Assembly (NCBI GenBank): GCA_024637315.1
Contig: JAGXFH010000042.1
Span: forward strand, 1-64,000
Length of the DNA stretch: 64,000 nucleotides
From: Brevirhabdus sp.
Lineage (GTDB): Bacteria; Pseudomonadota; Alphaproteobacteria; Rhodobacterales; Rhodobacteraceae
Direction of reading: 5' to 3'
The number at the start of each line of letters is the position of its first letter. Within the stretch, counting starts at the first letter, position 1. The position numbers were made by a program, and so were the translations under genes. The notes beneath the pieces were generated by a model. It made no database searches. It was not told the origin of the DNA and was given only the letters and a program-made list of their open reading frames with translations. Below, piece by piece: positions 1-64,000 of this stretch.

Positions 1-123
1 CTGCGACGGCTCAAAGCCCGAACCTTCGATGCACTATTCCAGTCGGTCGCAAAAACCTGTGAACTCTTCCCGCCCGAGGAGTGTCGCAACTTTTTCAAGG
101 CTGCCGGATACGTTGCAGATTAA
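1..123 (+). mobile_element. IS630-family transposase, C-terminal end (partial)
   Basis: The first 40 codons are open in frame 1 and end in TAA at 121-123. The tail, with a CELFPPEECRNFFKAAGY-like segment, resembles the C-terminus of IS630-family DDE transposases; the rest of the gene lies left of the window. The element ends shortly after, because phoB sequence resumes near position 138 on the other strand. IS630 elements insert at TA, often within CTAG, and duplicate the TA. A CTAG at 136-139 sits at the junction, which fits. The left end and terminal repeats cannot be seen, so the family call rests on this tail and on the target site. Confidence 0.7.
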
Positions 124-136
124 ATGGACGATGCTC

Positions 137-211
137 TAGATTGTACACCAGCACCTCGCGCTGTGCCGACTCATCCTCGATGATCAGAACGCTCGGATGA
201 TCCGCGGACAT
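137..211 (-). pseudogene. phoB: phoB 5' fragment, interrupted by the IS element
   Basis: From ATG at 211 the minus strand reads MSADHPSVLIIEDESAQREV and a few more residues, which is the beta1 strand and acidic D-E-x-S pocket of a PhoB-type receiver domain. Coding stops making sense after about 24 codons, at the CTAG (136-139) where the IS630-type element begins. The phosphate regulon response regulator is therefore cut off before its phosphoacceptor Asp and its whole DNA-binding domain. It starts 5 bases after the phoU stop, the usual pst-phoU-phoB order. Whether the rest of phoB survives beyond the element lies outside the window. Confidence 0.8.
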
Positions 212-216
212 TGCAG

Positions 217-682
217 TCAGGCCTCCTCGCCCATGAACGGTGTCTTGTCCTGCTTGGGAAGCTCGCCGGTCACCAGGTAGATCACCCGCTCGGCGATCGA
301 GGTCACGTGATCGCCCATCCGTTCCACGTTCTTCGCGATGAAATGCAGATGCATGCAGGGCGTGGTGTCCCGTGGATCTTCCATCATGTGGGTCAGCAAT
401 TCGCGGAACAGCGCATTGTAAAGCTGGTCGATATCCTCGTCCTTCAGGATGACCAGCATGGCCTTCGCGGCGTCGCGCTGGATATGGGCATCAAGCGCTT
501 CCTGCAGCATCAGCAGGACATCGCGCGCCATGCGGCGGATCGATACCGAGGCGCAGCCGATCGACTGGCTTTCCGCCAGGACGCGGGTCCGTTTGGCCAT
601 GTTCTTGGCTTAGTCGCCGCAACGTTCGAGGTTGGCGCTGATCTTGATCACCGTCATGACCGTGCGCAGGTCGCTGGCCGTA
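217..682 (-). pseudogene. phoU: phoU remnant (N-terminal half deleted, internal stop)
   Basis: PhoU is the negative regulator of the Pho response and of Pst activity. The minus strand encodes the PhoU C-terminal half (from about [21 protein letters not shown]) and then about 127 residues with the family's ERMGDHVTSIAE motif near the end. The first half of the protein is absent. The frame instead joins pstB sequence at about 676-682. A TAA at 610-612 interrupts the frame where the family normally has Tyr (CGDYAKN). An ATG at 600 could restart a 127-residue product covering only the second three-helix bundle. I read it as a pseudogene made by one deletion that also removed the end of pstB. Confidence 0.85.
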
Positions 683-1038
683 GGCGATGTTGTCATAGAT
701 CGGCTTGGGAAAGGGGTTCGGTTTCTGAAAGACCATGCCGACCTTGGCGTGCAGCTGGACAGGGTCTATCCTGGGAACGTAGATGTCCTTGCCATCGAGC
801 GTTATGTCGTCCGTGACCCGGCAGATATAAATCGTGTCATTCATCCGGTTCAGGATGCGCAGGAAGGTCGACTTGCGGCAGCCGGAAGGAGCGATGAACG
901 CTGTGAAGTCCTGTCCTAGATCTCGACCGGGACGTCCTATATGGCGCGCGCGTCGCCGTAATAGAACTTCGCGCCCTTGGCCGCGATCTTTATATCATGC
1001 CTTCGGGTGGTCCTGTTGATGATCCGCATGTCATTCAT
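680..1038 (-). pseudogene. pstB: pstB remnant (phosphate ABC transporter ATPase)
   Basis: From ATG at 1038 the minus strand starts like PstB (MNDMRI...[10 protein letters not shown]). It then meets TAG at 937-939 (codon 34) and TAG at 916-918 (codon 41), followed by a one-base frameshift before the P-loop. In the shifted frame the Walker A reads APSGCRKST, with Arg replacing the second invariant Gly, and the sequence continues through the Q-loop ([12 protein letters not shown]) to about YDNIAYG. There it runs straight into phoU. The signature, Walker B and H-loop are all missing. This cannot encode a working ATPase. It follows pstA by 11 bases, the normal operon position. Confidence 0.9.
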
Positions 1039-1049
1039 CTGTCGTCCCC

Positions 1050-2351
1050 TCACGTCCGTCGCTGGAAGCGGTGCCGCAGGAAGATGGCGATGGCATTCAT
1101 GGTAATCAGAAAGCCGAGCAGCACGAGGATCGCGGCCGAGGTCCGCGACACGAAGCCCCGCTCGGGACTGTCGGCCCAGATGAAGATCTGCGTCGGCAGC
1201 GCGGTTGCGCTGTCGAACGGGCTCGACGGGGCCGAGGTGATGAACGCGTTCATGCCGATCAGCAGCAGCGGCGCGGTTTCCCCCAGCGCCTGCGCCAGCC
1301 CGATGATGGTGCCGGTCAATATGCCGGGCATGGCCAGCGGCAGCACGTGCTGGAATACCACCTGCTGCTCCGATGCGCCCACCCCCAGGGCAGCCTCGCG
1401 GATCGAAGGAGGAACCGCTTTCAGCGCCGCGCGTGTGGCGATGATGATGGTCGGCATGGTCATCAGGGCCAGGGTCAGGCCGCCGACGAATGGCGCAGAT
1501 CGCGGCATGCCGAACCAGCCTATGAACACCGCCAGCGCCAGCAGGCCGAACACCACCGACGGCACCGCGGCAAGGTTGTTGATGTTCACCTCGATCAAGT
1601 CGCTGAGCCGATTGCGGGGGGCGAATTCCTCGAGATAGATCGCGGCGCCGATCCCCAGCGGGACGGAGATGATGAAACAGGTCAGCAGCGCCCAGAACGA
1701 TCCCACCAGCGCGCCCTTGAGTCCCGCAAGTTCGGGAAAGCGCGAATCCGCGTTGGTGAACAGCGCCCAGTTGAACGGCGTGGTGATCAGCCCCTCTTCG
1801 TCCAGAGCATCGAACCAGGCGATCTGGCGGTCATCCAGACGGCGATTCACCTCGGCCGTTTCACGCTCGATCAGGCCCTTGTTCAGCTGGTCGTAGGGAT
1901 CCGACAGAGGCGCGCGGACGGTCACGGTCTGGCCGATCAGGCCAGGATCCGCCACGACCCGGTCGCGCAGTGTGAATTGGGCCCCGTTCGAGAAGATGCG
2001 GCCCAGCTCGCGCTGTTCGGCGCGTTCGGTGACCGAGGGGAATCGCGCCAGCAGCGCGGCCTCCAACACGTCGTCGAACCCGCCGCGCGGCAGTTTATCG
2101 ACCTCGATCTCGTCAGGATCGACATAGACCTCAAGCTCGATATGGGTCTGGGTGAAGGCCTTGTAGCCGCTGCCCACCAGCGAGCCGACAAGGATCAGCA
2201 GCATGGAAAAGGCAAAGAGGATCGCCGCCAGACCCGCGGCCTTCAAGATCAGTTCGCTTCGGTGGCGGCGGGCCAGCCCGGCGCGCACGATGCGGCTGGT
2301 CTTGTTGCCGCCGCTGCCGGGGCCGAGGTCGCCATTGGGAACATCGGTCAT
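1050..2351 (-). CDS. pstA: Phosphate ABC transporter permease PstA
   Basis: This is one of the two membrane subunits of the high-affinity PstSCAB phosphate importer. It has 433 residues, longer than the ~300 of E. coli PstA because of a soluble stretch between the first membrane segment (about residues 36-60) and the core. The core holds about five further hydrophobic segments, with the permease EAA-type loop (REAALGVGASEQQVVFQHVLP) at about 316-340. The frame is fully open. It follows pstC by 10 bases. It is intact, but its ATPase partner downstream is a remnant, so the complex could work only with a PstB encoded elsewhere. Confidence 0.93.
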   Translation of the reverse strand: MTDVPNGDLGPGSGGNKTSRIVRAGLARRHRSELILKAAGLAAILFAFSMLLILVGSLVGSGYKAFTQTHIELEVYVDPDEIEVDKLPRGGFDDVLEAALLARFPSVTERAEQRELGRIFSNGAQFTLRDRVVADPGLIGQTVTVRAPLSDPYDQLNKGLIERETAEVNRRLDDRQIAWFDALDEEGLITTPFNWALFTNADSRFPELAGLKGALVGSFWALLTCFIISVPLGIGAAIYLEEFAPRNRLSDLIEVNINNLAAVPSVVFGLLALAVFIGWFGMPRSAPFVGGLTLALMTMPTIIIATRAALKAVPPSIREAALGVGASEQQVVFQHVLPLAMPGILTGTIIGLAQALGETAPLLLIGMNAFITSAPSSPFDSATALPTQIFIWADSPERGFVSRTSAAILVLLGFLITMNAIAIFLRHRFQRRT

Positions 2352-2361
2352 TGCTCAAGTC

Positions 2362-3738
2362 TCAATCATAGGCTTCGCGATACTTGCGCACGATGCGCAA
2401 GGCGAAGATGTTGATGATCAGCGTCACGATGAACAGCATCATGCCCAGCGCAAACGCCGCCAGCGTCTTGGGGTTGTCGAAACTGGTGTCGCCGATCAGC
2501 AGGGTCACGATCTGGACGGTCACGGTCGTGACGCTGTCCAGCGGGTTGATCGTCATCTTGGCGATCAGGCCTGCGGCCATCACCACGATCATCGTCTCGC
2601 CGATCGCCCGGCTCACCGCCAGCAGGATGCCGCCGACGATGCCCGGAATGGCCGCCGGGAACAGCACTTTCAGCATCATCTCGGACCGGGTCGAGCCCAG
2701 ACCAAGAGCACCGTCGCGCATCGCCTGCGGCACTGCCGACAGTGCATCGTCGGCAAAGGACGAGATGAACGGGATCAGCATGATGCCCATCACCCCGCCT
2801 GCCGCCAATGCGGTGTTGGGCGCGATGGGCAGGCCCAGCGATTCGCCGAAGGCCCGGATCGCCGGGGCCACGGTAAGAATCGCGAAGAAGCCGTAGACCA
2901 CCGTCGGAACCCCGGCGAGGATCTCGAGGATCGGCTTGGCCACGGCGCGGAATTTGGGCGCAGCGAATTCGTTCAGGTAGATCGCCGAAAACAGGCCGAC
3001 CGGCACCGCGACCGTCATTGCGATCACGGTGATCACCAGGGTCCCCAGCATCACCGGCACCCAGCCAAATGCACCCGCGGCTGCAATCTGGTCGTCGCGG
3101 ATCGGGATCTGCGGTTCCCAGTTGGTGCCGAACAAGAATTCGGTCAGCGGCACCATCGACAGGAATTTCATTGTCTCGAAGATCAGCGCCGCGACGATGC
3201 CCACGGTGGTGAAGATCGCGACGACCGAACAGAAGATCATCAGGCCGGACACGATCCGCTCGACTCCCTGACGAGCGCGGAAGTTTGCCCTTACCTTGCT
3301 GCGGGCGAATGCGATCAGCGCCAGAGCCAGAACGCTTACCAAGATAACGAGGGCGATGGTGGAATTGTTCTGCAACCGCACCAGACGTTCAGCGGCGTCG
3401 TATTTCCATGGCTCGGGGGTGCCGAAGACCAAACCGCGCGCCAGGCTCTTGATTTCGGCCAGCACCAGCTGAATGCCGCCGCTGTCCAGTCCATCCAGAG
3501 AGCCGTCGGGCAATGCCCCCATCACCAGCCGGTCGATGACCGGGCCCTGCAAGACCAGCCAGAACAGCATGAGTACGAGCACCGGCACGAGTACGACAAG
3601 CGCAGAGAAAAGCCCGTGAAACCCGGACAGGGAATGAAGTCGTTCGCCGCCCTTCCAGATCTGCGCCGCAGCCTGGCGGTTGAGGAAATAACCGATGAGG
3701 GTTGCGGCCAGCAGGATCGCAAATGCGGCAAGTGTCAT
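2362..3738 (-). CDS. pstC: Phosphate ABC transporter permease PstC
   Basis: This is the second membrane subunit of PstSCAB, 458 residues from the ATG at 3738. That start gives a hydrophobic N-terminal segment (MTLAAFAILLAATLIGYFL). An ATG 20 codons further up would lie inside the pstS terminator hairpin. The protein has a long alphaproteobacterial N-terminal extension with two or three membrane helices, then the permease core with an EAA-type loop near its C-terminal third (MRDGALGLGSTRSEMMLKV). The frame is intact. The hairpin at 3764-3789 between pstS and this gene would reduce read-through, which fits the excess of PstS over the permeases in such systems. Confidence 0.92.
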   Translation of the reverse strand: MTLAAFAILLAATLIGYFLNRQAAAQIWKGGERLHSLSGFHGLFSALVVLVPVLVLMLFWLVLQGPVIDRLVMGALPDGSLDGLDSGGIQLVLAEIKSLARGLVFGTPEPWKYDAAERLVRLQNNSTIALVILVSVLALALIAFARSKVRANFRARQGVERIVSGLMIFCSVVAIFTTVGIVAALIFETMKFLSMVPLTEFLFGTNWEPQIPIRDDQIAAAGAFGWVPVMLGTLVITVIAMTVAVPVGLFSAIYLNEFAAPKFRAVAKPILEILAGVPTVVYGFFAILTVAPAIRAFGESLGLPIAPNTALAAGGVMGIMLIPFISSFADDALSAVPQAMRDGALGLGSTRSEMMLKVLFPAAIPGIVGGILLAVSRAIGETMIVVMAAGLIAKMTINPLDSVTTVTVQIVTLLIGDTSFDNPKTLAAFALGMMLFIVTLIINIFALRIVRKYREAYD

Positions 3739-3750
3739 GGTACCAAATCC

Positions 3751-3789
3751 GAAAAAAGAGGATGCCCCCGGCGCATCAGCGCCGGGGGC
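3751..3789 (-). terminator. Attenuator-like terminator between pstS and pstC
   Basis: A perfect 11-bp inverted repeat, GCCCCCGGCGC (3764-3774) and GCGCCGGGGGC (3779-3789), has a 4-base ATCA loop. On the minus strand the stem is followed by ATCCTCTTTTTTCGG. It lies just after the pstS stop at 3805, so it is a rho-independent terminator acting on pstS transcripts, probably allowing partial read-through into pstC. Confidence 0.88.
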
Positions 3790-3804
3790 TAAGCACAAGG
3801 AGTA

Positions 3805-4842
3805 TTATTCCGGGGCAGACATGTTCTCGCCGTCGATGACGGCGGTTTGCAGCGCTTCCATACGTTCAGCCTCCAGCGACACCAGACCGCGCTCGGACAG
3901 GTAGCCGCCCTGCTCCAGCGCATCGTCGGACATGTATTCCTCGACGAATTCCTGCAAGTTCGGGATCACGCCGCGATGCGCGTTCTTTACGTAGAAGTAC
4001 AGCGGGCGCGACACCGGGTAGGACTTGTCAGCGATGGTGTCGGAGTTGGGTTCGACGCCGTTGATCATGACGCCCTTCAGGTTGTCCAGGTTTTCATACA
4101 GGAATGAATATCCGAAGATGCCCATGGCATTCGGATCGGCATCCAGCCGCTGCACGATCAGGTTGTCGTTCTCGCCGGCTTCGACGAAAGGCCCATCGGT
4201 GCGCATGCGCGAGCAATTCTCTTCAACCCAGTCGCCATCAAAGCCGCCGTCCTTGACGAAATCCAGCTCTTCACAACCGGCCCACATGGCCAGTTCGACC
4301 CAAGCATCACGAGTGCCCGAGGTCGGCGGGGGGCCATAGGCCAGAATTTCCACGGCAGGCAGTTCGGGGTTGATCTGATCCCATGTGGTGTAGGGGTTGT
4401 CGGCCCACTCGCCATCGACCGGCACTTGAGCGGCCAGAGCAAGATAGATTTCCGGCAGCGTCACATCCCAGTCGAAATCATTGGAGCGCGATATAGCCAT
4501 CGACAGACCGTCGAATCCGATCAATGCCTCGGTGATATCGGTCACGCCGTTCGTTACGCAAAGATCGTATTCCGACTTCTTCATGGCGCGCGAGGCGCCT
4601 GTCAGGTCGGGATGCGCTTCGCCGATGCCGCCGCAGAAGATCTGCATGCCGCCGCCGGTTCCGGTGGATTCGACGACCGGCGAAGGTGCACCGGTGTTGT
4701 TCGAGAATTGCTCGGCAACGGCTTGCGTGTAAGGGAACACGGTAGACGAGCCGACGATACGGATTTCATCGCGCGCAACGGCCGCTGTCGCGCAAAGGGC
4801 GAGCACCGACAGCGCGGATGTGGAAAACTTGACGTATGACAT
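3805..4842 (-). CDS. pstS: Periplasmic phosphate-binding protein PstS
   Basis: This is the extracytoplasmic phosphate receptor of the Pst importer, 345 residues. It has a Sec signal peptide over the first ~23 residues ending in AVARD. After that comes the PstS pattern RIVGSSTVFPYTQAVAEQF with the Ser/Thr phosphate-contact loop, and a second ligand loop around STGTGGG. GPPPTSGTRDAW at about 170-181 is the third conserved contact region. A Pho box lies about 90 bases upstream and a strong hairpin follows the stop. The gene is undamaged although pstB, phoU and phoB in the same operon are broken. Confidence 0.95.
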   Translation of the reverse strand: MSYVKFSTSALSVLALCATAAVARDEIRIVGSSTVFPYTQAVAEQFSNNTGAPSPVVESTGTGGGMQIFCGGIGEAHPDLTGASRAMKKSEYDLCVTNGVTDITEALIGFDGLSMAISRSNDFDWDVTLPEIYLALAAQVPVDGEWADNPYTTWDQINPELPAVEILAYGPPPTSGTRDAWVELAMWAGCEELDFVKDGGFDGDWVEENCSRMRTDGPFVEAGENDNLIVQRLDADPNAMGIFGYSFLYENLDNLKGVMINGVEPNSDTIADKSYPVSRPLYFYVKNAHRGVIPNLQEFVEEYMSDDALEQGGYLSERGLVSLEAERMEALQTAVIDGENMSAPE

Positions 4843-5273
4843 GGAAACTCCTGGTTGCTTTCATAGGCCGCAGCAGTTCGACCTATCGCGGCGTTTAGTC
4901 ATGCTTCGTGAACCCTATGCAAAAGTTTTGTTACGGTTTTGTGACATCGGTCAGCGAGGTGATGAATGATGGGGAACTATTTTTGACCGGTCGAAATTGA
5001 GCGGTCAGTTTCATCGAACACCCGGATCTGGTGACGAAAGAGGAATTACGACCGCCGGGTACCGGGCATGGCCAAGCAGCAATCTCGTCCGGTTCATTCC
5101 TCTTGATGCACTTCGGTTATCCTCGATTCCCCAACACTAAGGGCGGAACAGCACGGTGGACGGGCACCACCACCGGCGTCCTCTGGCCCAGGACTTCCTT
5201 GTTGTCACCAGGTCCAACGGGTCGATGACCATTTCTGGATGTGCCAGCTATCGGACCGGCGGGTCAGGCGCGG
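4843..5273. other. Intergenic region between pstS and the Na/Pi cotransporter gene
   Basis: Apart from the pstS promoter and Pho box (4930-4947) and a short inverted repeat TGACCG-N12-CGGTCA at 4984-5007, I recognise nothing here. Frames between about 5030 and 5270 stay open for 65-70 codons on the plus strand but resemble no family I know. In related bacteria phoR often sits on this side of pstS; no phoR sequence is visible. Confidence 0.5.
4930..4947 (-). promoter_or_regulatory. Pho box upstream of pstS
   Basis: On the minus strand ATGTCAC-AAAA-CCGTAAC gives two 7-base repeats spaced as in the PhoB consensus (CTGTCAT-N4-CTGTCAT). It is followed after about 10 bases by a CATAGG-like -10. 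The ATG of pstS is about 90 bases downstream. It fits PhoB activation, although the local phoB is disrupted. The match is by eye. Confidence 0.65.
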
Positions 5274-6932
5274 TCACTCGGCCGAGTCCGCATCGGCCAG
5301 ACGGCTGGACAGCAGATCGCCGCTCTGGCTCAGGATTGGATAGGCAATCATCGAGAACGCGGTGTTGATCTGCTTCAGCGACCGCAGTGTTTCCTGGTGG
5401 ATGTTGCTTGTGGCAAGGCTTTCGGACTTTTCGGCGCGCAGCCGGTCGATATGGTAGGATTGCAGTTGCGACTCGACATCTCGGACCTGTTCTTTTTCCT
5501 CGACCAGTTGCCGCGCCGCATCCGGATCGCCGGTCAGCAGCACGTTTAGCGCGAGTTGAGCGTTCGAGAGCACCCGGTCATGAAAATCGCATAGCTCGCG
5601 CCAGCCGGCCTGGGAAAACCGCAGCCGTTCGACCTGCATCTTGCGGGACAACCCGACCAGATTGCGCGCGATCAGGTCGCCGGCGGCTTCGAGGTTAACC
5701 GAAATGATGGTCAGATCCATACTGCTCTGCGCGGCTTCCTCGCCGATCGCGTGGCCTTGTAATCTTGCCAGGAAGACCTTGGTCTTGAAGTGGAGTTTAT
5801 CGACCTCGGCTTCGTTTTGGGCGATCAGTTCCGCGACATCGTCGTCCCAACGGTCATAAAGCCGGATGACGGTGCTCAGCATGGTTTCGACCGTTTCGCC
5901 GATATGCAGGATTTCGCGGGTGGCACTGGCCAGCGCCCGATCAGGCTTGTCCAGCAGGCTCTCATCCAGTGCACTGATCCGGGTCAGTTCCTGTGGCCGG
6001 GCCGGTTCGACCGGGAGCAACAAAGTGGACAGCGCCAGAACCGGCCGCGCAAGGATCTGCCCGACAAGTGCGATGACAAAGTTGAACGCGATGTGCAGGT
6101 TGATCGCCTGCTGCGCTGCTGTCGCGCCCAACCAACCATAGTCCGGTCGGATGAATACCAGCAGGGCCATGGCCGCCACCGCGCCGCCACCGCGCAGCAG
6201 CACATTGGCCAGGATGACCTGACGCGCCTGCCGGATAGAGGCCAGGGTCAGCGCGAATGCGATCATCGCGCCGCCGAAATTCGCGCCCAGTATCAGGGCC
6301 ATCGCGCCAGAGATCGGCAATGCACCGTTGCTGGCCAGCGTCACGATCAGCAGTACCGCCGCGACGCTGGAATGCGCGGCCCAGGCGAAGACCGCGCCGA
6401 TGACGAATGCGGTAAAGTAGTCGTTGCCCAGATAGGTGAGGATCGCCGTCAGCCCGGCGACTTCTTTCAGCGGTTCCGTGGTGGTCCGGATCATCCCGAG
6501 CGCCACGAAGATCAGCGCCAGGCCTATCAGGATCCGGCCGATCTGCCGGGTGTTCTTCTGCTTTCCGCGCAGGAACAATGAGACGCCCAGAACCAGCAGC
6601 GCCGGGATTACCCATGTGGGCGACAGGATCAGCAGTTTGGCGACAAGCGCCGATCCGAGATCACCGCCCAGAAGGACCGAGAGGCCAACAGTGGCTGTCA
6701 GGGTTCCTGCCGACACGAACCCAGCCGTCAGGATCGCGACGGCTGTCGAGCTCTGCATCAGAACGGCGGCCACCAAACCGCTGCCAAGTGACAGGAACGT
6801 GCTGTTGGAACTGTTCCGAAGCCATCGCCGCAGTTCGACCAGAAAACCGCGCTCGACCCCCGTGCGCACAAGCCGTACCGCCCAAAGCAGAAGCGCTACA
6901 GCACCGGCCAGGTTGAACATAAACAGTGCCAA
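5274..6932 (-). CDS. Na+/phosphate cotransporter-family protein with PhoU-like C-terminal domain
   Basis: This 552-residue protein has two copies of the Na/Pi cotransporter membrane repeat in the first ~310 residues and a cytoplasmic helical domain after about residue 340 resembling PhoU. The first repeat holds AVLMQSSTAVAILT, the QSS(S/T) motif of the NaPi-II/NptA family; the inverted second copy is degenerate (AWAAHSSVAAVLL). E. coli YjbB, with the same layout, exports phosphate, while others import it with sodium. Direction cannot be read from sequence. It stands alone, divergent from the ABC importer at 7083. With pst damaged, it is a candidate for carrying phosphate flux in this strain. 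Confidence 0.88.
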   Translation of the reverse strand: MALFMFNLAGAVALLLWAVRLVRTGVERGFLVELRRWLRNSSNSTFLSLGSGLVAAVLMQSSTAVAILTAGFVSAGTLTATVGLSVLLGGDLGSALVAKLLILSPTWVIPALLVLGVSLFLRGKQKNTRQIGRILIGLALIFVALGMIRTTTEPLKEVAGLTAILTYLGNDYFTAFVIGAVFAWAAHSSVAAVLLIVTLASNGALPISGAMALILGANFGGAMIAFALTLASIRQARQVILANVLLRGGGAVAAMALLVFIRPDYGWLGATAAQQAINLHIAFNFVIALVGQILARPVLALSTLLLPVEPARPQELTRISALDESLLDKPDRALASATREILHIGETVETMLSTVIRLYDRWDDDVAELIAQNEAEVDKLHFKTKVFLARLQGHAIGEEAAQSSMDLTIISVNLEAAGDLIARNLVGLSRKMQVERLRFSQAGWRELCDFHDRVLSNAQLALNVLLTGDPDAARQLVEEKEQVRDVESQLQSYHIDRLRAEKSESLATSNIHQETLRSLKQINTAFSMIAYPILSQSGDLLSSRLADADSAE

Positions 6933-7032
6933 TCACAGTGACCTTTCCTCGCGCGGTCAACCTTGCCGCGCCCCCCTGCCGATTTTCACGGCAAGCGGAT
7001 TTTAATTGCCAGAAGAGGCAGCCGTACATACG

Positions 7033-7050
7033 CTGTCACAAAACTATAAT
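7033..7050 (+). promoter_or_regulatory. Promoter of the ABC importer: TATAAT -10 overlapping a Pho-box-like sequence
   Basis: TATAAT at 7045-7050 is a perfect -10 with no good -35 at the normal spacing, so an activator is likely. CTGTCAC-AAAA-CTATAAT (7033-7050) also resembles a Pho box, with one perfect half. The second half is the -10 itself, which is not the usual arrangement. A strong ribosome site (GGGAGGG) lies 7-13 bases before the ATG at 7083. Confidence 0.4.
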
Positions 7051-7082
7051 AAAGAAAAGTTGCAAACCTGGGAGGGAAAATC

Positions 7083-8108
7083 ATGAAAAAACACCTGATT
7101 GCGCCAGCGTTCTTGGCGCTGGCGAGCGGCATTGGGTCCACGTCCGTTTCAGCCGCGAACCTGACGCTCTATTGCAGTGCGCAGGAAGAATGGTGCCAGT
7201 TGATGGCGCGCGGGTTCGAGGACGCGACCGGCGTCGATGTCGCAATGACCCGCAAGAGCTCTGGCGAAACCTTCGCCCAGGTCAAGGCTGAAGAGGCCAA
7301 CCCGAAGGGCGATGTCTGGTGGGGCGGCACTGGCGATCCGCATCTTCAGGCCGCCGAAGAGGATCTGACCGAACCCTATGTCAGCCCGATGCGCGAGCAG
7401 CTGCATCCATGGTCCATCGCACAGGCCGAAAGCGCCGGCGACAAGACCATTGGTATCTATTCGGGGGCGCTTGGCTATGGCTACAACACCGATCTTCTGG
7501 CCGCCGAGGGCTTGCCGGAACCCGCCTGCTGGAAGGATCTGCTGAAGCCGGAATTCAAGGGTCATGTGCAGATGGCGAACCCGAACTCTTCGGGCACGGC
7601 CTATACGACGCTTGCCACGATGGCGCAGCTTTTCGGCGAAGATGAGGGCTTCGAATACATGAAGGGCCTGCACGCCAACATCAACCAGTACACCAAATCC
7701 GGCTCGGCCCCGATAAAGGCTGCCGGCCTTGGCGAAACCACCATCGGTATTGTCTTCATGCACGATGCCGTGGCGCAGGCCGTCGCCGGATTCCCTGTGA
7801 AGGTGGTCGCCCCCTGCGAGGGCACCGGTTATGAGATCGGCTCGATGTCGATCATCAAGGGCGCGCGCAACATCGACGAGGCCAAACAGTTCTACGACTG
7901 GGCGCTGAGTGCCGAGGCGCAGAATCTCGCGCTTCAGGTCGATGCCTTTCAGGTGCCGTCGAACATGTCGGCGGAAACCTCTGACAAGGCGCCGGACCTG
8001 TCGTCCATCAAGCTGATCGACTACGACTTCAAGACATACGGCTCCAGTGATACGCGCAAGCGGCTGTTGGAAAAGTGGGACAACGAGGTGTCGGTGCTGC
8101 CGCAGTAA
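7083..8108 (+). CDS. Periplasmic binding protein, AfuA-like (candidate sugar-phosphate binding)
   Basis: This is a 341-residue binding protein with a signal peptide (first ~24 residues, ending VSAAN). Its fold class (type II, AfuA/FbpA group) is clear from LTLYCSAQEEWCQLMARGFE and the PSSGTAYT-like hinge (NSSGTAYTTLATMAQLFGED). FbpA ferric-binding proteins carry an adjacent Tyr-Tyr pair for iron. Here the equivalent C-terminal lobe has FMHDAV (His227-Asp228) and PCEGTGYE (Glu246), the residues I recall binding hexose phosphate in Actinobacillus AfuA. I therefore favour a phosphorylated sugar over Fe3+ as ligand. It starts a three-gene operon, 3 bases before the permease. Confidence 0.75.
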   Translation: MKKHLIAPAFLALASGIGSTSVSAANLTLYCSAQEEWCQLMARGFEDATGVDVAMTRKSSGETFAQVKAEEANPKGDVWWGGTGDPHLQAAEEDLTEPYVSPMREQLHPWSIAQAESAGDKTIGIYSGALGYGYNTDLLAAEGLPEPACWKDLLKPEFKGHVQMANPNSSGTAYTTLATMAQLFGEDEGFEYMKGLHANINQYTKSGSAPIKAAGLGETTIGIVFMHDAVAQAVAGFPVKVVAPCEGTGYEIGSMSIIKGARNIDEAKQFYDWALSAEAQNLALQVDAFQVPSNMSAETSDKAPDLSSIKLIDYDFKTYGSSDTRKRLLEKWDNEVSVLPQ

Positions 8109-8111
8109 CAG

Positions 8112-10325
8112 GTGAGGATTGCGACCACTGAACGAACCGTCCATCCGGTTCTGATCTTCTGGACCATTGTCGGGTGGGTCGGCTTTCTGGTCCTGCCTTG
8201 GTACGGGATCGACGAGGGGTTCTTCCGTTTCGAATGGCTGTTCGACGGGTATCCGATGGACACGGACCATGCCCCGGCTGCGATGCTGTTGGCGATGGGT
8301 CAGAAGTGGTGGCTGGCGCCGCTGCTTCTGCCCCTGATCTTGCCGCTTTTCGTTCTGAACCGCCGCAAGACCGAGCCGATCTATGCCAAGGTTCTTATCT
8401 CCGCCGGCGCTTTCGGGTTTGGATGGCTGATCGCTCAGGGTTTCGGCATCGGCATCCGCGGATGGTCCTTCGATTGGCTCGAGGCTCTGTTCGGCCCGCT
8501 CGATGATCGGCAGTTCGGCATGGGTTACGGTGCATTGCTGCTGGCCAGCGCCTACCTTTTCTTCTTCACCCAGGGCATCGCCGCGCGGGGTGCGGTGAAT
8601 GGCGACGTCTTCGTCGTCTCTTCGATTGGCGGCGTCATCGCGATCGTTTCGATTTTCGTCTTCTTCCCCATCGCCAAGACACTGCTGGCGGCTTTCATAA
8701 CCGAAGACGGCAGCTACTCTGTCGCTGTCTTTCTCGCCAAGTTTTTCGATGACCGGATCTGGGCGCTGGGGTGCCTTTTCGGCGGACGCTGCGGTGTAGC
8801 GTGGAATTCATTGTTCCTGGCAGTGCTGGTCGGCATCATCACGACGCTTCTGGGGCTGGTCTTCGCGCTTGTCGTTACCCGTTCCGGCTTTCGCTACAAG
8901 CAAGGCCTGCGGGCGCTGACTGTGCTGCCGATCATCACACCGCCCTTTGTCATCGGTCTGGCAATCATCCTGCTTTTCGGTCTGTCCGGGTCGGTCACGA
9001 CTTGGGTCGCCGATCTATTTGGGATTCGCCCGACCCGGTGGATCTATGGCCTTCCCGGCATTCTTATCGCACAGGTTCTGGCATTCACGCCGATCGCCTT
9101 CCTCGTCCTGATCGGCGTCGTCGAAGGCGTGAGCCCGTCGATGGAGGAAGCCGCCCAGACACTGAGGGCCGACAAATGGCAGACCTTTCGCACCGTGTCG
9201 CTACCGTTGATGCGACCGGGCCTCGCCAACGCGTTCCTGCTGGGCTTCATCGAAAGCATGGCCGATTTCGGCAATCCGCTGGTGTTGGGCGGCAATTACG
9301 ACGTGCTCTCGACCGAGATCTTCTTTGCCATCGTCGGGGCACAATACGATCAGGGGCGCGCGGCCGTCCTGGCCATCGTTCTGCTCGCTTTCACGCTGGG
9401 CGCGTTTTATGCCCAGCGGTTCTGGCTGGGCAAGAAAAGCTACACGACCGTATCCGGCAAGGGCGATGCGGGCGTGCATCCGCAAATGCCACGCAGGCTG
9501 TCGATTCCGGTCTATGCGGTCGCGGCGGTCTGGACCGCTTTCACCGTCATCATCTACCTGATGATCCTTTACGGCAGCGTGGTCGAACTTTGGGGCGTCA
9601 ACAACACGCTGACCTTCAAGCACTACATCACCGCCTTCTCGCTGCGGCTGGACGAAGGCGGCATCCGCTGGACCGGCTCGGCCTGGGACAGTTTCTGGAC
9701 CACGATCCAGATCGCGACGATTGCGGCGCCGCTGACCGCCGCCGTCGGGTTGATTACCGCCTACCTTTTGACGCGGCAGAGCTTTGCCGGAAAGAACGCC
9801 TTCGAGTTCGGGACAATGCTGAGTTTCGCAATCCCCGGCACGGTCATCGGCGTCAGCTACATCCTTGCCTTCAACGTGCCGCCGATAGAGCTGACAGGGA
9901 CCGGCATCATCCTTGTGGTCAGTTTCATCTTCCGCAACATGCCGGTGGGCGTACGGGCTGGTATCGCCAGCATGAGCCAGCTCGACAAGTCGCTCGACGA
10001 AAGCAGCCTGACGTTGGGCGCGAACAGCTGGCAGACATTTCGCGGGGTAATCCTGCCGCTGTTGCGCCCGGCAATCCTTGCGGCATTGGTTTACAGTTTC
10101 GTGCGGGCGATGACCGCAATCTCGGCGGTGATCTTTCTGGTCTCGGCCAAATACGACATGGCCACAAGCTATATTATCGGGCGGGTCGAGAACAACGATT
10201 ACGGTCTGGCGATCGCCTATTCCACAACGCTGATCGCCGTGATGCTGACCACGGTCGGGCTGCTGCAACTGATGGTCGGCAAAACAAGGATCGGGCGGCG
10301 CATGGATCACGGGTCCGGAGGGTAG
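8112..10325 (+). CDS. Two-domain ABC transporter permease, AfuB/FbpB-like
   Basis: This 737-residue protein is the fused inner-membrane permease of the importer. It starts with GTG at 8112, three bases after the binding-protein stop. A membrane-rich N-terminal region of about 230 residues, longer than in FbpB, precedes the first permease domain (about 230-440). The second domain covers about 480-730. Each has an EAA-type coupling loop: MEEAAQTLRADKWQTFRTV near 347 and LDESSLTLGANSWQTFRGV near 625. The extended N-terminus is, as far as I recall, typical of the AfuB kind. It is translationally coupled to its neighbours. Confidence 0.85.
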   Translation: MRIATTERTVHPVLIFWTIVGWVGFLVLPWYGIDEGFFRFEWLFDGYPMDTDHAPAAMLLAMGQKWWLAPLLLPLILPLFVLNRRKTEPIYAKVLISAGAFGFGWLIAQGFGIGIRGWSFDWLEALFGPLDDRQFGMGYGALLLASAYLFFFTQGIAARGAVNGDVFVVSSIGGVIAIVSIFVFFPIAKTLLAAFITEDGSYSVAVFLAKFFDDRIWALGCLFGGRCGVAWNSLFLAVLVGIITTLLGLVFALVVTRSGFRYKQGLRALTVLPIITPPFVIGLAIILLFGLSGSVTTWVADLFGIRPTRWIYGLPGILIAQVLAFTPIAFLVLIGVVEGVSPSMEEAAQTLRADKWQTFRTVSLPLMRPGLANAFLLGFIESMADFGNPLVLGGNYDVLSTEIFFAIVGAQYDQGRAAVLAIVLLAFTLGAFYAQRFWLGKKSYTTVSGKGDAGVHPQMPRRLSIPVYAVAAVWTAFTVIIYLMILYGSVVELWGVNNTLTFKHYITAFSLRLDEGGIRWTGSAWDSFWTTIQIATIAAPLTAAVGLITAYLLTRQSFAGKNAFEFGTMLSFAIPGTVIGVSYILAFNVPPIELTGTGIILVVSFIFRNMPVGVRAGIASMSQLDKSLDESSLTLGANSWQTFRGVILPLLRPAILAALVYSFVRAMTAISAVIFLVSAKYDMATSYIIGRVENNDYGLAIAYSTTLIAVMLTTVGLLQLMVGKTRIGRRMDHGSGG

Positions 10326-10329
10326 AGAG

Positions 10330-11415
10330 ATGGCGAACGCAGTGATTCACGGCAAGGCGGCCTCGGTCAGCTTTCACAACGTGTCGAAGATGTTCGGCAA
10401 GGATGTGCTGGCCGTAGATGACGTCTCGCTAACGATCGAGGCCGGCACATTGGTGACGTTGCTTGGCCCGTCGGGCTGCGGCAAGACCACGACGCTGCGG
10501 ATGATCGCCGGTCTCGAAATGGCCACGAGAGGCCGGATCATGATCGGCGACAAGGACGTGACCGGTCTGCCTGCGACCGACCGCGACGTGTCGATGGTGT
10601 TCCAATCCTATGCGCTTTTCCCTCATATGAGCGTGATTGAAAACGTCTCCTACGGTCTCAAATTCTCGGGCTTCAACAAGGCGGAGACCAGGGACCGCGC
10701 GATTGCCGGACTCGATCTGGTCGGGTTGACGCAATATGCCGAACGTCTGCCAAGCGAGCTTTCGGGCGGACAGCAGCAGCGCGTCGCGGTCGCCCGCGCG
10801 CTGGTGCTTGAACCGCAGGTGCTGCTGTTCGACGAGCCGCTCTCGAACCTTGATGCCAAGCTCCGTCGTCAGGTGCGCGAAGAGATCCGCGAGATCCAGC
10901 AAAAGCTCGGCCTGACGGTCGTCTACGTGACCCACGATCAGGAAGAGGCCTTGGCGGTTTCTGACCGGATCGTCGTGATGCGCAATGCCGGCATCGCACA
11001 GATCGGTACGCCAAGAGAGCTATACGACGCGCCCAGCGACGCCTTCGTTGCCGACTTCATCGGAGAGGCGAACCTGATCCCCTGCTCTGTCGACAGGATT
11101 GCCGGCGATATGGCCGAGGTCAGTCTGGACGGGTACAAAACCACGCTGTCCGCCCGCGGTTTGCCGGTCGGCCCCGCAATCCTGGCGGTTCGGCCCAGCC
11201 GCGTGGTCGTTACGCGGGGTACCAAGTCCAGCGGTGGAATGGCCGCAAGGATCGAGAAGGCGACCTATGTCGGCAGCCGCATGGAATACACTGTCGCAGC
11301 CGATTTCGGGCAGATCTTCGCAACGGTCGAGGATGTTGATACCGCCTTTGCCGCTGGCGACGAGGTGACGCTGGGATTCGAAGATCGGGGGCCCGTCCTG
11401 TTGCCGCCCTCCTAG
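10330..11415 (+). CDS. ABC transporter ATPase with TOBE domain, AfuC/FbpC-like
   Basis: This 361-residue ATPase of the CUT1/Fbp class has Walker A GPSGCGKTT at about 44-52, signature LSGGQQQR at about 138-145, Walker B VLLFDEPLSNLD and an H-loop in VYVTHDQEEA. A TOBE-type C-terminal domain of about 120 residues follows. It is preceded by AGAGATGG, giving a ribosome site 4 bases after the permease stop. Its TAG stop lies in a CTAG (11412-11415) that also supplies the stop of the convergent phosphatase gene. Annotation pipelines would call it ferric iron or spermidine/putrescine transport; the substrate follows the binding protein. Confidence 0.9.
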   Translation: MANAVIHGKAASVSFHNVSKMFGKDVLAVDDVSLTIEAGTLVTLLGPSGCGKTTTLRMIAGLEMATRGRIMIGDKDVTGLPATDRDVSMVFQSYALFPHMSVIENVSYGLKFSGFNKAETRDRAIAGLDLVGLTQYAERLPSELSGGQQQRVAVARALVLEPQVLLFDEPLSNLDAKLRRQVREEIREIQQKLGLTVVYVTHDQEEALAVSDRIVVMRNAGIAQIGTPRELYDAPSDAFVADFIGEANLIPCSVDRIAGDMAEVSLDGYKTTLSARGLPVGPAILAVRPSRVVVTRGTKSSGGMAARIEKATYVGSRMEYTVAADFGQIFATVEDVDTAFAAGDEVTLGFEDRGPVLLPPS

Positions 11416-12206
11416 CCGAAAGCCGCGTTGGATATCCGCAGCAGATCGGGCCAGACCCCTGGCGCAGCTGCAATCACACGTCCGCCCTTGGCGATCATTT
11501 CGCCTGCATCCTGCTTTTCCACGACTCCGCCGGCCTCGGCCACCAGAAGCTGCGCGGCGAGGCAATCCCAGGCGTTCATGTGCTCTTCGGTGTAGCCCAG
11601 CAGCTTGCCGCAGGCGACATAGGTCAGCATGAGCGCGCCAGAGGCATTGCGAAAGAACACGCCGCCTTCCCCCACGATGGCTTCGACCACCTTCACGACA
11701 CCTGCGTTGCTGGTCCTCCCGGAAAACCCCACGCCGATCGACCCCTCGGTGATCACCGAATCCGAAGCCACCCTGATTGCCCGGTCATTGCAAAAAGCGC
11801 CGCCATCGCGCCGGGCGTGGTACATTTCACCGTGCACAGGGTCATGAACCACCCCGGTGACAACATCGGCGTCTCTGGTGACGGCAATGACAACCGTCCA
11901 TGCCGGAATGCCCCGGACAAAATTTGCGGTGCCGTCGATCGGATCGATTACCCAAGTGTAGCCGCTGGTCCCGATGACGGGGGCATGTTCCTCGCCAACG
12001 ATCCCGTCCTTGGGAAAAGCCTCGGCGATCTCTTTGCGAACCAGAAGTTCGACGTTCCGATCGCCCTCCGACACGAGATCCTGGTGGCCCTTCCGATCGA
12101 TGGTCAGCGTGTCGAAGGATCGGAAATATCGTAATGCTTCCGTCCCGGCGACCGCCGCAATCCGCCGTGCCGCCTCGTAGCGTGTGTTGATGTCCGAGTC
12201 TGTCAT
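11412..12206 (-). CDS. Inositol-monophosphatase-family phosphatase
   Basis: This is a metal-dependent sugar/inositol phosphatase of the IMPase/HisN/CysQ superfamily, 264 residues from ATG at 12206 (an ATG 8 codons upstream is less likely). The metal motifs are present: GEEHAP (first Glu), WVIDPIDGTANF (the DPxDGT core, about 85-96) and NAWDCLAAQLLVAEAGG near 210-226 (third Asp). Substrate is not readable: inositol-1-phosphate, histidinol phosphate, fructose-1,6-bisphosphate or another sugar phosphate are all possible. It converges on a possible sugar-phosphate importer but is not in its operon. Confidence 0.85.
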   Translation of the reverse strand: MTDSDINTRYEAARRIAAVAGTEALRYFRSFDTLTIDRKGHQDLVSEGDRNVELLVRKEIAEAFPKDGIVGEEHAPVIGTSGYTWVIDPIDGTANFVRGIPAWTVVIAVTRDADVVTGVVHDPVHGEMYHARRDGGAFCNDRAIRVASDSVITEGSIGVGFSGRTSNAGVVKVVEAIVGEGGVFFRNASGALMLTYVACGKLLGYTEEHMNAWDCLAAQLLVAEAGGVVEKQDAGEMIAKGGRVIAAAPGVWPDLLRISNAAFG

Positions 12207-12259
12207 CCTGCCTGTCCCCTTGTCGCACATGCCCCACTTTCAGGCACAATTGAACAGGC

Positions 12260-13932
<1,673 letters not shown>

Positions 13933-13936
<4 letters not shown>

Positions 13937-14115
13937 TCCTTTGCAGCGATGGTGTCGGTTGTGCGGTCGCCGGGCTCGAATGTCTGCACCGGCCCCTGGT
14001 TCAGTGCCATGATCGTTGGTGACAGCGCGGCAATTTGCGGGCCGGTCAGCGTCGGCTCGCCGACGAAACCGGCGAACGCGGGCAAGATCGAGACGAGAGC
14101 GAGGATCAGCCTCAT
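13933..14115 (-). CDS. Small exported/membrane protein between hutG and hutU
   Basis: This is a 60-residue open frame whose ATG (14113-14115) overlaps the hutG stop and whose TGA (13933-13935) overlaps the hutU start, ATGA on both sides. It begins [20 protein letters not shown], a hydrophobic stretch that could be a signal peptide or a single membrane helix, and continues with a polar 40-residue tail rich in Thr and Pro. I recognise no family. Double translational coupling inside a metabolic operon argues it is a real gene. Its role is unknown; a membrane-attached partner of histidine or urocanate uptake would be a guess. Confidence 0.65.
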
Positions 14116-14894
14116 CGCGGTCTCCATGCGGCAAGAGCGGACAGGATCGAGCGTAGAAGAACGCGCAGCCTGGCGGCCTTGGTTTCGTCGTAGCGCCAGG
14201 GGGGCGCTTCTTCGATCAGGTAGGTCGATTGCGCCAGTTCCATTTGAACGGCGTGAACCGCTGCTGCGGGCTGGCCGTAGCGACGCGTCGTCCATCCCCC
14301 CTTGAATCGGCCGTTAAGGATCGTCGGGTGATCCGACGTTTGGGCAATCTTCTGAACCGTCGTTTCGATCGTGGTATCGCAGGAAAGGCCCGAATTAGTG
14401 CCTATGTTTAGGTCTGGCAACGTGCCATCGAACAGGTACGGAATATGCGACCGGATCGAGTGGCAGTCATAGAGCAGGGCAAATCCGTGTCGTTCGCGCG
14501 CCCGGGTCAACTGTGCCGACAGCGCAGCGTGATAGGGGGCGTGATATGCTTGCCTGCGCGCTTCGATTTCGGCCTTATCCGGCTCTGCCAGCCAGATCGC
14601 CTTGCCGTCGAAATCGGTCAGCGGCACCAGCCCGGTGGTGTTCTGGCCGGGGTACAGGCTTGTTCCGCCCGGATCGCGATTTGCGTCGATCACATAACGG
14701 TGGAATGTGGCTCTGACAGAGGTCATCCCCGGCAACAGGTCATCATACAGCCGGTCGATATGCCAGTCGGTATCGGACAGGTCCTGTCCGTTCGGGTTCA
14801 GGCGCGCCCAAATGTCGGCCGGGACATGCGTTCCAGTATGCGGCAGCCCCAACACCAGCGGGCTATTGCCCTCGGCCACCTCGACCGGTTTCAT
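14112..14894 (-). CDS. hutG: N-formylglutamate deformylase
   Basis: This enzyme hydrolyses N-formyl-L-glutamate to glutamate and formate, the last step of the five-step histidine pathway that uses HutF. It has 260 residues of the N-formylglutamate amidohydrolase family. Recognisable parts are [11 protein letters not shown] at about 15-25, [12 protein letters not shown] at about 41-52, [12 protein letters not shown] near 66-77 and [18 protein letters not shown] near 138-155, which carry the zinc-binding and catalytic residues. The ATG overlaps the hutH stop (ATGA). Together with hutF it shows that this organism uses the formylglutamate route rather than direct formiminoglutamate cleavage. Confidence 0.93.
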
Positions 14895-16432
14895 GCCGCT
14901 GCCCCGCGGATGTAGCTCGGCAGATCAAGTCCGGCGATTATGGTCCCGCCAGCGATCATCTCCGCCGCATGATGAAGATCGGGCGCCAGGTAGCGATCCC
15001 CAACAACGGGCGGTATCGCTTTGCGGAGAGCCGAAATTACACCCTGCAGCGCCGCGCTCGTCTGCAACGGTGCACGAAAGCCGATTCCTTGCGCCCCGCA
15101 GAGCAACTCGACTCCAAGGATGACATTCAGATTGACATTCATCCGTTTCAAGCGCCGCGCCGCATGGGCGGCCATGCTGACATGGTCCTCTTGATTGGCA
15201 GAGGTCGGCGTCGAATCTGTCGAGCAGGGATTGGCCAGATGCTTGTTCTCACTCATCAGGGCCGCTGTCGTCACTTCGGCGATCATGAAGCCGGAATTCA
15301 GCCCCGGATCGGGGGTCAGGAACGGCGGAAGATCGAAACTCAGCGTCGGATCGACCATCAGTGCCACCCGGCGCTGGGCAATTGCGCCAATCTCGGACAG
15401 CGCCAGCGCGATCTGGTCGGCGGCAAAGGCCACGGGCTCGGCATGGAAATTTCCGCCCGATACGATCAAGCCCTGATCCACCAGTACCAGCGGATTGTCG
15501 GTGACGGCATTGGCCTCGACCTGCAGAGTGCGGCCCGCGAAATGCAAAAGGTCCATTGCCGCACCCGAAACCTGCGGCTGACAGCGGATGCAATAGGGGT
15601 CCTGCACGCGAGTATCGCCGTCGCGGTGGCTCTCTCGGATCTCGGACCCATCCATGAGCGCCCGCTGGGCTCGCGCGACCTCGATTTGCCCGGTATGTCC
15701 GCGCAGCGTGTGGATTTCATCGACCAGCGGTGCGGTTGACCCCATGATCGCATCGGTCGACAGCGCCGCCGTCACCACGCAGGCCGCGGCATTGCGCCAG
15801 GCGCCGAACAAGGCTTCCAGCGCACAGGCAGTCGAAAACTGGGTGCCATTGATCAACGCCAACCCCTCTTTCGGACCAAGCTGAACAGGCTCTAACTGAG
15901 CGCGATGCAGCGCTTCTTCGGCTGGCAGACGCTCGTCTGCGAAAAACGCCTCGCCCGCGCCGATCATCGCAGCGGCCATATGGGCCAGCGGCGCCAGATC
16001 GCCCGATGCGCCGACTGAGCCCTGAACCGGAATGACCGGCAGCACCGACTTTGCCAACATTGCCTCGATCAGTGTGACCGTCGCCAAAGACACACCGGAC
16101 GCGCCACGGCCCAACGACAGCAACTTCAGCGCCATCATCAAGCGCGTCGTGTCTTTGTCCAGAACCTCTCCGACACCACAGCAATGCGATAGAATGAGGT
16201 TCCGTTGCAAATGAGCGGTGTCGCCCGCAGCGATCTTGACGCTGGCCAGCTTACCAAAGCCGGTATTGACGCCGTAGACCGCCGCTTCGCCCTGCGCCGC
16301 ATGTCGTACCATCTTGGCCGCCGCTTCGATGCCGGGCCTTGCATCATCATGCAACCGGACTGGCTCTTTGCCGCGCCAGATCGCTTGCAGTTGGCTAAGG
16401 TCCGTTTTGCCGGGGATGAGGGTGATGGTCAT
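14891..16432 (-). CDS. hutH: Histidine ammonia-lyase
   Basis: This enzyme deaminates L-histidine to urocanate, the first step of the pathway. It has 513 residues from the ATG at 16432, which overlaps the hutI stop (ATGA). The Ala-Ser-Gly triad that cyclises to the MIO electrophile is in [14 protein letters not shown] at about 137-150. Other family landmarks are [10 protein letters not shown] near 53-62 and QEDHVSMA in the C-terminal half. The frame extends upstream of 16432 without family similarity, so the internal start is preferred. The gene sits in the middle of the hut operon. Confidence 0.96.
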
Positions 16433-17637
16433 ACGTGCCGCTCCTTGATCACGCCGGCGAAGATGCTCAGATGCAAGGGGTTGAAGCCGATGCGGTAGGC
16501 CAGTTCGGCGGGGTGGTCGACATCCCAAATCGCCAGGTCGGCCCGCAGCCCGGCGCGGATGATCCCGCAATCCGCCAGGCCCAATGCCCGCGCTGCATGG
16601 CGCGTAACGCCGGCCAAGGCTTCTTCCGGTGTCAGCCGAAACAGCGTGCAGCCCATATTGATGGTCAGCAGCAATGAGGTCAGCGGCGAAGAGCCAGGAT
16701 TACAGTCGGTCGCCAATGCCATCGGAACATTTTGGTCTCGGAATGCCTGGACGGGTGGCAACTGCGTTTCGCGCAACGTGTAGAACGCGCCCGGCAACAG
16801 CACCGCTACCGTGCCGGCTTCAGACAGCGCCAAAGCGTCACTAATATCGGCATACTCGACGTGATCGGCAGATAGGGCGCCGTATTTCGCTGCCAGTGTC
16901 GTACCTCCCGTATGCGACAGCTGTTCTGCGTGAAGCTTGACAGGCAGACCCAGAGATTTCGCCCGGTCGAAGACCCGGCCGATCTGCATCGTGTTGAAGG
17001 CGATCCCTTCGCAGAACCCATCGACCGCATCGACCAGACCCTCGGCATGCGCGGCATTGAGCGCGGGCAGACAAACATCGTCGATGTATGCGTCAGCACG
17101 GCCCTTATAATCGGCCGGGACGGCATGCGCGCCCAGAAAGCTCGTACGGATCCGCACTGGCCTCTCCCTCTCGATCCGGCGCGCGGCGCGCAGCATGTTG
17201 CATTCGGTTTCCAGATCCAGTCCGTAGCCCGACTTTATCTCGATCACGCTGACGCCCTCGGCCAGCAACGCATCGACGCGCCGCAACGCACCTTCAAGCA
17301 AGGCGTCCTCTGTCGCCTCGCGTGTCGCCTTGACGGTCGAAACAATTCCGCCACCTGCCCCAGCAATCTGTTCGTACGACGCGCCTTCAAGCCGCATCTC
17401 GAACTCCCGGGCCCGGTTGCCGCCATGCACGATATGGGTGTGGCAGTCGATCAAGGCGGGCGTTACCAGCCGCCCGCCCAGATCATGCTGCTCTGCATGG
17501 CGGTGTTCTTCGGGCAATTCTGCTTCGGGCCCACACCACAAGATATGGCCGTCGCGGATCGCAATGGCACCTTGAGGGATAAGGCCGAATGGCTGTTCCG
17601 GCGACATTGTGGCCAAGGTGGCGTTCAAGAGCAGCAT
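16429..17637 (-). CDS. hutI: Imidazolonepropionase
   Basis: This enzyme opens 4-imidazolone-5-propionate to N-formimino-L-glutamate, step three. It is an amidohydrolase of 402 residues. The metal-binding HTH occurs in [14 protein letters not shown] at about 62-75. KSGYGLD near 138-144, LHAEQLSH near 236-243 and [12 protein letters not shown] near 306-317 hold the further His, Glu and Asp ligands. It is the first gene of the leftward hut operon, starting 78 bases from the divergent hutF, with a palindromic candidate HutC operator between them. Confidence 0.95.
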
Positions 17638-17676
17638 GGTTGGAATCGCCTGTTGATCAGGGGCAAGTTTCGCGTA

Positions 17677-17692
17677 TTATGTCTGCACATAA
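17677..17692. promoter_or_regulatory. Candidate HutC operator in the hutI-hutF divergent promoter
   Basis: TTATGT-CTGC-ACATAA is a perfect 6-bp inverted repeat in the only non-coding stretch (17638-17715) separating the two divergent hut units. GntR/HutC repressors bind such short palindromes, and hutC is the second gene of the right-hand unit. The match is structural rather than to a known consensus. Confidence 0.6.
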
Positions 17693-17715
17693 CAATCTGT
17701 CAAGACAGGACCGAC

Positions 17716-19080
17716 ATGAAAGTCATCTGGGCAAAACAGGCGCTGACCGCGCGCGGATGGGAAAGCGACGTGCGGGTCGAGATCGGTGTTGATGGCCGCA
17801 TCCGCTCGGTCAGTCCCGGCCAAACGCCCGAAGGTCTGCGCACCGATATCCTGCTGCCAGCACCAGCCAATGCCCATGGCCACGCCTTCCAGCGCGCCAT
17901 GGCCGGACTGACCGAGCGGCGTGGCCCGGACCCGCGAGACACGTTCTGGACGTGGCGCAAGCTGATGTTCCGCTTTCTTGACCAGCTGACCCCGGAGGAC
18001 GTGCAGGATATCGCCGCGTTCGTGCAGATGGAAATGCTAGAGGCCGGCTATGCCGCCAATGTCGAGTTTCATTATCTGCACCACCAACCTGGCGGCACCC
18101 CCTATTCGAACCTCGCCGAGATGTCGGAACGCATAGTTGCGGCGACAGAGCAAACTGGAATTGGCCTGACATTGCTGCCCGTCCATTATCAGTTCGGCGG
18201 CTGCGATGGCCGCCCGCTCGGCCCCGGCCAGATCCGTTTCGGCAACGATCCGGCCCGTTTCGCGCAGCTTTGGGACGCGGCCGCCGATGCGATCAAGGCG
18301 CTGCCGCAGGATGCAGTGATCGGCGTCGCGCCGCACAGCCTGCGCGCGGTCGGACGCGACAGCCTGACCCAGACGACCGCGCTTGCGCAAGGCGGGCCGA
18401 TCCATATGCACCTTGCAGAACAGGTCGCCGAAGTCGAAGAGGTTCTTGCCGCCTGGCATCTGCGCCCAGTCGAGTGGCTGCTAAAACACGCCCCTCCTGG
18501 CCCCGAATGGTGCCTGATTCACTGCACGCAGATGACGCCGCACGAAACCGAGGCCCTGGCGCGGTCAGGTGCGGTTGCGGGTCTTTGTCCGATCACCGAA
18601 GCCAATCTTGGTGACGGCATTTTCGACGGAGTCCGCTGGATGCATAATGGGGGTCGGATCGCCATTGGTTCCGACAGCAACATCCGCATCTCGTTGACCG
18701 GCGAACTGCGGCAGCTGGAATATTCCCAGCGCCTGCGCGACAGGTCACGGGCGGCGCTGGCAACACCTGAAAAGTCCACCGGTCGTGTGGTGTTCGAACA
18801 GGCAGCGGCCGGCGGCGCGCAGGCCGCAGGTCGCGGCGCAGGCCAGATCGTTGCGGGAGGCTGGGCCGATCTTCTGGCGCTTGATTGCAGCGTCGTCGAT
18901 CTGGACGGGTTGCAGGGCGACACGTTGCTCGACACGTTCATCTTTGCCTGCGACGACAATATCGTCAGTCAAGTCTGGTCCGCCGGACGGCACCTTGTTC
19001 AGGACGGCGAGCATATCCGCCGAAACTCGATCACCCGAAGCTACCGCAAGGTGATGCACAGGCTTCGGGGGGAGTTGTGA
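17716..19080 (+). CDS. hutF: Formimidoylglutamate deiminase
   Basis: This enzyme converts N-formimino-L-glutamate to N-formyl-L-glutamate and ammonia, step four. It has 454 residues from ATG at 17716 with an AGGACC ribosome site. Amidohydrolase metal ligands are visible: PANAHGHAFQRAMAG at about 53-67, HMHLAEQVAEVEE near 232-244, HCTQMTP near 270 and IGSDSNIRISL near 317-327. This is the HutF-specific subfamily, shown by the TFWTWRKLMF segment near 77-86. Its stop overlaps the GTG of hutC. An upstream extension of the open frame overlaps hutI antisense and is not coding. Confidence 0.95.
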   Translation: MKVIWAKQALTARGWESDVRVEIGVDGRIRSVSPGQTPEGLRTDILLPAPANAHGHAFQRAMAGLTERRGPDPRDTFWTWRKLMFRFLDQLTPEDVQDIAAFVQMEMLEAGYAANVEFHYLHHQPGGTPYSNLAEMSERIVAATEQTGIGLTLLPVHYQFGGCDGRPLGPGQIRFGNDPARFAQLWDAAADAIKALPQDAVIGVAPHSLRAVGRDSLTQTTALAQGGPIHMHLAEQVAEVEEVLAAWHLRPVEWLLKHAPPGPEWCLIHCTQMTPHETEALARSGAVAGLCPITEANLGDGIFDGVRWMHNGGRIAIGSDSNIRISLTGELRQLEYSQRLRDRSRAALATPEKSTGRVVFEQAAAGGAQAAGRGAGQIVAGGWADLLALDCSVVDLDGLQGDTLLDTFIFACDDNIVSQVWSAGRHLVQDGEHIRRNSITRSYRKVMHRLRGEL

Positions 19081-19778
19081 ATACGCAAGAGATCAACAAC
19101 TGGCAGGCGGTCCACGAAGAGGTCCGCAGGCGCATCCATGCCCGTGACTGGAAGCCGGGCGATTTGATCCCGAACGAAGCGGATCTTGCCCGTGAATTCG
19201 GTTGCGCCCGCGCCACGGTCAACCGCGCCCTTCGGACGCTTGCCGATGCCGGGCTGCTGGACCGCCGCCGCAAGGCCGGCACCCGTGTGGCGCTGCATCC
19301 GGTTGGCAAGGCGGTGCTGGACATTCCAGTGATTCGACAGGAAATCGAAGGGTGTGGCATGGCCTACAGCTACGTCATGCTGGACCGAATAACCGAACCT
19401 GCAGCCACGTCGCAGCAGGCTCGCTTGCGGATCCGGGCGGAAACCCCGCTTTTGCATGTCACGGCGCTGCATCTGGCGGACGGTCGGCCATATGTGCTGG
19501 AAGATCGCTGGATCGACATCGCCGTCGTCCCGGACGCCACCAACGCGCCCTTCGATACAACCAGCGCCAATGAATGGCTGCTGGCGCAGGCGCCCTATAC
19601 ACATGGCGACATAGCCTTTTCAGCGGTCGCTCTGCCTGAGATGGCCGCGCTCGCACTGAAGGCCCGCCCCGCCGCCGCTGCGTTCCGGATCGAACGCAAC
19701 ACATGGGACAATGACCGCGCCGTGACGGCCGTCGATCTGTACTTCGCCCCCGGCTACCGGATGCAGACGCAACTCTGA
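19077..19778 (+). CDS. hutC: Histidine utilisation repressor HutC (GntR family)
   Basis: This 233-residue regulator starts with GTG at 19077, which overlaps the hutF stop (GTGA). Residues ~10-75 form the GntR winged helix (LIPNEADLAREFGCARATVNRALRTL in two parts). From ~90 to the end is a UTRA ligand-binding domain (ARLRIRAETPLLHVTALHLADGRPY region). In characterised systems HutC represses hut genes and is released by urocanate. The gene lies in the hutF transcript, so it would be autoregulated through the divergent operator. A short CAAAAG-CCTGT-CTTTTG hairpin follows the stop but lacks a T-run. Confidence 0.92.
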   Translation: MNTQEINNWQAVHEEVRRRIHARDWKPGDLIPNEADLAREFGCARATVNRALRTLADAGLLDRRRKAGTRVALHPVGKAVLDIPVIRQEIEGCGMAYSYVMLDRITEPAATSQQARLRIRAETPLLHVTALHLADGRPYVLEDRWIDIAVVPDATNAPFDTTSANEWLLAQAPYTHGDIAFSAVALPEMAALALKARPAAAAFRIERNTWDNDRAVTAVDLYFAPGYRMQTQL

Positions 19779-19865
19779 CCCGGCAAAGGCTGGACATCCC
19801 CGGTCAAAAGCCTGTCTTTTGCCGCAATGGCGCTAAGTCACGCGCCAGAACGGGGAGCGCCGGAA

Positions 19866-20522
19866 ATGCTGCAGGTCGAGAACCTGACGAAAAGTTACGC
19901 GACGGCCGATGGCAGAACGCAGGTGCTGGATGGCGTCTCGTTCGGCATGGAACGCGGCGAAACGCTGGCCCTGACCGGTGAATCCGGCAGCGGCAAAAGC
20001 ACGCTTCTGCATCTGATTGGCGGTCTGGATCGACCGGATTCCGGCCAAATCTCGCTGAACGAAAAAAAGATGACGGGCCTTGATGACCGGGGCCGCTCGG
20101 CGCTGCGGCGCGGCACGGTCGGGATCATCTTCCAGCAATTCAACCTGATCCCCAGCCTGACGGTCGCCGCCAACATCGCCTTTCATGCGCGGCTGGCCGG
20201 TCGGCATGATCCTGACTGGGTCGAAAGGCTGACGGACCGCATCGGCTTGACGGATCAGCGCGACAAATATCCCGAGGCGCTGTCGGGCGGTCAGCAACAG
20301 CGCGTCGCGATCGCCCGTACGCTTGCCGCCCGTCCCAAGCTGGTCCTTGCCGACGAACCCACCGGCAATCTCGACGAAGATAACGCCGAGATCATCCTGA
20401 TGCTGCTGCTGGAAACGGCACGAGAGGCCGGCACGTCGGTTCTCATGGTCACTCACTCACTGAACCTGGCTGCGCGTCTTGGCCGGCGGCTGCATCTGAG
20501 CCATGGCAGGATAAGCGCATGA
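19866..20522 (+). CDS. ABC transporter ATPase, LolD/MacB-type
   Basis: This 218-residue ATPase starts at ATG 19866, chosen for its ribosome site (GGGGAG, about 9 bases away) and the family N-terminus [11 protein letters not shown]. It has Walker [12 protein letters not shown]-loop [13 protein letters not shown], signature LSGGQQQR, Walker [13 protein letters not shown] and an H-loop in MVTHS. This class energises FtsX-type permeases that move lipoproteins or substrates within the envelope without crossing the membrane channel. It overlaps the permease start (ATGA at 20519-20522). An Agrobacterium att-type operon has the same gene order. Confidence 0.9.
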
Positions 20523-22906
20523 CGGTCGCCGGGCTTCAGGCGCTTTTGTCGCACTGGCGGCGGAACCCTTGGCAGCTTTTCACGATGATAGCAGGGCTCG
20601 CCATGGCGACCGCGCTCTGGTCCGGGGTGCAAGCCATCAATGCCGAGGCGCGGGCAAGCTACGATCGCGCCGCGAACGCCCTCGGGCAAGGGCAGTATGC
20701 GCAGATCGTCGGCCGGGACAGCGCTCCACTTGATCAGGCACAATACATTTCGCTGCGCCGCGCCGGTTGGCTGGTCAGCCCGATCGTCGAAGGCGAACTG
20801 GACCTCGAAGGGGAACGGTTCCGTCTGACAGGGATCGAGCCGTTGACCCTGCCGCGCGGGGCGGATGCGCCCGCGCCGCTTGAGCTTTCGGCTCTGGCAG
20901 GGTTCATTGCGCCCAACGGCGAGATCCTGGTTCACCCGGATGACGCTGGCACACTCGCCAACACCGACCACTCCTTTCGCCCGGATCCCGGCCAGACCCG
21001 CGGCACGCTGACGGCCGATATCGGGCTTGCGCAGCGCCTTTTGAAAACCGATGCGATCACCATGCTTCTGGTGCTGCCCGACCAGCCGCTTGGCCAACCG
21101 CCGCTGTCCACGATCGATCCCTCGCTGGTCCTTGTCGAAGGGCAAGGTCAGGGAGATGTCGCCCGTCTAACCGAGAGCTTCCATCTCAACCTCACCGCCT
21201 TCGGCCTGTTGTCCTTCGCCGTCGGCATCTTTATCGTCTACGGAGCCATCGGCCTTGCTTTCGAACAGCGCCGCCCGGTGTTTCGAACTCTGCGCACCCT
21301 TGGCCTGCCGCTGGGCAGGCTGCTGGCCCTGCTGGCGGTGGAACTCACGCTGTTCGCACTGGCCGCCGGCGCAATCGGCATCGCCCTTGGCTATATCTTC
21401 GCCGCGGCGCTGTTGCCCGACGTTGCCGCGACACTGCGCGGTCTCTACTCAGCAGACGTTACCGACACACTCACTCTGCGCCCTGCATGGTGGCTTTCGG
21501 GCCTTGCCATGGCGCTTGGCGGGACCGCAGCCGCTGCGTCAGGCGCGTTCTTGCGCCTCAATCGACTGCCGCTGCTGGCCTCGACGCAGCCCCGGGCCTG
21601 GGCCGCCGATGCCCAAAGCTCCCATCGCCGGATGGCGATTATCGCCGCATTCCTTGGCCTCGTCGGCGCGCTGTTCGCGGCGTTCGGGTCAGGATTGCTG
21701 GCGGGCTTCGCACTGCTCGCCTGCCTGCTGATCGCGGCGGCTCTGGCGCTGCCGCTGACGCTCGACCTGATGCTGCGGCTGGGGTCCCGGCTGGCACGGG
21801 GCGCGGTGCCACAATGGTTCTGGGCCGACACCCGCCAGCAATTGCCCGGTCTTTCGATGGCGCTGATGGCGCTGCTGCTGGCGATGGCCGCGAATATCGG
21901 CGTCTCGACCATGGTTTCCAGCTTCAGGTTGACCTTCACCGGCTGGCTCGACCAGCGCCTTGCATCCGAACTGTACCTTAACACGACGTCGCCCGAAGAA
22001 GCTGCCCTTCTGACCGGCTATCTTGAGGACAAGGTCGAGGCGATACTACCGATCATCTCGATCGATACCCGTATCGGCGATTTGCCCGCAGAGATCTTTG
22101 GCGTCCTCGACCACGCCACCTATCGCGACAACTGGAAGCTGCTCGATGCCGTGCCGCTGGTCTGGGACCGGTTGGCTGCGGGAGACGGCGTCCTGGTCAA
22201 CGAACAGCTTTCCCGACGCGAGAATCTGTCGGTCGGCGCGCGGTTGGGCCACGATACCGTGTTGGGCGTCTACGGAGACTACGGCAATCCCGCCGGGCAG
22301 GTCGTTCTGGGAATGGATGCCTTCCATGCCCGTTATCCCGACGTTGCTGCCCTGCGCTACGGCTTGCGCACCGGCGTTGCCGACCCTAAGGCAGTGGCCG
22401 ATGACCTGCGCCGGAAATTCGATCTGCCGCCCGACGCGCTGGTCGATCAGGCGCGGATCAAGGCGGTCTCGTTGCAGGTGTTCGAGCGGACCTTCTCGGT
22501 CACGGCCGCACTCAATATCCTCACCCTCTCGGTGGCGGGTTTCGCCATCCTGATCAGTCTTCTCACACTAGCCACGATGCGCCTGCCGCAACTGGCGCCG
22601 GTTTGGGCGCTGGGCCTGACGCGCGCCAGGCTGGCGGCGCTGGAACTGGTCCGCGCGGTCTGCCTCGCCGCCTTTACCGGGCTGGCCGCAGTCCCGCTGG
22701 GGCTTGGGTTGGCATGGGTGCTTCTGGCGATCGTCAACGTGCAGGCCTTCGGCTGGCGGCTGCCGATGTACCTGTTCCCGCTCGATTACCTGCATCTGGG
22801 AGGACTGACGATCCTGGCAGCGTTTCTTGCCGCACTCTGGCCCGCCTTGCGGCTTGCCCGCACACAACCCGATGCGCTGTTGAAGGTGTTCAGCAATGAG
22901 CGCTAG
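20519..22906 (+). CDS. FtsX/MacB-type ABC permease
   Basis: This 795-residue membrane protein has an N-terminal helix (about 20-40), a long periplasmic domain, and three helices near 215-340 with the FtsX pattern (TESFHLNLTAFGLLSFAVG, LALLAVELTLFALAAG). A middle block of further helices, a second periplasmic domain and a final three-helix FtsX unit near 655-780 follow. It is thus a fused, two-unit permease of the LolCE/MacB superfamily. It is coupled to the ATPase before it and overlaps the attH-like gene after it by 11 bases. The natural job is likely extraction or export of an envelope component; the substrate is unknown. Confidence 0.88.
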   Translation: MTVAGLQALLSHWRRNPWQLFTMIAGLAMATALWSGVQAINAEARASYDRAANALGQGQYAQIVGRDSAPLDQAQYISLRRAGWLVSPIVEGELDLEGERFRLTGIEPLTLPRGADAPAPLELSALAGFIAPNGEILVHPDDAGTLANTDHSFRPDPGQTRGTLTADIGLAQRLLKTDAITMLLVLPDQPLGQPPLSTIDPSLVLVEGQGQGDVARLTESFHLNLTAFGLLSFAVGIFIVYGAIGLAFEQRRPVFRTLRTLGLPLGRLLALLAVELTLFALAAGAIGIALGYIFAAALLPDVAATLRGLYSADVTDTLTLRPAWWLSGLAMALGGTAAAASGAFLRLNRLPLLASTQPRAWAADAQSSHRRMAIIAAFLGLVGALFAAFGSGLLAGFALLACLLIAAALALPLTLDLMLRLGSRLARGAVPQWFWADTRQQLPGLSMALMALLLAMAANIGVSTMVSSFRLTFTGWLDQRLASELYLNTTSPEEAALLTGYLEDKVEAILPIISIDTRIGDLPAEIFGVLDHATYRDNWKLLDAVPLVWDRLAAGDGVLVNEQLSRRENLSVGARLGHDTVLGVYGDYGNPAGQVVLGMDAFHARYPDVAALRYGLRTGVADPKAVADDLRRKFDLPPDALVDQARIKAVSLQVFERTFSVTAALNILTLSVAGFAILISLLTLATMRLPQLAPVWALGLTRARLAALELVRAVCLAAFTGLAAVPLGLGLAWVLLAIVNVQAFGWRLPMYLFPLDYLHLGGLTILAAFLAALWPALRLARTQPDALLKVFSNER

Positions 22907-23948
22907 ATCAATCTTCCTTGCGCTTGCAGTCCTGCCTGCGGCCGCTTTGGCGCAAGGGTTTGCCGGGCTCGGCACCAACGCCGATGGCTTTGCCATTCCG
23001 CAGCCCGATCCGCAGTTCGTGTTTCCCGCCGATCATGGCCCGCATCCCGATTTTCGCATCGAATGGTGGTACCTGACCGCTAATCTGACCGGACCGGACG
23101 GCACCGATTACGGCCTGCAATGGACGCTGTTCCGCAGTGCCCTGAGAGCCGGAACCGGCGACGGCTGGCAAAGCCCGCAACTCTGGATGGGCCACGCCGC
23201 CGTGACCACGCCCGACGCGCATTTCGTCACCGAGCGGCTGGCGCGCGGCGGCATCGGGCAGGCGGGGGTCATCGCCGACCCCTTCAGGGCCTGGATTGAC
23301 GACTGGCAGCTGTCCGGCGCGTCGGACTGGTCGGACATGACGCTAAGCGCTTCCGGGCCGAGCTTCGCCTATGACATGACCCTAACCGCAGAAGGCCCGT
23401 TGGTGCTAAACGGCGCGGATGGGTATTCGGTCAAATCGGCAGAAGGCCTGTCCAGCTACTACTATTCTCGGCCCTTCCTCGACATCAGCGGGACGCTGAC
23501 CTTGCTCGATCGCCCAGTGCCGGTAACCGGTCACGCCTGGATTGACCGGGAATGGTCCTCGCAACCGCTAAGCCAAGCGCAGGAAGGCTGGGACTGGTTT
23601 TCTCTCAGCTTCGAAACCGGTGCGCACCTGATGGGATATCAGATGCGCCAGACCGGCGGATCGACCTACACCACAGCCACCTGGATCGAGGCGGATGGCG
23701 TGGCAACATCTTATCCCGATGGCGCATTCGATGCGCGGCCGCTCGACTTCACGACTATTGCAGATCGAACCGTGCCAACGACCTGGCGGGTCATGCTGCC
23801 CGAACGCGGCGTTGATGTCACGGTATCGGCGCTGAACGAGCATGCCTGGATGACGACCTCGATCCCCTACTGGGAAGGTCCCGTCAGCGTCAGCGGCAGT
23901 CATTCAGGCAAGGGTTACCTGGAAATGACCGGATACGACGGCGATTGA
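22896..23948 (+). CDS. AttH-like lipocalin-domain exported protein
   Basis: This 350-residue protein has a Sec signal peptide (first ~19 residues, ALAQG cleavage). The mature part matches the AttH/CrtC lipocalin-like fold: FRIEWWYLTANLTG at about 49-62, YYYSRPFLDISGTL near 188-201, GHAWIDREWSSQPL near 211-224, and WDWFSLSFETGAHLMGYQMR near 231-250. AttH proteins accompany AttE/AttFG-like ABC systems and were first linked to Agrobacterium attachment; the related CrtC hydrates carotenoids. With an ABC/FtsX pair directly upstream and no carotenoid genes here, the AttH reading is preferred. Its ligand is unknown. Confidence 0.82.
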   Translation: MSARSIFLALAVLPAAALAQGFAGLGTNADGFAIPQPDPQFVFPADHGPHPDFRIEWWYLTANLTGPDGTDYGLQWTLFRSALRAGTGDGWQSPQLWMGHAAVTTPDAHFVTERLARGGIGQAGVIADPFRAWIDDWQLSGASDWSDMTLSASGPSFAYDMTLTAEGPLVLNGADGYSVKSAEGLSSYYYSRPFLDISGTLTLLDRPVPVTGHAWIDREWSSQPLSQAQEGWDWFSLSFETGAHLMGYQMRQTGGSTYTTATWIEADGVATSYPDGAFDARPLDFTTIADRTVPTTWRVMLPERGVDVTVSALNEHAWMTTSIPYWEGPVSVSGSHSGKGYLEMTGYDGD

Positions 23949-24054
23949 GCCGTCTCCGTAGCGTCACGCAAAGATCTTGGACAATGGCATTTGATTTCGG
24001 ATTCGAGCGCGGCGGGAGGCAGCGGACCGCCGATTCAACATTTCCCGAAATGCA

Positions 24055-24576
24055 TTAGGCACAGGCGCTTTCGGCATCTGTTCGACTCGTCTTGACCCAG
24101 GTCAGCAACGCCACCGGCGACGGCTCGACGAATTCGGCGGCGCCGCCAGCGAAGTCCAGAAACGCGGCCAGGCTCAACTTGCTGACGCCCAGCACCACCG
24201 GAATGTCCCGCGCCAGCGCCTCGGCAATCAGCGGCCGGAAGCCACGCCCATCGGCCTCGTGCTTGCCGAACTTGTTGACGATCATCACCTCGGCCCCGTC
24301 CAGCGTGCCCGCGACCGCGCCGACCGCCTGTTCCAACGCGCCGGGATCCAGCCGGCAGCCCCGCGCCGCCTTCCCCAGAGATTGAGAGATCCGATAGACC
24401 GGCCCGGCCGGCAGAACCCGCACATCCATGTCACACAAGTGATGATCGCAGCGTTCGGAATTGGTCTGAACTACCCCCGCCAGCACCACCCCCTGATCTG
24501 TCAGTGCCTCGGCCAGCGCCGCCAGGGTCCGGTCAGTATGACCGGGCTTTTCAGAAATCGTATATGCCAGCCGCAT
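24055..24576 (-). CDS. DUF2478 family protein
   Basis: This 173-residue protein has the DUF2478 pattern: LAYTISEKPGHTDRTL at the N-terminus where a P-loop-like turn would be, GVVQTNSERCDHHLCDMDVR at about 34-53, and VNKFGKHEADGRGFRPLIAE near 99-118. The family is often found near molybdate transport or molybdenum cofactor genes and has no proven reaction that I know of. The N-terminal loop lacks a complete GxxxxGK(S/T), so NTP binding is doubtful. It is the last gene of the nar transcript, directly after moeA, which supports a link with molybdenum handling for nitrate reductase. Confidence 0.8.
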   Translation of the reverse strand: MRLAYTISEKPGHTDRTLAALAEALTDQGVVLAGVVQTNSERCDHHLCDMDVRVLPAGPVYRISQSLGKAARGCRLDPGALEQAVGAVAGTLDGAEVMIVNKFGKHEADGRGFRPLIAEALARDIPVVLGVSKLSLAAFLDFAGGAAEFVEPSPVALLTWVKTSRTDAESACA

Positions 24577-24602
24577 GGACTTTCTCCTTGATCAACCGCA
24601 CA

Positions 24603-25868
24603 TCAGAGCGGCACGAATTCCAACAGATCACCGCCTCGGACCCACTCTGTTTCGGCCGGGATGATCACCAGCCCATCTGCCTGTTCCAGAATTGTCAGCC
24701 GTGCAGAGTGCGTCGCCTCGCCTGCATCGACAACCTCGCGGCCGGTTTCGTCAAGGCCCGAAAGTTTCGCTGGCCGGAATTCGCAGCGACCCGGCTTGTG
24801 GTGCAGGTCTGAGCGCGCGACCACCAGCCGCCGCTGCGACAGGGGCTGCGCCAGTCCGGCCAGCCGGTTCAACAAGGGTCGGCCCAGCAGCGCCCATGTG
24901 ACATGCGCCGCAACCGGATTGCCGGGCAGGCCGATCACCGGCGCCCCGCGCAACTGGGCAAGCATCACCGGCTTGCCCGGCTTGATCGCGACGCCGTGAA
25001 ACACGGTTCTGGCGCCCAGCAGCCGCAACGCCGAAGTCAGATGATCCTCGTCACCAACCGATGCGCCGCCCGAAGTCACGACAAGGTCGGCGCGCTTCGA
25101 CGCCCAGGCGATGTGATTGGCGATGTCGCGGCAATTATCTGCGACAGGGATGACCTCGACAGAAGCGATATCCGCGCGGGCAAGCTCTGCTTTCAGCATC
25201 GGTCCATTGGCATCGCGGATCTGTCCCGGCCGCAACGCGGTGCCGGTGGCGCAAAGCTCGTTGCCTGTGCTCAGCACGACCACCCGAAGCCTGCGATACA
25301 CGACGACCTCTGCCGCACCTGCCATTGCTGCCAGCGCGATCTGCCGCGCAGTCATGACCTTTCCAGCCTGTAGAACGACTGATCCATCGGTCTCTTCGCT
25401 ACCCGCAAAACGAATATTCGCGCCCGGCTTCGGAAGTTCACGCAACACCACGCTTTTGCCTGAAAGCTGAACGGCCTCCTGCATCACCACCGTATCGGCG
25501 CCGTCCGGAAGTTTCGCACCGGTCAGGATCCGCACCGTGTGGCCCTGCTTGACCGAGACCGGTCCGGCAGGACCGGCCACCGCCCGCCCGCCAAGCCGCA
25601 ACAGCCACGGCCCGGGACCTGTCAGATCAGCGTGACGGATCGCGTAGCCATCCATCGCGGCATTGTCGAAGGCCGGCAGCGGCGTCTCGGTAAGAACCGG
25701 CCGTGCAAGCACCCGCCCGACCGCTCGGCCAAGCGGTACTGTCTCGGTCCGCGACGGCGCGATTTCCAGAGACATCAAGAGCCGCACCGCTTCGTCGTAG
25801 GATACCAGGCCCGATAACGTCGTGGCGCTGTCGCATCCACACATCTGCGGGTTGACGGGCTCGATCAT
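24603..25868 (-). CDS. moeA: Molybdopterin molybdenumtransferase MoeA
   Basis: This enzyme inserts molybdenum into adenylylated molybdopterin. It has 421 residues from the ATG at 25868, which overlaps the carbonic anhydrase stop (ATGA); an ATG two codons upstream is possible. Domain landmarks are LPAFDNAAMDGYA at about 64-76, VRILTGAKLPDGADTVVMQEAV near 111-132, STGNEL near 200, and TSGGASVGDEDH near 260, the GGxSxG loop of the MPT-binding domain. The N-terminus adds about 20 residues with a Cys-Gly-Cys pair. Its place in the nar operon makes it a dedicated supplier for the molybdoenzyme NarG. Confidence 0.95.
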   Translation of the reverse strand: MIEPVNPQMCGCDSATTLSGLVSYDEAVRLLMSLEIAPSRTETVPLGRAVGRVLARPVLTETPLPAFDNAAMDGYAIRHADLTGPGPWLLRLGGRAVAGPAGPVSVKQGHTVRILTGAKLPDGADTVVMQEAVQLSGKSVVLRELPKPGANIRFAGSEETDGSVVLQAGKVMTARQIALAAMAGAAEVVVYRRLRVVVLSTGNELCATGTALRPGQIRDANGPMLKAELARADIASVEVIPVADNCRDIANHIAWASKRADLVVTSGGASVGDEDHLTSALRLLGARTVFHGVAIKPGKPVMLAQLRGAPVIGLPGNPVAAHVTWALLGRPLLNRLAGLAQPLSQRRLVVARSDLHHKPGRCEFRPAKLSGLDETGREVVDAGEATHSARLTILEQADGLVIIPAETEWVRGGDLLEFVPL

Positions 25869-26488
25869 CGGCATTGCACAGCCTCCATCGTGGCGTCGTC
25901 CAGCCGGATGCTGCAGCCAAGGTCACGCAGCAATCCGTCCTTCAATCCATAGATCAGCCCATGCACCGCGATCCGCGCGCCGCGCGCCCAGGCGCGTTGC
26001 ATGATCGGCGTTTCGGCGATTCGCCGTACGCCCTCGATCACGTTCAGCTCGGCCAGCTTGTCGCGTCGCGCCTCGGCGTCGCGAGCTTGCGCGAGGTCTA
26101 TCGCATATTGTCGCGCCAGCCGCCGGATCGGTTCCAGCCAGTGATCGGCCAGCCCGTGCGGCAGATCCTCGGTCGCGGCCTTCACCCCGCCGCAACCATG
26201 GTGGCCACAGACGATCACCTCGCGGATTTGCAACGCATCGACCGCGAATTCCAAGGCGCTCAGCAAGTTCATATCCGAGGAATGGATCACGTTCGCCACA
26301 TTGCGATGCACGAAGACCTCACCGGGATCGAGCCCAGCGACCACATTCGCCGGAACCCGGCTGTCGGAACATCCGATCCAGAAGAACTCTGGCGACTGCT
26401 GCGTCGCCAGCCTGGCAAAGTAATCCGGCTCTTCAGCATGACGGCGGCGAGACCAGTCGAGGTTGCGTTTCAGAAGATCGTTCAACAC
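25865..26488 (-). CDS. Beta-carbonic anhydrase
   Basis: This zinc enzyme interconverts CO2 and bicarbonate. It has 207 residues with the beta-class motifs CSDSR (Cys40, Asp42, Arg44) and HHGCGG (His96, Cys99), which supply the three zinc ligands and the catalytic Asp-Arg dyad. It lies between the PpiC-type gene and moeA inside the nar transcript, which is an unusual place. Coupled starts and stops suggest co-expression with nitrate respiration. A second, distinct beta-carbonic anhydrase is encoded at 49257-49907. Confidence 0.93.
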   Translation of the reverse strand: MLNDLLKRNLDWSRRRHAEEPDYFARLATQQSPEFFWIGCSDSRVPANVVAGLDPGEVFVHRNVANVIHSSDMNLLSALEFAVDALQIREVIVCGHHGCGGVKAATEDLPHGLADHWLEPIRRLARQYAIDLAQARDAEARRDKLAELNVIEGVRRIAETPIMQRAWARGARIAVHGLIYGLKDGLLRDLGCSIRLDDATMEAVQCR

Positions 26489-26500
26489 CAGCTTGTCCCG

Positions 26501-27295
26501 TCAGGCATTCATGTCGAGGCCAGTGATGCTGGCTTTCGACACCAGGCCGGCAACAAATGTCGCCGCCGCTTTGGCCCAGGCCTTACGCTCCAGCGCCACC
26601 TTGATCCGCTCCTGGACCGCCTCGAACGGCAGGACGGCGCCACGCGCCCGGGCATCCAGCCGGATGATGTGAAAACCATACCGGGTCTCAACCGGCAATC
26701 CGGTGATCTCGCCTTCCCGCATCTGGTCCAGCGCCGCCTCGAACTCCGGCACCGTGTCGCCTGCAGTCAGCTGCCCCAGCCGACCGCCGTTTTCCCGAGA
26801 CGAGCAGGCACTTTCGGATGCCGCAATCGCCGCGAACTGCTGCGGTTGCTTTACCAGCGTCGCGGCGATCGCCCGCGACTGCTCGCGGGCTTTTTCCCGC
26901 GCCGGGACATCGTCAGGCGCGGCGGCAAGCAGGATGTGGGCGGCTTCGTACAGCGAGGGCGCCCGAAACCGGTCCGGCTTGGCTTCGTAGATCTTGCGCG
27001 CCTCGGCTTCCTGAGGCTGCGCCGGGTCGATCCCGGCTTCCATCAACGCCCGGATATTGGCCTCGTCGGGGGTCTCGAACCGCTGCCGACCCAGGTCCTC
27101 TGGCTCGGCCGCAATCAGTTGGCGGGCCGCTTCCTCCAGCAGGAGATGCCGGACGACCAGCGCCTTGGCCGCCTTGCGCCAAGCCAGTCCGGGTTTGCCC
27201 TTCGGGGCAGCGTGGTTCTGCGCCTCTGCCGCGATATCCGCGGCAGAGATGACCTGGCCATTGACCGTGACCTCGGGGAATAGCGGTTTGTTCAT
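26501..27295 (-). CDS. Parvulin-type peptidyl-prolyl isomerase of the nar operon
   Basis: This 264-residue protein starts at ATG 27295, 5 bases after narI. It has no evident signal peptide, so it is probably cytoplasmic. The N-terminal half is helical (about 1-115); a PpiC rotamase domain follows at about 120-225, with YEAAHILLAA, SRENGGRLGQLTAGDTVPEFE and ETRYGFHIIRLD. A rotamase gene after narI is known from Paracoccus-type nar clusters, where it is thought to help NarGHI maturation. NifM is a distant functional analogue. Confidence 0.88.
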   Translation of the reverse strand: MNKPLFPEVTVNGQVISAADIAAEAQNHAAPKGKPGLAWRKAAKALVVRHLLLEEAARQLIAAEPEDLGRQRFETPDEANIRALMEAGIDPAQPQEAEARKIYEAKPDRFRAPSLYEAAHILLAAAPDDVPAREKAREQSRAIAATLVKQPQQFAAIAASESACSSRENGGRLGQLTAGDTVPEFEAALDQMREGEITGLPVETRYGFHIIRLDARARGAVLPFEAVQERIKVALERKAWAKAAATFVAGLVSKASITGLDMNA

Positions 27296-27300
27296 CGCAC

Positions 27301-28044
27301 TCACTCCGCCGGCGTGCGCGGCAGCGGCGTCCTGCGCCGCGAGCGCACGATCTGATAGCCGGGCCGAGTCAGAAGGTAGCGGAACGGCGCGGCAAATCCT
27401 GACCAGATGTGCACGAGCCGTGTGAACGGAAACACCATCGTGATGATCAGACCGAGGAAGATGTGCAATTTGTAGAGCCAGTGCACGTCGACCACCGTGA
27501 CCCAGGCGTTGATGTTCCAACTCACCACGCTTTGCGACCAGGTCATGAAGCGAACCATCTCGGACCCGTCCATGTGCTGCAGCGTCTGGGTGATCGTCAG
27601 CAGGCCGATCGCAAGCTGCAGCCAGATCAGCGCCATGATGGCGATATCAGCAAAGGAAGAGTTGATGCGGATGCGCGGATCGGCGAGGCGACGGTACAGC
27701 AGCATCGTGGAGCCGACCAGGGCGGCGATGCCGGCAGGCCCGCCGATCAAGACTGCCATCCATTGCTTCAACCCGTAAGGAATACCCAGGGCATCCAGTA
27801 CCCAGACCGGCGTGAAAAGCCCGATCAAGTGGCCGAAAAACACCGTGATGATGCCGACATGGAACAGGATAGATCCCAGGATCAACTGCTTGCGGCGCAG
27901 TAACTGGCTGGACGAGCTCTTCCAGGTGAAGGGGTCGCGTTCGTAGCGCGCGATGGAGCCCACAAGGAACACCGTCAGCGCGACATAGGGCATGATCCCG
28001 AAGATGATGAAGTTGATGTCGAAATTGACGAACATGTCATGCAC
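27301..28044 (-). CDS. narI: Respiratory nitrate reductase gamma subunit
   Basis: This is the membrane cytochrome b subunit that oxidises quinol and passes electrons to NarH. It has 247 residues and five hydrophobic segments. The His residues expected to bind the two b haems are at LFHVGIITVFFGHLIG (about 61-76) and at DVHWLYKLHIFLGL (about 186-199). RLVHIWSGFAAPFRYL near the C-terminus is a family landmark. The start overlaps narJ by 8 bases. An internal ATG two or three codons in is also possible. All four structural and assembly genes are intact, so the enzyme should be functional. Confidence 0.95.
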   Translation of the reverse strand: MHDMFVNFDINFIIFGIMPYVALTVFLVGSIARYERDPFTWKSSSSQLLRRKQLILGSILFHVGIITVFFGHLIGLFTPVWVLDALGIPYGLKQWMAVLIGGPAGIAALVGSTMLLYRRLADPRIRINSSFADIAIMALIWLQLAIGLLTITQTLQHMDGSEMVRFMTWSQSVVSWNINAWVTVVDVHWLYKLHIFLGLIITMVFPFTRLVHIWSGFAAPFRYLLTRPGYQIVRSRRRTPLPRTPAE

Positions 28045-28738
28045 TCCTGTTCAGATGCTTGGGGGCGGGGTCGTCCATCTGCGCCAGCATGTCGCGAACC
28101 TGCGGACAGCCAGCATTCGGATCGGGGCCGAAAGTGACCTCGGATTCCTCCCAAACTGCGTCCAACGCCTCCAGATCCTCGGGATCGGACTCTTCGGCAG
28201 CCAGCAAGATTGCCAGGGCCTCTGCGTCGGCGCTTTGGGCTGAAAGTTGAACCAACGCCCCGAAGACCGCCGCATAATCGCTTTCGCGCCGGGTCAGACG
28301 GACCCGCAACGCTTCGAGGATATGTGCTGCATCAGCCAGGATGTCGCGCGCGTCCTGAAGCGGCTGATGTGCCAGAAATTCCAGCAGCACGGGCAGATGG
28401 TCTGGCAGTTCCGATGTCGCCGGTTCAAACCCTGCGGCACGGTAGGTTTCGATCAGATCGACCATCGCGCTGCCGCGATCGCGACTTTCGCCATGCACAT
28501 GCTCGAAAAGGTTCAGGGATAGCGTCCGCGACCGGTCGAACAGCGAAACATACTGCTCTTGCAGGGCGTAGACGTCGGCGGCACCCAGATCGGCCAACAG
28601 TGGTTTGAAGGTTTCGACCTGCGCGGCGGAAAGCAGCCCGTCGCTTTGCAGGGCCTCGGCGATCTCACCGGTTGCCTCTTTCAGTTCGGGTGTCGGATAG
28701 CTCAACAGCGCCGACAGAGCCTTGAATGTCATCAGCAT
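28037..28738 (-). CDS. narJ: Nitrate reductase assembly chaperone
   Basis: NarJ binds apo-NarG and is needed to load its molybdenum cofactor and Fe-S cluster before membrane attachment. This 233-residue protein is all helical and acidic, with the TorD/NarJ pattern LLSYPTPELKEATGEI at about 12-27, QEQYVSLFDRSRTLSLNLFEHVHGESRDRG near 60-89 and LPDHLPVLLEFLAHQP near 114-129. The ATG shares one base with the narH stop (TGATG). It is not a subunit of the final complex. Confidence 0.93.
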   Translation of the reverse strand: MLMTFKALSALLSYPTPELKEATGEIAEALQSDGLLSAAQVETFKPLLADLGAADVYALQEQYVSLFDRSRTLSLNLFEHVHGESRDRGSAMVDLIETYRAAGFEPATSELPDHLPVLLEFLAHQPLQDARDILADAAHILEALRVRLTRRESDYAAVFGALVQLSAQSADAEALAILLAAEESDPEDLEALDAVWEESEVTFGPDPNAGCPQVRDMLAQMDDPAPKHLNRSA

Positions 28739-30261
28739 CAGCTTGCCTCCGGTAGTTTGAATTTGCGCTTCTTTTTGCCACCGAACAGCGACCCTTCACT
28801 GATCCCGGTCGAACAGCCATTGCCATCGGTGAAACCGCAGCCGCCACGAATATCCATCGCTTCTTCCTTGGTTTCGCGATGCGAGGTGGGGATCACGAAA
28901 CGGTCCTCGTAGTCGGCGATCGCCATGATCTTGTACATGTCTTCGATCATCCGCCCCGACATGCCGACGCGGGCCGCGATGCCTTCGTCGATCACGCCGT
29001 CCACGGTCTTTGACCGCATGTAGGCGCGCATCGCCAGCATCCGTTCCAGCGCCGAGATGACCGGCGCATCGTCGCCCGCGGTCAGCATGTTGGCCAGGTA
29101 ACGCACCGGTATGCGCAGGGACCGTACATCGGGCATCTGGCCGTCATGACCGATCTGCCCTGCCTCTGCGGCGTTCTGGATCGGGGACAGCGGCGGCACA
29201 TACCAGACCATCGGCAGGGTGCGGTATTCGGGATGCAGCGGGAAGGCGATCTTCCAGTCCATCGCCATCTTCCAGACCGGGCTGCGCTTGGCGGCTTCGA
29301 TCCAGTCGGCGGGCACGCCATCGGCCAGCGCCTGCTTCTGGACACCCGGGTCATTGGGGTCGAGGAAGATATCCAGTTGCGCCTGATAAAGATCCTTCTC
29401 GTCTGGCGCGCTTGCCGCCTCTGCGATCCGATCGGCATCGTAAAGAATCACGCCAAGATAGCGGATCCGTCCGACACAGGTTTCCGAACAGACCGTGGGG
29501 TTGCCGCTTTCGATCCGCGGATAGCAGAACGTGCATTTCTCGGATTTGCCGCTTTCCCAGTTGTAGTAGATCTTCTTGTACGGACAGCCCGAGATGCACA
29601 TCCGCCAGCCACGGCATTTTTCCTGGTCGATCAGCACGATGCCGTCCTCTTCGCGCTTGTAGATCGCGCCAGAGGGGCAGGAGGCCGAGCAGGTCGGATT
29701 CAGGCAATGCTCGCAAAGACGCGGCAGGTACATCATGAAGGTATTCTCGTACTCTCCATAGATCTCCTTCTGGATGCCCTCGAAGTTGTAGTCCTGCGAT
29801 CGCTTGGCGAATTCGCCGCCGAGGATCTCTTCCCAATTCGGACCCCAGACGATCTTGTCCATCCGCTCGCCGGTGATCTTCGACCGGGCCTGCGCGGTCG
29901 GGAAGTGGTCCATCTCGGGGGCCGACTTCAGGTGGTCGTAGTCGAAATCGAAGGGCTCGTAATAGTCGTCGATCTCGGGCATGTCCGGGTTGCCGAAGAT
30001 GTTGGCCAGGATGCGCCACTTGGCGCCCTGCTTTGGATGCAGCTTGCCGCCGCCGGTCCGGGTCCAGCCGCCATTCCAGCGCTTCTGGTTCTCCCAATCC
30101 TTGGGGTAACCTATGCCGGGCTTGGTTTCGACGTTGTTGAACCACGCGTATTCAACACCGTCACGGCTGGTCCAGACGTTCTTGCAGGTCACGGAACAGG
30201 TGTGACAGCCGATGCACTTGTCCAGGTTCAGCACCTTGCCGATTTGCGCACGAATTCTCAT
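28738..30261 (-). CDS. narH: Respiratory nitrate reductase beta subunit
   Basis: This is the iron-sulphur electron conduit between NarI and NarG, 507 residues, cytoplasmic face. Four cysteine groups are visible: CIGCHTCSVTC at about 16-26, CEHCLNPTCSASC near 183-195, CRGWRMCISGC near 216-226 and CTFC...CSETC near 243-263. The Trp in the third group is the mark of the [3Fe-4S] centre in NarH. The start overlaps narG by ATGA. Length and motifs match the family, with no damage. Confidence 0.96.
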   Translation of the reverse strand: MRIRAQIGKVLNLDKCIGCHTCSVTCKNVWTSRDGVEYAWFNNVETKPGIGYPKDWENQKRWNGGWTRTGGGKLHPKQGAKWRILANIFGNPDMPEIDDYYEPFDFDYDHLKSAPEMDHFPTAQARSKITGERMDKIVWGPNWEEILGGEFAKRSQDYNFEGIQKEIYGEYENTFMMYLPRLCEHCLNPTCSASCPSGAIYKREEDGIVLIDQEKCRGWRMCISGCPYKKIYYNWESGKSEKCTFCYPRIESGNPTVCSETCVGRIRYLGVILYDADRIAEAASAPDEKDLYQAQLDIFLDPNDPGVQKQALADGVPADWIEAAKRSPVWKMAMDWKIAFPLHPEYRTLPMVWYVPPLSPIQNAAEAGQIGHDGQMPDVRSLRIPVRYLANMLTAGDDAPVISALERMLAMRAYMRSKTVDGVIDEGIAARVGMSGRMIEDMYKIMAIADYEDRFVIPTSHRETKEEAMDIRGGCGFTDGNGCSTGISEGSLFGGKKKRKFKLPEAS

Positions 30262-33200
30262 TCCGCTGCCTCCTTGGTCTTCGCGGGCTGATCCAGCCAG
30301 TCCACCTTGTTCATTTTTCGGACCACGACGAATTCATCACGGTTCGATCCGACCGTGCCGTAATAGTTGAAGCCGTAGCTTAGCTGCGCATAGCCACCGA
30401 TCATGTGCGTCGGCTTCAAAACCGCGCGCGTGACCGAGTTGTGGATGCCGCCGCGCCGCCCGGTCCGCTCTGACCCAGGCGTGTTCACGATCTTCTCTTG
30501 GGCGTGGTACATGTAGGTCGTGCCCTGCTTCAGCCGCTGGCTGACGACCGCCCGCGCGGTCAATGCGCCGTTGGTGTTGTAAAGCTCGATCCAGTCGTTA
30601 TCGACAATCCCTGCGGTCTTGGCATCAATTTCGGAAATCCACACGACCGGGCCACCGCGGTTCAGCGTCAGCATGTGCAGGTTGTCCGAATAGGTGGAAT
30701 GGATGCCCCATTTCTGGTGCGGCGTGATGAAGTTCAGCACCACATGCGGCGTGCCATTCTGCTCGTCGGTATTGACCTCTTTGGTGATGGTCTTCAGGTC
30801 GACCGGAGGCCGGTAAAGGCAGAACCCCTCGCCGAAGGCCCGCATCCAAAGATGGTCCTGATAAAGCTGCTGCCGCCCGGTCAGCGTCCGCCACGGGATC
30901 AACTCGTGGACATTCGTGTAACCGGCATTGTAGCAGACATGCTCGCTTTCGATGCCTGACCAGGTCGGGGACGAGATGATCTTGCGCGGTTGCGCCGCGA
31001 TGTCGTGGAACCGGATCTTCTCATCCTCTTTCGGCCGCGCCAGATGCGCGTGCTCTCGCCCGGTCGCCTTGCCAAGTTGTTCCCAGGCCCTGACGGCAAC
31101 TTCGCCATTGGTTTCGGGGGCCAGCATCAGGATCATCTCGCAGGCGTCGATCGCAGTGTCGAGCTTCGCCATACCCTGCGACACACCCTCGTCCAGCACC
31201 ACGCCGTTGAGGTCACGCAGATGCTGCACCTCGATCTCGGTGTTCCAGGTGATTCCCTTGCCGCCATTGCCGAGTTTGTCCAGCAATGGCCCGATTGAAG
31301 TGAACTTCTTGTAGAGGTTCGGATAGTCACGCTCGACCGCAATGAAATTCGGCGCCGTCTTGCCGGGGATCAGGTCGCATTCGCCCTTCTTCCAGTCCTT
31401 CACATGGTCCTGCGCGATCTCGCCGGGCGTATCATGCAGGATCGGCAGCGCCACGACGTCGGTTTCCGTGCCAAGGATCTCGGGCGCGACTTCAGAGAAT
31501 TTCTTGGCAATAGCCTTGAAGATCTCCCAGTCGGACTTCGACTCGTAGGCCGGGTTCACCGCCGCTTGCAGCGGGTGGATGAAAGGATGCATGTCGCTGG
31601 TGTTCAGGTCGTCCTTCTCGTACCAGCTTGCCGTCGGCAGAACGATGTCGGAATAGACGCAGGTCGTGGACATCCGGAAGTCGATGGTGACCAGAAGATC
31701 CAGCTTGCCGCGCGGTGCTTCGTCATGCCAGACAGCCTCTTTGCAGGTGACGCCGGCCTCTTCCCGCAGGTCATGGCCCAGAACACCGTTGTCGGTGCCC
31801 AAAAGGTGCTTGAGGAAATATTCATGCCCCTTGCCGCTGGATCCCAGCAGGTTCGACCGCCAGATGAACAGGTTGCGCGGCCAGTTTTCCGGCGCATCGG
31901 GATCCTCGCAGGACATCTGCAGTTCACCGGACTTGAGCTGCTCGGCGACGTAAGGCGCAATCTCCTTGCCGGCCTTCTTGGCGGCCTTCGCCACCTCCAG
32001 CGGGTTGGTCTTGAACTGCGGCGCTGACGGCAGCCAGCCCATCCGCTCGGCGCGGATGTTGTAGTCGATCAGGCTGGCATCCCAGTCGCCCTCGGGCGCG
32101 GTCGGCGACAGGATCTCGCGCACATTCACCGTCTCGTATCGCCACTGATCGGTATGCGCATACCAGGCGCTGGTCGAGTTCATGTGCCGCGGCGGGCGGC
32201 TCCAATCGAGCGCGAAGGCCAAGGGTTGCCAGCCGGTTTGCGGGCGCAACTTCTCCTGCCCCACATAGTGGCTCCAGCCACCGCCCGACTGGCCCACGCA
32301 ACCGCACATCACCAGCATGTTGATGATGCCGCGATAGGTCATGTCCATGTGGTACCAGTGGTTGATCCCGGCCCCAAGGATGACCATCGACTTGCCTTGC
32401 GTCTTCTCGGCATTCAGCGCGAATTCGCGGGCCACCGTGATGATCTTGTCGCGGGAGACACCGGTGATCTTCTCGGCCCAGGCAGGGGTGTAGGGCATGT
32501 CGTCGTCATAGGACTTCGCCGCCCATTCACCGCCCAGACCCCGGTCGAGCCCATAGTTGGCGCAGAAAAGGTCAAAGACCGTGGCCACCATCGCCTCGCC
32601 ATCAGCCAGCTTCAGCCGCTTCACCGGCAGATCGCGGGTCAGCACGTCGGGATGCTCGCACTTGACGAAATTGGAACTGGCGGCACCGCCAAAATACGGG
32701 AAATCGACGCCAACGACCTCGTCGTGGTCATCGTCCAGTATCAGTGACAGTTTCAGATCGGTCGTGGTCTCTCCGGCGCGTTCCTCCAGGTTCCACTCGC
32801 CTTGCTCACCCCAACGGAAGCCGACCGAACCGTTCGGCGCCACGATATCCTTCGACTTCGCGTCAAAGGCCACCGTCTTCCATTCCGGATTGTTCTTCTC
32901 GCCCAGCTTGTCGCTGAAATCGTCGGCACGAACGAACCGTCCGGGGACCAGCTTGCCGTCCTTTTCCTCCAACCGCACCAGCATCGGCATGTCAGTATAT
33001 TTGCGGCAGTAATCCTCGAAGTACTCGGCCTGACGGTCGAGGTGGAACTCGCGCAGGATCACATGGCCCATCGCCATCGCCAGCGCACTGTCGGTACCCT
33101 GTTTCGGGGCCAGCCAGATATCGCCGAACTTGGCGGCCTCGGAATAGTCCGGGCAGATCACCGCGGACTTGGTGCCGCGATACCGCGCCTCTGTATAGAA

Positions 33201-33998
33201 ATGCGCATCAGGCGTCCGGGTCTGCGGCACGTTCGAGCCCCACAGAAGCAGGAAGCCCGAATTGTACCAGTCGGCGCTTTCCGGCACGTCGGTCTGCTCG
33301 CCCCAGGTCTGAGGAGATGCGGGCGGCAGGTCGCAGTACCAGTCATAAAAGCTCATGCAGACACCGCCGAGCAGCGACAGATAGCGGCTGCCAGCGGCAT
33401 AGCTTACCATCGACATCGCCGGGATCGGCGAAAAGCCGAACACTCGGTCCGGGCCATAGGTCTTGGCGGTATAGGCGTTAGCGGCGGCGATGATCTCGGT
33501 CGCCTCGTCCCATGTTGCGCGAACGAAACCACCTTTGCCGCGGGTCTGGACGTAAGAAGCGCGCAGAACCGGATCTTCTTGCAATGCCTTCCAGGCGGCG
33601 GCAGGGCTCATCGACTCGCGCATCCGGCGCCAGGCCTTCATCAGCCGGCCACGCACCAGCGGGTTCTTCACCCGGTTGGCGGAATAGAGATACCAGCTGT
33701 AGCTCGCCCCACGCGCGCACCCACGCGGCTCGTGGTTCGGCATGCCGGGCCGGGTGCGCGGATAGTCAGTCTGCTGCGTCTCCCAAGTTACGATGCCAGA
33801 TTTGACGTAGATCTTCCACGAACACGACCCGGTGCAGTTCACCCCGTGAGTCGAGCGCACGATCTTGTCGTGCCGCCAGCGGTTCCGGTAGGTATCTTCC
33901 CAGTCTCGGTTCTCGCGCGTGACCTGACCATGGCCATCCGAGAAAGTCTCAAGTTGCTTGGACTGGAAGAAGTTCAGTCTATCGAGCAGGTGGCTCAT
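30258..33998 (-). CDS. narG: Respiratory nitrate reductase alpha subunit
   Basis: This is the catalytic subunit reducing nitrate to nitrite on a bis-MGD molybdenum centre at the cytoplasmic face. It has 1246 residues, the usual size. The N-terminal FS0 cluster motif is visible as HGVNCTGSCSW (about 53-63) with a further Cys in EPRGCARGAS near 92. The N-terminus keeps the family's short helical tail (MSHLLDRLNFF) rather than a Tat signal. WGSNVPQTRTPDAHF near 253 and GQSGGGWSHYVGQEKLRPQTGW near 574 are cofactor-binding landmarks. A GAGGAGAGAG ribosome site precedes the ATG, and a stable hairpin separates it from narK. Confidence 0.97.
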   Translation of the reverse strand: MSHLLDRLNFFQSKQLETFSDGHGQVTRENRDWEDTYRNRWRHDKIVRSTHGVNCTGSCSWKIYVKSGIVTWETQQTDYPRTRPGMPNHEPRGCARGASYSWYLYSANRVKNPLVRGRLMKAWRRMRESMSPAAAWKALQEDPVLRASYVQTRGKGGFVRATWDEATEIIAAANAYTAKTYGPDRVFGFSPIPAMSMVSYAAGSRYLSLLGGVCMSFYDWYCDLPPASPQTWGEQTDVPESADWYNSGFLLLWGSNVPQTRTPDAHFYTEARYRGTKSAVICPDYSEAAKFGDIWLAPKQGTDSALAMAMGHVILREFHLDRQAEYFEDYCRKYTDMPMLVRLEEKDGKLVPGRFVRADDFSDKLGEKNNPEWKTVAFDAKSKDIVAPNGSVGFRWGEQGEWNLEERAGETTTDLKLSLILDDDHDEVVGVDFPYFGGAASSNFVKCEHPDVLTRDLPVKRLKLADGEAMVATVFDLFCANYGLDRGLGGEWAAKSYDDDMPYTPAWAEKITGVSRDKIITVAREFALNAEKTQGKSMVILGAGINHWYHMDMTYRGIINMLVMCGCVGQSGGGWSHYVGQEKLRPQTGWQPLAFALDWSRPPRHMNSTSAWYAHTDQWRYETVNVREILSPTAPEGDWDASLIDYNIRAERMGWLPSAPQFKTNPLEVAKAAKKAGKEIAPYVAEQLKSGELQMSCEDPDAPENWPRNLFIWRSNLLGSSGKGHEYFLKHLLGTDNGVLGHDLREEAGVTCKEAVWHDEAPRGKLDLLVTIDFRMSTTCVYSDIVLPTASWYEKDDLNTSDMHPFIHPLQAAVNPAYESKSDWEIFKAIAKKFSEVAPEILGTETDVVALPILHDTPGEIAQDHVKDWKKGECDLIPGKTAPNFIAVERDYPNLYKKFTSIGPLLDKLGNGGKGITWNTEIEVQHLRDLNGVVLDEGVSQGMAKLDTAIDACEMILMLAPETNGEVAVRAWEQLGKATGREHAHLARPKEDEKIRFHDIAAQPRKIISSPTWSGIESEHVCYNAGYTNVHELIPWRTLTGRQQLYQDHLWMRAFGEGFCLYRPPVDLKTITKEVNTDEQNGTPHVVLNFITPHQKWGIHSTYSDNLHMLTLNRGGPVVWISEIDAKTAGIVDNDWIELYNTNGALTARAVVSQRLKQGTTYMYHAQEKIVNTPGSERTGRRGGIHNSVTRAVLKPTHMIGGYAQLSYGFNYYGTVGSNRDEFVVVRKMNKVDWLDQPAKTKEAAE

Positions 33999-34021
33999 GT
34001 CTCTCTCCTCAAAATGTATGG

Positions 34022-34046
34022 GGGCCGCCGGTTCGTCCGGCGGCCC
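34022..34046 (-). terminator. Hairpin between narK and narG
   Basis: GGGCCGCCGG (34022-34031) and CCGGCGGCCC (34037-34046) pair perfectly around a 5-base loop. On the minus strand it follows the narK stop (34055) and is not followed by a T-run, so it is more likely an mRNA-processing or stabilising element, or a weak attenuator, than a full terminator. Confidence 0.6.
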
Positions 34047-34054
34047 GGATCAGT

Positions 34055-36742
34055 TCAGCATGGCACCGGTGCGTTGCGGCGGGCATAGTACCACCAGGTC
34101 AGCACGGTACAGATCGCGTAGAAGAAGCCGAAACCCCACAGTGCCATCTCGGGTCCGCCAGTCATGGCGATCGAGGTGCCGTAGCTTTTCGGGATGAAGA
34201 ATGCCCCGTAAGCGGCGATGGCAGAGGTGAAGGCGATGATCGCGGCGCTTTCACGCTCGACCTGCTTCTGGCTTGCCGCCGCATTCAACGATGGCATCAG
34301 TCGCGGCACTTCCTGTTTCATGATCGAGGGGATCATCTGGAAGGTCGAGGCATTGCCGACTCCGGTCAGGAAGAACAGTGCCATGAAGCAGGCGAAGAAC
34401 AGCCAGAAGTTGCCGCCCGACCCGTTCAGGGGCAGGAATTGCAGCACTCCGAAGACCGCGATCATCATGCCGACGAACACCCAAAGCGTCACCCGCCCGC
34501 CGCCGAACTTGTCGGAAATCCAACCCGTCCCAGCGCGGCTCAGCGCCCCGACAAGCGGCCCGAGGAAGGCGTAGGACAGCGCGTTCACTTCCGGGAACTG
34601 CGTCTTCATCAGCAGCGGGAAGCCCGCCGAGTAGCCGATGAAGCTGCCGAACGTACCGGTATAAAGGATGCACATGATCCAGTTGTGAAAGCGCGAGAAG
34701 ATGATCGCCTGATCCGAGAAGCTGGACTTCGCCGAGGCGATATCGTTCATCCCCAGATAGGCGGCGATGGTCGCGATGACGATGAACGGTACCCAGACAA
34801 AGCCGGCGTTCTGCAGCCAAAGCTGGCCACCATCCGACAGTGGCTGCGGATCACCGCCGAGCGCCCCGAACACGCCGATCGTTATGACGATCGGCACAAG
34901 GAACTGCATCACCGACACGCCCAGATTGCCAAGCCCCGCATTCAGCGCCAGCGCGTTGCCCTTTTCAGCCTTCGGATAGAAGAAGCTGATATTGGCCATC
35001 GACGAGGCGAAGTTGCCACCGCCGAGTCCGCAAAGCAGCGCTAGCACCAGGAAGATCAGGAAGGGCGTCTCGGGGTTCTGTACCGCATAGCCGATGCCCA
35101 TTGCCGGCAGCAGCAGCGATGCGGTCGAAAGCGTCGTCCACAACCGGCCGCCAAAGATCGGCACCATGAAGCTGTAGAAGATCCGCAAGGTGGCGCCCGA
35201 AAGCCCTGGCAAGGCCGCCAGCCAGAACAGCTGGCTTTGGCTGAAGTCGAAGCCGATCGCGGGCAACCGCGCCACGACGACCGACCAGACCATCCACACC
35301 GAGAATGCCAGGAGCAGCGCCGGGATCGAGATCCACAGGTTGCGGCGCGCGATCTTGCGGCCTTTTGTGTCCCAGAATTCCTTGTTCTCGGGATCCCACT
35401 CGGTCAGCGTGGCCGCCGAGGGTTTGGCCGGGATCGGCATGCCTTTGAATTCCGGAAGTTCCGGAAGTGCGTCCATATCGCCCGGTGCTTCGGCCCGAGC
35501 CTCTTGCTCCATGTTGCGGATCGCCATGTGCATCCACAACAGCGCGATTCCGACAAGTCCGAAGAGGAAGGCGAAACAGGTCGTGTAAACGCCGGTCAAG
35601 TCCAGCAATGCGCCGAAGATGATCGGCAGGATGAACCCGCCGAGGCCGCCGATCATCCCCACAAGCCCGCCGACCGATCCGACATTGTCGGGATAGTAGA
35701 CCGGGATATGCTTGTAGACCGCTGCCTTGCCGAGGCTCATGAAAAAGCCCAGTGCGAAGATCGTCAGGATAAATGCGCCAAAGCCCATCTGTGTGGAAAA
35801 GCTGATCGTGCCGTCCTTGCCGTAAATCGTGTAATCGGTCGGCGGATAGGACAGCATGAACAACAGGATCAGCGAGAAGCCGAAGGTCCAGTACATCACC
35901 TTGCGCGCGCCGAACCGGTCGCTGAGGTGACCGCCATACGCGCGGAACAGGCTCGCCGACAGCGAGAAGGCCGCCGCCGCCATGCCGGCGGTGCGGATAT
36001 CGACATTGTAGACATCGACCATGTAGTGCGGCATCCACAGCGCCAGTGCGACGAACGCGCCGAACACGAAGAAGTAGTAGAGCGAGAAGCGCCAGACCTG
36101 CAGGTTCTGCAGCGGCTTCAGCTGCTGCATGATGGTGGGGGGTTTGATGCCTTGCGCGCGCAGCTTGGTGCGGACCGGATCGTCTTTTGCAAAGATGAAG
36201 AACACCACCGCCATGAGGCCAAGGACCAATGCCCAGACGTTGGCCACCGCTTCCCATCCGAACGCCACCATTACGAAAGGCGCGCCGAATTTGGTTACCG
36301 CGGCACCGACGTTGCCGGCCCCGAAGATCCCCAGGGCTGTGCCCTGCTTTTCACGTGGGAACCAGCGCGAAACATAGGCAACGCCGATGGCGAACGAGCC
36401 ACCGGCAAGGCCAACGCCCAGTGCGGCGACAAGGAACATCATGTAGGTGTCAGCAGCTGTGAGCAACCAGGTTGCAATCGCGGTCAGCGCCATCTGAAGC
36501 GAAAAGACCAGCCGCCCGCCGTATTGCTCGGTCCAGATTCCCAGGAGCAGCCGCGTCAGCGATCCGGTCAGTATCGGAGTCGCCACAAGGATACCGAATT
36601 CGGTCTCGTTCAGACCCAGCTCTTGTTTGATCTGGACGCCGATGATCGCGAAGATCGTCCATACGGCGAAACATAGTGTAAAGGCGACCGTAGATAGCCC
36701 CAAGGCCCTCGTCTGGTCCTGTCTTGGTACATCAGGACTCAT
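34055..36742 (-). CDS. narK: Fused nitrate/nitrite transporter NarK (NarK1-NarK2)
   Basis: This 895-residue protein holds two complete MFS transporters in one chain, as in Paracoccus NarK. Residues ~1-420 are NarK1-like (thought to be proton-coupled nitrate uptake) with the signature GLAGGSFAIGVAYVSRWFP at about 111-129. A soluble linker of about 50 residues follows. Residues ~470-895 are NarK2-like (thought to exchange nitrate for nitrite) with GLGGGNFASSMANISFFYP near 583-601. It is the first gene of the nar transcript, preceded by a ribosome site AAAGG and an FNR-type box at 36830-36843. Both halves look intact. Confidence 0.94.
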   Translation of the reverse strand: MSPDVPRQDQTRALGLSTVAFTLCFAVWTIFAIIGVQIKQELGLNETEFGILVATPILTGSLTRLLLGIWTEQYGGRLVFSLQMALTAIATWLLTAADTYMMFLVAALGVGLAGGSFAIGVAYVSRWFPREKQGTALGIFGAGNVGAAVTKFGAPFVMVAFGWEAVANVWALVLGLMAVVFFIFAKDDPVRTKLRAQGIKPPTIMQQLKPLQNLQVWRFSLYYFFVFGAFVALALWMPHYMVDVYNVDIRTAGMAAAAFSLSASLFRAYGGHLSDRFGARKVMYWTFGFSLILLFMLSYPPTDYTIYGKDGTISFSTQMGFGAFILTIFALGFFMSLGKAAVYKHIPVYYPDNVGSVGGLVGMIGGLGGFILPIIFGALLDLTGVYTTCFAFLFGLVGIALLWMHMAIRNMEQEARAEAPGDMDALPELPEFKGMPIPAKPSAATLTEWDPENKEFWDTKGRKIARRNLWISIPALLLAFSVWMVWSVVVARLPAIGFDFSQSQLFWLAALPGLSGATLRIFYSFMVPIFGGRLWTTLSTASLLLPAMGIGYAVQNPETPFLIFLVLALLCGLGGGNFASSMANISFFYPKAEKGNALALNAGLGNLGVSVMQFLVPIVITIGVFGALGGDPQPLSDGGQLWLQNAGFVWVPFIVIATIAAYLGMNDIASAKSSFSDQAIIFSRFHNWIMCILYTGTFGSFIGYSAGFPLLMKTQFPEVNALSYAFLGPLVGALSRAGTGWISDKFGGGRVTLWVFVGMMIAVFGVLQFLPLNGSGGNFWLFFACFMALFFLTGVGNASTFQMIPSIMKQEVPRLMPSLNAAASQKQVERESAAIIAFTSAIAAYGAFFIPKSYGTSIAMTGGPEMALWGFGFFYAICTVLTWWYYARRNAPVPC

Positions 36743-36829
36743 TGTTGTTACCTTTCTTGCTGCGTGATCCGCCCGGATACGGACAAAGTAATTCGCAGGG
36801 AGGAAAAGCAGGGCGGGACGGCGAAAAGG

Positions 36830-36843
36830 TTGATTCAGGTCAA
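36830..36843 (-). promoter_or_regulatory. FNR/NarR-type box upstream of narK
   Basis: TTGAT-TCAG-GTCAA matches the FNR-family TTGAT-N4-ATCAA with one mismatch. Its centre is about 94 bases from the narK ATG; class II spacing (-41.5) would place the transcription start near 36795, leaving a 53-base leader. It is the best candidate for anaerobic activation of the nar operon. Confidence 0.7.
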
Positions 36844-36964
36844 ATATCGCCGTAGGGGCAACGAAATAAACGCCAACTCCAGATATATCCGGCCCTCAAC
36901 CTGAATACTTGGTCTGGCAACTTTTGATCTTCACGACCGAGGTTGACATCACTCGCGCAATTGC

Positions 36965-36978
36965 TTGATGTTAATCAA
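36965..36978 (+). promoter_or_regulatory. Perfect FNR-type box near the narR start
   Basis: TTGAT-GTTA-ATCAA is a perfect FNR/CRP-family half-site pair. It lies inside the longest open frame of narR if that began at 36943, but upstream of the ATG at 37000. Its closeness to that ATG (centre 28 bases away) suggests control by repression or a very short leader, or a longer-range role at narK. Confidence 0.75.
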
Positions 36979-36999
36979 GACAAAGGGTACCGGGTCAAA

Positions 37000-37692
37000 A
37001 TGCGCGCGAACGACCAGACAGAAATCCGCGTCCTGCCGCTTTTTCGGAGCATGACAGAGGACGCCTTCGACAACCTGATGCGGGGGGCCTATGTGCAGAC
37101 CTTTCCGCCGCATGTCGATCTGATCGTGGAAGGCGATCCGTGCGATTTCTTCCACATCGTCATCGAGGGCAGCGTTGAGCTCTTTGCTGCCTGGAATGGC
37201 CGCGAGACCACGATGGCAACGGTGAGCCCGATCGCCAGCTTCATCCTCGCAGCGACGATCAAGGATGCGCCCTACCTGATGTCCGCCCGCACGATCGAGA
37301 AATCCCGCATCGTCCTGATCCCGTCGTCGGACGTGCGCGCCACATTTTCAACCGACCTCGCCTTTTCGCAGGCGATCGTCGACGAACTTGCCTCGTGCTA
37401 CCGCACGGTCGTCAAGAACTCGAAAGATCTGAAACTCCGCAGTTCGGTCGAGCGTCTGGCGAACTACCTGCTGCGCCAACAGCGCGATCAGGGCAACCGC
37501 TTCGATCTGCGGATGGAAAAACGCCGCCTTGCCTCTTATCTCGGCATGACGCCGGAGAACCTGTCGCGCTCGATCAAGGTGCTCAGGGCCTACGGGGTCG
37601 AAGTCGACGGCATGTCGGTCACGCTGACCCACATCGCCGATATTGAGAAACTTGCGAAACCCACACCGCTGATCGACGACAAAGACAGCTAG
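37000..37692 (+). CDS. narR: CRP/FNR-family regulator NarR
   Basis: This 230-residue regulator has a cyclic-nucleotide-like effector domain (about 15-125) and a C-terminal helix-turn-helix (about 175-210) with TPENLSRSIKVL; the E-x2-SR pattern reads TTGAT half-sites. It lacks the N-terminal cysteine cluster of FNR, having only two scattered Cys, so it should not sense oxygen by Fe-S. Paracoccus NarR, divergent from narK in the same way, is of this type and responds to nitrate/nitrite. The start at 37000 is preferred because the ATG at 36943 would put the FNR box inside coding sequence. The next ATG (37051) is possible. Confidence 0.85.
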   Translation: MRANDQTEIRVLPLFRSMTEDAFDNLMRGAYVQTFPPHVDLIVEGDPCDFFHIVIEGSVELFAAWNGRETTMATVSPIASFILAATIKDAPYLMSARTIEKSRIVLIPSSDVRATFSTDLAFSQAIVDELASCYRTVVKNSKDLKLRSSVERLANYLLRQQRDQGNRFDLRMEKRRLASYLGMTPENLSRSIKVLRAYGVEVDGMSVTLTHIADIEKLAKPTPLIDDKDS

Positions 37693-38348
37693 ACTGCATC
37701 CTGGGTCGTGATCTGCCGGATGATCTGGGGCAGATCGGCAAAGGCGCTGAACCGCGCAACATGCGGGATCGCGTCCAGCCCGGTCTTGCGATATCCCTCG
37801 GTAAACAGAACGAACGGCACCTCTGCACGCAAGGCGGTTTCGCTGTCCACTTCGCTGTCGCCGACAAAGACGCACGTCGCAACCCCCAGACCGTCCATTG
37901 TCGCGCGCAGCATCGCCGGGTCTGGCTTGCGCACCGGCAGGCTGTCGCCACCTGTGATCGCGCCGAAATGCGCGATCAGGTCGAGGGCGGTCAAGATCTC
38001 GCGGGTCGGTGCGGCCGGCTTGTTGGTGCAGATGCCCAGCCGCACCTCTGCCGCCAACACGCCCAGCGCGTCCGCAACGCCGGGATAGGTCCGCGTCAAC
38101 GCCACGGCGTCGGCTTCGTAGAGCCTGAGAAACGCCTTGACCAATCGGTCATGTTGCACCGTCGCCAGCCCCCGCGCCTCCATGATCCGCTGCACCAGAA
38201 CCGGAACGCCATTACCAATGAAGGAAGTGATTTCGGCCAGATCGAACCGGCCTGCGCCGAGTTGATCCATCAGCGCATTCGCCGCGCGGTGCAGATCCGG
38301 TGCACTGTCCACCAGCGTACCATCGAGGTCGAAAACGACCGCGGTCAC
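37689..38348 (-). CDS. gph: HAD phosphatase, phosphoglycolate phosphatase-like
   Basis: This 219-residue protein starts with GTG at 38348, which overlaps the stop of the dioxygenase gene (GTGA). HAD motif I is FDLDGTLVDSAP near the N-terminus, motif II ICTNKP at about 103-108, motif III includes KPDPAML near 137 and motif IV is FVGDSEVDSETA near 155-166. A helical C1 cap lies between motifs I and II. The closest well-known family is phosphoglycolate phosphatase, which removes 2-phosphoglycolate. Its stop shares CTAG with narR. It ends the fghA-to-gph operon, so a role with the neighbouring enzymes is also possible. Confidence 0.8.
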   Translation of the reverse strand: MTAVVFDLDGTLVDSAPDLHRAANALMDQLGAGRFDLAEITSFIGNGVPVLVQRIMEARGLATVQHDRLVKAFLRLYEADAVALTRTYPGVADALGVLAAEVRLGICTNKPAAPTREILTALDLIAHFGAITGGDSLPVRKPDPAMLRATMDGLGVATCVFVGDSEVDSETALRAEVPFVLFTEGYRKTGLDAIPHVARFSAFADLPQIIRQITTQDAV

Positions 38349-39145
38349 GTTAGGCTCCTTGGTCGTGGCCAGATGACCGGAAACCAATCCTCGCGCAGCC
38401 GTTCACCGGGTTCCATCCCGTGCCCCGGAAATGGCGGAGAGGTTCGGCCCGGCCGCTCCACATAGCGCGCGTCGTCCCCGACCCAGCGCAAACTCAGCGC
38501 CCGCCTGCGACGGCCCGCCAGGTTCCCGCGCGCTCCATGTGCCGTCCGGTAGTCGAATAGAACCACATCACCGGGTTCCATCTCCCATTCCAGAACACAT
38601 GACTCGTCCGGATTCGCATCCGGGTCGGGCACTGGCACCCAATCCTGCTGAGCCTGGTAGAAATCGCTGTCATCCGCCCAGCTTATCGGCCGAACCATCC
38701 GTTCCCACAGATGCGAGCCCGCGATGAACCGCAAGCTCGCCTCGCGCACCGGATCAAGCGGGATCCACTGGCTGACTGTCTGCCGCCCCTCGACGAAATA
38801 GTACGGCGCATCCTGATGCCAGGGCGTCGGCTTGGGCGTGCCCGGTTCCTTGACCAGAACATGATCGTGAAAGAACTGCGCGGATTTCGACCGCATCGCG
38901 GCCGCCGCCAACTCTGCCGCCGGGCTTTCCCGCACCACGCGCTCGAATTCAGGGATTCGGGTCCAGTTGCAGTAATCGTCAAAGAACCGCCCTTCAGACA
39001 CCGCATTCTCGCTGGCGTAGGGGCCTGGTTCGGCGATGTTCCGCGCCACGCCTTCGGCCATCACATCGACCCAATCACCGAACACCCCTCGCAATACCAC
39101 CGCGCCGTCACGGTGGAACGCGTCGATCTGATCCTCGGTCATCAT
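38345..39145 (-). CDS. PhyH-family Fe(II)/2-oxoglutarate dioxygenase
   Basis: This 266-residue enzyme starts at ATG 39145, overlapping the preceding stop (ATGA). It has the phytanoyl-CoA hydroxylase-like fold: the iron triad is His110-x-Asp112 in TPWHQDAPYYF and His203 in YRTAHGARGNL, with RRRRALSLRW (about 212-221) supplying the 2-oxoglutarate-binding Arg. Family members hydroxylate CoA thioesters, ectoine, proline and many small metabolites. Ectoine hydroxylase is larger (about 300 residues) and has motifs I do not see. The substrate is unknown; genes on both sides are translationally coupled to it. Confidence 0.85.
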   Translation of the reverse strand: MMTEDQIDAFHRDGAVVLRGVFGDWVDVMAEGVARNIAEPGPYASENAVSEGRFFDDYCNWTRIPEFERVVRESPAAELAAAAMRSKSAQFFHDHVLVKEPGTPKPTPWHQDAPYYFVEGRQTVSQWIPLDPVREASLRFIAGSHLWERMVRPISWADDSDFYQAQQDWVPVPDPDANPDESCVLEWEMEPGDVVLFDYRTAHGARGNLAGRRRRALSLRWVGDDARYVERPGRTSPPFPGHGMEPGERLREDWFPVIWPRPRSLT

Positions 39146-40062
39146 CGCCCGCGCCACGCCCCGAGGATATAGGCGCTGGTCATCAGGTCCAGATGCGCGC
39201 CGCCGCCGTTCTTGAACAGCGTTAACTCCTCGTCGGACTGCCGGGCGAAAGCGCCACCGGCGAGATCGTAAAAATCGGCCACGATATCGGCTTCGTCGAT
39301 AACCCCTTCTGCCAGCGGGGTCTTCAACTCGCCGATATGCCCCATTGTCGTCGCCCGGCTGTCGACGAAAATCCGTGCCCGCCGCAACGCCTCGTCATCC
39401 GCCTCGCGCATGTCCGGGCGGTAGGCCCCGATCAGATCGACATGCTGCCCCGGCTGCAACCATTCCCCGCGCAGAATCGGTTCGGTCGTCATCGTCGCCG
39501 AGGTCACGATATCGGCCGCTCGCACCGCAGCCTCCAGATCTGCGGCCACGGCCATGCCCGGAAATGCCGCTGCCAGGTCTTCGGCGCCGCCGCGCGTTCG
39601 GTTCCACACCGTGAACTCGGCCTCCGGAAACGCCGCGCCATAGGCCTCGCGCAATGAATGCGCCACTGTCCCCGCCCCGACGATCAGGATCGACCGGCTG
39701 TCGGGTCGCGCCAGCTTGCGCGCCGCCAGCAGGCTGTCGCCGGCTGTCTTCCATTTCGTCACCAGATGGAAGTCGACGACCGCCTCCAGTAATCCGTCGG
39801 CATCGCCAAACAGACTTACACCGCCATTGACGCTGGGCTTGTCCGCCGCCTTGTTGCCCGGAAAGATCGTTGCCGTCTTCACCGCGATCCCCAGCCCGTC
39901 GATCCAGGCCGCCCGCGACAGAACCGTATCGTCCCCCCGATAGAGAAACGAATCCTTGATCTCGGCCCGAGGCAGGGAATGTCCGGACTCCAATGCAGCG
40001 GTCAGCACCAGCCAATCCAGCAGCGCCTCGCCCTCGTCGAAGGGAATGATCTCCACGCTCAT
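39142..40062 (-). CDS. Ornithine cyclodeaminase/mu-crystallin-family dehydrogenase
   Basis: This 306-residue protein has a Rossmann nucleotide site, ILIVGAGTVAHSL at about 125-137, and the family's C-terminal GAYRPDMREAD segment with a conserved Asp. The usual TALRTGAAS substrate loop is replaced by VTKWKTAGDS (about 101-110), so it is off the main ornithine cyclodeaminase line. Relatives reduce cyclic imines (pyrroline- or piperideine-2-carboxylate) or condense amino acids. It starts ATGA-coupled to the HAD gene and ends coupled to the PhyH gene. It is distinct from eutC at 59258-60250, which is in the same superfamily. Confidence 0.8.
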   Translation of the reverse strand: MSVEIIPFDEGEALLDWLVLTAALESGHSLPRAEIKDSFLYRGDDTVLSRAAWIDGLGIAVKTATIFPGNKAADKPSVNGGVSLFGDADGLLEAVVDFHLVTKWKTAGDSLLAARKLARPDSRSILIVGAGTVAHSLREAYGAAFPEAEFTVWNRTRGGAEDLAAAFPGMAVAADLEAAVRAADIVTSATMTTEPILRGEWLQPGQHVDLIGAYRPDMREADDEALRRARIFVDSRATTMGHIGELKTPLAEGVIDEADIVADFYDLAGGAFARQSDEELTLFKNGGGAHLDLMTSAYILGAWRGR

Positions 40063-40682
40063 GCCACCGCCTCCCTAGCATCCACCAGTCCTTCGGCCAC
40101 CAGCCGATCGGCGAATCCCTGCGGTCCCTCGAACAGGTGCACCTGCCAGCCCCGCGCCGCCGCCATCTCGATATTCTCGACGCGGTCATCGGCGAACAAC
40201 ATCGCCTCCGGCGCCACACCGCAATCCGCCTCGACCATCCGGTATATCTCGGGATCTGGCTTGACCACCTTCATGTAGCCAGAGACGTAGCGCCGGTCGA
40301 ATTCGCGCAGTACCGGATAGAAGGTCTCGGCATATTCGAAGCTGCCCACACCGAAATTCGACAGCGCGAAGACTGGTACGCCCCGAGCCCGCAAGGCCCG
40401 CAAAAGGCTGATCGAATGCGGAATTTCGGGCGTTGCCATCTCGATCCAGTGATCGAACCACATCCGGACTTCGTCGGCGAAGGCCGGATAGTCCTCGGCT
40501 GTCCGGTAGATCGTCTCCTTGAACGGCGCGCCTCGATCCACAAGATCATTCATTCCGTGCAGATCGACGCCGGCAAACAACGCCCTGCGACGCTCTTCGC
40601 CGATCCTGGCATCGTAGAACCGCTCCGGTTTCCACTCGATCAGCACGTTGCCGATATCGAAAACCACTGCTTCAACCGCCAT
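40059..40682 (-). CDS. HAD-IA hydrolase
   Basis: This 207-residue protein starts at ATG 40682. HAD motifs are [12 protein letters not shown] at about 8-19 (nucleophile Asp), LSNFG near 106-110 (motif II), VKPDPEIY near 140-147 (motif III Lys) and [12 protein letters not shown] near 163-174 (motif IV). This FDIGNVL type, related to YihX and 2-haloacid dehalogenase-like enzymes, usually dephosphorylates sugar phosphates. It overlaps the yaiI-like gene by 11 bases and the dehydrogenase gene by 4. The substrate cannot be told from sequence. Confidence 0.82.
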
Positions 40683-41133
40683 CTTTCGCATCCCTCGACG
40701 CCGCCTGCACCGCCCGTTCCAACGCATCGAGGAAACGGGACCGATCCGACTTTGTAAAGCCCTTGCCGCCACCCTGCCGGAACGGATCGGCGGCACGCAG
40801 ATCGGCCATCAGATCGCGCGTTGCCAGCACGTTGCCAATATTGGCGCGGCTCAGCGCCTCACCGTTATGCTTGATCACTCGCGCACCTGCTTCGACGCAT
40901 TTCGCAGCCAACGGGATGTCTCCGGTGACGACGACATCGCCGAGACCTGCCCGCTCGGCAATCCACATATCCGCGACATCCGGCCCGTCAGGCACGATCA
41001 CGGTTTCGACCCAAGGGTTCTGTGAAGGTCGCAGCCCGCCATTCGAGACGATGAACACGGTCAGCCGATGGCGGGTTGCCACCTTCTCGGCCTCGGCCTT
41101 GACTGGGCAGGCATCGGCATCAACGTAGATCAT
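40672..41133 (-). CDS. YaiI/YqxD (DUF188) family protein
   Basis: This 153-residue protein starts at ATG 41133 with the family start [27 protein letters not shown]-like ([15 protein letters not shown] at about 74-88) and the C-terminal [24 protein letters not shown] are typical. The family shares a PIN/NYN-like nuclease fold with acidic residues, and no activity is established. It lies 10 bases after fghA and is the second gene of the overlapping run to gph. Confidence 0.9.
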
Positions 41134-41143
41134 CCGCGCAACG

Positions 41144-41974
41144 TCATGCGTAAAGTGCCTCGGCATGGAACGCGATGTGCTCTTCCATGAAACTCGACAC
41201 GAAGAAATAGCTGTGGTCATAGCCCGGCTGCATTCGCCAGACCGCCTGCTGACGCCGCTCGGCAATCGCCCGGGCCAGGGTCTCGGGCCGCAGAAGGTCC
41301 ATGTTCGCATCCTCCGTCCCGGTATCGACCAGCACCGGCCCGTCGAATCCGCGTTCTGCCATCAGCGCCGCCGCATCGTGCATTGCCCAGACCGACTCGT
41401 CCTTCCCAAGATACGCTGCCAATTGCTTGCGGCCCCAGTCGCTGGCCATCGGATTGCAGATCGGCGCAAAGGCCGAGACGGCACGGAACCGTCCCGGATA
41501 CCTCATCGCCAGTGTCAGCGCGCCGTGCCCGCCCATCGAATGCCCGGTGATCGCCTGCCGCTCACCATCAACGGCGAATTCGGCCAGCACCAGATCGTGC
41601 AGTTCGCGGATGATATAGGTCTCCATCCGGAAATGCGGCGCCCAAGGTCTTTCGGTGGCATCGACATAAAACCCGGCCCCCTTGCCCAGATCATAGGCCT
41701 CGTCATCCGCCACATCGGCGCCGCGCGGCGAGGTATCGGGGAAAACGACTGCTATCCCGGCCTCTGCCGCCCAACCCTGAGCGCCCGCTTTCACCATCGC
41801 GTTCTCATGCGTGCAGGTCAGGCCCGAGAGATACCACAAGACCGGCACCGGCCCGAATGCCGCCTCTTCCGGCAGAAACAGCCCGAATGTCATTTCGGTC
41901 CCGGTCTCCGCAGAAGGGTGTCGGTAAACCCCCTGCACACCGTCAAAACACCGATTCTCGGACACAACTTCCAT
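41144..41974 (-). CDS. fghA: S-formylglutathione hydrolase
   Basis: This enzyme hydrolyses S-formylglutathione to formate and glutathione, completing glutathione-dependent formaldehyde oxidation. It has 276 residues from ATG at 41974. The alpha/beta-hydrolase features are [15 protein letters not shown] at about 53-67 (oxyanion region), [10 protein letters not shown] near 144-153 (nucleophile Ser), an Asp in the C-terminal third and HSYFF near 256 (catalytic His). Its partner, the class III alcohol dehydrogenase, lies at 44357-45469 on the same strand, separated by mbfA and two other genes. It leads the operon that runs to gph. Confidence 0.94.
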
Positions 41975-42099
41975 CGTACACCTCGCCTTCACCAACCCAG
42001 CGCTACCGCAGCCACGCCGCGTGCGCAACTCGCGGTCAACTGCGTTTATCCTCGATCCAGCATTGTTCTGGGGGGTCCGGCGGTGCGAATCCCCCGGCC

Positions 42100-43077
42100 C
42101 TAGCCTGCGCCGATCACCACCCCGGCCGCCAAGACCAGCGCCCCACCGACAACGACCTGGAATGTCGCCCTCAGGAACGGCGTGTCCATATAGCGGTTCT
42201 GAATCCAGGCGATCGACCACAACTCGATAAAGACCACGATGATCGCAATGGTCGTTGCGGTCCAGAAATCGGGGATCAGATAGGGCAAGGCATGACCCAG
42301 CCCGCCCAGCGTCGTCATGATGCCGGAGGCAAAGCCCCGCTTGACTGGCGATCCCCGCCCCGAAAGCTGCCCATCATCCGAAGCCGCTTCTGTGAAACCC
42401 ATCGAGATGCCCGCACCGATCGAGGCGGCCAGCCCGACCAGAAAGGTCGTATGGGTGTCCTGTGTCGCAAACGCTACGGCAAAAATCGGAGCCAAGGTCG
42501 AGACAGAGCCATCCATCAGACCCGCCAGCCCTGGCTGCACCCAGGTCAACACGAACTGCCGATGCGCCGCCCGGTCCTCTTCGCCGCGGGCGCTGCTGTC
42601 CAGGTGCTTTTCCTCCAGTTGATCGGCCTTGTCGGCATGTCCGGCTTCGGCCGCCGCCAAATCCCCCAGCAGTTTGCGGGTATCAGCGTCAGTGGCTCGC
42701 TCTGCTGCCATTCGGTAGAATCGCTCGGCCTGCTTCTCCATCGCCTCGGCCTCTTCACGCATCCGGTCCAAGCCAAGGTTTTCCACCAGCCAGACCGGTC
42801 GCCGCGCGTAATAGCCCGATACATGCTCGCGCCGGATCAGCGGGATGACCTCGCCGAACCGCTTCTTGTGAAGATCGATCAGCCGGCGCCGATGCGTGTC
42901 TTCTTCCTCGGCCATGCCATCGAATACCTTGGCCGAGGCCGGAAAGTCGGACCGCAGCCGCTCTGCATATTGCCGGTAGATTCGCGCGTCGTCCTCTTCC
43001 GAGGATATCGCCAGCGCCAGAATCTCCTGCTCGCTCAGATCCGAAAACCGCTTGCGCGATGAAATGCCGGGGATCAT
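42100..43077 (-). CDS. mbfA: Membrane-bound ferritin-like protein (ferritin-like + VIT1/CCC1)
   Basis: This 325-residue protein has an N-terminal ferritin-like diiron domain (about 1-165), with Glu/His ligands in ISSEEDDARIYRQYAE, MAEEEDTHRRRL and AAAEAGHADKADQLEEKH. A VIT1/CCC1 membrane domain follows (about 170-325) with GLMDGSVSTLAP. This is the MbfA arrangement, an iron exporter of Agrobacterium and Bradyrhizobium under Irr control. It probably oxidises Fe2+ or senses it and moves it out. No Irr-type box was obvious upstream. The start at 43077 gives the family N-terminus MIPGISSRKRFSDLSEQE. Confidence 0.9.
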   Translation of the reverse strand: MIPGISSRKRFSDLSEQEILALAISSEEDDARIYRQYAERLRSDFPASAKVFDGMAEEEDTHRRRLIDLHKKRFGEVIPLIRREHVSGYYARRPVWLVENLGLDRMREEAEAMEKQAERFYRMAAERATDADTRKLLGDLAAAEAGHADKADQLEEKHLDSSARGEEDRAAHRQFVLTWVQPGLAGLMDGSVSTLAPIFAVAFATQDTHTTFLVGLAASIGAGISMGFTEAASDDGQLSGRGSPVKRGFASGIMTTLGGLGHALPYLIPDFWTATTIAIIVVFIELWSIAWIQNRYMDTPFLRATFQVVVGGALVLAAGVVIGAG

Positions 43078-43214
43078 GGGGGCCTCCTGGATGGAACGGA
43101 TCCAAACTATCCATCGGACAGGCGAATGCAACGCCCTGCCGCCGCGACACAATCACATCTCTTGCCGATGGCAGAGCGAAGCGGCCGGGCTTCATCGCGT
43201 CAATGGATGGCCCG

Positions 43215-43647
43215 ATGACCGACCAGTTCCACATGATCAAGCGCGACCGCAAGTTCGGACAGGTCCCAGACGGTGCGCGGCTCGTCTTCATGCCGACGGC
43301 TTCGAACGCGCCAGCGTCGAGGCGATCGCCAGCGTCGCCGGCGTTTCGAAGACGACGCTCTGCCGTTAATTCCCGGACAAGCGGATACTTTTCCGCGAGG
43401 TTGTGAGAAACGGATGTCGGGCGCAATCCAAGCGCGCTATGGCCAGCAGCGACGCCACCGCCCCTGCCGCGGCGAATTGCGGACTGACGCCCACGAACTT
43501 GCCGCTTTCCAGTTCACCGAGCTCTGCAAGGCCTACATCTTCAACCGTTTGCTCCTCGGCATCCAGTCCAGCTTCCCCGAAGCCGAGATCGCCCGTGTCA
43601 TCGACGGCGCTGTCGAGGTCTTGCTTCTTGCCCGTTACGGAAACTAA
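43215..43647 (+). pseudogene. TetR-family regulator pseudogene
   Basis: The ATG at 43215 begins MTDQFHMIKRDRKFGQVPDG, which leads into a TetR DNA-binding domain. A one-base loss near 43294 shifts the frame: helix-turn-helix sequence (FERASVEAIASVAGVSKTTLCR) continues in another frame and hits TAA where TetR proteins have YFPDK (Tyr to stop). The middle of the ligand domain is missing. The C-terminal ~45 residues (FTELCKAYIFNRLL...VIDGAVEVLL) remain open to TAA at 43645. It is thus a remnant with frameshift, nonsense change and deletion. Its stop overlaps that of the convergent NYN gene. Confidence 0.85.
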
Positions 43648-44356
43648 TCCACGCGCCGGATATGCAGTTGCGTGCCGACCCGCTTGGTCTCGAACCGCTT
43701 CAACTCCTGCACCAGATCGCTGAGCTTGCGCTTGCCGTAGCTGCGCGTGTCGAAATCCGGATTGTCGGCAACGATGTACTGGCCGATCTGGCCCAGCGTG
43801 TACCAGTCGTCCTCCTGCTCGATCTTGTCCATCGCGCGCAGGATCAGGTCGGTTGCATCCTTGGGAGATTTCTTCGTGCTGGGCTTGGCATCACCCCTCG
43901 GTCCCTCGGCCGGCTCTTCGACGATGTTCTCAAGAAACACGAACCGGTTGCAGGTGTTGCGCAACGCCTCTGGCGTCTTTGACGCCCCGATCCCGATCAC
44001 GTCAAGCCCATGTTCGCGGATCCGGCTGGCAAGCCGGGTGAAATCGCTGTCCGAGGACACCAGAACGAACCCGTCGAACCGTCCGGCATGCAGAATGTCC
44101 ATCGCGTCGATGACCAGGCCGATATCGCTGGCATTCTTGCCCTTGGTATTGGCGGACTGCTGATGCGCGACCAGACCAAGCTCCTTGGCCTTGCCGGCCC
44201 ACTGACCCAATTGCGGGTTCGACCAGTCGCCGTAGACCCGTCGCAAACCCGGTTCGCCGTAGCTGGTGATCTCTTTCAGAATCGCTTCTGCGAACCGCGC
44301 CGGAATGTTGTCGGCATCAATCAGTACGGCGTAAAGCGGGCGCTCTCTCGGGCCCA

Positions 44357-44357
<1 letters not shown>
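43644..44357 (-). CDS. NYN-domain protein with C-terminal LOTUS/OST-HTH domain
   Basis: This 237-residue protein starts at ATG 44357, sharing one base with the dehydrogenase stop (TGATG). Residues ~1-140 form a NYN (PIN-like) nuclease fold: AVLIDADNIP at about 9-18, ASDIGLVIDAMDIL near 76-89 and GFVLVSSDSDFTRL near 95-108 carry the acidic residues. Residues ~165-237 resemble a LOTUS/OST-HTH RNA-binding domain (WYTLGQIGQYIVADNPDFDTR). The MARF1-like pairing suggests RNA cleavage or RNA binding. The bacterial role is not established. It is co-transcribed with formaldehyde dehydrogenase, perhaps only by position. Confidence 0.88.
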
Positions 44358-45469
<1,112 letters not shown>

Positions 45470-45545
45470 GGTTCTTCCTCCCGAACTGATTTGCGGCTAC
45501 CTTACGGAAAGAGCCACCCGTTTCAACCGAAAGCCCCAGCCCGTG

Positions 45546-45809
45546 ATGAAAAGGTTCCTGATCGCCCTCGCCTGCCTGCTGCCGGTGGGCTGCCTGTCGC
45601 AGCCCGAAACAGATGCCGAGAAGGCGTGCGGCGCGGCAGAGCTTGCCTATCTCGTCGGGCAGTCCGGCTCGGTGCTGGACGCCATGCGCTTTGCCGGTCC
45701 GGTCAGGATCCTTGACTGGAACCAGCCGATGACGATGGATTTCAATCCCGAACGACTGAATATCCGCAAGGACGAGGCTGGCGTTATCGACCGCGTCTGG
45801 TGCGGCTGA
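45546..45809 (+). CDS. I78-family peptidase-inhibitor-like lipoprotein
   Basis: This 87-residue protein starts at ATG 45546. Its N-terminus is a signal peptide with a lipobox-like LLPVGC, so the mature protein may be a lipoprotein beginning at Cys16. The remainder fits the I78 inhibitor family: CGAAELAYLVGQSG, then VRILDWNQPMTMDFNPERLNI and a C-terminal VIDRVWCG, with two Cys that may pair. I78 proteins inhibit serine peptidases; the target here is unknown. It is monocistronic and divergent from the dehydrogenase gene. Confidence 0.8.
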   Translation: MKRFLIALACLLPVGCLSQPETDAEKACGAAELAYLVGQSGSVLDAMRFAGPVRILDWNQPMTMDFNPERLNIRKDEAGVIDRVWCG

Positions 45810-46111
45810 AGACGTCCAAGGAACAAGAAGACCGAGACTCGCGAGCGTTGAGATTTCAGCACTTCGAGTCCGGCTCTCTTGTCAAAACCGAAAACCCCCG
45901 GCTTTCGCTCGGGGGCCGTTGGCCCCCGGCGCCACAGGCTGGGTGGGGGCTATTTATCCGTGACGCCGGGGATAGCGTTTGTCGCTACGGGATCATCAAT
46001 GCCCCCAAAAACCGGCGGCACAATGGATCGGCTGAGGTATCACGCGGGTGATTTTGCGGCGAATTCGCGGCAGACTTGATTTCCTGACCACTTGCGGCCA
46101 CTCTCGATCAC
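45810..46111. other. Intergenic region with alternating C5/G5 blocks and nested hairpins
   Basis: No gene is supported. CCCCC at 45895, GGGGG at 45911, CCCCC at 45923, GGGGG at 45945 and CCCCC at 46002 can pair in alternative ways: CCCCCG/CGGGGG (45895-45915) or GGGGGCC-GTT-GGCCCCC (45911-45927). A separate GGGGGC (45945-45950) can pair with GCCCCC (46001-46006) enclosing TAGCG-TTTGT-CGCTA. It may be a terminator of the I78 gene, or a small structured RNA or leader for the downstream gene. Confidence 0.5.
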
Positions 46112-46459
46112 ATGAACGTCCAGACCCCCACGCCTTTTCCCGGCCAGAGCGGTGACTCGGATCAGGTGGCATTCGATCGCAAGGAATTGGGCGTGATTCT
46201 AACGCTTTACGGAAAGATGGTCGCCGCCGGTGAATGGCGCGACTACGGCATGTCTTTTCTCAAGGACGTGGCAGTCTTCTCGGTTTTCCGGCGCACCGCA
46301 GAGCATCCGATCTACCGTATCGAAAAGCGCCCCAAGCTTCGGCAGAAGCAGGGACTTTACGCAGTCATCGCGATGGACGGACAGGTGCTGAAGCGCGGCC
46401 ATGATCTGCGCACGGTGCTGCGGGTTCTCGACCGCAAGCTGATCCGCCCCGTCGACTAG
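46112..46459 (+). CDS. DUF2794 family protein
   Basis: This 115-residue protein belongs to the DUF2794 family of alphaproteobacteria, recognised by VAFDRKELGVILTLYGKMVAAGEWRDYG (in two parts) and PIYRIEKRPKLRQKQGLYAV in the middle. No function is known. It is basic, small and without a signal peptide. It converges on the NlpC/P60 gene and the two share a CTAG (46456-46459) as stop codons. The leader upstream contains the structured region described above. Confidence 0.85.
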   Translation: MNVQTPTPFPGQSGDSDQVAFDRKELGVILTLYGKMVAAGEWRDYGMSFLKDVAVFSVFRRTAEHPIYRIEKRPKLRQKQGLYAVIAMDGQVLKRGHDLRTVLRVLDRKLIRPVD

Positions 46460-47283
46460 ATCCGCCGACGTGATGTGACCGGGCCGCCCCCGCTCGCCGC
46501 GATCCGCTCGATCGCTGTGGCAATTGGTTCGTAGGTGACAGACATCGATCCGGCATTGGCATGGATCAGCATTTCCGTGTTCACCGCCATCGCCACGTGC
46601 CGCTTCCAGAAGAAAAGATCACCACGTTGGGTGCTGACCGCTTCTGACAGCGGTTGCCCGAGCATCTCTTCCTGCATGTCGGAATCACCTGGGCAGGGTA
46701 TTCCGCAGGCCAGAAGTGCCGCCTGCACCAGCCCCGAGCAATCGATCCCCATGCTGGAATTGCCCGCCCACAGATAGGGTGTGCCAAGAAACATCTCTGC
46801 CACCGCAATCGGATCAGCAAACAGTCGGTCGATGTCTCGCACGTGGAGGTGCGGAAGATAATGGCCACCATGTGTGCGAACGAACGATCCTTCTTCTTCC
46901 ATCAGGGTCAGGCGCGACCCAAAGGAAAGCGCCATGGAAGGTGGTACTTTGATGCTGGCAGCGGCGTAGGCATGCGTCAGGCGTGCCGAAACGATATGTG
47001 TCGGCTTCATCACCGCACCCAGATCGGCGCTGCGGACGTATCCGCAATACCCATCCTTCGCGGCCTGACCGAACGCGAAACCATCACGGTCTTCCAGAAC
47101 TCTGAAAGCATCGCCGAACAGCATTTCCCGTTCACGGTTCTCCGGCGTAGGTTCGCGCAATATGGTCGTGACAGGAACGGCCACCTGGCGGAGGGTGCCC
47201 TCGACAAACCTCTCGGCCTCGATCTGGCCCCTGAGGTGCGACGCGGCGACTCGGTCGCTGGCGGGGGTCGTACGGCGATCCAT
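46456..47283 (-). CDS. NlpC/P60-family peptidase
   Basis: This is a 275-residue cysteine peptidase with SH3-like domains in the first ~145 residues and an NlpC/P60 domain after. The catalytic Cys182 is in GIDCSGLVQAAL, His229 in KRHVAMAV, and His241 in LIHANAG as the third residue. Such enzymes cut D-Glu-containing peptides of peptidoglycan or free muropeptides. There is no signal peptide, so it may act in the cytoplasm on recycled muropeptides. Its ATG directly follows the aminopeptidase stop, so the two are co-transcribed and may both process peptides. Confidence 0.88.
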   Translation of the reverse strand: MDRRTTPASDRVAASHLRGQIEAERFVEGTLRQVAVPVTTILREPTPENREREMLFGDAFRVLEDRDGFAFGQAAKDGYCGYVRSADLGAVMKPTHIVSARLTHAYAAASIKVPPSMALSFGSRLTLMEEEGSFVRTHGGHYLPHLHVRDIDRLFADPIAVAEMFLGTPYLWAGNSSMGIDCSGLVQAALLACGIPCPGDSDMQEEMLGQPLSEAVSTQRGDLFFWKRHVAMAVNTEMLIHANAGSMSVTYEPIATAIERIAASGGGPVTSRRRI

Positions 47284-48669
47284 CTAGAGACCCAATAGTT
47301 CGGGCAGCGCCTCCAGCACTGCGCGCGCGCCTTGGCCAACACCGCCTTTGGGTCGTCCGGGCGCGGCCTTGGGCTGCCAACCGTAGATGTCGAAATGGAC
47401 GTAGCGCGGCGTGCCGGTCACGAAGCGGCGCAGAAACAGGGCTGCGGTTATCGAGCCGGCCATGCCCCCCGACGGCGCATTGTCCAGATCGGCAATTCCG
47501 GGTTCTATCATCGCCTCGTACGGATCCCAGAACGGCATTCGCCAGACCGGGTCGCGCACCTTTTCGGCTGCCGCCGAAATTGCGGAGGCATCCTGGTCCT
47601 TGGTGGCATAAAACGGCGCCAGATCCGGCCCCACCGCGACCCGCGCCGCGCCTGTCAGCGTCGCCATCGAGAGGATCAGATCGGGGTTGTCCTCATCCGC
47701 CAATGCCAATGCGTCGGCCAGAACCAGCCGCCCTTCGGCATCGGTGTTGTTGATCTCGACCGTGAGTCCTTTGCGAGAGGTCAGAATATCCTGCGGTCGG
47801 AACGCCGTCCCGCTGATCGCATTCTCTACCGCCGGGATCAGCACGCGCAGCCGCAACTGCAAATCGAGCGCCATGATCATCCGCGCCAGCCCCAGCACTG
47901 TCGCAGCCCCGCCCATGTCCTTTTTCATCAGTCCCATCGAGGAGCCAGGCTTGATGTTCAGCCCGCCTGTGTCGAAACATACGCCCTTGCCGACCAAAGT
48001 AAGTTTCGGGCCGATCTTGCCCCATGACAAGTCGATGAGCCGTGGCTCCCTATCCGAAGCGCGGCCGACAGCATGGATCATGGGAAAGTTCTGCTTCAGC
48101 AGATCAGCCCCCTTTATGGTTCTTGCCTTTGCCTTGAACTCTTTCGAGAGGGCCTTCACCGCCTTTTCCAGCTCGGCCGGCCCCATGTCGGAGGCCGGCG
48201 TATTGATCAAATCCCGCGTCATCGCCTCTGAGTTTGCGATGGCCGTCACGCGATCGGCGTCGATTCCCTCCGGGGCAACAAGGTTGGCCTTGGGCGCAGG
48301 CGCGTCAGCATAGCGGTCAAACCTATAGCCTGCCAACAACCAGCCCAAAGCGACCTCTTCCAGTGCTGCGCCGGACACGTCGGTGGAAATCCGATAGGTA
48401 CCCTGAGGCAATTTCTCGCGCGCAGCGGCGGAAAGGAAGCGACTGCGGCGATGGTCATTTTCATCGCCCAAGCCTGCAGCAGCCAATGCGATACGGCCGG
48501 TAGCATCCGGCATCACGACAACATCGCCGGCGGCTGCCTTGAATCCGGTCGCTTTGGCCCATGCCGCCTCCCGCTCTGGCAATCCAGAGCGCCAAGTTTC
48601 CAATTCAGCCTTCGTTACTAGATGAAGGGGAATGGCGGCTTTCGTCTTCTTTGCGAATATCAGGGTCAT
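47284..48669 (-). CDS. Leucyl aminopeptidase (M17)
   Basis: This cytosolic di-metal exopeptidase has 461 residues. The M17 signature NTDAEGRLVLADAL is near 308-321; the Lys/Asp metal ligands are in VGKGVCFDTGGLNIKPG near 224-240 and the second catalytic Arg is in the signature itself. N-terminal substrate-entry domain sequence covers about 1-150. It is the usual size for PepA-like proteins in this group, which lack the longer DNA-binding N-terminus of E. coli PepA. It lies directly upstream of the NlpC/P60 gene, with a TAG-ATG junction and no gap. Confidence 0.93.
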   Translation of the reverse strand: MTLIFAKKTKAAIPLHLVTKAELETWRSGLPEREAAWAKATGFKAAAGDVVVMPDATGRIALAAAGLGDENDHRRSRFLSAAAREKLPQGTYRISTDVSGAALEEVALGWLLAGYRFDRYADAPAPKANLVAPEGIDADRVTAIANSEAMTRDLINTPASDMGPAELEKAVKALSKEFKAKARTIKGADLLKQNFPMIHAVGRASDREPRLIDLSWGKIGPKLTLVGKGVCFDTGGLNIKPGSSMGLMKKDMGGAATVLGLARMIMALDLQLRLRVLIPAVENAISGTAFRPQDILTSRKGLTVEINNTDAEGRLVLADALALADEDNPDLILSMATLTGAARVAVGPDLAPFYATKDQDASAISAAAEKVRDPVWRMPFWDPYEAMIEPGIADLDNAPSGGMAGSITAALFLRRFVTGTPRYVHFDIYGWQPKAAPGRPKGGVGQGARAVLEALPELLGL

Positions 48670-48730
48670 CGGACAACTCGGTTCGGGTTTCTGCGCGCCA
48701 GACTATCCCCATCTAGGCTGCCCGCAAGGG

Positions 48731-49090
48731 TCAACCCGACAAACCCTGGATATCCCAAATCGCCATCAGAGAGGATTCGCCGACCCGGCCCAGCCTTGCC
48801 ACCGTTGCGGCCAGCGCGGCACCGTCATTGCGCTTGGACAGACAGACCACGTCAAGCGCCACACGCGCTACGATATACATCCCGATCTGATCCGCCAAAG
48901 TGCCAATCAGCGGTGCGATCCTCAGCACGTCGTCGAGTTGGCCCGCACTGTAGCTCCGGTTCAACTTGGCAAGCTGTACTGCCAGTTCCTCCATCGTTCG
49001 TGATATGAAGTCCTCAGCACCGTTTGGCCCCAAACGCTCGTAAAGCGCCTCCAGATGCGCATTGTCCAGTCGCACCTTTTCCAAAGGCAT
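48731..49090 (-). CDS. Uncharacterised helical protein
   Basis: This 119-residue protein starts at ATG 49090 (MPLEKVRLDNAHLEALYERLG); an ATG 8 codons up is possible. It appears entirely helical with no signal peptide or membrane segment, and has LAVQLAKLNRSYSAGQLDDVLRIA in the middle. The length and heptad spacing recall an HPt-like four-helix bundle, but I see no phosphoacceptor His in the expected context. I do not recognise a family. It precedes the aminopeptidase by about 60 bases on the same strand. Confidence 0.7.
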   Translation of the reverse strand: MPLEKVRLDNAHLEALYERLGPNGAEDFISRTMEELAVQLAKLNRSYSAGQLDDVLRIAPLIGTLADQIGMYIVARVALDVVCLSKRNDGAALAATVARLGRVGESSLMAIWDIQGLSG

Positions 49091-49256
49091 TAGTTTCCCC
49101 TGCACGATCATCACCCCAAAATGCTGTTGCCCCCTCAGGCAGGGCCAATATTGACCGTCAGGTTCAAGAAAGAGTTGAAACCTTCCTCAGAAATGGCTCG
49201 AATCCATGTTAAATGCAGCCTACAGAGAAGCTGAAGTCGACAGGAACCGGGAAACC

Positions 49257-49907
49257 ATGGATCACGCAAAACCGCTGCCGTCATACCTCGTGCAACGCTA
49301 TCACGGCTGGAAGGCCACGACCTATTCCGAGAACAAGGCATGGTATCGCCGCCTTGCCGAGGATGGTCAGCGGCCGCGCGCCATGGTTGTCAGTTGTTGC
49401 GACAGTCGGGTTCATGTCACGTCGATCTTCGGCGCCGATCAAGGCGAGTTCTTCATCCATCGCAATATCGCAAATCTCGTGCCGCCCTACGAACCCGACG
49501 GCGAGCCGCATGGCACATCGGCGGCGGTTGAATTTGCCGTCACCGCCCTGAAGGTGGCGCATCTGATCGTGCTTGGGCATTCCAATTGCGGCGGCGTCAA
49601 CGGCTGTCACGCCATGTGTTCTGGTAAGGCACCGGAACTAGAGGAAAAATCCAGCTTTGTCGGGCGTTGGATGGATATTCTTCGGCCGGGATATGAACGA
49701 GTCGTTTCAATTCCGGACGAGACACAACAGCTGCGCGCCCTGGAAAAAGAGGCCGTACTTGTATCGCTCGAAAACCTTATGTCATTCCCGTTTGTCAAGG
49801 AGGCCGTAGAGCAAGAGCGGCTGTCCTTGCATGGCCTTTGGACCGATGTCGGCGAAGGCGCGTTGCAGCAGTACAATCCTGACTCCTCGATTTTTGAGGA
49901 AATCTGA
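49257..49907 (+). CDS. Beta-carbonic anhydrase (second copy)
   Basis: This 216-residue zinc enzyme starts at ATG 49257 (an ATG 17 codons up is possible). Motifs are CCDSR (Cys47, Asp49, Arg51) and HSNCGG (His108, Cys111). It has the longer loop after FFIHRNIANLVPPYEPDGEPHGT typical of the plant-like beta subtype and so differs from the nar-linked enzyme at 25865-26488. It is monocistronic. Its housekeeping role would be bicarbonate supply for carboxylation reactions. Confidence 0.92.
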   Translation: MDHAKPLPSYLVQRYHGWKATTYSENKAWYRRLAEDGQRPRAMVVSCCDSRVHVTSIFGADQGEFFIHRNIANLVPPYEPDGEPHGTSAAVEFAVTALKVAHLIVLGHSNCGGVNGCHAMCSGKAPELEEKSSFVGRWMDILRPGYERVVSIPDETQQLRALEKEAVLVSLENLMSFPFVKEAVEQERLSLHGLWTDVGEGALQQYNPDSSIFEEI

Positions 49908-50386
49908 AGAAGCCGGCAGGGTCGACAACAGAACCCAGTTCTGGCGCGAAGAGTCTGGCAATCTCTTCCCGCGTTATCGGCGTCGGATTGTCGGATGCCG
50001 TTTTGACCTCTTTTGATCGCGACGCGAAGATCCTGTGCAGGATGCAGCTGAAAGGAATTGAATTTGCATCTTCTGGTCACCCATTCCGGGTTGCCTCGAA
50101 ATCACGGGTCAGGTGCCACAGAAGTCTCATCAAGTTGAAACGCGAAGCGAACGGGCTTCGGTCTTGTCTGACCAAGGCTTAGATTTATTCGCCTGAATTC
50201 AGGCGCTTGGTTTCAGGCCGAAACCCAAGCCGGAATGCAACAACCGATCGTTGACGACCACCAATCCGATCCTGCGGTCAGAGACCTACGGCACCTGCGG
50301 GGAATATCTCAATGTGAATCGGGCGATTGGCGGCGCGACCTGTCCGGCGAAACACCCCCGCCGCCCTGGCGGCGGGGTTTGGTCGC
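49908..50386. other. Intergenic region with a 16-bp palindrome
   Basis: No gene is supported in these 479 bases. A perfect palindrome CGCCTGAATTCAGGCG lies at 50190-50205. Short frames on both strands resemble nothing I know; the minus-strand stretch around 49915-50070 reads protein-like but has no start. The asd terminator ends the region at 50356-50377. Confidence 0.5.
50356..50377 (-). terminator. Terminator downstream of asd
   Basis: CCCCGCCGCC (50356-50365) and GGCGGCGGGG (50368-50377) form a 10-bp inverted repeat with minimal loop, so the inner pairs will open. It lies 10 bases beyond the asd TAG (50387-50389). The T-run on the minus strand is weak (GTGTTTCG); on the plus strand TTT follows, so it may work both ways. 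Confidence 0.7.
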
Positions 50387-51409
50387 CTAACCCTTTTTGA
50401 GAACCCGCTGACCAAGGACGTCGGCGATCTGGACCGCGTTCAGCGCGGCACCCTTGCGCAGATTGTCCGAAACGCACCACAGGTTCAGCCCGTTTTCGAT
50501 CGTCGGGTCCTGACGGATGCGACTGATGAAAGTGGCATAGTCGCCGACGCACTCCACCGGAGTGACGTAGCCGCCATCTTCACGCTTATCGACGACAAGC
50601 ACGCCAGGCGCTTCGCGCAGGATGTCGCGGGCTTCGTCCTCGTCAAGATGATCCTCGAACTCGATGTTAACCGCCTCGGAATGACCAACGAAAACCGGCA
50701 CCCGGACGCAGGTCGCCGTGACCTTGATAGACTTGTCGAGGATCTTCTTGGTTTCGGCGACCATCTTCCATTCTTCCTTGGTCTGTCCATCTTCCATGAA
50801 GATGTCGATATGCGGAATCACGTTGAAGGCAATCTGCTTGGTGAACTTGGATGGGGCCACTTCCTGCCCCGGCACATACATCCCCTTGGTCTGGTCCCAA
50901 AGCTCGTCGATGCCCTCTTTGCCGGCGCCCGATACTGATTGATACGTGCTTACGACGACGCGCTTGATCCGGGCGCGATCGTGCAGCGGCTTGAGAGCGA
51001 CGACCAGTTGCGCGGTCGAACAGTTCGGGTTGGCGATGATGTTCTTTTTGGCATATCCGACGATCGCGTCTGCGTTCACCTCGGGCACGATCAAGGGCAC
51101 CTCCGAATCGTAGCGGTACAGCGAGGAGTTGTCGATCACCACGCAGCCGACCTTCGCCGCTTTCGGCGCGTATTGCTTCGTGGCTTCAGAGCCGACCGCG
51201 AACAGCGCGATGTCCCAACCGGTGAAGTCGAACCCGTCGAGGTCCTTGGTCTTGAGGGTCTTGTCGCCAAAGCTGACCTCCGTCCCGAGAGATCTGCGCG
51301 ACGCGAGGGCCACGATCTCATCGACGGGGAACTGGCGTTCGGCCAGGATGTTCAACATTTCGCGGCCCACGTTTCCGGTGGCGCCCACGACGGCGATTCT
51401 GTAGCCCAT
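50387..51409 (-). CDS. asd: Aspartate-semialdehyde dehydrogenase
   Basis: This NADPH enzyme makes L-aspartate semialdehyde from aspartyl phosphate, the branch point to lysine, diaminopimelate, threonine and methionine. It has 340 residues. GATGNVGREML at about 9-19 is the nucleotide loop. The active-site Cys is in NPNCSTAQ near 128-135, with SGAGKEG near 164-170 and the catalytic His in a FVGHSEAVNIEFE segment near 240-252. It is monocistronic with its own terminator. Aspartate semialdehyde is also the precursor of ectoine, though no ect synthesis genes are in the window. Confidence 0.96.
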   Translation of the reverse strand: MGYRIAVVGATGNVGREMLNILAERQFPVDEIVALASRRSLGTEVSFGDKTLKTKDLDGFDFTGWDIALFAVGSEATKQYAPKAAKVGCVVIDNSSLYRYDSEVPLIVPEVNADAIVGYAKKNIIANPNCSTAQLVVALKPLHDRARIKRVVVSTYQSVSGAGKEGIDELWDQTKGMYVPGQEVAPSKFTKQIAFNVIPHIDIFMEDGQTKEEWKMVAETKKILDKSIKVTATCVRVPVFVGHSEAVNIEFEDHLDEDEARDILREAPGVLVVDKREDGGYVTPVECVGDYATFISRIRQDPTIENGLNLWCVSDNLRKGAALNAVQIADVLGQRVLKKG

Positions 51410-51543
51410 TTCGATCTCCTTGGTGTCTTCGGATCAGACGCGGTCCCATACCCAATCGCTTTGGCAGGTGAAAGGGCTTTCATGGCGGAACAGGGTTTTA
51501 CAGCGGTATCGCACCGCTTATCCCACACAGTGTTGCAGCAGAG

Positions 51544-53238
51544 TTATTCCATCGGATACAGCGTTATCCGAGGGTCGGCCTCGATCAGCCTGTGGACGAA
51601 GGCGGCCTCGACGCCGAAATCATGTGGCACGTCGGCGGCTGTGCGGCTGCCGGTCAGCGACAGGCTGTCGAAGAAATCAAACCCATACAGATCGATCACG
51701 GCCGCATTGGAGGCTGCGACCAGGTCGATCATCATCAACCCGGTTGTCGGCGGTGCGCCGAGGGTATCGCGGAGCGTCGCGAAAGCGCCTACCGGATGGA
51801 GATAGAACCCTTCCGTCTCCAAAGCCCAAAGAGGCAGCCGCTTGCGCTTGTGACTCATCCACAAGACCCGGGCCGCGCTGATCCGACGCGCCAAACGCCG
51901 GTCAAGCGTCGTCGCAAGCGCCAACCAGTCGGTTCGCGTGCCATGCGAAAACGCGCTGGGGCGCGGGGCGCGATTTATCCGAATGACCAGATCGGCCTCG
52001 TCGATATCCTCGCCGTAATCCATGTCGGCCAGCGCCCGCGCATTGCCGACGATAGCTACGCTCTTGCCGTCGAGATCGTTCATAAGATCGTCACGCGTCG
52101 CGGAATACTCTGTCAGCTTGTCGGCCTTGCCGTATCGGTTCAGCGCCAGTTCGGCCAGCGCCAGCAGGTCGGGGCGCGCCCGAAGCGCCAGAAGTTCGCG
52201 GTAGACAGCGATGATCGCCTCTGCCTCGCGCTCGATGGTGAAGTGTCTCAGAACGTGCAGACGGCCAGCCTCACCCATGCGCCGAAGCACGCGCGGATCC
52301 GAGATCATGGACTCGATCGCGGCCGCCAACGCGCTTGCATCACCCGGATCGACCAGCTTGCCGGTCTGGCCCTCGATCACCTGCGCCTCGAACGCGCCGA
52401 CGCGGGTTGCCACGGCCGGTACGCCACAAGCCATCGCCTCGATCGGGGTCAGGCCGAAGCCCTCCCAGCGGGCGGGCGCCACGAACAGATCCATCGCCTG
52501 ATAGTGCTTGATAAGATCATCCCAGCTGACTTCGCCGCGGAAGAGTACACGGTCAGCCAGTCCGGCGGCTTCCAGCCGGCCGCGAAGGTCATCGACGTAG
52601 CCCTGGTTGTCCGGCGTCACACGCCCGGTAAAGACGATGCGGGCATTCGGGTGCCGGGGCAGAATGTCCAATGCCGCCTCGACCAGAACATCCGTGCCCT
52701 TCTGGTGACGTATCCGCCCAAAGCAACCGATCAGGGTTCCTGGCGGCAAGCCAAGCGCATAGCGCAAAGCCGCCTTGTCCGTCGCCGGGTGAAAATCCTC
52801 GGTATCGACGCCGTGCATGATCACCGTGGCAGGGCGCTCGAGATACCCGGCCGCCTGCGGCGAGGTTGCGATCACCGCGTCCATTCGTGCAATCAGCGCC
52901 CTGGTGTAGCCCGAATGCGCACGCTGTGCCGCCGAGGTGAACAGCAGCCGCAACTTGCGCCGAAACAGATATCGCAGCACAAGCCCCAGCGCCATTTCGG
53001 TGTTGCGGCGCGCATGCCAAACCCGCCAGCGGTTGCGTGGCAGCACGAACATGCGCCAGAGTGGCAGATGCGGGATATTCTCGGGAAGTCCGGGGCCGGT
53101 TGTAGCGATGTTGATTTTCCGGGCCTGTGCAGGCACCAGTCGCAGCACCGTGGTGGTCACCCCCGACAGCCGGTACTTCAGGTTCGGCGCGATGACCTCG
53201 ACCGAGCGAATGTCAGGATGGTTTGCCTTCTGCTGCAT
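51544..53238 (-). CDS. Fused GT4 glycosyltransferase and GT29-like (sialyltransferase-type) protein
   Basis: This 564-residue protein starts at ATG 53238. Residues ~1-370 are a GT4 (GT-B fold) transferase with GCFGRIRHQKGTDVLVEAA near 171-189 and the EX7E motif EGFGLTPIE at 259-267. Residues ~390-564 resemble GT29: VAIVGNARAL...YGEDIDEADLVIRINRAP near 394-425 looks like sialylmotif L, TTGLMMIDLVAAS...VIDLYGFDFF like motif S, and PHDFGVEAAF the last His/Glu motif. Likely function is surface glycan or LPS core assembly. The donor of the GT29-like half is unknown; bacterial members are not proven sialyltransferases. It follows the MFS gene by 10 bases. Confidence 0.85.
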   Translation of the reverse strand: MQQKANHPDIRSVEVIAPNLKYRLSGVTTTVLRLVPAQARKINIATTGPGLPENIPHLPLWRMFVLPRNRWRVWHARRNTEMALGLVLRYLFRRKLRLLFTSAAQRAHSGYTRALIARMDAVIATSPQAAGYLERPATVIMHGVDTEDFHPATDKAALRYALGLPPGTLIGCFGRIRHQKGTDVLVEAALDILPRHPNARIVFTGRVTPDNQGYVDDLRGRLEAAGLADRVLFRGEVSWDDLIKHYQAMDLFVAPARWEGFGLTPIEAMACGVPAVATRVGAFEAQVIEGQTGKLVDPGDASALAAAIESMISDPRVLRRMGEAGRLHVLRHFTIEREAEAIIAVYRELLALRARPDLLALAELALNRYGKADKLTEYSATRDDLMNDLDGKSVAIVGNARALADMDYGEDIDEADLVIRINRAPRPSAFSHGTRTDWLALATTLDRRLARRISAARVLWMSHKRKRLPLWALETEGFYLHPVGAFATLRDTLGAPPTTGLMMIDLVAASNAAVIDLYGFDFFDSLSLTGSRTAADVPHDFGVEAAFVHRLIEADPRITLYPME

Positions 53239-53248
53239 ACTGCGCGGC

Positions 53249-54433
53249 TTACACGGCCCGGTCGCTGCTGAAAAGATAGATGGCGCACCCGGCCAGCAGC
53301 ACCAGTGCCAGACCGAGGAACAACAGACCGTAAGCCTCTGTCGGCGAATTGCCGCCAGCAATGAACCTCGCGTAGAGCCCGCCGCTGAAAAACTGCATCA
53401 GGCCGACCCCGCCGATCCCGAAAAGGTTGAGAAGCGTGACACCACGCCCGGTCAGGTGCGGCGGCACAAAGCTGCGGCCATGCGCCATGATCAGCGGAAA
53501 GGACGCACCGAAAAGCCCGACCGCCGCGATCAGCAATGTGGTGTTCAGGATGTTACCCGCCGGGAAGGCCCACATCCCGATCAGGCAAGCGACCGCGATC
53601 AGGTTGCCGATCAGCACGACCCATTTGCGTGTGCCGAACACCCGGTCAAGCGGACCATAGGCAAAATTGCCAATGATCATCGCAACCCCCATCACCAGCG
53701 TGATCCGACCGATTCCACTCGCGTCATAGCCGTAGACATCGCCCAGATAGGGGCCTACCCAAAGCCCGCGAAGTGCCGCCGCGGGGGCGTAGTTCACCAG
53801 CATCATCGGCAGGATGAACCATAAAGCGGGGATCTTGAGCAGATCGAGTAGCGAGCCACGCCCCGTCGCAGTCGATTCCAGCCGATCGGGATCTTTCGTG
53901 AACATCGCGACCGCCAAGGCGACAGTCAGCGTTATCGCCGCAAGCCCCGCAAGGGTTTCGCGCCAGCCGAATCCCTCGACCGCCATTGCCAGCGGCACAG
54001 AACCCGCAAGGTTGCCAAGCGAACCGATGCCGATCATGGCGCCCGCCAGCGTGCCGAAGACGGCGGGCGAGTAGACCCTGGCAAAGATGTAGTAGCTTGC
54101 CATCAGGACCGGTGAACAGCCGATACCGATCAACACCATCGCAAGGTAGATGGCGCCTGGACCCTGCGCCAAGGCGAAGATCAGCGCCCCGCCAGCGCCG
54201 CCGATCCCCAGCAGCGCCGCGGCCGTGCGGCGGGGTCCAACCGTATCAAGCGCCCAACCGACCGGGATCTGCATCGCGGCGAAGGCGATGAACCAGAGGC
54301 CCGATGCGGCCGACAGAACGTCTGCCCCGGCACCGATGTCGCGCAGCAGCGCGGGGGCCATGACCGCAAGGAAAGCGCGATAGAACTGGCTAAGGACATA
54401 GGCCAGTACAAGAAAGAACAGTCCGGCCTTCAT
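53249..54433 (-). CDS. MFS transporter
   Basis: This 394-residue membrane protein has about 12 hydrophobic segments. The first half holds FIAFAAMQIPVGWALDTVGPRRT, the MFS loop 2-3 pattern, and the second half a weaker repeat. Closest feel is the NarK/OFA-like or sugar-phosphate branch, but no substrate residues can be read. It lies between ugd and the glycosyltransferase fusion, 9 bases after ugd, in one transcript. It may export or import a glycan precursor, or be unrelated. Confidence 0.8.
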   Translation of the reverse strand: MKAGLFFLVLAYVLSQFYRAFLAVMAPALLRDIGAGADVLSAASGLWFIAFAAMQIPVGWALDTVGPRRTAAALLGIGGAGGALIFALAQGPGAIYLAMVLIGIGCSPVLMASYYIFARVYSPAVFGTLAGAMIGIGSLGNLAGSVPLAMAVEGFGWRETLAGLAAITLTVALAVAMFTKDPDRLESTATGRGSLLDLLKIPALWFILPMMLVNYAPAAALRGLWVGPYLGDVYGYDASGIGRITLVMGVAMIIGNFAYGPLDRVFGTRKWVVLIGNLIAVACLIGMWAFPAGNILNTTLLIAAVGLFGASFPLIMAHGRSFVPPHLTGRGVTLLNLFGIGGVGLMQFFSGGLYARFIAGGNSPTEAYGLLFLGLALVLLAGCAIYLFSSDRAV

Positions 54434-54442
54434 CCGCCGATC

Positions 54443-55747
54443 CTAGCGCCCCACCGCGACGTATGTCTCGAACCCTGCGCGTTTTGCATCCTCGGGCGCG
54501 TATATGTTGCGCAGATCGGCCATTCGAGGAGTGGTCATCTTGCCCGCAAGCCGTTCGAGGTCGAGGGCGCGGAACTCATTCCATTCGGTCAGCAAAACCA
54601 CCGCATCGGCATCTTCTGCGGCGACGTAGGCGTCATCGACCCAGACGGCTCCGGGCAGCAGGTCCTCGCCCTCGCGCCGACCCTGCGGGTCGACGACCCT
54701 CACCTTGGCGCCGCCGCCGATGAGCGCCGGCACGATCGTCAGTGACGGTGCATCCCGCATGTCATCCGTATTCGGCTTGAACGTCACCCCAAACACCGCG
54801 ATGGTCTTGTTTTTCACGCTGCCGTCGCAGAGATCGAGGATCTTCTCGATCATCCGGCGCTTGACCTGATCGTTGACCTTTATCACTGTCTCGACGATCT
54901 GCATCGGCATCGCATGTTCCTGACCGATCCGCGCCAGCGCGCTGGTATCCTTGGGAAAACACGATCCGCCATAGCCCGGCCCGGCATGAAGGAACTTGTT
55001 GCCGATGCGGTTGTCGAGGCCGATGCCCTTGGACACTTCCTTCACATCCGCGCCAACCTTTTCGCACAGGGCGGCGATCTCGTTGATGAAGGTGATCTTG
55101 GTGGCAAGAAAGGCGTTGGCGGCATACTTTATCATCTCGGCGCTTTCGAGATCGGTGGTGACGACCGGAAAGTCCCGCAGGAACAGCGGCCGGTAGACTT
55201 CGTTCATCACCTTGCCGGCACGGTCGGACTGGATCCCGACGATTACCCGGTCAGGCCGCATGAAATCGTCGATTGCCGCGCCTTCGCGCAGGAATTCAGG
55301 GTTCGAGGCGACATCGAATTCTGCATCCGGCCGGGTCCTGGCAATGATCTCTTGGACCTTGCGGTTGGTTCCGACGGGGACGGTGGATTTGGTGACGACG
55401 ACGGTATAGCCAGTCATCGCGTTCGCGATCTCTTCGGCAGCCGCGAAGACATAGGTAAGGTCGGCATGGCCATCGCCGCGCCGGGTGGGTGTGCCGACCG
55501 CGATGAACACCGCCTCGGCCTCGGCGACCGAGGCCGCCAGATCGCCTGAAAAGGTCAACCTGCCGGACGCGACATTCTTGGCCATCAATTCATCAAGGCC
55601 AGGCTCGTAGATTGGCACTTCGCCGCGTTCCAGCATCGCGATCTTGTTCGGGTTGATGTCGACGCAGACGACTTCGTGCCCGAAGTCGGAAAAGCACACA
55701 CCAGATACCAGACCCACATAGCCGGTTCCGATCATCGCAATCTTCAT
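54443..55747 (-). CDS. ugd: UDP-glucose 6-dehydrogenase
   Basis: This enzyme oxidises UDP-glucose to UDP-glucuronate with two NAD+, for exopolysaccharide, capsule or LPS. It has 434 residues. The N-terminal Rossmann loop MIGTGYVGLVSGVCFSDFGH is at about 5-24, VFIAVGTPTRRGDGHADL near 79-96, and the catalytic Cys is in HAGPGYGGSCFPKDTSAL near 251-268. VFGVTFKPNTDDMRDAPS near 316-333 is the second dinucleotide region. It leads the ugd-MFS-glycosyltransferase run, which supports surface polysaccharide synthesis. Confidence 0.95.
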   Translation of the reverse strand: MKIAMIGTGYVGLVSGVCFSDFGHEVVCVDINPNKIAMLERGEVPIYEPGLDELMAKNVASGRLTFSGDLAASVAEAEAVFIAVGTPTRRGDGHADLTYVFAAAEEIANAMTGYTVVVTKSTVPVGTNRKVQEIIARTRPDAEFDVASNPEFLREGAAIDDFMRPDRVIVGIQSDRAGKVMNEVYRPLFLRDFPVVTTDLESAEMIKYAANAFLATKITFINEIAALCEKVGADVKEVSKGIGLDNRIGNKFLHAGPGYGGSCFPKDTSALARIGQEHAMPMQIVETVIKVNDQVKRRMIEKILDLCDGSVKNKTIAVFGVTFKPNTDDMRDAPSLTIVPALIGGGAKVRVVDPQGRREGEDLLPGAVWVDDAYVAAEDADAVVLLTEWNEFRALDLERLAGKMTTPRMADLRNIYAPEDAKRAGFETYVAVGR

Positions 55748-55804
55748 GCCATCGCCTCTTGCAGATAACCACTTGCAGGTGGATGGGCGATTGCGCCGTC
55801 AGTG

Positions 55805-56740
55805 TCAACGACCCGAGGCACCCGGCGATGTCAGCTGGTGACCGTAGGCCGCCGCGCCCTTGCAGGCATGAGTGGCGCATTCCATCTCGATCGTGCTGTG
55901 GTCGATGCCGAAGCGATCATGCAACGCTTCCTTGACCGCAGCCTTTATCGCGTCGGCTCTTCCCCATGCGCCTGCTTCGATCACCAGATGAGTGTCCAGC
56001 GCCGCGGCATGTTCGTCCATTTGCCACAGATGTGCATGATGCAAGCCGGCGACCCCGTCGATACTTTGGAGATCCGCCATGACCTTACCGGTTTCGATGT
56101 CAGGCGGGCTGCCCAGCATCAGGATGCGGATCACGCCTCTGATTTCGGCAAAGGATTGCCAAAGGATATAGCCCGCAATCAGAAGCGTCACGGCGGGGTC
56201 GATCAACCGCCAGTCATAGAGGATGATCAGCGTGCCTGCGATGATCACCGCCACCGATCCCAGCGCATCCGCAACATTGTGCAGGAACGCCGCGCGGATG
56301 TTCATCGACGTCCTTGACATGCGGTAGGTCAGAAGTGCCGTGACCACATCCACGGCCAGTGCGATGACGGCGATGATCACGACCAGCCAGCCATCGACGC
56401 CCTGCGGCTCGATGAAGCGCATCGTCGCTTCGTACAGCAGGTACAGGCCGATCACGATCAGCGTCGTGTAGTTGATCAGCGCCGCCACCACTTCGGCCCG
56501 GCCATAGCCAAAGGTCATCCCTTCATCGGCCGGGCGGCGGGCGATCTTGCGCGCGCCGAAGGCGATGATCAGCGAGATCGCATCGGAAAAGTTGTGCACC
56601 GCATCGGCGATAAGCGCCAGACTGCCGGAGAATATGCCGCCGATGACCTGCGCGACGGTCAAGCCCAGATTGACCAGCACCGCCAGCGCTACGCGGCGAT
56701 CTCCGGCTTCGGGGTCGATGTGGTGATGTCCCTGGGCCAT
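55805..56740 (-). CDS. Cation diffusion facilitator (CzcD/ZitB type)
   Basis: This Zn2+/H+ antiporter-type protein has 311 residues. A His-rich N-terminus (MAQGHHHIDPE) precedes six membrane segments; the metal site is HNFSDAISLI (His-x3-Asp) in segment 2 near 48-57 and HNVADALGSV (about 154-163) in segment 5. The C-terminal cytoplasmic domain has HLWQMDEHAAALDTHLVI near 238-255. It probably exports zinc, cadmium or cobalt. It lies between ugd and the eut operon and is separate from both. Confidence 0.9.
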   Translation of the reverse strand: MAQGHHHIDPEAGDRRVALAVLVNLGLTVAQVIGGIFSGSLALIADAVHNFSDAISLIIAFGARKIARRPADEGMTFGYGRAEVVAALINYTTLIVIGLYLLYEATMRFIEPQGVDGWLVVIIAVIALAVDVVTALLTYRMSRTSMNIRAAFLHNVADALGSVAVIIAGTLIILYDWRLIDPAVTLLIAGYILWQSFAEIRGVIRILMLGSPPDIETGKVMADLQSIDGVAGLHHAHLWQMDEHAAALDTHLVIEAGAWGRADAIKAAVKEALHDRFGIDHSTIEMECATHACKGAAAYGHQLTSPGASGR

Positions 56741-57076
56741 ATCCGACTTGATCCAATACAGTTCATTCGGAACCCAAAGCCCGTCGCGGCAACAGGTTCA
56801 AGTAGTTTCGAATATCTTGCATCTGCAACCCCGCAAAGCGCTTCGGCGTCGGGACTGTCACCTGCCTGACTCGTTCAAGGGCCATGAGGCCTTTGAGATG
56901 GCGCTGCCTGAGAGGCCGCGATCGTGCTGAGGGGATACCTGCGGCCCGTCGCGGACACGTGACGACAGACGCGCACCAACCTCACTTGGAAACTGCGCTT
57001 CGGGCGCTCCTGTCTTGGCAGTGGCGGTCGCTGCCTGAGCGCGGGGCGTATGCTCTGGTCTGCTCGCATGTTCCGA
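56741..57076. other. Intergenic region at the 3' end of the ectoine operon
   Basis: No gene is supported. Frames are open on both strands over 56875-57135 but neither resembles a family I know. In Ruegeria-type ectoine loci an asnC regulator, ssd and atf follow eutE here; none is present. No strong terminator hairpin was found. Confidence 0.5.
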
Positions 57077-58066
57077 TCACGCTCTTTGCGCGACGACAGC
57101 GATGCAATCGCCCATCTGCAGAAGACCGGGCACATGGCGGGCGGTCAGGATACCGTCCAGCCGGGCGTGACATACGTCTGGAGCGACACCACTGCGGTCA
57201 GTGTTCCAGAGCCGGGCAATCGGTTGGCCCGCGGTCACTTCGGCACCAAGATCACAAAGCGGCTCGATCATCGCGGGACGCTCGGAGAAGACGAAACAGC
57301 GCTCGTCCGGCATGTCGAGCATCACCGATCGCTCAGCGGTTGGTTCGCCATCTAGGATGCCCGCATGAATCAACAGGTTGCGTGCGCCGTTGCTGGCAAT
57401 CGCCACACTTCGGGCGGTGGCGGTGCCGGCACCGCCCAATTCGGTGGTCACGAACGTCTTGCCCTGGGTCTCGACCTCGGTGTCGAACATGCCGACATTG
57501 TCGATTTCCAGCATGCGCACCGAATAGGGCGCGTTGAAGGCCTCCATCGCGGCCATGCAGGCCGATTCCTGTGTCTTGTCCGGCAGGAAATGCGCCGCCG
57601 CGAAGGGCAGAAAATCCAGTGTTCGCCCGCCGGAATGGTAATCCAGCACGATATCGGCCATCGGCACCAGCCGTGTCGCGATGAAATGCGCGATCTTCTG
57701 GGTCACCGTGCCATCGGGGCGACCCGGGAAGCTGCGGTTCATGTTGCCGCCGTCGATCGGCGAGCAGCGCCGACCGACCGCGAATGCGGGCAGATTCATC
57801 ATCGGCAGCAGGATCACCCGACCAGCGATCTGTTCGGGCTTCAGCGTCGTTGCCAGATTCTGCAGGGCAATCGGGCCCTCATATTCATCCCCGTGATTGC
57901 CCCCGGTGAGCAGCGCACAAGGCCCTTCACCGTTCGCGATTACTGTGATTGGAACCATCACTGACCCCCAAGCGCTGTCATCGCGGCTGTGGGGCAGGCG
58001 CAGGAACCCGTGATGCACGCCATCGGCGTCCAGCGGGATGGTCGGAGAAACGGGACTGTCGGTCAT
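57077..58066 (-). CDS. doeB: N-alpha-acetyl-L-2,4-diaminobutyrate deacetylase
   Basis: Also called eutE, this enzyme removes the acetyl group from N-alpha-acetyl-diaminobutyrate after ectoine hydrolysis, giving L-2,4-diaminobutyrate. It has 329 residues from the ATG at 58066, which overlaps the doeA stop (ATGA). It is a zinc-dependent AstE/AspA-type deacylase: TGGNHGDEYEGP at about 54-65 supplies His and Glu, DYHSGGRTLDF near 142-152 the third His and the substrate region. It is the last eut gene seen. Downstream enzymes converting diaminobutyrate to aspartate are not next to it. Confidence 0.92.
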   Translation of the reverse strand: MTDSPVSPTIPLDADGVHHGFLRLPHSRDDSAWGSVMVPITVIANGEGPCALLTGGNHGDEYEGPIALQNLATTLKPEQIAGRVILLPMMNLPAFAVGRRCSPIDGGNMNRSFPGRPDGTVTQKIAHFIATRLVPMADIVLDYHSGGRTLDFLPFAAAHFLPDKTQESACMAAMEAFNAPYSVRMLEIDNVGMFDTEVETQGKTFVTTELGGAGTATARSVAIASNGARNLLIHAGILDGEPTAERSVMLDMPDERCFVFSERPAMIEPLCDLGAEVTAGQPIARLWNTDRSGVAPDVCHARLDGILTARHVPGLLQMGDCIAVVAQRA

Positions 58067-59244
58067 GTTTTCACGTAGAGCTTGCGGGGTGTGGTGCAGA
58101 AGCACTCGTACCCGGTTTCGGTGATGCGTATCGGTTCGGTGATTTCCAGCCCGCCATCATCAAGCCAGATCGCCGGCATGAAATGAAAGGTCATGTCCGG
58201 TTCCAGTATGGTTTCGTCGCCGCGCCGAAAAGAAATCGTACGCTCGCCCCAATCCGGCGGATAGCTGATGCCGATGGCATAGCCACAGCGGCTGTCCTTC
58301 TCGAAGCCCGCCTTGTTGAGGGTGGCATTGAACGCATTGGCGATGTCTTGCGCCTGATTGCCGGGCTTGGCCTGCTCAAGACCCGCGTCGATTGCATCCA
58401 GTACGGCCTGCTCGGCGTCACGGTATTTCTGCGGCACTTCGCCGAAGAAAAGGGTCCGCGATTGCGGGCATTGATAGCGTCGATGCGCCCCAGCGATCTC
58501 GAAGAAGGTGGATTCACCCGTTGCCATCGGCCGGTCGTCCCAGGTCAGGTGCGGCGCGGTGGCGTCCATGCCCGAGGGTGCCATCGGCACGATCGCCGGA
58601 TAGTCTCCCCAGAACCCATCGGCACCGCGAATGCCGACCGAAAATATCTCGGCCACGAGGTCGTTCTTGCGCATGCCCGGCTCGGCGACCTCCAGAATAT
58701 GTTCGTGCATCGCCTCGACGATACGGGCGGCGCGCTGCATGTACTCGATCTCGCGTTCCGATTTCACCGCGCGCTGCCAGTTCACCAGCCCAGTCGCATC
58801 CTGGAAATCGGCCTGCGGCAGGCATCGTTCCAGCGTGCGGTGCGCGGCGGCCGAATAGTAGTAGTTGTCCATCTCGACGCCGATCCGAACCTCGGCCAGC
58901 CCCAGTTCGGACAAGAGCCGCGACAGATCCTCCATCGGGTGCTTGTCGGGGTTCTGCACATAGGTATCGTCATAACCCCTGATGCGGTCATCCTCCATGA
59001 ACACGGTCCGCCGTGCGCCGATTGCATCCATCTGCCGGCCCCACCAGATCGGTTCGCCCTCGCCAGTCAAGATCACCGCCTGATAGACATAGAACGACCA
59101 CCCGTCGTAGCCCGAAAGCCAGGACATGTTCGACGGATCGCAGACCACGATCGCATCCAACCCAAGCCGGAACATTTCGATCCGGGTCTTGTGGATGCGG
59201 TCGAGATACTCGCCGGTGGTGAAATTCGACTGAAAGGTTGTCAT
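58063..59244 (-). CDS. doeA: Ectoine hydrolase
   Basis: Also called eutD, this enzyme opens the ectoine ring to N-acetyl-diaminobutyrate. It has 393 residues from ATG at 59244, and is a creatinase/M24-type peptidase-fold protein. The N-terminal domain has FRLGLDAIVVCDPSNMSWLSGYDGWSFYV in pieces at about 25-53. The C-terminal pita-bread domain starts near 165 with EREIEYMQRAARI. It lacks the full metal-ligand set of true M24 aminopeptidases, as known ectoine hydrolases do. It starts 13 bases after eutC. Confidence 0.92.
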   Translation of the reverse strand: MTTFQSNFTTGEYLDRIHKTRIEMFRLGLDAIVVCDPSNMSWLSGYDGWSFYVYQAVILTGEGEPIWWGRQMDAIGARRTVFMEDDRIRGYDDTYVQNPDKHPMEDLSRLLSELGLAEVRIGVEMDNYYYSAAAHRTLERCLPQADFQDATGLVNWQRAVKSEREIEYMQRAARIVEAMHEHILEVAEPGMRKNDLVAEIFSVGIRGADGFWGDYPAIVPMAPSGMDATAPHLTWDDRPMATGESTFFEIAGAHRRYQCPQSRTLFFGEVPQKYRDAEQAVLDAIDAGLEQAKPGNQAQDIANAFNATLNKAGFEKDSRCGYAIGISYPPDWGERTISFRRGDETILEPDMTFHFMPAIWLDDGGLEITEPIRITETGYECFCTTPRKLYVKT

Positions 59245-59257
59245 GGCGGCGTCTCCT

Positions 59258-60250
59258 TCAACTGGCGACCGTGATGCCGGCCCCGGTCGCCGCTGCACGC
59301 GCTATCGCATGGGTAGCAATAGCGGTGTCCTGTATGCCGGTACCAGTCAGATCTGCAATGGTTATCGCGTCGGCACTGGCGCGGCCTGGTGACCGTCCGA
59401 TCAGAATCGCGCCCAGCTCGGCAAATTCGCGATCGGCGGCGACGCTGCCAGCTGCCAGCGCGCCGCGCAACTCGCCAATGCACTCGGTCTGGGCCAGGCG
59501 GTCGGGCACGTAAAGGTCGGCGCGTGACAGGCAGGCCGGGTCCAGCTCTTGCTTGCCGTCCTGATCCGAGCCCATCGCGGTGACGTGCTGGCCTGGCCGC
59601 AGCCAGTCGGCCATCAGAATCGGCTTTCGCGAGGGCGTGGTTGTGACCACCACATCCGCACTTTCGACCGCGGATCGCGCGTCGCTTTCTGCAACGACCT
59701 CGATGCCGAGTGACGCGGCCATTTCCTGAGCAGCAGTTTCAGCCTTGGCCGGGTCGCGCGCCCATATCGCCGCGCGGCGGATCGGCCGTACGAGGCAGAG
59801 CGCCGCGAGTTGCAACCGGGCCTGCATTCCGGCGCCCAGGATTGTCGCGGCGGATGCGTTCTCGCGCGCCAAGGCCCGCGCCGCCACCGCACCGGCTGCA
59901 GCCGTGCGCAGGTCGGTCAGGTAGCCATTGTCCAACAGCACCGCCCGCACCATGCCGGTTTCCGTCGACAGCACCGCCATCATCCCGGAAGTCGAGGGAA
60001 GCCCGCGTGCCGGGTTGTCGAAAAAGCCGGGGGAGATTTTCACGGCGAAACCGTCCAGCCCCGGCATGAACGCCGTTTTCACATCGACCTCGCCATTGAC
60101 CGCATCCATGTGCATCGACATCATGGGCGGCATCACCACACCGCCCCGGTCGAGCGCCCGGAACGCCTCGGCGATGCAGTCTACGGCGGCAAGGTCCAGT
60201 GGCACCGCCTTGCGCAGCTCGGCCTCGGTCAGAAGGATCACATCGGGCAT
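59258..60250 (-). CDS. eutC: Ectoine utilisation protein EutC (ornithine cyclodeaminase-like)
   Basis: This 330-residue protein starts at ATG 60250 and overlaps eutB by 13 bases. It has FGVSIGMPP-like N-terminal sequence, VKTAFMPGLDGFAVKISPGF at about 58-77, the family TDLRTAAAGAVAA substrate loop near 112-124 and a Rossmann ATILGAGMQARLQLAAL near 134-150. By its cluster it works in ectoine or hydroxyectoine breakdown; a role with EutA/EutB in turning hydroxyectoine into ectoine has been proposed. It differs from the second OCD-like protein at 39142-40062, whose loop is altered. Confidence 0.9.
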   Translation of the reverse strand: MPDVILLTEAELRKAVPLDLAAVDCIAEAFRALDRGGVVMPPMMSMHMDAVNGEVDVKTAFMPGLDGFAVKISPGFFDNPARGLPSTSGMMAVLSTETGMVRAVLLDNGYLTDLRTAAAGAVAARALARENASAATILGAGMQARLQLAALCLVRPIRRAAIWARDPAKAETAAQEMAASLGIEVVAESDARSAVESADVVVTTTPSRKPILMADWLRPGQHVTAMGSDQDGKQELDPACLSRADLYVPDRLAQTECIGELRGALAAGSVAADREFAELGAILIGRSPGRASADAITIADLTGTGIQDTAIATHAIARAAATGAGITVAS

Positions 60251-61239
60251 GGCTCGCCCTCCGGTGTAGGGACCCGCCCGGCAATGATGTCCCGATGCAA
60301 GGCCATGTCGATATTGCCACCGGTGAGCAGAGCTACGATCGGCCCAGGTCCGCGCACCTTGCCTGCAAGGATGGCCGCCACACCTGCCGCACCCGCGCCT
60401 TCGACGATCTGACGCTCTTCTGTGTAGCAATGGCGGATGCCGGCGGCGATTTCGGCCTCGCTCAACAGCACCACGTCATCTGCCAGATCACGAACCATGC
60501 TGAAGGTCAGGCGATTGCCAAGCCCAATGCCACCCCCCAGCGAGTCCGCCAGGGTCGGCAGTTCCTCGACCTCTACGGGTTTCCCGGCCTGCAATGACGC
60601 ATGCATCGCCGCGCCCCGTTCCATGCTGACACCGACAATGCGCGTTTGCGGGCGTTCGGCCTTGATCGCGGCGGCGACCCCGGCGAGCAGCCCGCCGCCC
60701 GATAGCTGCACGATGACCGTTCCGCATTCCGGCAGGTCCTCCAGGATCTCCAGCCCCAGCGTACCTTGCCCAGAAATCACCCGGGCGTCGTCGAAGGGGG
60801 GGATCGCGGTCATGTTTTCCTCGGCCACCAGCCGGTCGACCTCGTGCTGGGCCGCATCCTGCGAGACGCCGATGATACGCGTCTCGGCCCCGAGGGCGGC
60901 GATCGCGTCGACCTTGTTGCGGGGCACCAGCTTCGACATGCAGATAACGGCACGGCTGCCGGCCACCTTTGCGGCATGGGCCAACGCGCGCCCATGATTG
61001 CCGGTGGAGACCGCAACCACACCCGCTTTGCGCTCGGTGTCGCTAAGGCAGGCCACGGCGTTTGTCGCGCCGCGCAGTTTGAAGCTGCCGGTGAACTGCT
61101 GATGCTCCAGCTTCAGATGCACGGGTTGGCCGACCCGGTCAGACAATGCCGAAGAGCGGGCCATGAAACAACGCCGCACACGCCCTTCGATGCGTCTGTT
61201 TGCATCCCGGATCATATCAATACTCACCGGTTGGCTCAA
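60238..61239 (-). CDS. eutB: Ectoine utilisation protein EutB (threonine dehydratase-like)
   Basis: This is a 333-residue fold-type II PLP enzyme. The cofactor lysine is Lys54 in FTGSFKLRGATNA; the glycine-rich phosphate loop is LSGGGLLAG near 185-193. VSTGNHGRALAHAA near 78-91 is the substrate loop. It resembles threonine/serine dehydratases, but its place between eutA and eutC makes hydroxyectoine (a beta-hydroxy compound) the likely substrate class, by analogy with dehydration of threonine. The ATG overlaps the eutA stop (ATGA). Confidence 0.92.
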   Translation of the reverse strand: MSQPVSIDMIRDANRRIEGRVRRCFMARSSALSDRVGQPVHLKLEHQQFTGSFKLRGATNAVACLSDTERKAGVVAVSTGNHGRALAHAAKVAGSRAVICMSKLVPRNKVDAIAALGAETRIIGVSQDAAQHEVDRLVAEENMTAIPPFDDARVISGQGTLGLEILEDLPECGTVIVQLSGGGLLAGVAAAIKAERPQTRIVGVSMERGAAMHASLQAGKPVEVEELPTLADSLGGGIGLGNRLTFSMVRDLADDVVLLSEAEIAAGIRHCYTEERQIVEGAGAAGVAAILAGKVRGPGPIVALLTGGNIDMALHRDIIAGRVPTPEGEPCPM

Positions 61240-62033
61240 GGCGTCACCTGAGCGACAAACTCCGACGGCAGAGCGCAGTCAAAGAGCTGACCGAAGCCCT
61301 TTGGCCTGCCGCGCAAACCGGCCAGCCCGGCCAGTGCCCAGCAGAGCGCCTGGTTCGAGGTGACGACCGGCTTGCCCAGCCGCGCCTCGATCCGGTCAAT
61401 CGTGTCCACACCGGGCATGGCAGTGCAGGACAGGAACACCGCCTCGACGTCGCGGCTGTCCATCGCGCTAGCTGCCTCGATGATGCTTTCGGCGCTGATC
61501 CGGGCCATGTCGCGGTCATCCTCCAGCCCGAAACAGGCAGCCTGCACGATATCCAGCCCATCGCGGGCGAAACATTCGAGCAGGGGTTCAGTGGTCTCTT
61601 CAAGGTAGGGGGTCAGCACCGCGACCCGCTTGGTGCGCAGCGCCACAAGCCCGGCGACCGCGGCCGAAGCAGGCGTGACGACGGGAACGCCGGGCAAAGC
61701 AGCGGCGATCGCCGCTGTTACCGCATGATTGCCTATCGTGGCCGAGGCCGCGGTGCAGGCAAACGCCACGCCAGAGAGGTTCGCGCCGGGCACCAGCCGG
61801 GACGCACATTCGGTCAGCTGTGGTCCCATCAGGCGCAGCCGTTCGGGTGTCGTGGGATTTTCAAACGAAATCCGGGTCATATGCAGCACCGCCTGATTGC
61901 GGTCGATGAGCCGGGCCGCGTCACGCTCGAATGTCAGGTCGGTTTCCAACACGATTACACCGATCCGCGCAAGATCGCAGTCGGCCCGGTTCAGCTTGTG
62001 CGGGGCGAGCGCAATCTTCGAATTCACTGCCAT
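61236..62033 (-). CDS. eutA: Ectoine utilisation protein EutA (Asp/Glu racemase superfamily)
   Basis: This 265-residue protein belongs to the aspartate/glutamate racemase and maleate isomerase/arylmalonate decarboxylase group. The two active-site cysteines are in FACTAASATIG (Cys93) and FLSCTAMPG (Cys203), as in racemases and maleate isomerases. It would interconvert or isomerise a chiral acid such as hydroxyectoine. It is the first catabolic enzyme after usp, separated by 12 bases, and its stop overlaps eutB. Confidence 0.9.
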   Translation of the reverse strand: MAVNSKIALAPHKLNRADCDLARIGVIVLETDLTFERDAARLIDRNQAVLHMTRISFENPTTPERLRLMGPQLTECASRLVPGANLSGVAFACTAASATIGNHAVTAAIAAALPGVPVVTPASAAVAGLVALRTKRVAVLTPYLEETTEPLLECFARDGLDIVQAACFGLEDDRDMARISAESIIEAASAMDSRDVEAVFLSCTAMPGVDTIDRIEARLGKPVVTSNQALCWALAGLAGLRGRPKGFGQLFDCALPSEFVAQVTP

Positions 62034-62045
62034 TTGGAGCCGCCG

Positions 62046-62483
62046 TCAGACAACCAGCACCGGGCATTTGGACAGCCCTGTGACTTTGTGCGAAACACTG
62101 CCTAGCAAATACCCGTCGCCTGACCCCAGGCCCCGGCTGCCCAGCACGATCAGGTCCGTGCCGTGTTTCTCGGCGAATTCCACGATCATGCGCGCCGGAC
62201 GGCCCGAACGCACGAAGGCGCGCACGTTCTTGACGCCCGCCTCGGCCAGCATGGCTTTGCCATGGTTGGCAATCTGGGTGGCATGTTCGCGCATGGCATT
62301 GTCTATGCTGCCGGGCTCCTGCACCCGCACCATCGACAGCGATGCCTCGAGCATCGAGTGGTGCCGGAACACGGTAAGAACGGTTACGTTGGCACCGGTC
62401 AGATCGGCCAGCTTGGCGGCCTTGCCAAGGGCGCGGTCGGCATTTTTCGAGCCGTCATAGGGCGCGAGTATCTCGGTGAACAT
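62046..62483 (-). CDS. Universal stress protein of the ectoine TRAP operon
   Basis: This 145-residue UspA-domain protein has the ATP-binding pattern GSRGLGSGDGYLLGSVSHKV at about 117-136 and LAPYDGSKNADRAL at the N-terminus. I choose ATG 62483 because an AGGAGAGAGG ribosome site lies just upstream; an ATG at 62507 overlaps the uehC stop (ATGA) and is also possible. In the Halomonas ectoine transporter the equivalent protein, TeaD, binds ATP and regulates TeaABC. It lies between uehC and eutA as expected. Confidence 0.92.
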   Translation of the reverse strand: MFTEILAPYDGSKNADRALGKAAKLADLTGANVTVLTVFRHHSMLEASLSMVRVQEPGSIDNAMREHATQIANHGKAMLAEAGVKNVRAFVRSGRPARMIVEFAEKHGTDLIVLGSRGLGSGDGYLLGSVSHKVTGLSKCPVLVV

Positions 62484-62503
62484 GCCTCTCTCCTCTGCCC
62501 CGG

Positions 62504-63790
62504 TCATTTCGCGAAGGCCAGATCGCGCAGGAACAGGGCGATCTGCGGGAAATAGATCAGAGCTACCGAAACCGAAAGCAGCATGACGATGAAGGGTGGC
62601 GTGCCGCGCACAACCTCGGCATAGGGCCGCTTGAACACGGCGATGGCGGTGAAGATGTCACAGCCGAAGGGCGGCGTCGCGGATCCGATCGCGACCTGAA
62701 GCGTGATGATCGTGCCGACCAGCACGGGGTCGAGGCCGACAGCGTCAACCACAGGGGCGAAGACCGGAACCAGGACCAGAATCACGACGATCGGGTCGAC
62801 GAACATGCAGCCGATGAAGAAGGCGATCGAGATGACGAACAGAACCCCGATCGGCCCCATCTGGTCAATGCCCACGGCACCGAGGATCTGCTGCGGAATC
62901 TGCGCGAACGAGATGACCCAAGAGAACGCCGCGCCAGCGCCCACCAGAATGAAGACGACGGCCGTGATCAGGCCGGTGGACTTGGCGGTTTCGTAGACGC
63001 CCTTCAGGTCAAGCTCGCGGAACACGATGACTTCGAGAATCAGCGCGTAAAGGACACAGGCGGCGGCGGCCTCTGTCGGGCTGAAAATGCCGCCGTAGAT
63101 GCCACCGATGATGATGGCCGGAAATCCCAGCGGCCAGAGCGCCCGCTGCAGCGCGCGCAGCCGCTCGCTCCACGGTGTCTTGGGTTCCGCCGGCACTTCA
63201 TTTCGAATGGCGTAGATCACCGAATAGATCGAGAACAGGACCAGGATCAGCAGGCCGGGCCCGATGCCCGCGATGAACAATTCCGCGATCGACGTGTTGG
63301 AGACCACGCCATAAATGATCATGCCGATCGATGGCGGGATCAGGAAGGCGATGTCGCTTGCATTGACGATCAGCGCCAGAACGAAACTGTCCTTGTAGCC
63401 GGCCTTCAGCATCCTGGGGCGAAGCGGCGAGCCGATGGCGACGACCGTTGCCTGTGTCGAACCCGACACCGCGCCGAACATCGTGCAGGCCGCTGCTGTG
63501 CTGACCGCCAGTCCGCCTTTCAAGTGGCCAACGAAACTCATCACCAAGTCGATCAGGCGCCCGGCGGACTGGCCGCGCGTCATGATGTCGGCTGCGAAGA
63601 TGAACATCGGCACCGCGATCAGCGAGGCCGGGCGGATGCCAGCAATCATCTGCTGCACCATGGTTTCCATTTGGCCGAGCCCGCCGAACAGCATGATGAA
63701 CCCGACCGAGGCGCCGGCGATCAGCGGGATCATCATCGGAAAGCCGACAAGCAACAGGATGATCATGATCGTGAAAATGGTCAGTGCCAT
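62504..63790 (-). CDS. uehC: TRAP transporter large permease UehC
   Basis: This is the DctM/12-TM subunit of the ectoine/hydroxyectoine TRAP importer, 428 residues. It has about 12 hydrophobic segments and the family pattern GFPMMIPLIAGASVGFIMLFG at the N-terminus, AACTMFGAVSGSTQATVVAIGS near 100-121 and FFIGCMFVDPIVVILVLVPVF near 326-346. It works with UehB and a periplasmic UehA, driven by sodium. It is followed by usp (ATGA possible) and the eut genes, all minus strand. Confidence 0.93.
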   Translation of the reverse strand: MALTIFTIMIILLLVGFPMMIPLIAGASVGFIMLFGGLGQMETMVQQMIAGIRPASLIAVPMFIFAADIMTRGQSAGRLIDLVMSFVGHLKGGLAVSTAAACTMFGAVSGSTQATVVAIGSPLRPRMLKAGYKDSFVLALIVNASDIAFLIPPSIGMIIYGVVSNTSIAELFIAGIGPGLLILVLFSIYSVIYAIRNEVPAEPKTPWSERLRALQRALWPLGFPAIIIGGIYGGIFSPTEAAAACVLYALILEVIVFRELDLKGVYETAKSTGLITAVVFILVGAGAAFSWVISFAQIPQQILGAVGIDQMGPIGVLFVISIAFFIGCMFVDPIVVILVLVPVFAPVVDAVGLDPVLVGTIITLQVAIGSATPPFGCDIFTAIAVFKRPYAEVVRGTPPFIVMLLSVSVALIYFPQIALFLRDLAFAK

Positions 63791-63793
63791 GCC

Positions 63794-64000
63794 TCAGACC
63801 TCCGTCTCGTCGTTGTCGTAGCCTTCCAGCACATTGGTCGAGAGATAGATGTCGGGGCTGGTCAGGTTCTTGACCGCCGTCAGCAGGTATTGAACCCCGG
63901 TCATGAAGAACCCGACTGGCGCCCAGACCAAGATGATCCAGACCGGTATCTGCAGCGACGGCAAAACCCGGCCGCGGCCCTGCTGCGTGATGATATAGGC
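63794..64000 (-). CDS. uehB: TRAP transporter small permease UehB (partial)
   Basis: The 68 C-terminal codons lie in the window, ending in TGA at 63794-63796, 3 bases before the uehC start. They include a hydrophobic helix ([20 protein letters not shown]) and a polar, acidic tail (YDNDETEV). This is the end of a DctQ-type four-helix subunit. The N-terminal part, and presumably uehA and the regulator enuR, lie beyond the right edge. Confidence 0.9.

Follow-up and report, generated by a model that had tools for sequence, protein, structure and literature searches.

The fusion gene and its two halves

This locus raises the question of whether a bacterial GT-B glycosyltransferase and a domain of the sialyltransferase family GT29 are truly encoded as one chain and, if so, which sugars that chain may transfer. 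In the window, i.e., the whole stretch of 64,000 nucleotides of the Brevirhabdus genome that was analysed, the minus-strand frame at 51544..53238 runs exactly from ATG to stop and encodes a protein of 564 aa, while the plus strand of the same interval gave zero Pfam matches. The protein matched Glycos_transf_1 (PF00534, 2.6e-39, residues 169-326) and Glyco_transf_29 (PF00777, residues 391-437, 1.1e-9 and 38.5 bits, where the curated cut-off is 23). On the minus strand it divides into a GT4 (GT-B) half (residues 1-350, 52189..53238) with an EX7E catalytic motif recognised from the sequence (EGFGLTPIE, residues 259-267, 52438..52464), a linker (residues 351-390, 52069..52188), whose position coincides with the N-terminus of stand-alone GT29 proteins, and a GT29 domain (residues 391-564, 51547..52068).

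An uninterrupted 564-aa frame with the same architecture was found in a second Brevirhabdus species (MAG Ww113; genome G001, locus L050). Between the two species the pN/pS values of the GT4 and GT29 halves are 0.256 and 0.263, while the 40-residue linker, with an identity of 37.5%, reaches 0.616; both halves are kept under equal purifying selection and the linker is free to vary. The preliminary description of a GT4-GT29 fusion with a bacterial GT-B N-terminal half is upheld by Pfam matches to both halves, by the EX7E motif and GT-B structural matches of the GT4 half, and by the frame of the second species.

All conserved neighbours lie on the minus strand. Upstream are an MFS transporter gene (53249..54433, PF07690), which precedes the corresponding LPS-core gene pair in many relatives, and ugd (UDP-glucose/GDP-mannose dehydrogenase family, 54443..55747), which is also an upstream neighbour in the closest relatives. 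Downstream is asd (aspartate-semialdehyde dehydrogenase, 50387..51409), whose function is probably unrelated to that of the fusion gene. No sigma-70-like promoters were found in the region around the fusion gene, and terminators occurred at chance level.

The C-terminal half belongs to GT29

The blocks that had first suggested GT29 (VGNARAL, DLYGFDFF and PHDFGVE) were located on the minus strand and correspond to sialylmotifs L, S and VS, respectively. The L block (VAIVGNARAL...IDEADLVIRINRAP, residues 393-441, 51916..52062) includes VGNARAL from residue 397, the S block (PTTG...DLYGFDFF, residues 497-522, 51673..51750) starts at residue 497, and VPHDFGVE, from residue 537, contains the VS motif H-x4-E with a putative catalytic base (HDFGVE, residues 539-544, 51607..51624). 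From 11 related GT29 domains of the window's subtype we built an alignment (A2), and all 11 of these relatives matched PF00777. Searched against 177,635 distinct PDB sequences, the A2 profile gave just eight matches. All are GT29 sialyltransferases (best match 1.2e-9), and motifs L and S follow each other in them as they do in A2. In the alignments with ST3Gal1 and ST8Sia chains, motif S (PTTG...LYGF) forms the second, in-order stretch, with a weak score on its own.

The PDB profile alignments stop short of the VS block; its His and Glu are invariant in A2, as are many L and S residues, and HDFGVE of the window aligns with HDFAAE/HNFARE of a second, neuB-linked type of GT29 from Rhodobacteraceae (A4). 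Sialylmotif III (H/T-Y-Y) was not recognisable in A2, and a TYYNP block is present in A4. By the profile match together with motifs L, S and VS, the GT29 membership proposed from these blocks is confirmed at the level of sequence. A structure model of the whole fusion had a mean pLDDT of 90.7, with the GT29 blocks mostly at 86-97 and dips to 55-74; among the Foldseek matches listed for it against PDB and BFVD, only the GT4 half was covered. The GT29 domain modelled alone, without an alignment, reached a mean pLDDT of 33 and this model was discarded.

The genome favours Kdo as the sugar donor

The preliminary description had proposed Kdo, sialic acid or another nonulosonic acid as donor of the second domain. 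NeuB was not found in the window genome (G000) or in five relatives by a search that was positive in 9 of 14 control genomes. The window genome has a single CTP_transf_3 gene, classed above cut-off as KdsB (NCBIfam NF003950, 3-deoxy-manno-octulosonate cytidylyltransferase, 7.6e-93). CMP-Kdo is thus the only CMP-ulosonate for which a synthetase was found in this genome and, with NeuB absent and KdsB alone, a CMP-nonulosonate route was not found, in an assembly of 86 contigs that could miss genes and has a completeness of 99.9%. Because NeuB is absent and KdsB is the single enzyme of its kind, Kdo is clearly favoured among the proposed donors, and sialic and other nonulosonic acids are disfavoured. 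Use of CMP-Kdo has been proposed for a plant GT29, RCKT1/MGP2, as transferase of RG-II (PMC11288761), although this is an unfused eukaryotic Golgi enzyme with another acceptor. On contigs C18 and C19 of the window genome we also observed two matches to GT30-type (WaaA-like) N-terminal domains, of which one is strong and the other weaker.

A donor other than a CMP-ulosonate, such as UDP-glucuronate made by the product of ugd, would fit the position of that gene two genes upstream in the window and in the closest relatives. The GT29 family also includes a galactosyltransferase, the plant enzyme GALT29A, which counts in the same direction. However, the L and S blocks, which bind CMP, show good conservation with those of sialyltransferases, and for no more than a minority of the 80 best-matching loci (of 255, see below) was a nearby ugd detected, so that we regard such a donor as unlikely. 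The short length of the domain (~175-190 aa) and its missing motif III could instead mean that the GT29 half is non-catalytic and serves the GT4 half as a scaffold or regulator. This would leave unaccounted for the invariant VS His/Glu and the many invariant L and S residues of A2, the selection on the GT29 half, which equals that on the GT4 half, and the GT29 domains that stand alone in genomes without the GT4, and we consider a non-catalytic role quite unlikely.

GT29 profile scores were bimodal across the sampled genera of the family, with a strong class at no less than 165 bits (>=165) and a weak class at ~88-121 bits. NeuB was present in 2 of 36 genomes with a strong, A2-type GT29 vs 10 of 10 with the weak type (Fisher p 1.6e-8, a value that ignores kinship), and eight of the weak-type GT29s lie within ~3 kb of neuB. 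Homology between the A2 and A4 types extends through the entire domain (hhalign E 1.3e-32, probability 99.9), but they form separate subtypes, A4 having the TYYNP motif-III block and adjoining neuB. We observed such A4 GT29s within ~3 kb of neuB in G066, G058, G069, G087, G152, G220, G303 and G394, and they are probably true nonulosonate transferases. The strong type is rarely accompanied by NeuB, and the window subtype is therefore very probably independent of sialic acid.

These data also bear on the view that the window GT29 transfers a nonulosonic acid (sialic, legionaminic or pseudaminic) to the LPS core, using a scavenged sugar or an undetected pathway. GT29s are classically sialyltransferases, sialic acid in the LPS of Rhodobacter capsulatus 37b4 is cited in a passage of PMC9631793, and the sister subtype adjoins neuB. 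Against this, NeuB is absent, the A2 subtype overall rarely occurs with it, and the sole CTP_transf_3 protein is KdsB, which leaves even scavenged sialic acid without a known enzyme to activate it; transfer of a nonulosonic acid is hence very unlikely, and Kdo stays the preferred donor.

The GT4 half resembles LpcC and LpsB

Pairwise comparison of the GT4 half with LpsB-type proteins of Sinorhizobium and Shinella gave 48-52% over 97-99% of its length. The Sinorhizobium meliloti match is flanked by greA on one side and, on the other, by three further glycosyltransferase genes with an lrp-type regulator gene behind them, in what we take to be the known lpsB locus. The Foldseek GT-B matches of this half include 5i45 (the C-terminal domain of Francisella 'LpcC', TMt 0.95), and the half is the sole LpcC-like GT4 found in the window genome at E<=1e-40. 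Because of the greA context and the single copy, we regard the GT4 half as a predicted orthologue of LpcC/LpsB, for which we predict mannosyl transfer to Kdo. Compared with the GT4 LPS-core mannosyltransferases LpcC (Rhizobium leguminosarum), LpsB (S. meliloti) and WadC (Brucella), it shares full-length similarity, the EX7E motif and the single copy, whereas these three are encoded by stand-alone genes without a GT29. Brucella WadC is itself an orthologue of LpcC, through which it was identified as a core enzyme (PMC3349745).

Fused and separate genes among relatives

A scan of named genomes gave 255 stretches that encode relatives, the best 80 of which were analysed as loci. In 62 of these 80 loci a GT4 coding sequence immediately precedes that of the GT29; two of the 62 are true fusions (L050, of the second Brevirhabdus species, and L077, of a Marinosulfonomonas MAG), one is an apparent fusion (L058) and 59 are separate pairs, among them that of Paracoccus denitrificans (L098). 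In relatives with separate genes, GT4 and GT29 are in different frames, and 46 of the 59 unfused pairs have a candidate GT29 start codon in a 4-nt overlap with the GT4 stop, so that a small indel could fuse the two. The usual gene order is (ugd) - MFS - GT4 - GT29 - asd. In three Defluviimonas loci an extra gene is inserted between GT4 and GT29, which in L060 is a lipid A acyltransferase gene (Lip_A_acyltrans) and thereby links GT4 and GT29 with LPS assembly.

Two different GT4 paralogue groups fill the upstream slot across loci. The GT4 of L077 falls in a different, fully supported group from the window GT4, so that the L077 fusion is probably independent of that in Brevirhabdus, although its GT29 clusters with the window GT29 on a long branch of the tree. 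Three other candidates were rejected: L058, which has a run of N at the junction, the long open frame of G041, where GT4 and GT29 are in different frames, and that of G125, where a GT4 match was not found. That relatives carry two genes in different frames, and that L058 is merely an N run, might suggest that in Brevirhabdus, too, two overlapping genes were joined merely by an error of sequencing or assembly, but this is already refuted by the independent genome of the second species, which has the same 564-aa frame, zero net length change and a shared linker.

Other GT29 partners were seen outside this arrangement. In a 792-aa frame of a Rhodobacteraceae locus (L020:616-2991, plus strand), a GT29 is joined to a polysaccharide pyruvyl transferase domain and to a TPR-like part (below cut-off); by eye only, a minus-strand frame of 718 aa in L021 resembles it. 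Outside the asd locus, the gene immediately before an A2-type GT29 encodes a polysaccharide pyruvyl transferase-like protein in L022 (395-1420) and L036 (1752-2750, minus strand) and, by sequence resemblance only, in L040 and L041, making this a third recurrent GT29 partner. In another alphaproteobacterial family, a 455-aa protein (L131:685-2049) has a near-full-length PF00777 match (7.8e-17) after a long N-terminal part.

A predicted bifunctional enzyme of the LPS inner core

On balance, we think it probable that the fusion is a bifunctional LPS inner-core enzyme that combines a hexosyl(mannosyl)transferase with a CMP-Kdo-dependent transferase, where the activities, the linkage and the order are what we infer from domains, synteny and gene content. 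The GT4 half would place mannose (or another hexose) on the Kdo of Kdo2-lipid A, and the GT29 half would move Kdo from CMP-Kdo, by inverting GT29 chemistry, onto that hexose or onto a neighbouring Kdo. Rhizobium leguminosarum has a distal Kdo transferase, LpcB. Addition of two consecutive sugars by a single chain, as suggested earlier, is plausible as a prediction. The GT29 does not have to use the GT4 product as its acceptor, since G017, G271 and G278 keep an A2-type GT29 although no LpcC-like GT4 was found in them at E<=1e-40. Two further points that count against our reading are the presence of two GT4 paralogue groups in the upstream slot and the lack of a recognisable motif III in A2. Two co-transcribed genes, usually overlapping at the GT4 stop and GT29 start, may have entered one frame, and their fusion would keep the two steps on a single chain. 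The enzyme is probably cytosolic: its best 19-residue hydropathy window has a mean of 1.44, and a membrane span is not evident, which fits assembly at the cytosolic face. An LPS core structure of a close relative was not found in the literature searched, in which papers on the Rhodobacteraceae core and on LpcB were not decisive.

Known systems and implications

WbbB (GT99) has a modular hexosyl-/ulosonosyltransferase make-up, and thus resembles both SiaD/W (GT97) and the present protein in holding the two activities in one chain; WbbB and SiaD/W differ from it in belonging to unrelated transferase families and in serving O-antigen or capsule, not the inner core. The joining of a hexosyl- and an ulosonosyltransferase in SiaD/W is described in PMC5811610, a 2018 study in Sci Rep which also reported bacterial, mostly alphaproteobacterial, GT29 sialyltransferase-like proteins without giving their function. 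That GT29 is mostly known from animals, as previously stated, is therefore outdated, plants having the family too. The reported proteins share with the window GT29 the family, mostly the class, and the L/S/VS motifs, and the conserved sialyltransferase cysteines are missing in that group; neither a GT4 fusion nor LpcC coupling appears in the main text of the paper. In the literature searched, 'bacterial GT29' as a phrase was found only there, and a function for bacterial GT29s was not found. In our own scans GT29 was uncommon in the phylum (9 of 398 genomes), and within Rhodobacteraceae roughly an eighth of the genera had a match. Relative to the literature searched, three things appear to be new, namely the gene fusion, the coupling to LpcC and the split between Kdo and sialate donors, while GT29 in alphaproteobacteria was already known.

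Synteny, gene fusion and the NeuB split together point to one GT29 subtype that transfers Kdo in building the LPS inner core and to another that transfers sialate. With this, the ancestry of the animal sialyltransferase/plant Kdo-transferase family becomes testable in laboratory bacteria such as Paracoccus denitrificans, which has the unfused pair. A broader and more tentative possibility is that one bacterial clade of GT29s, which is coupled to LpcC and was fused to a GT4 on two occasions, consists of Kdo transferases of the LPS core, in which case the plant RG-II Kdo transferases would keep an old bacterial specificity and sialyl transfer would be a variation on it. If this were true, alphaproteobacteria, from which the eukaryotic family has been proposed to derive, would contain GT29s that use Kdo.
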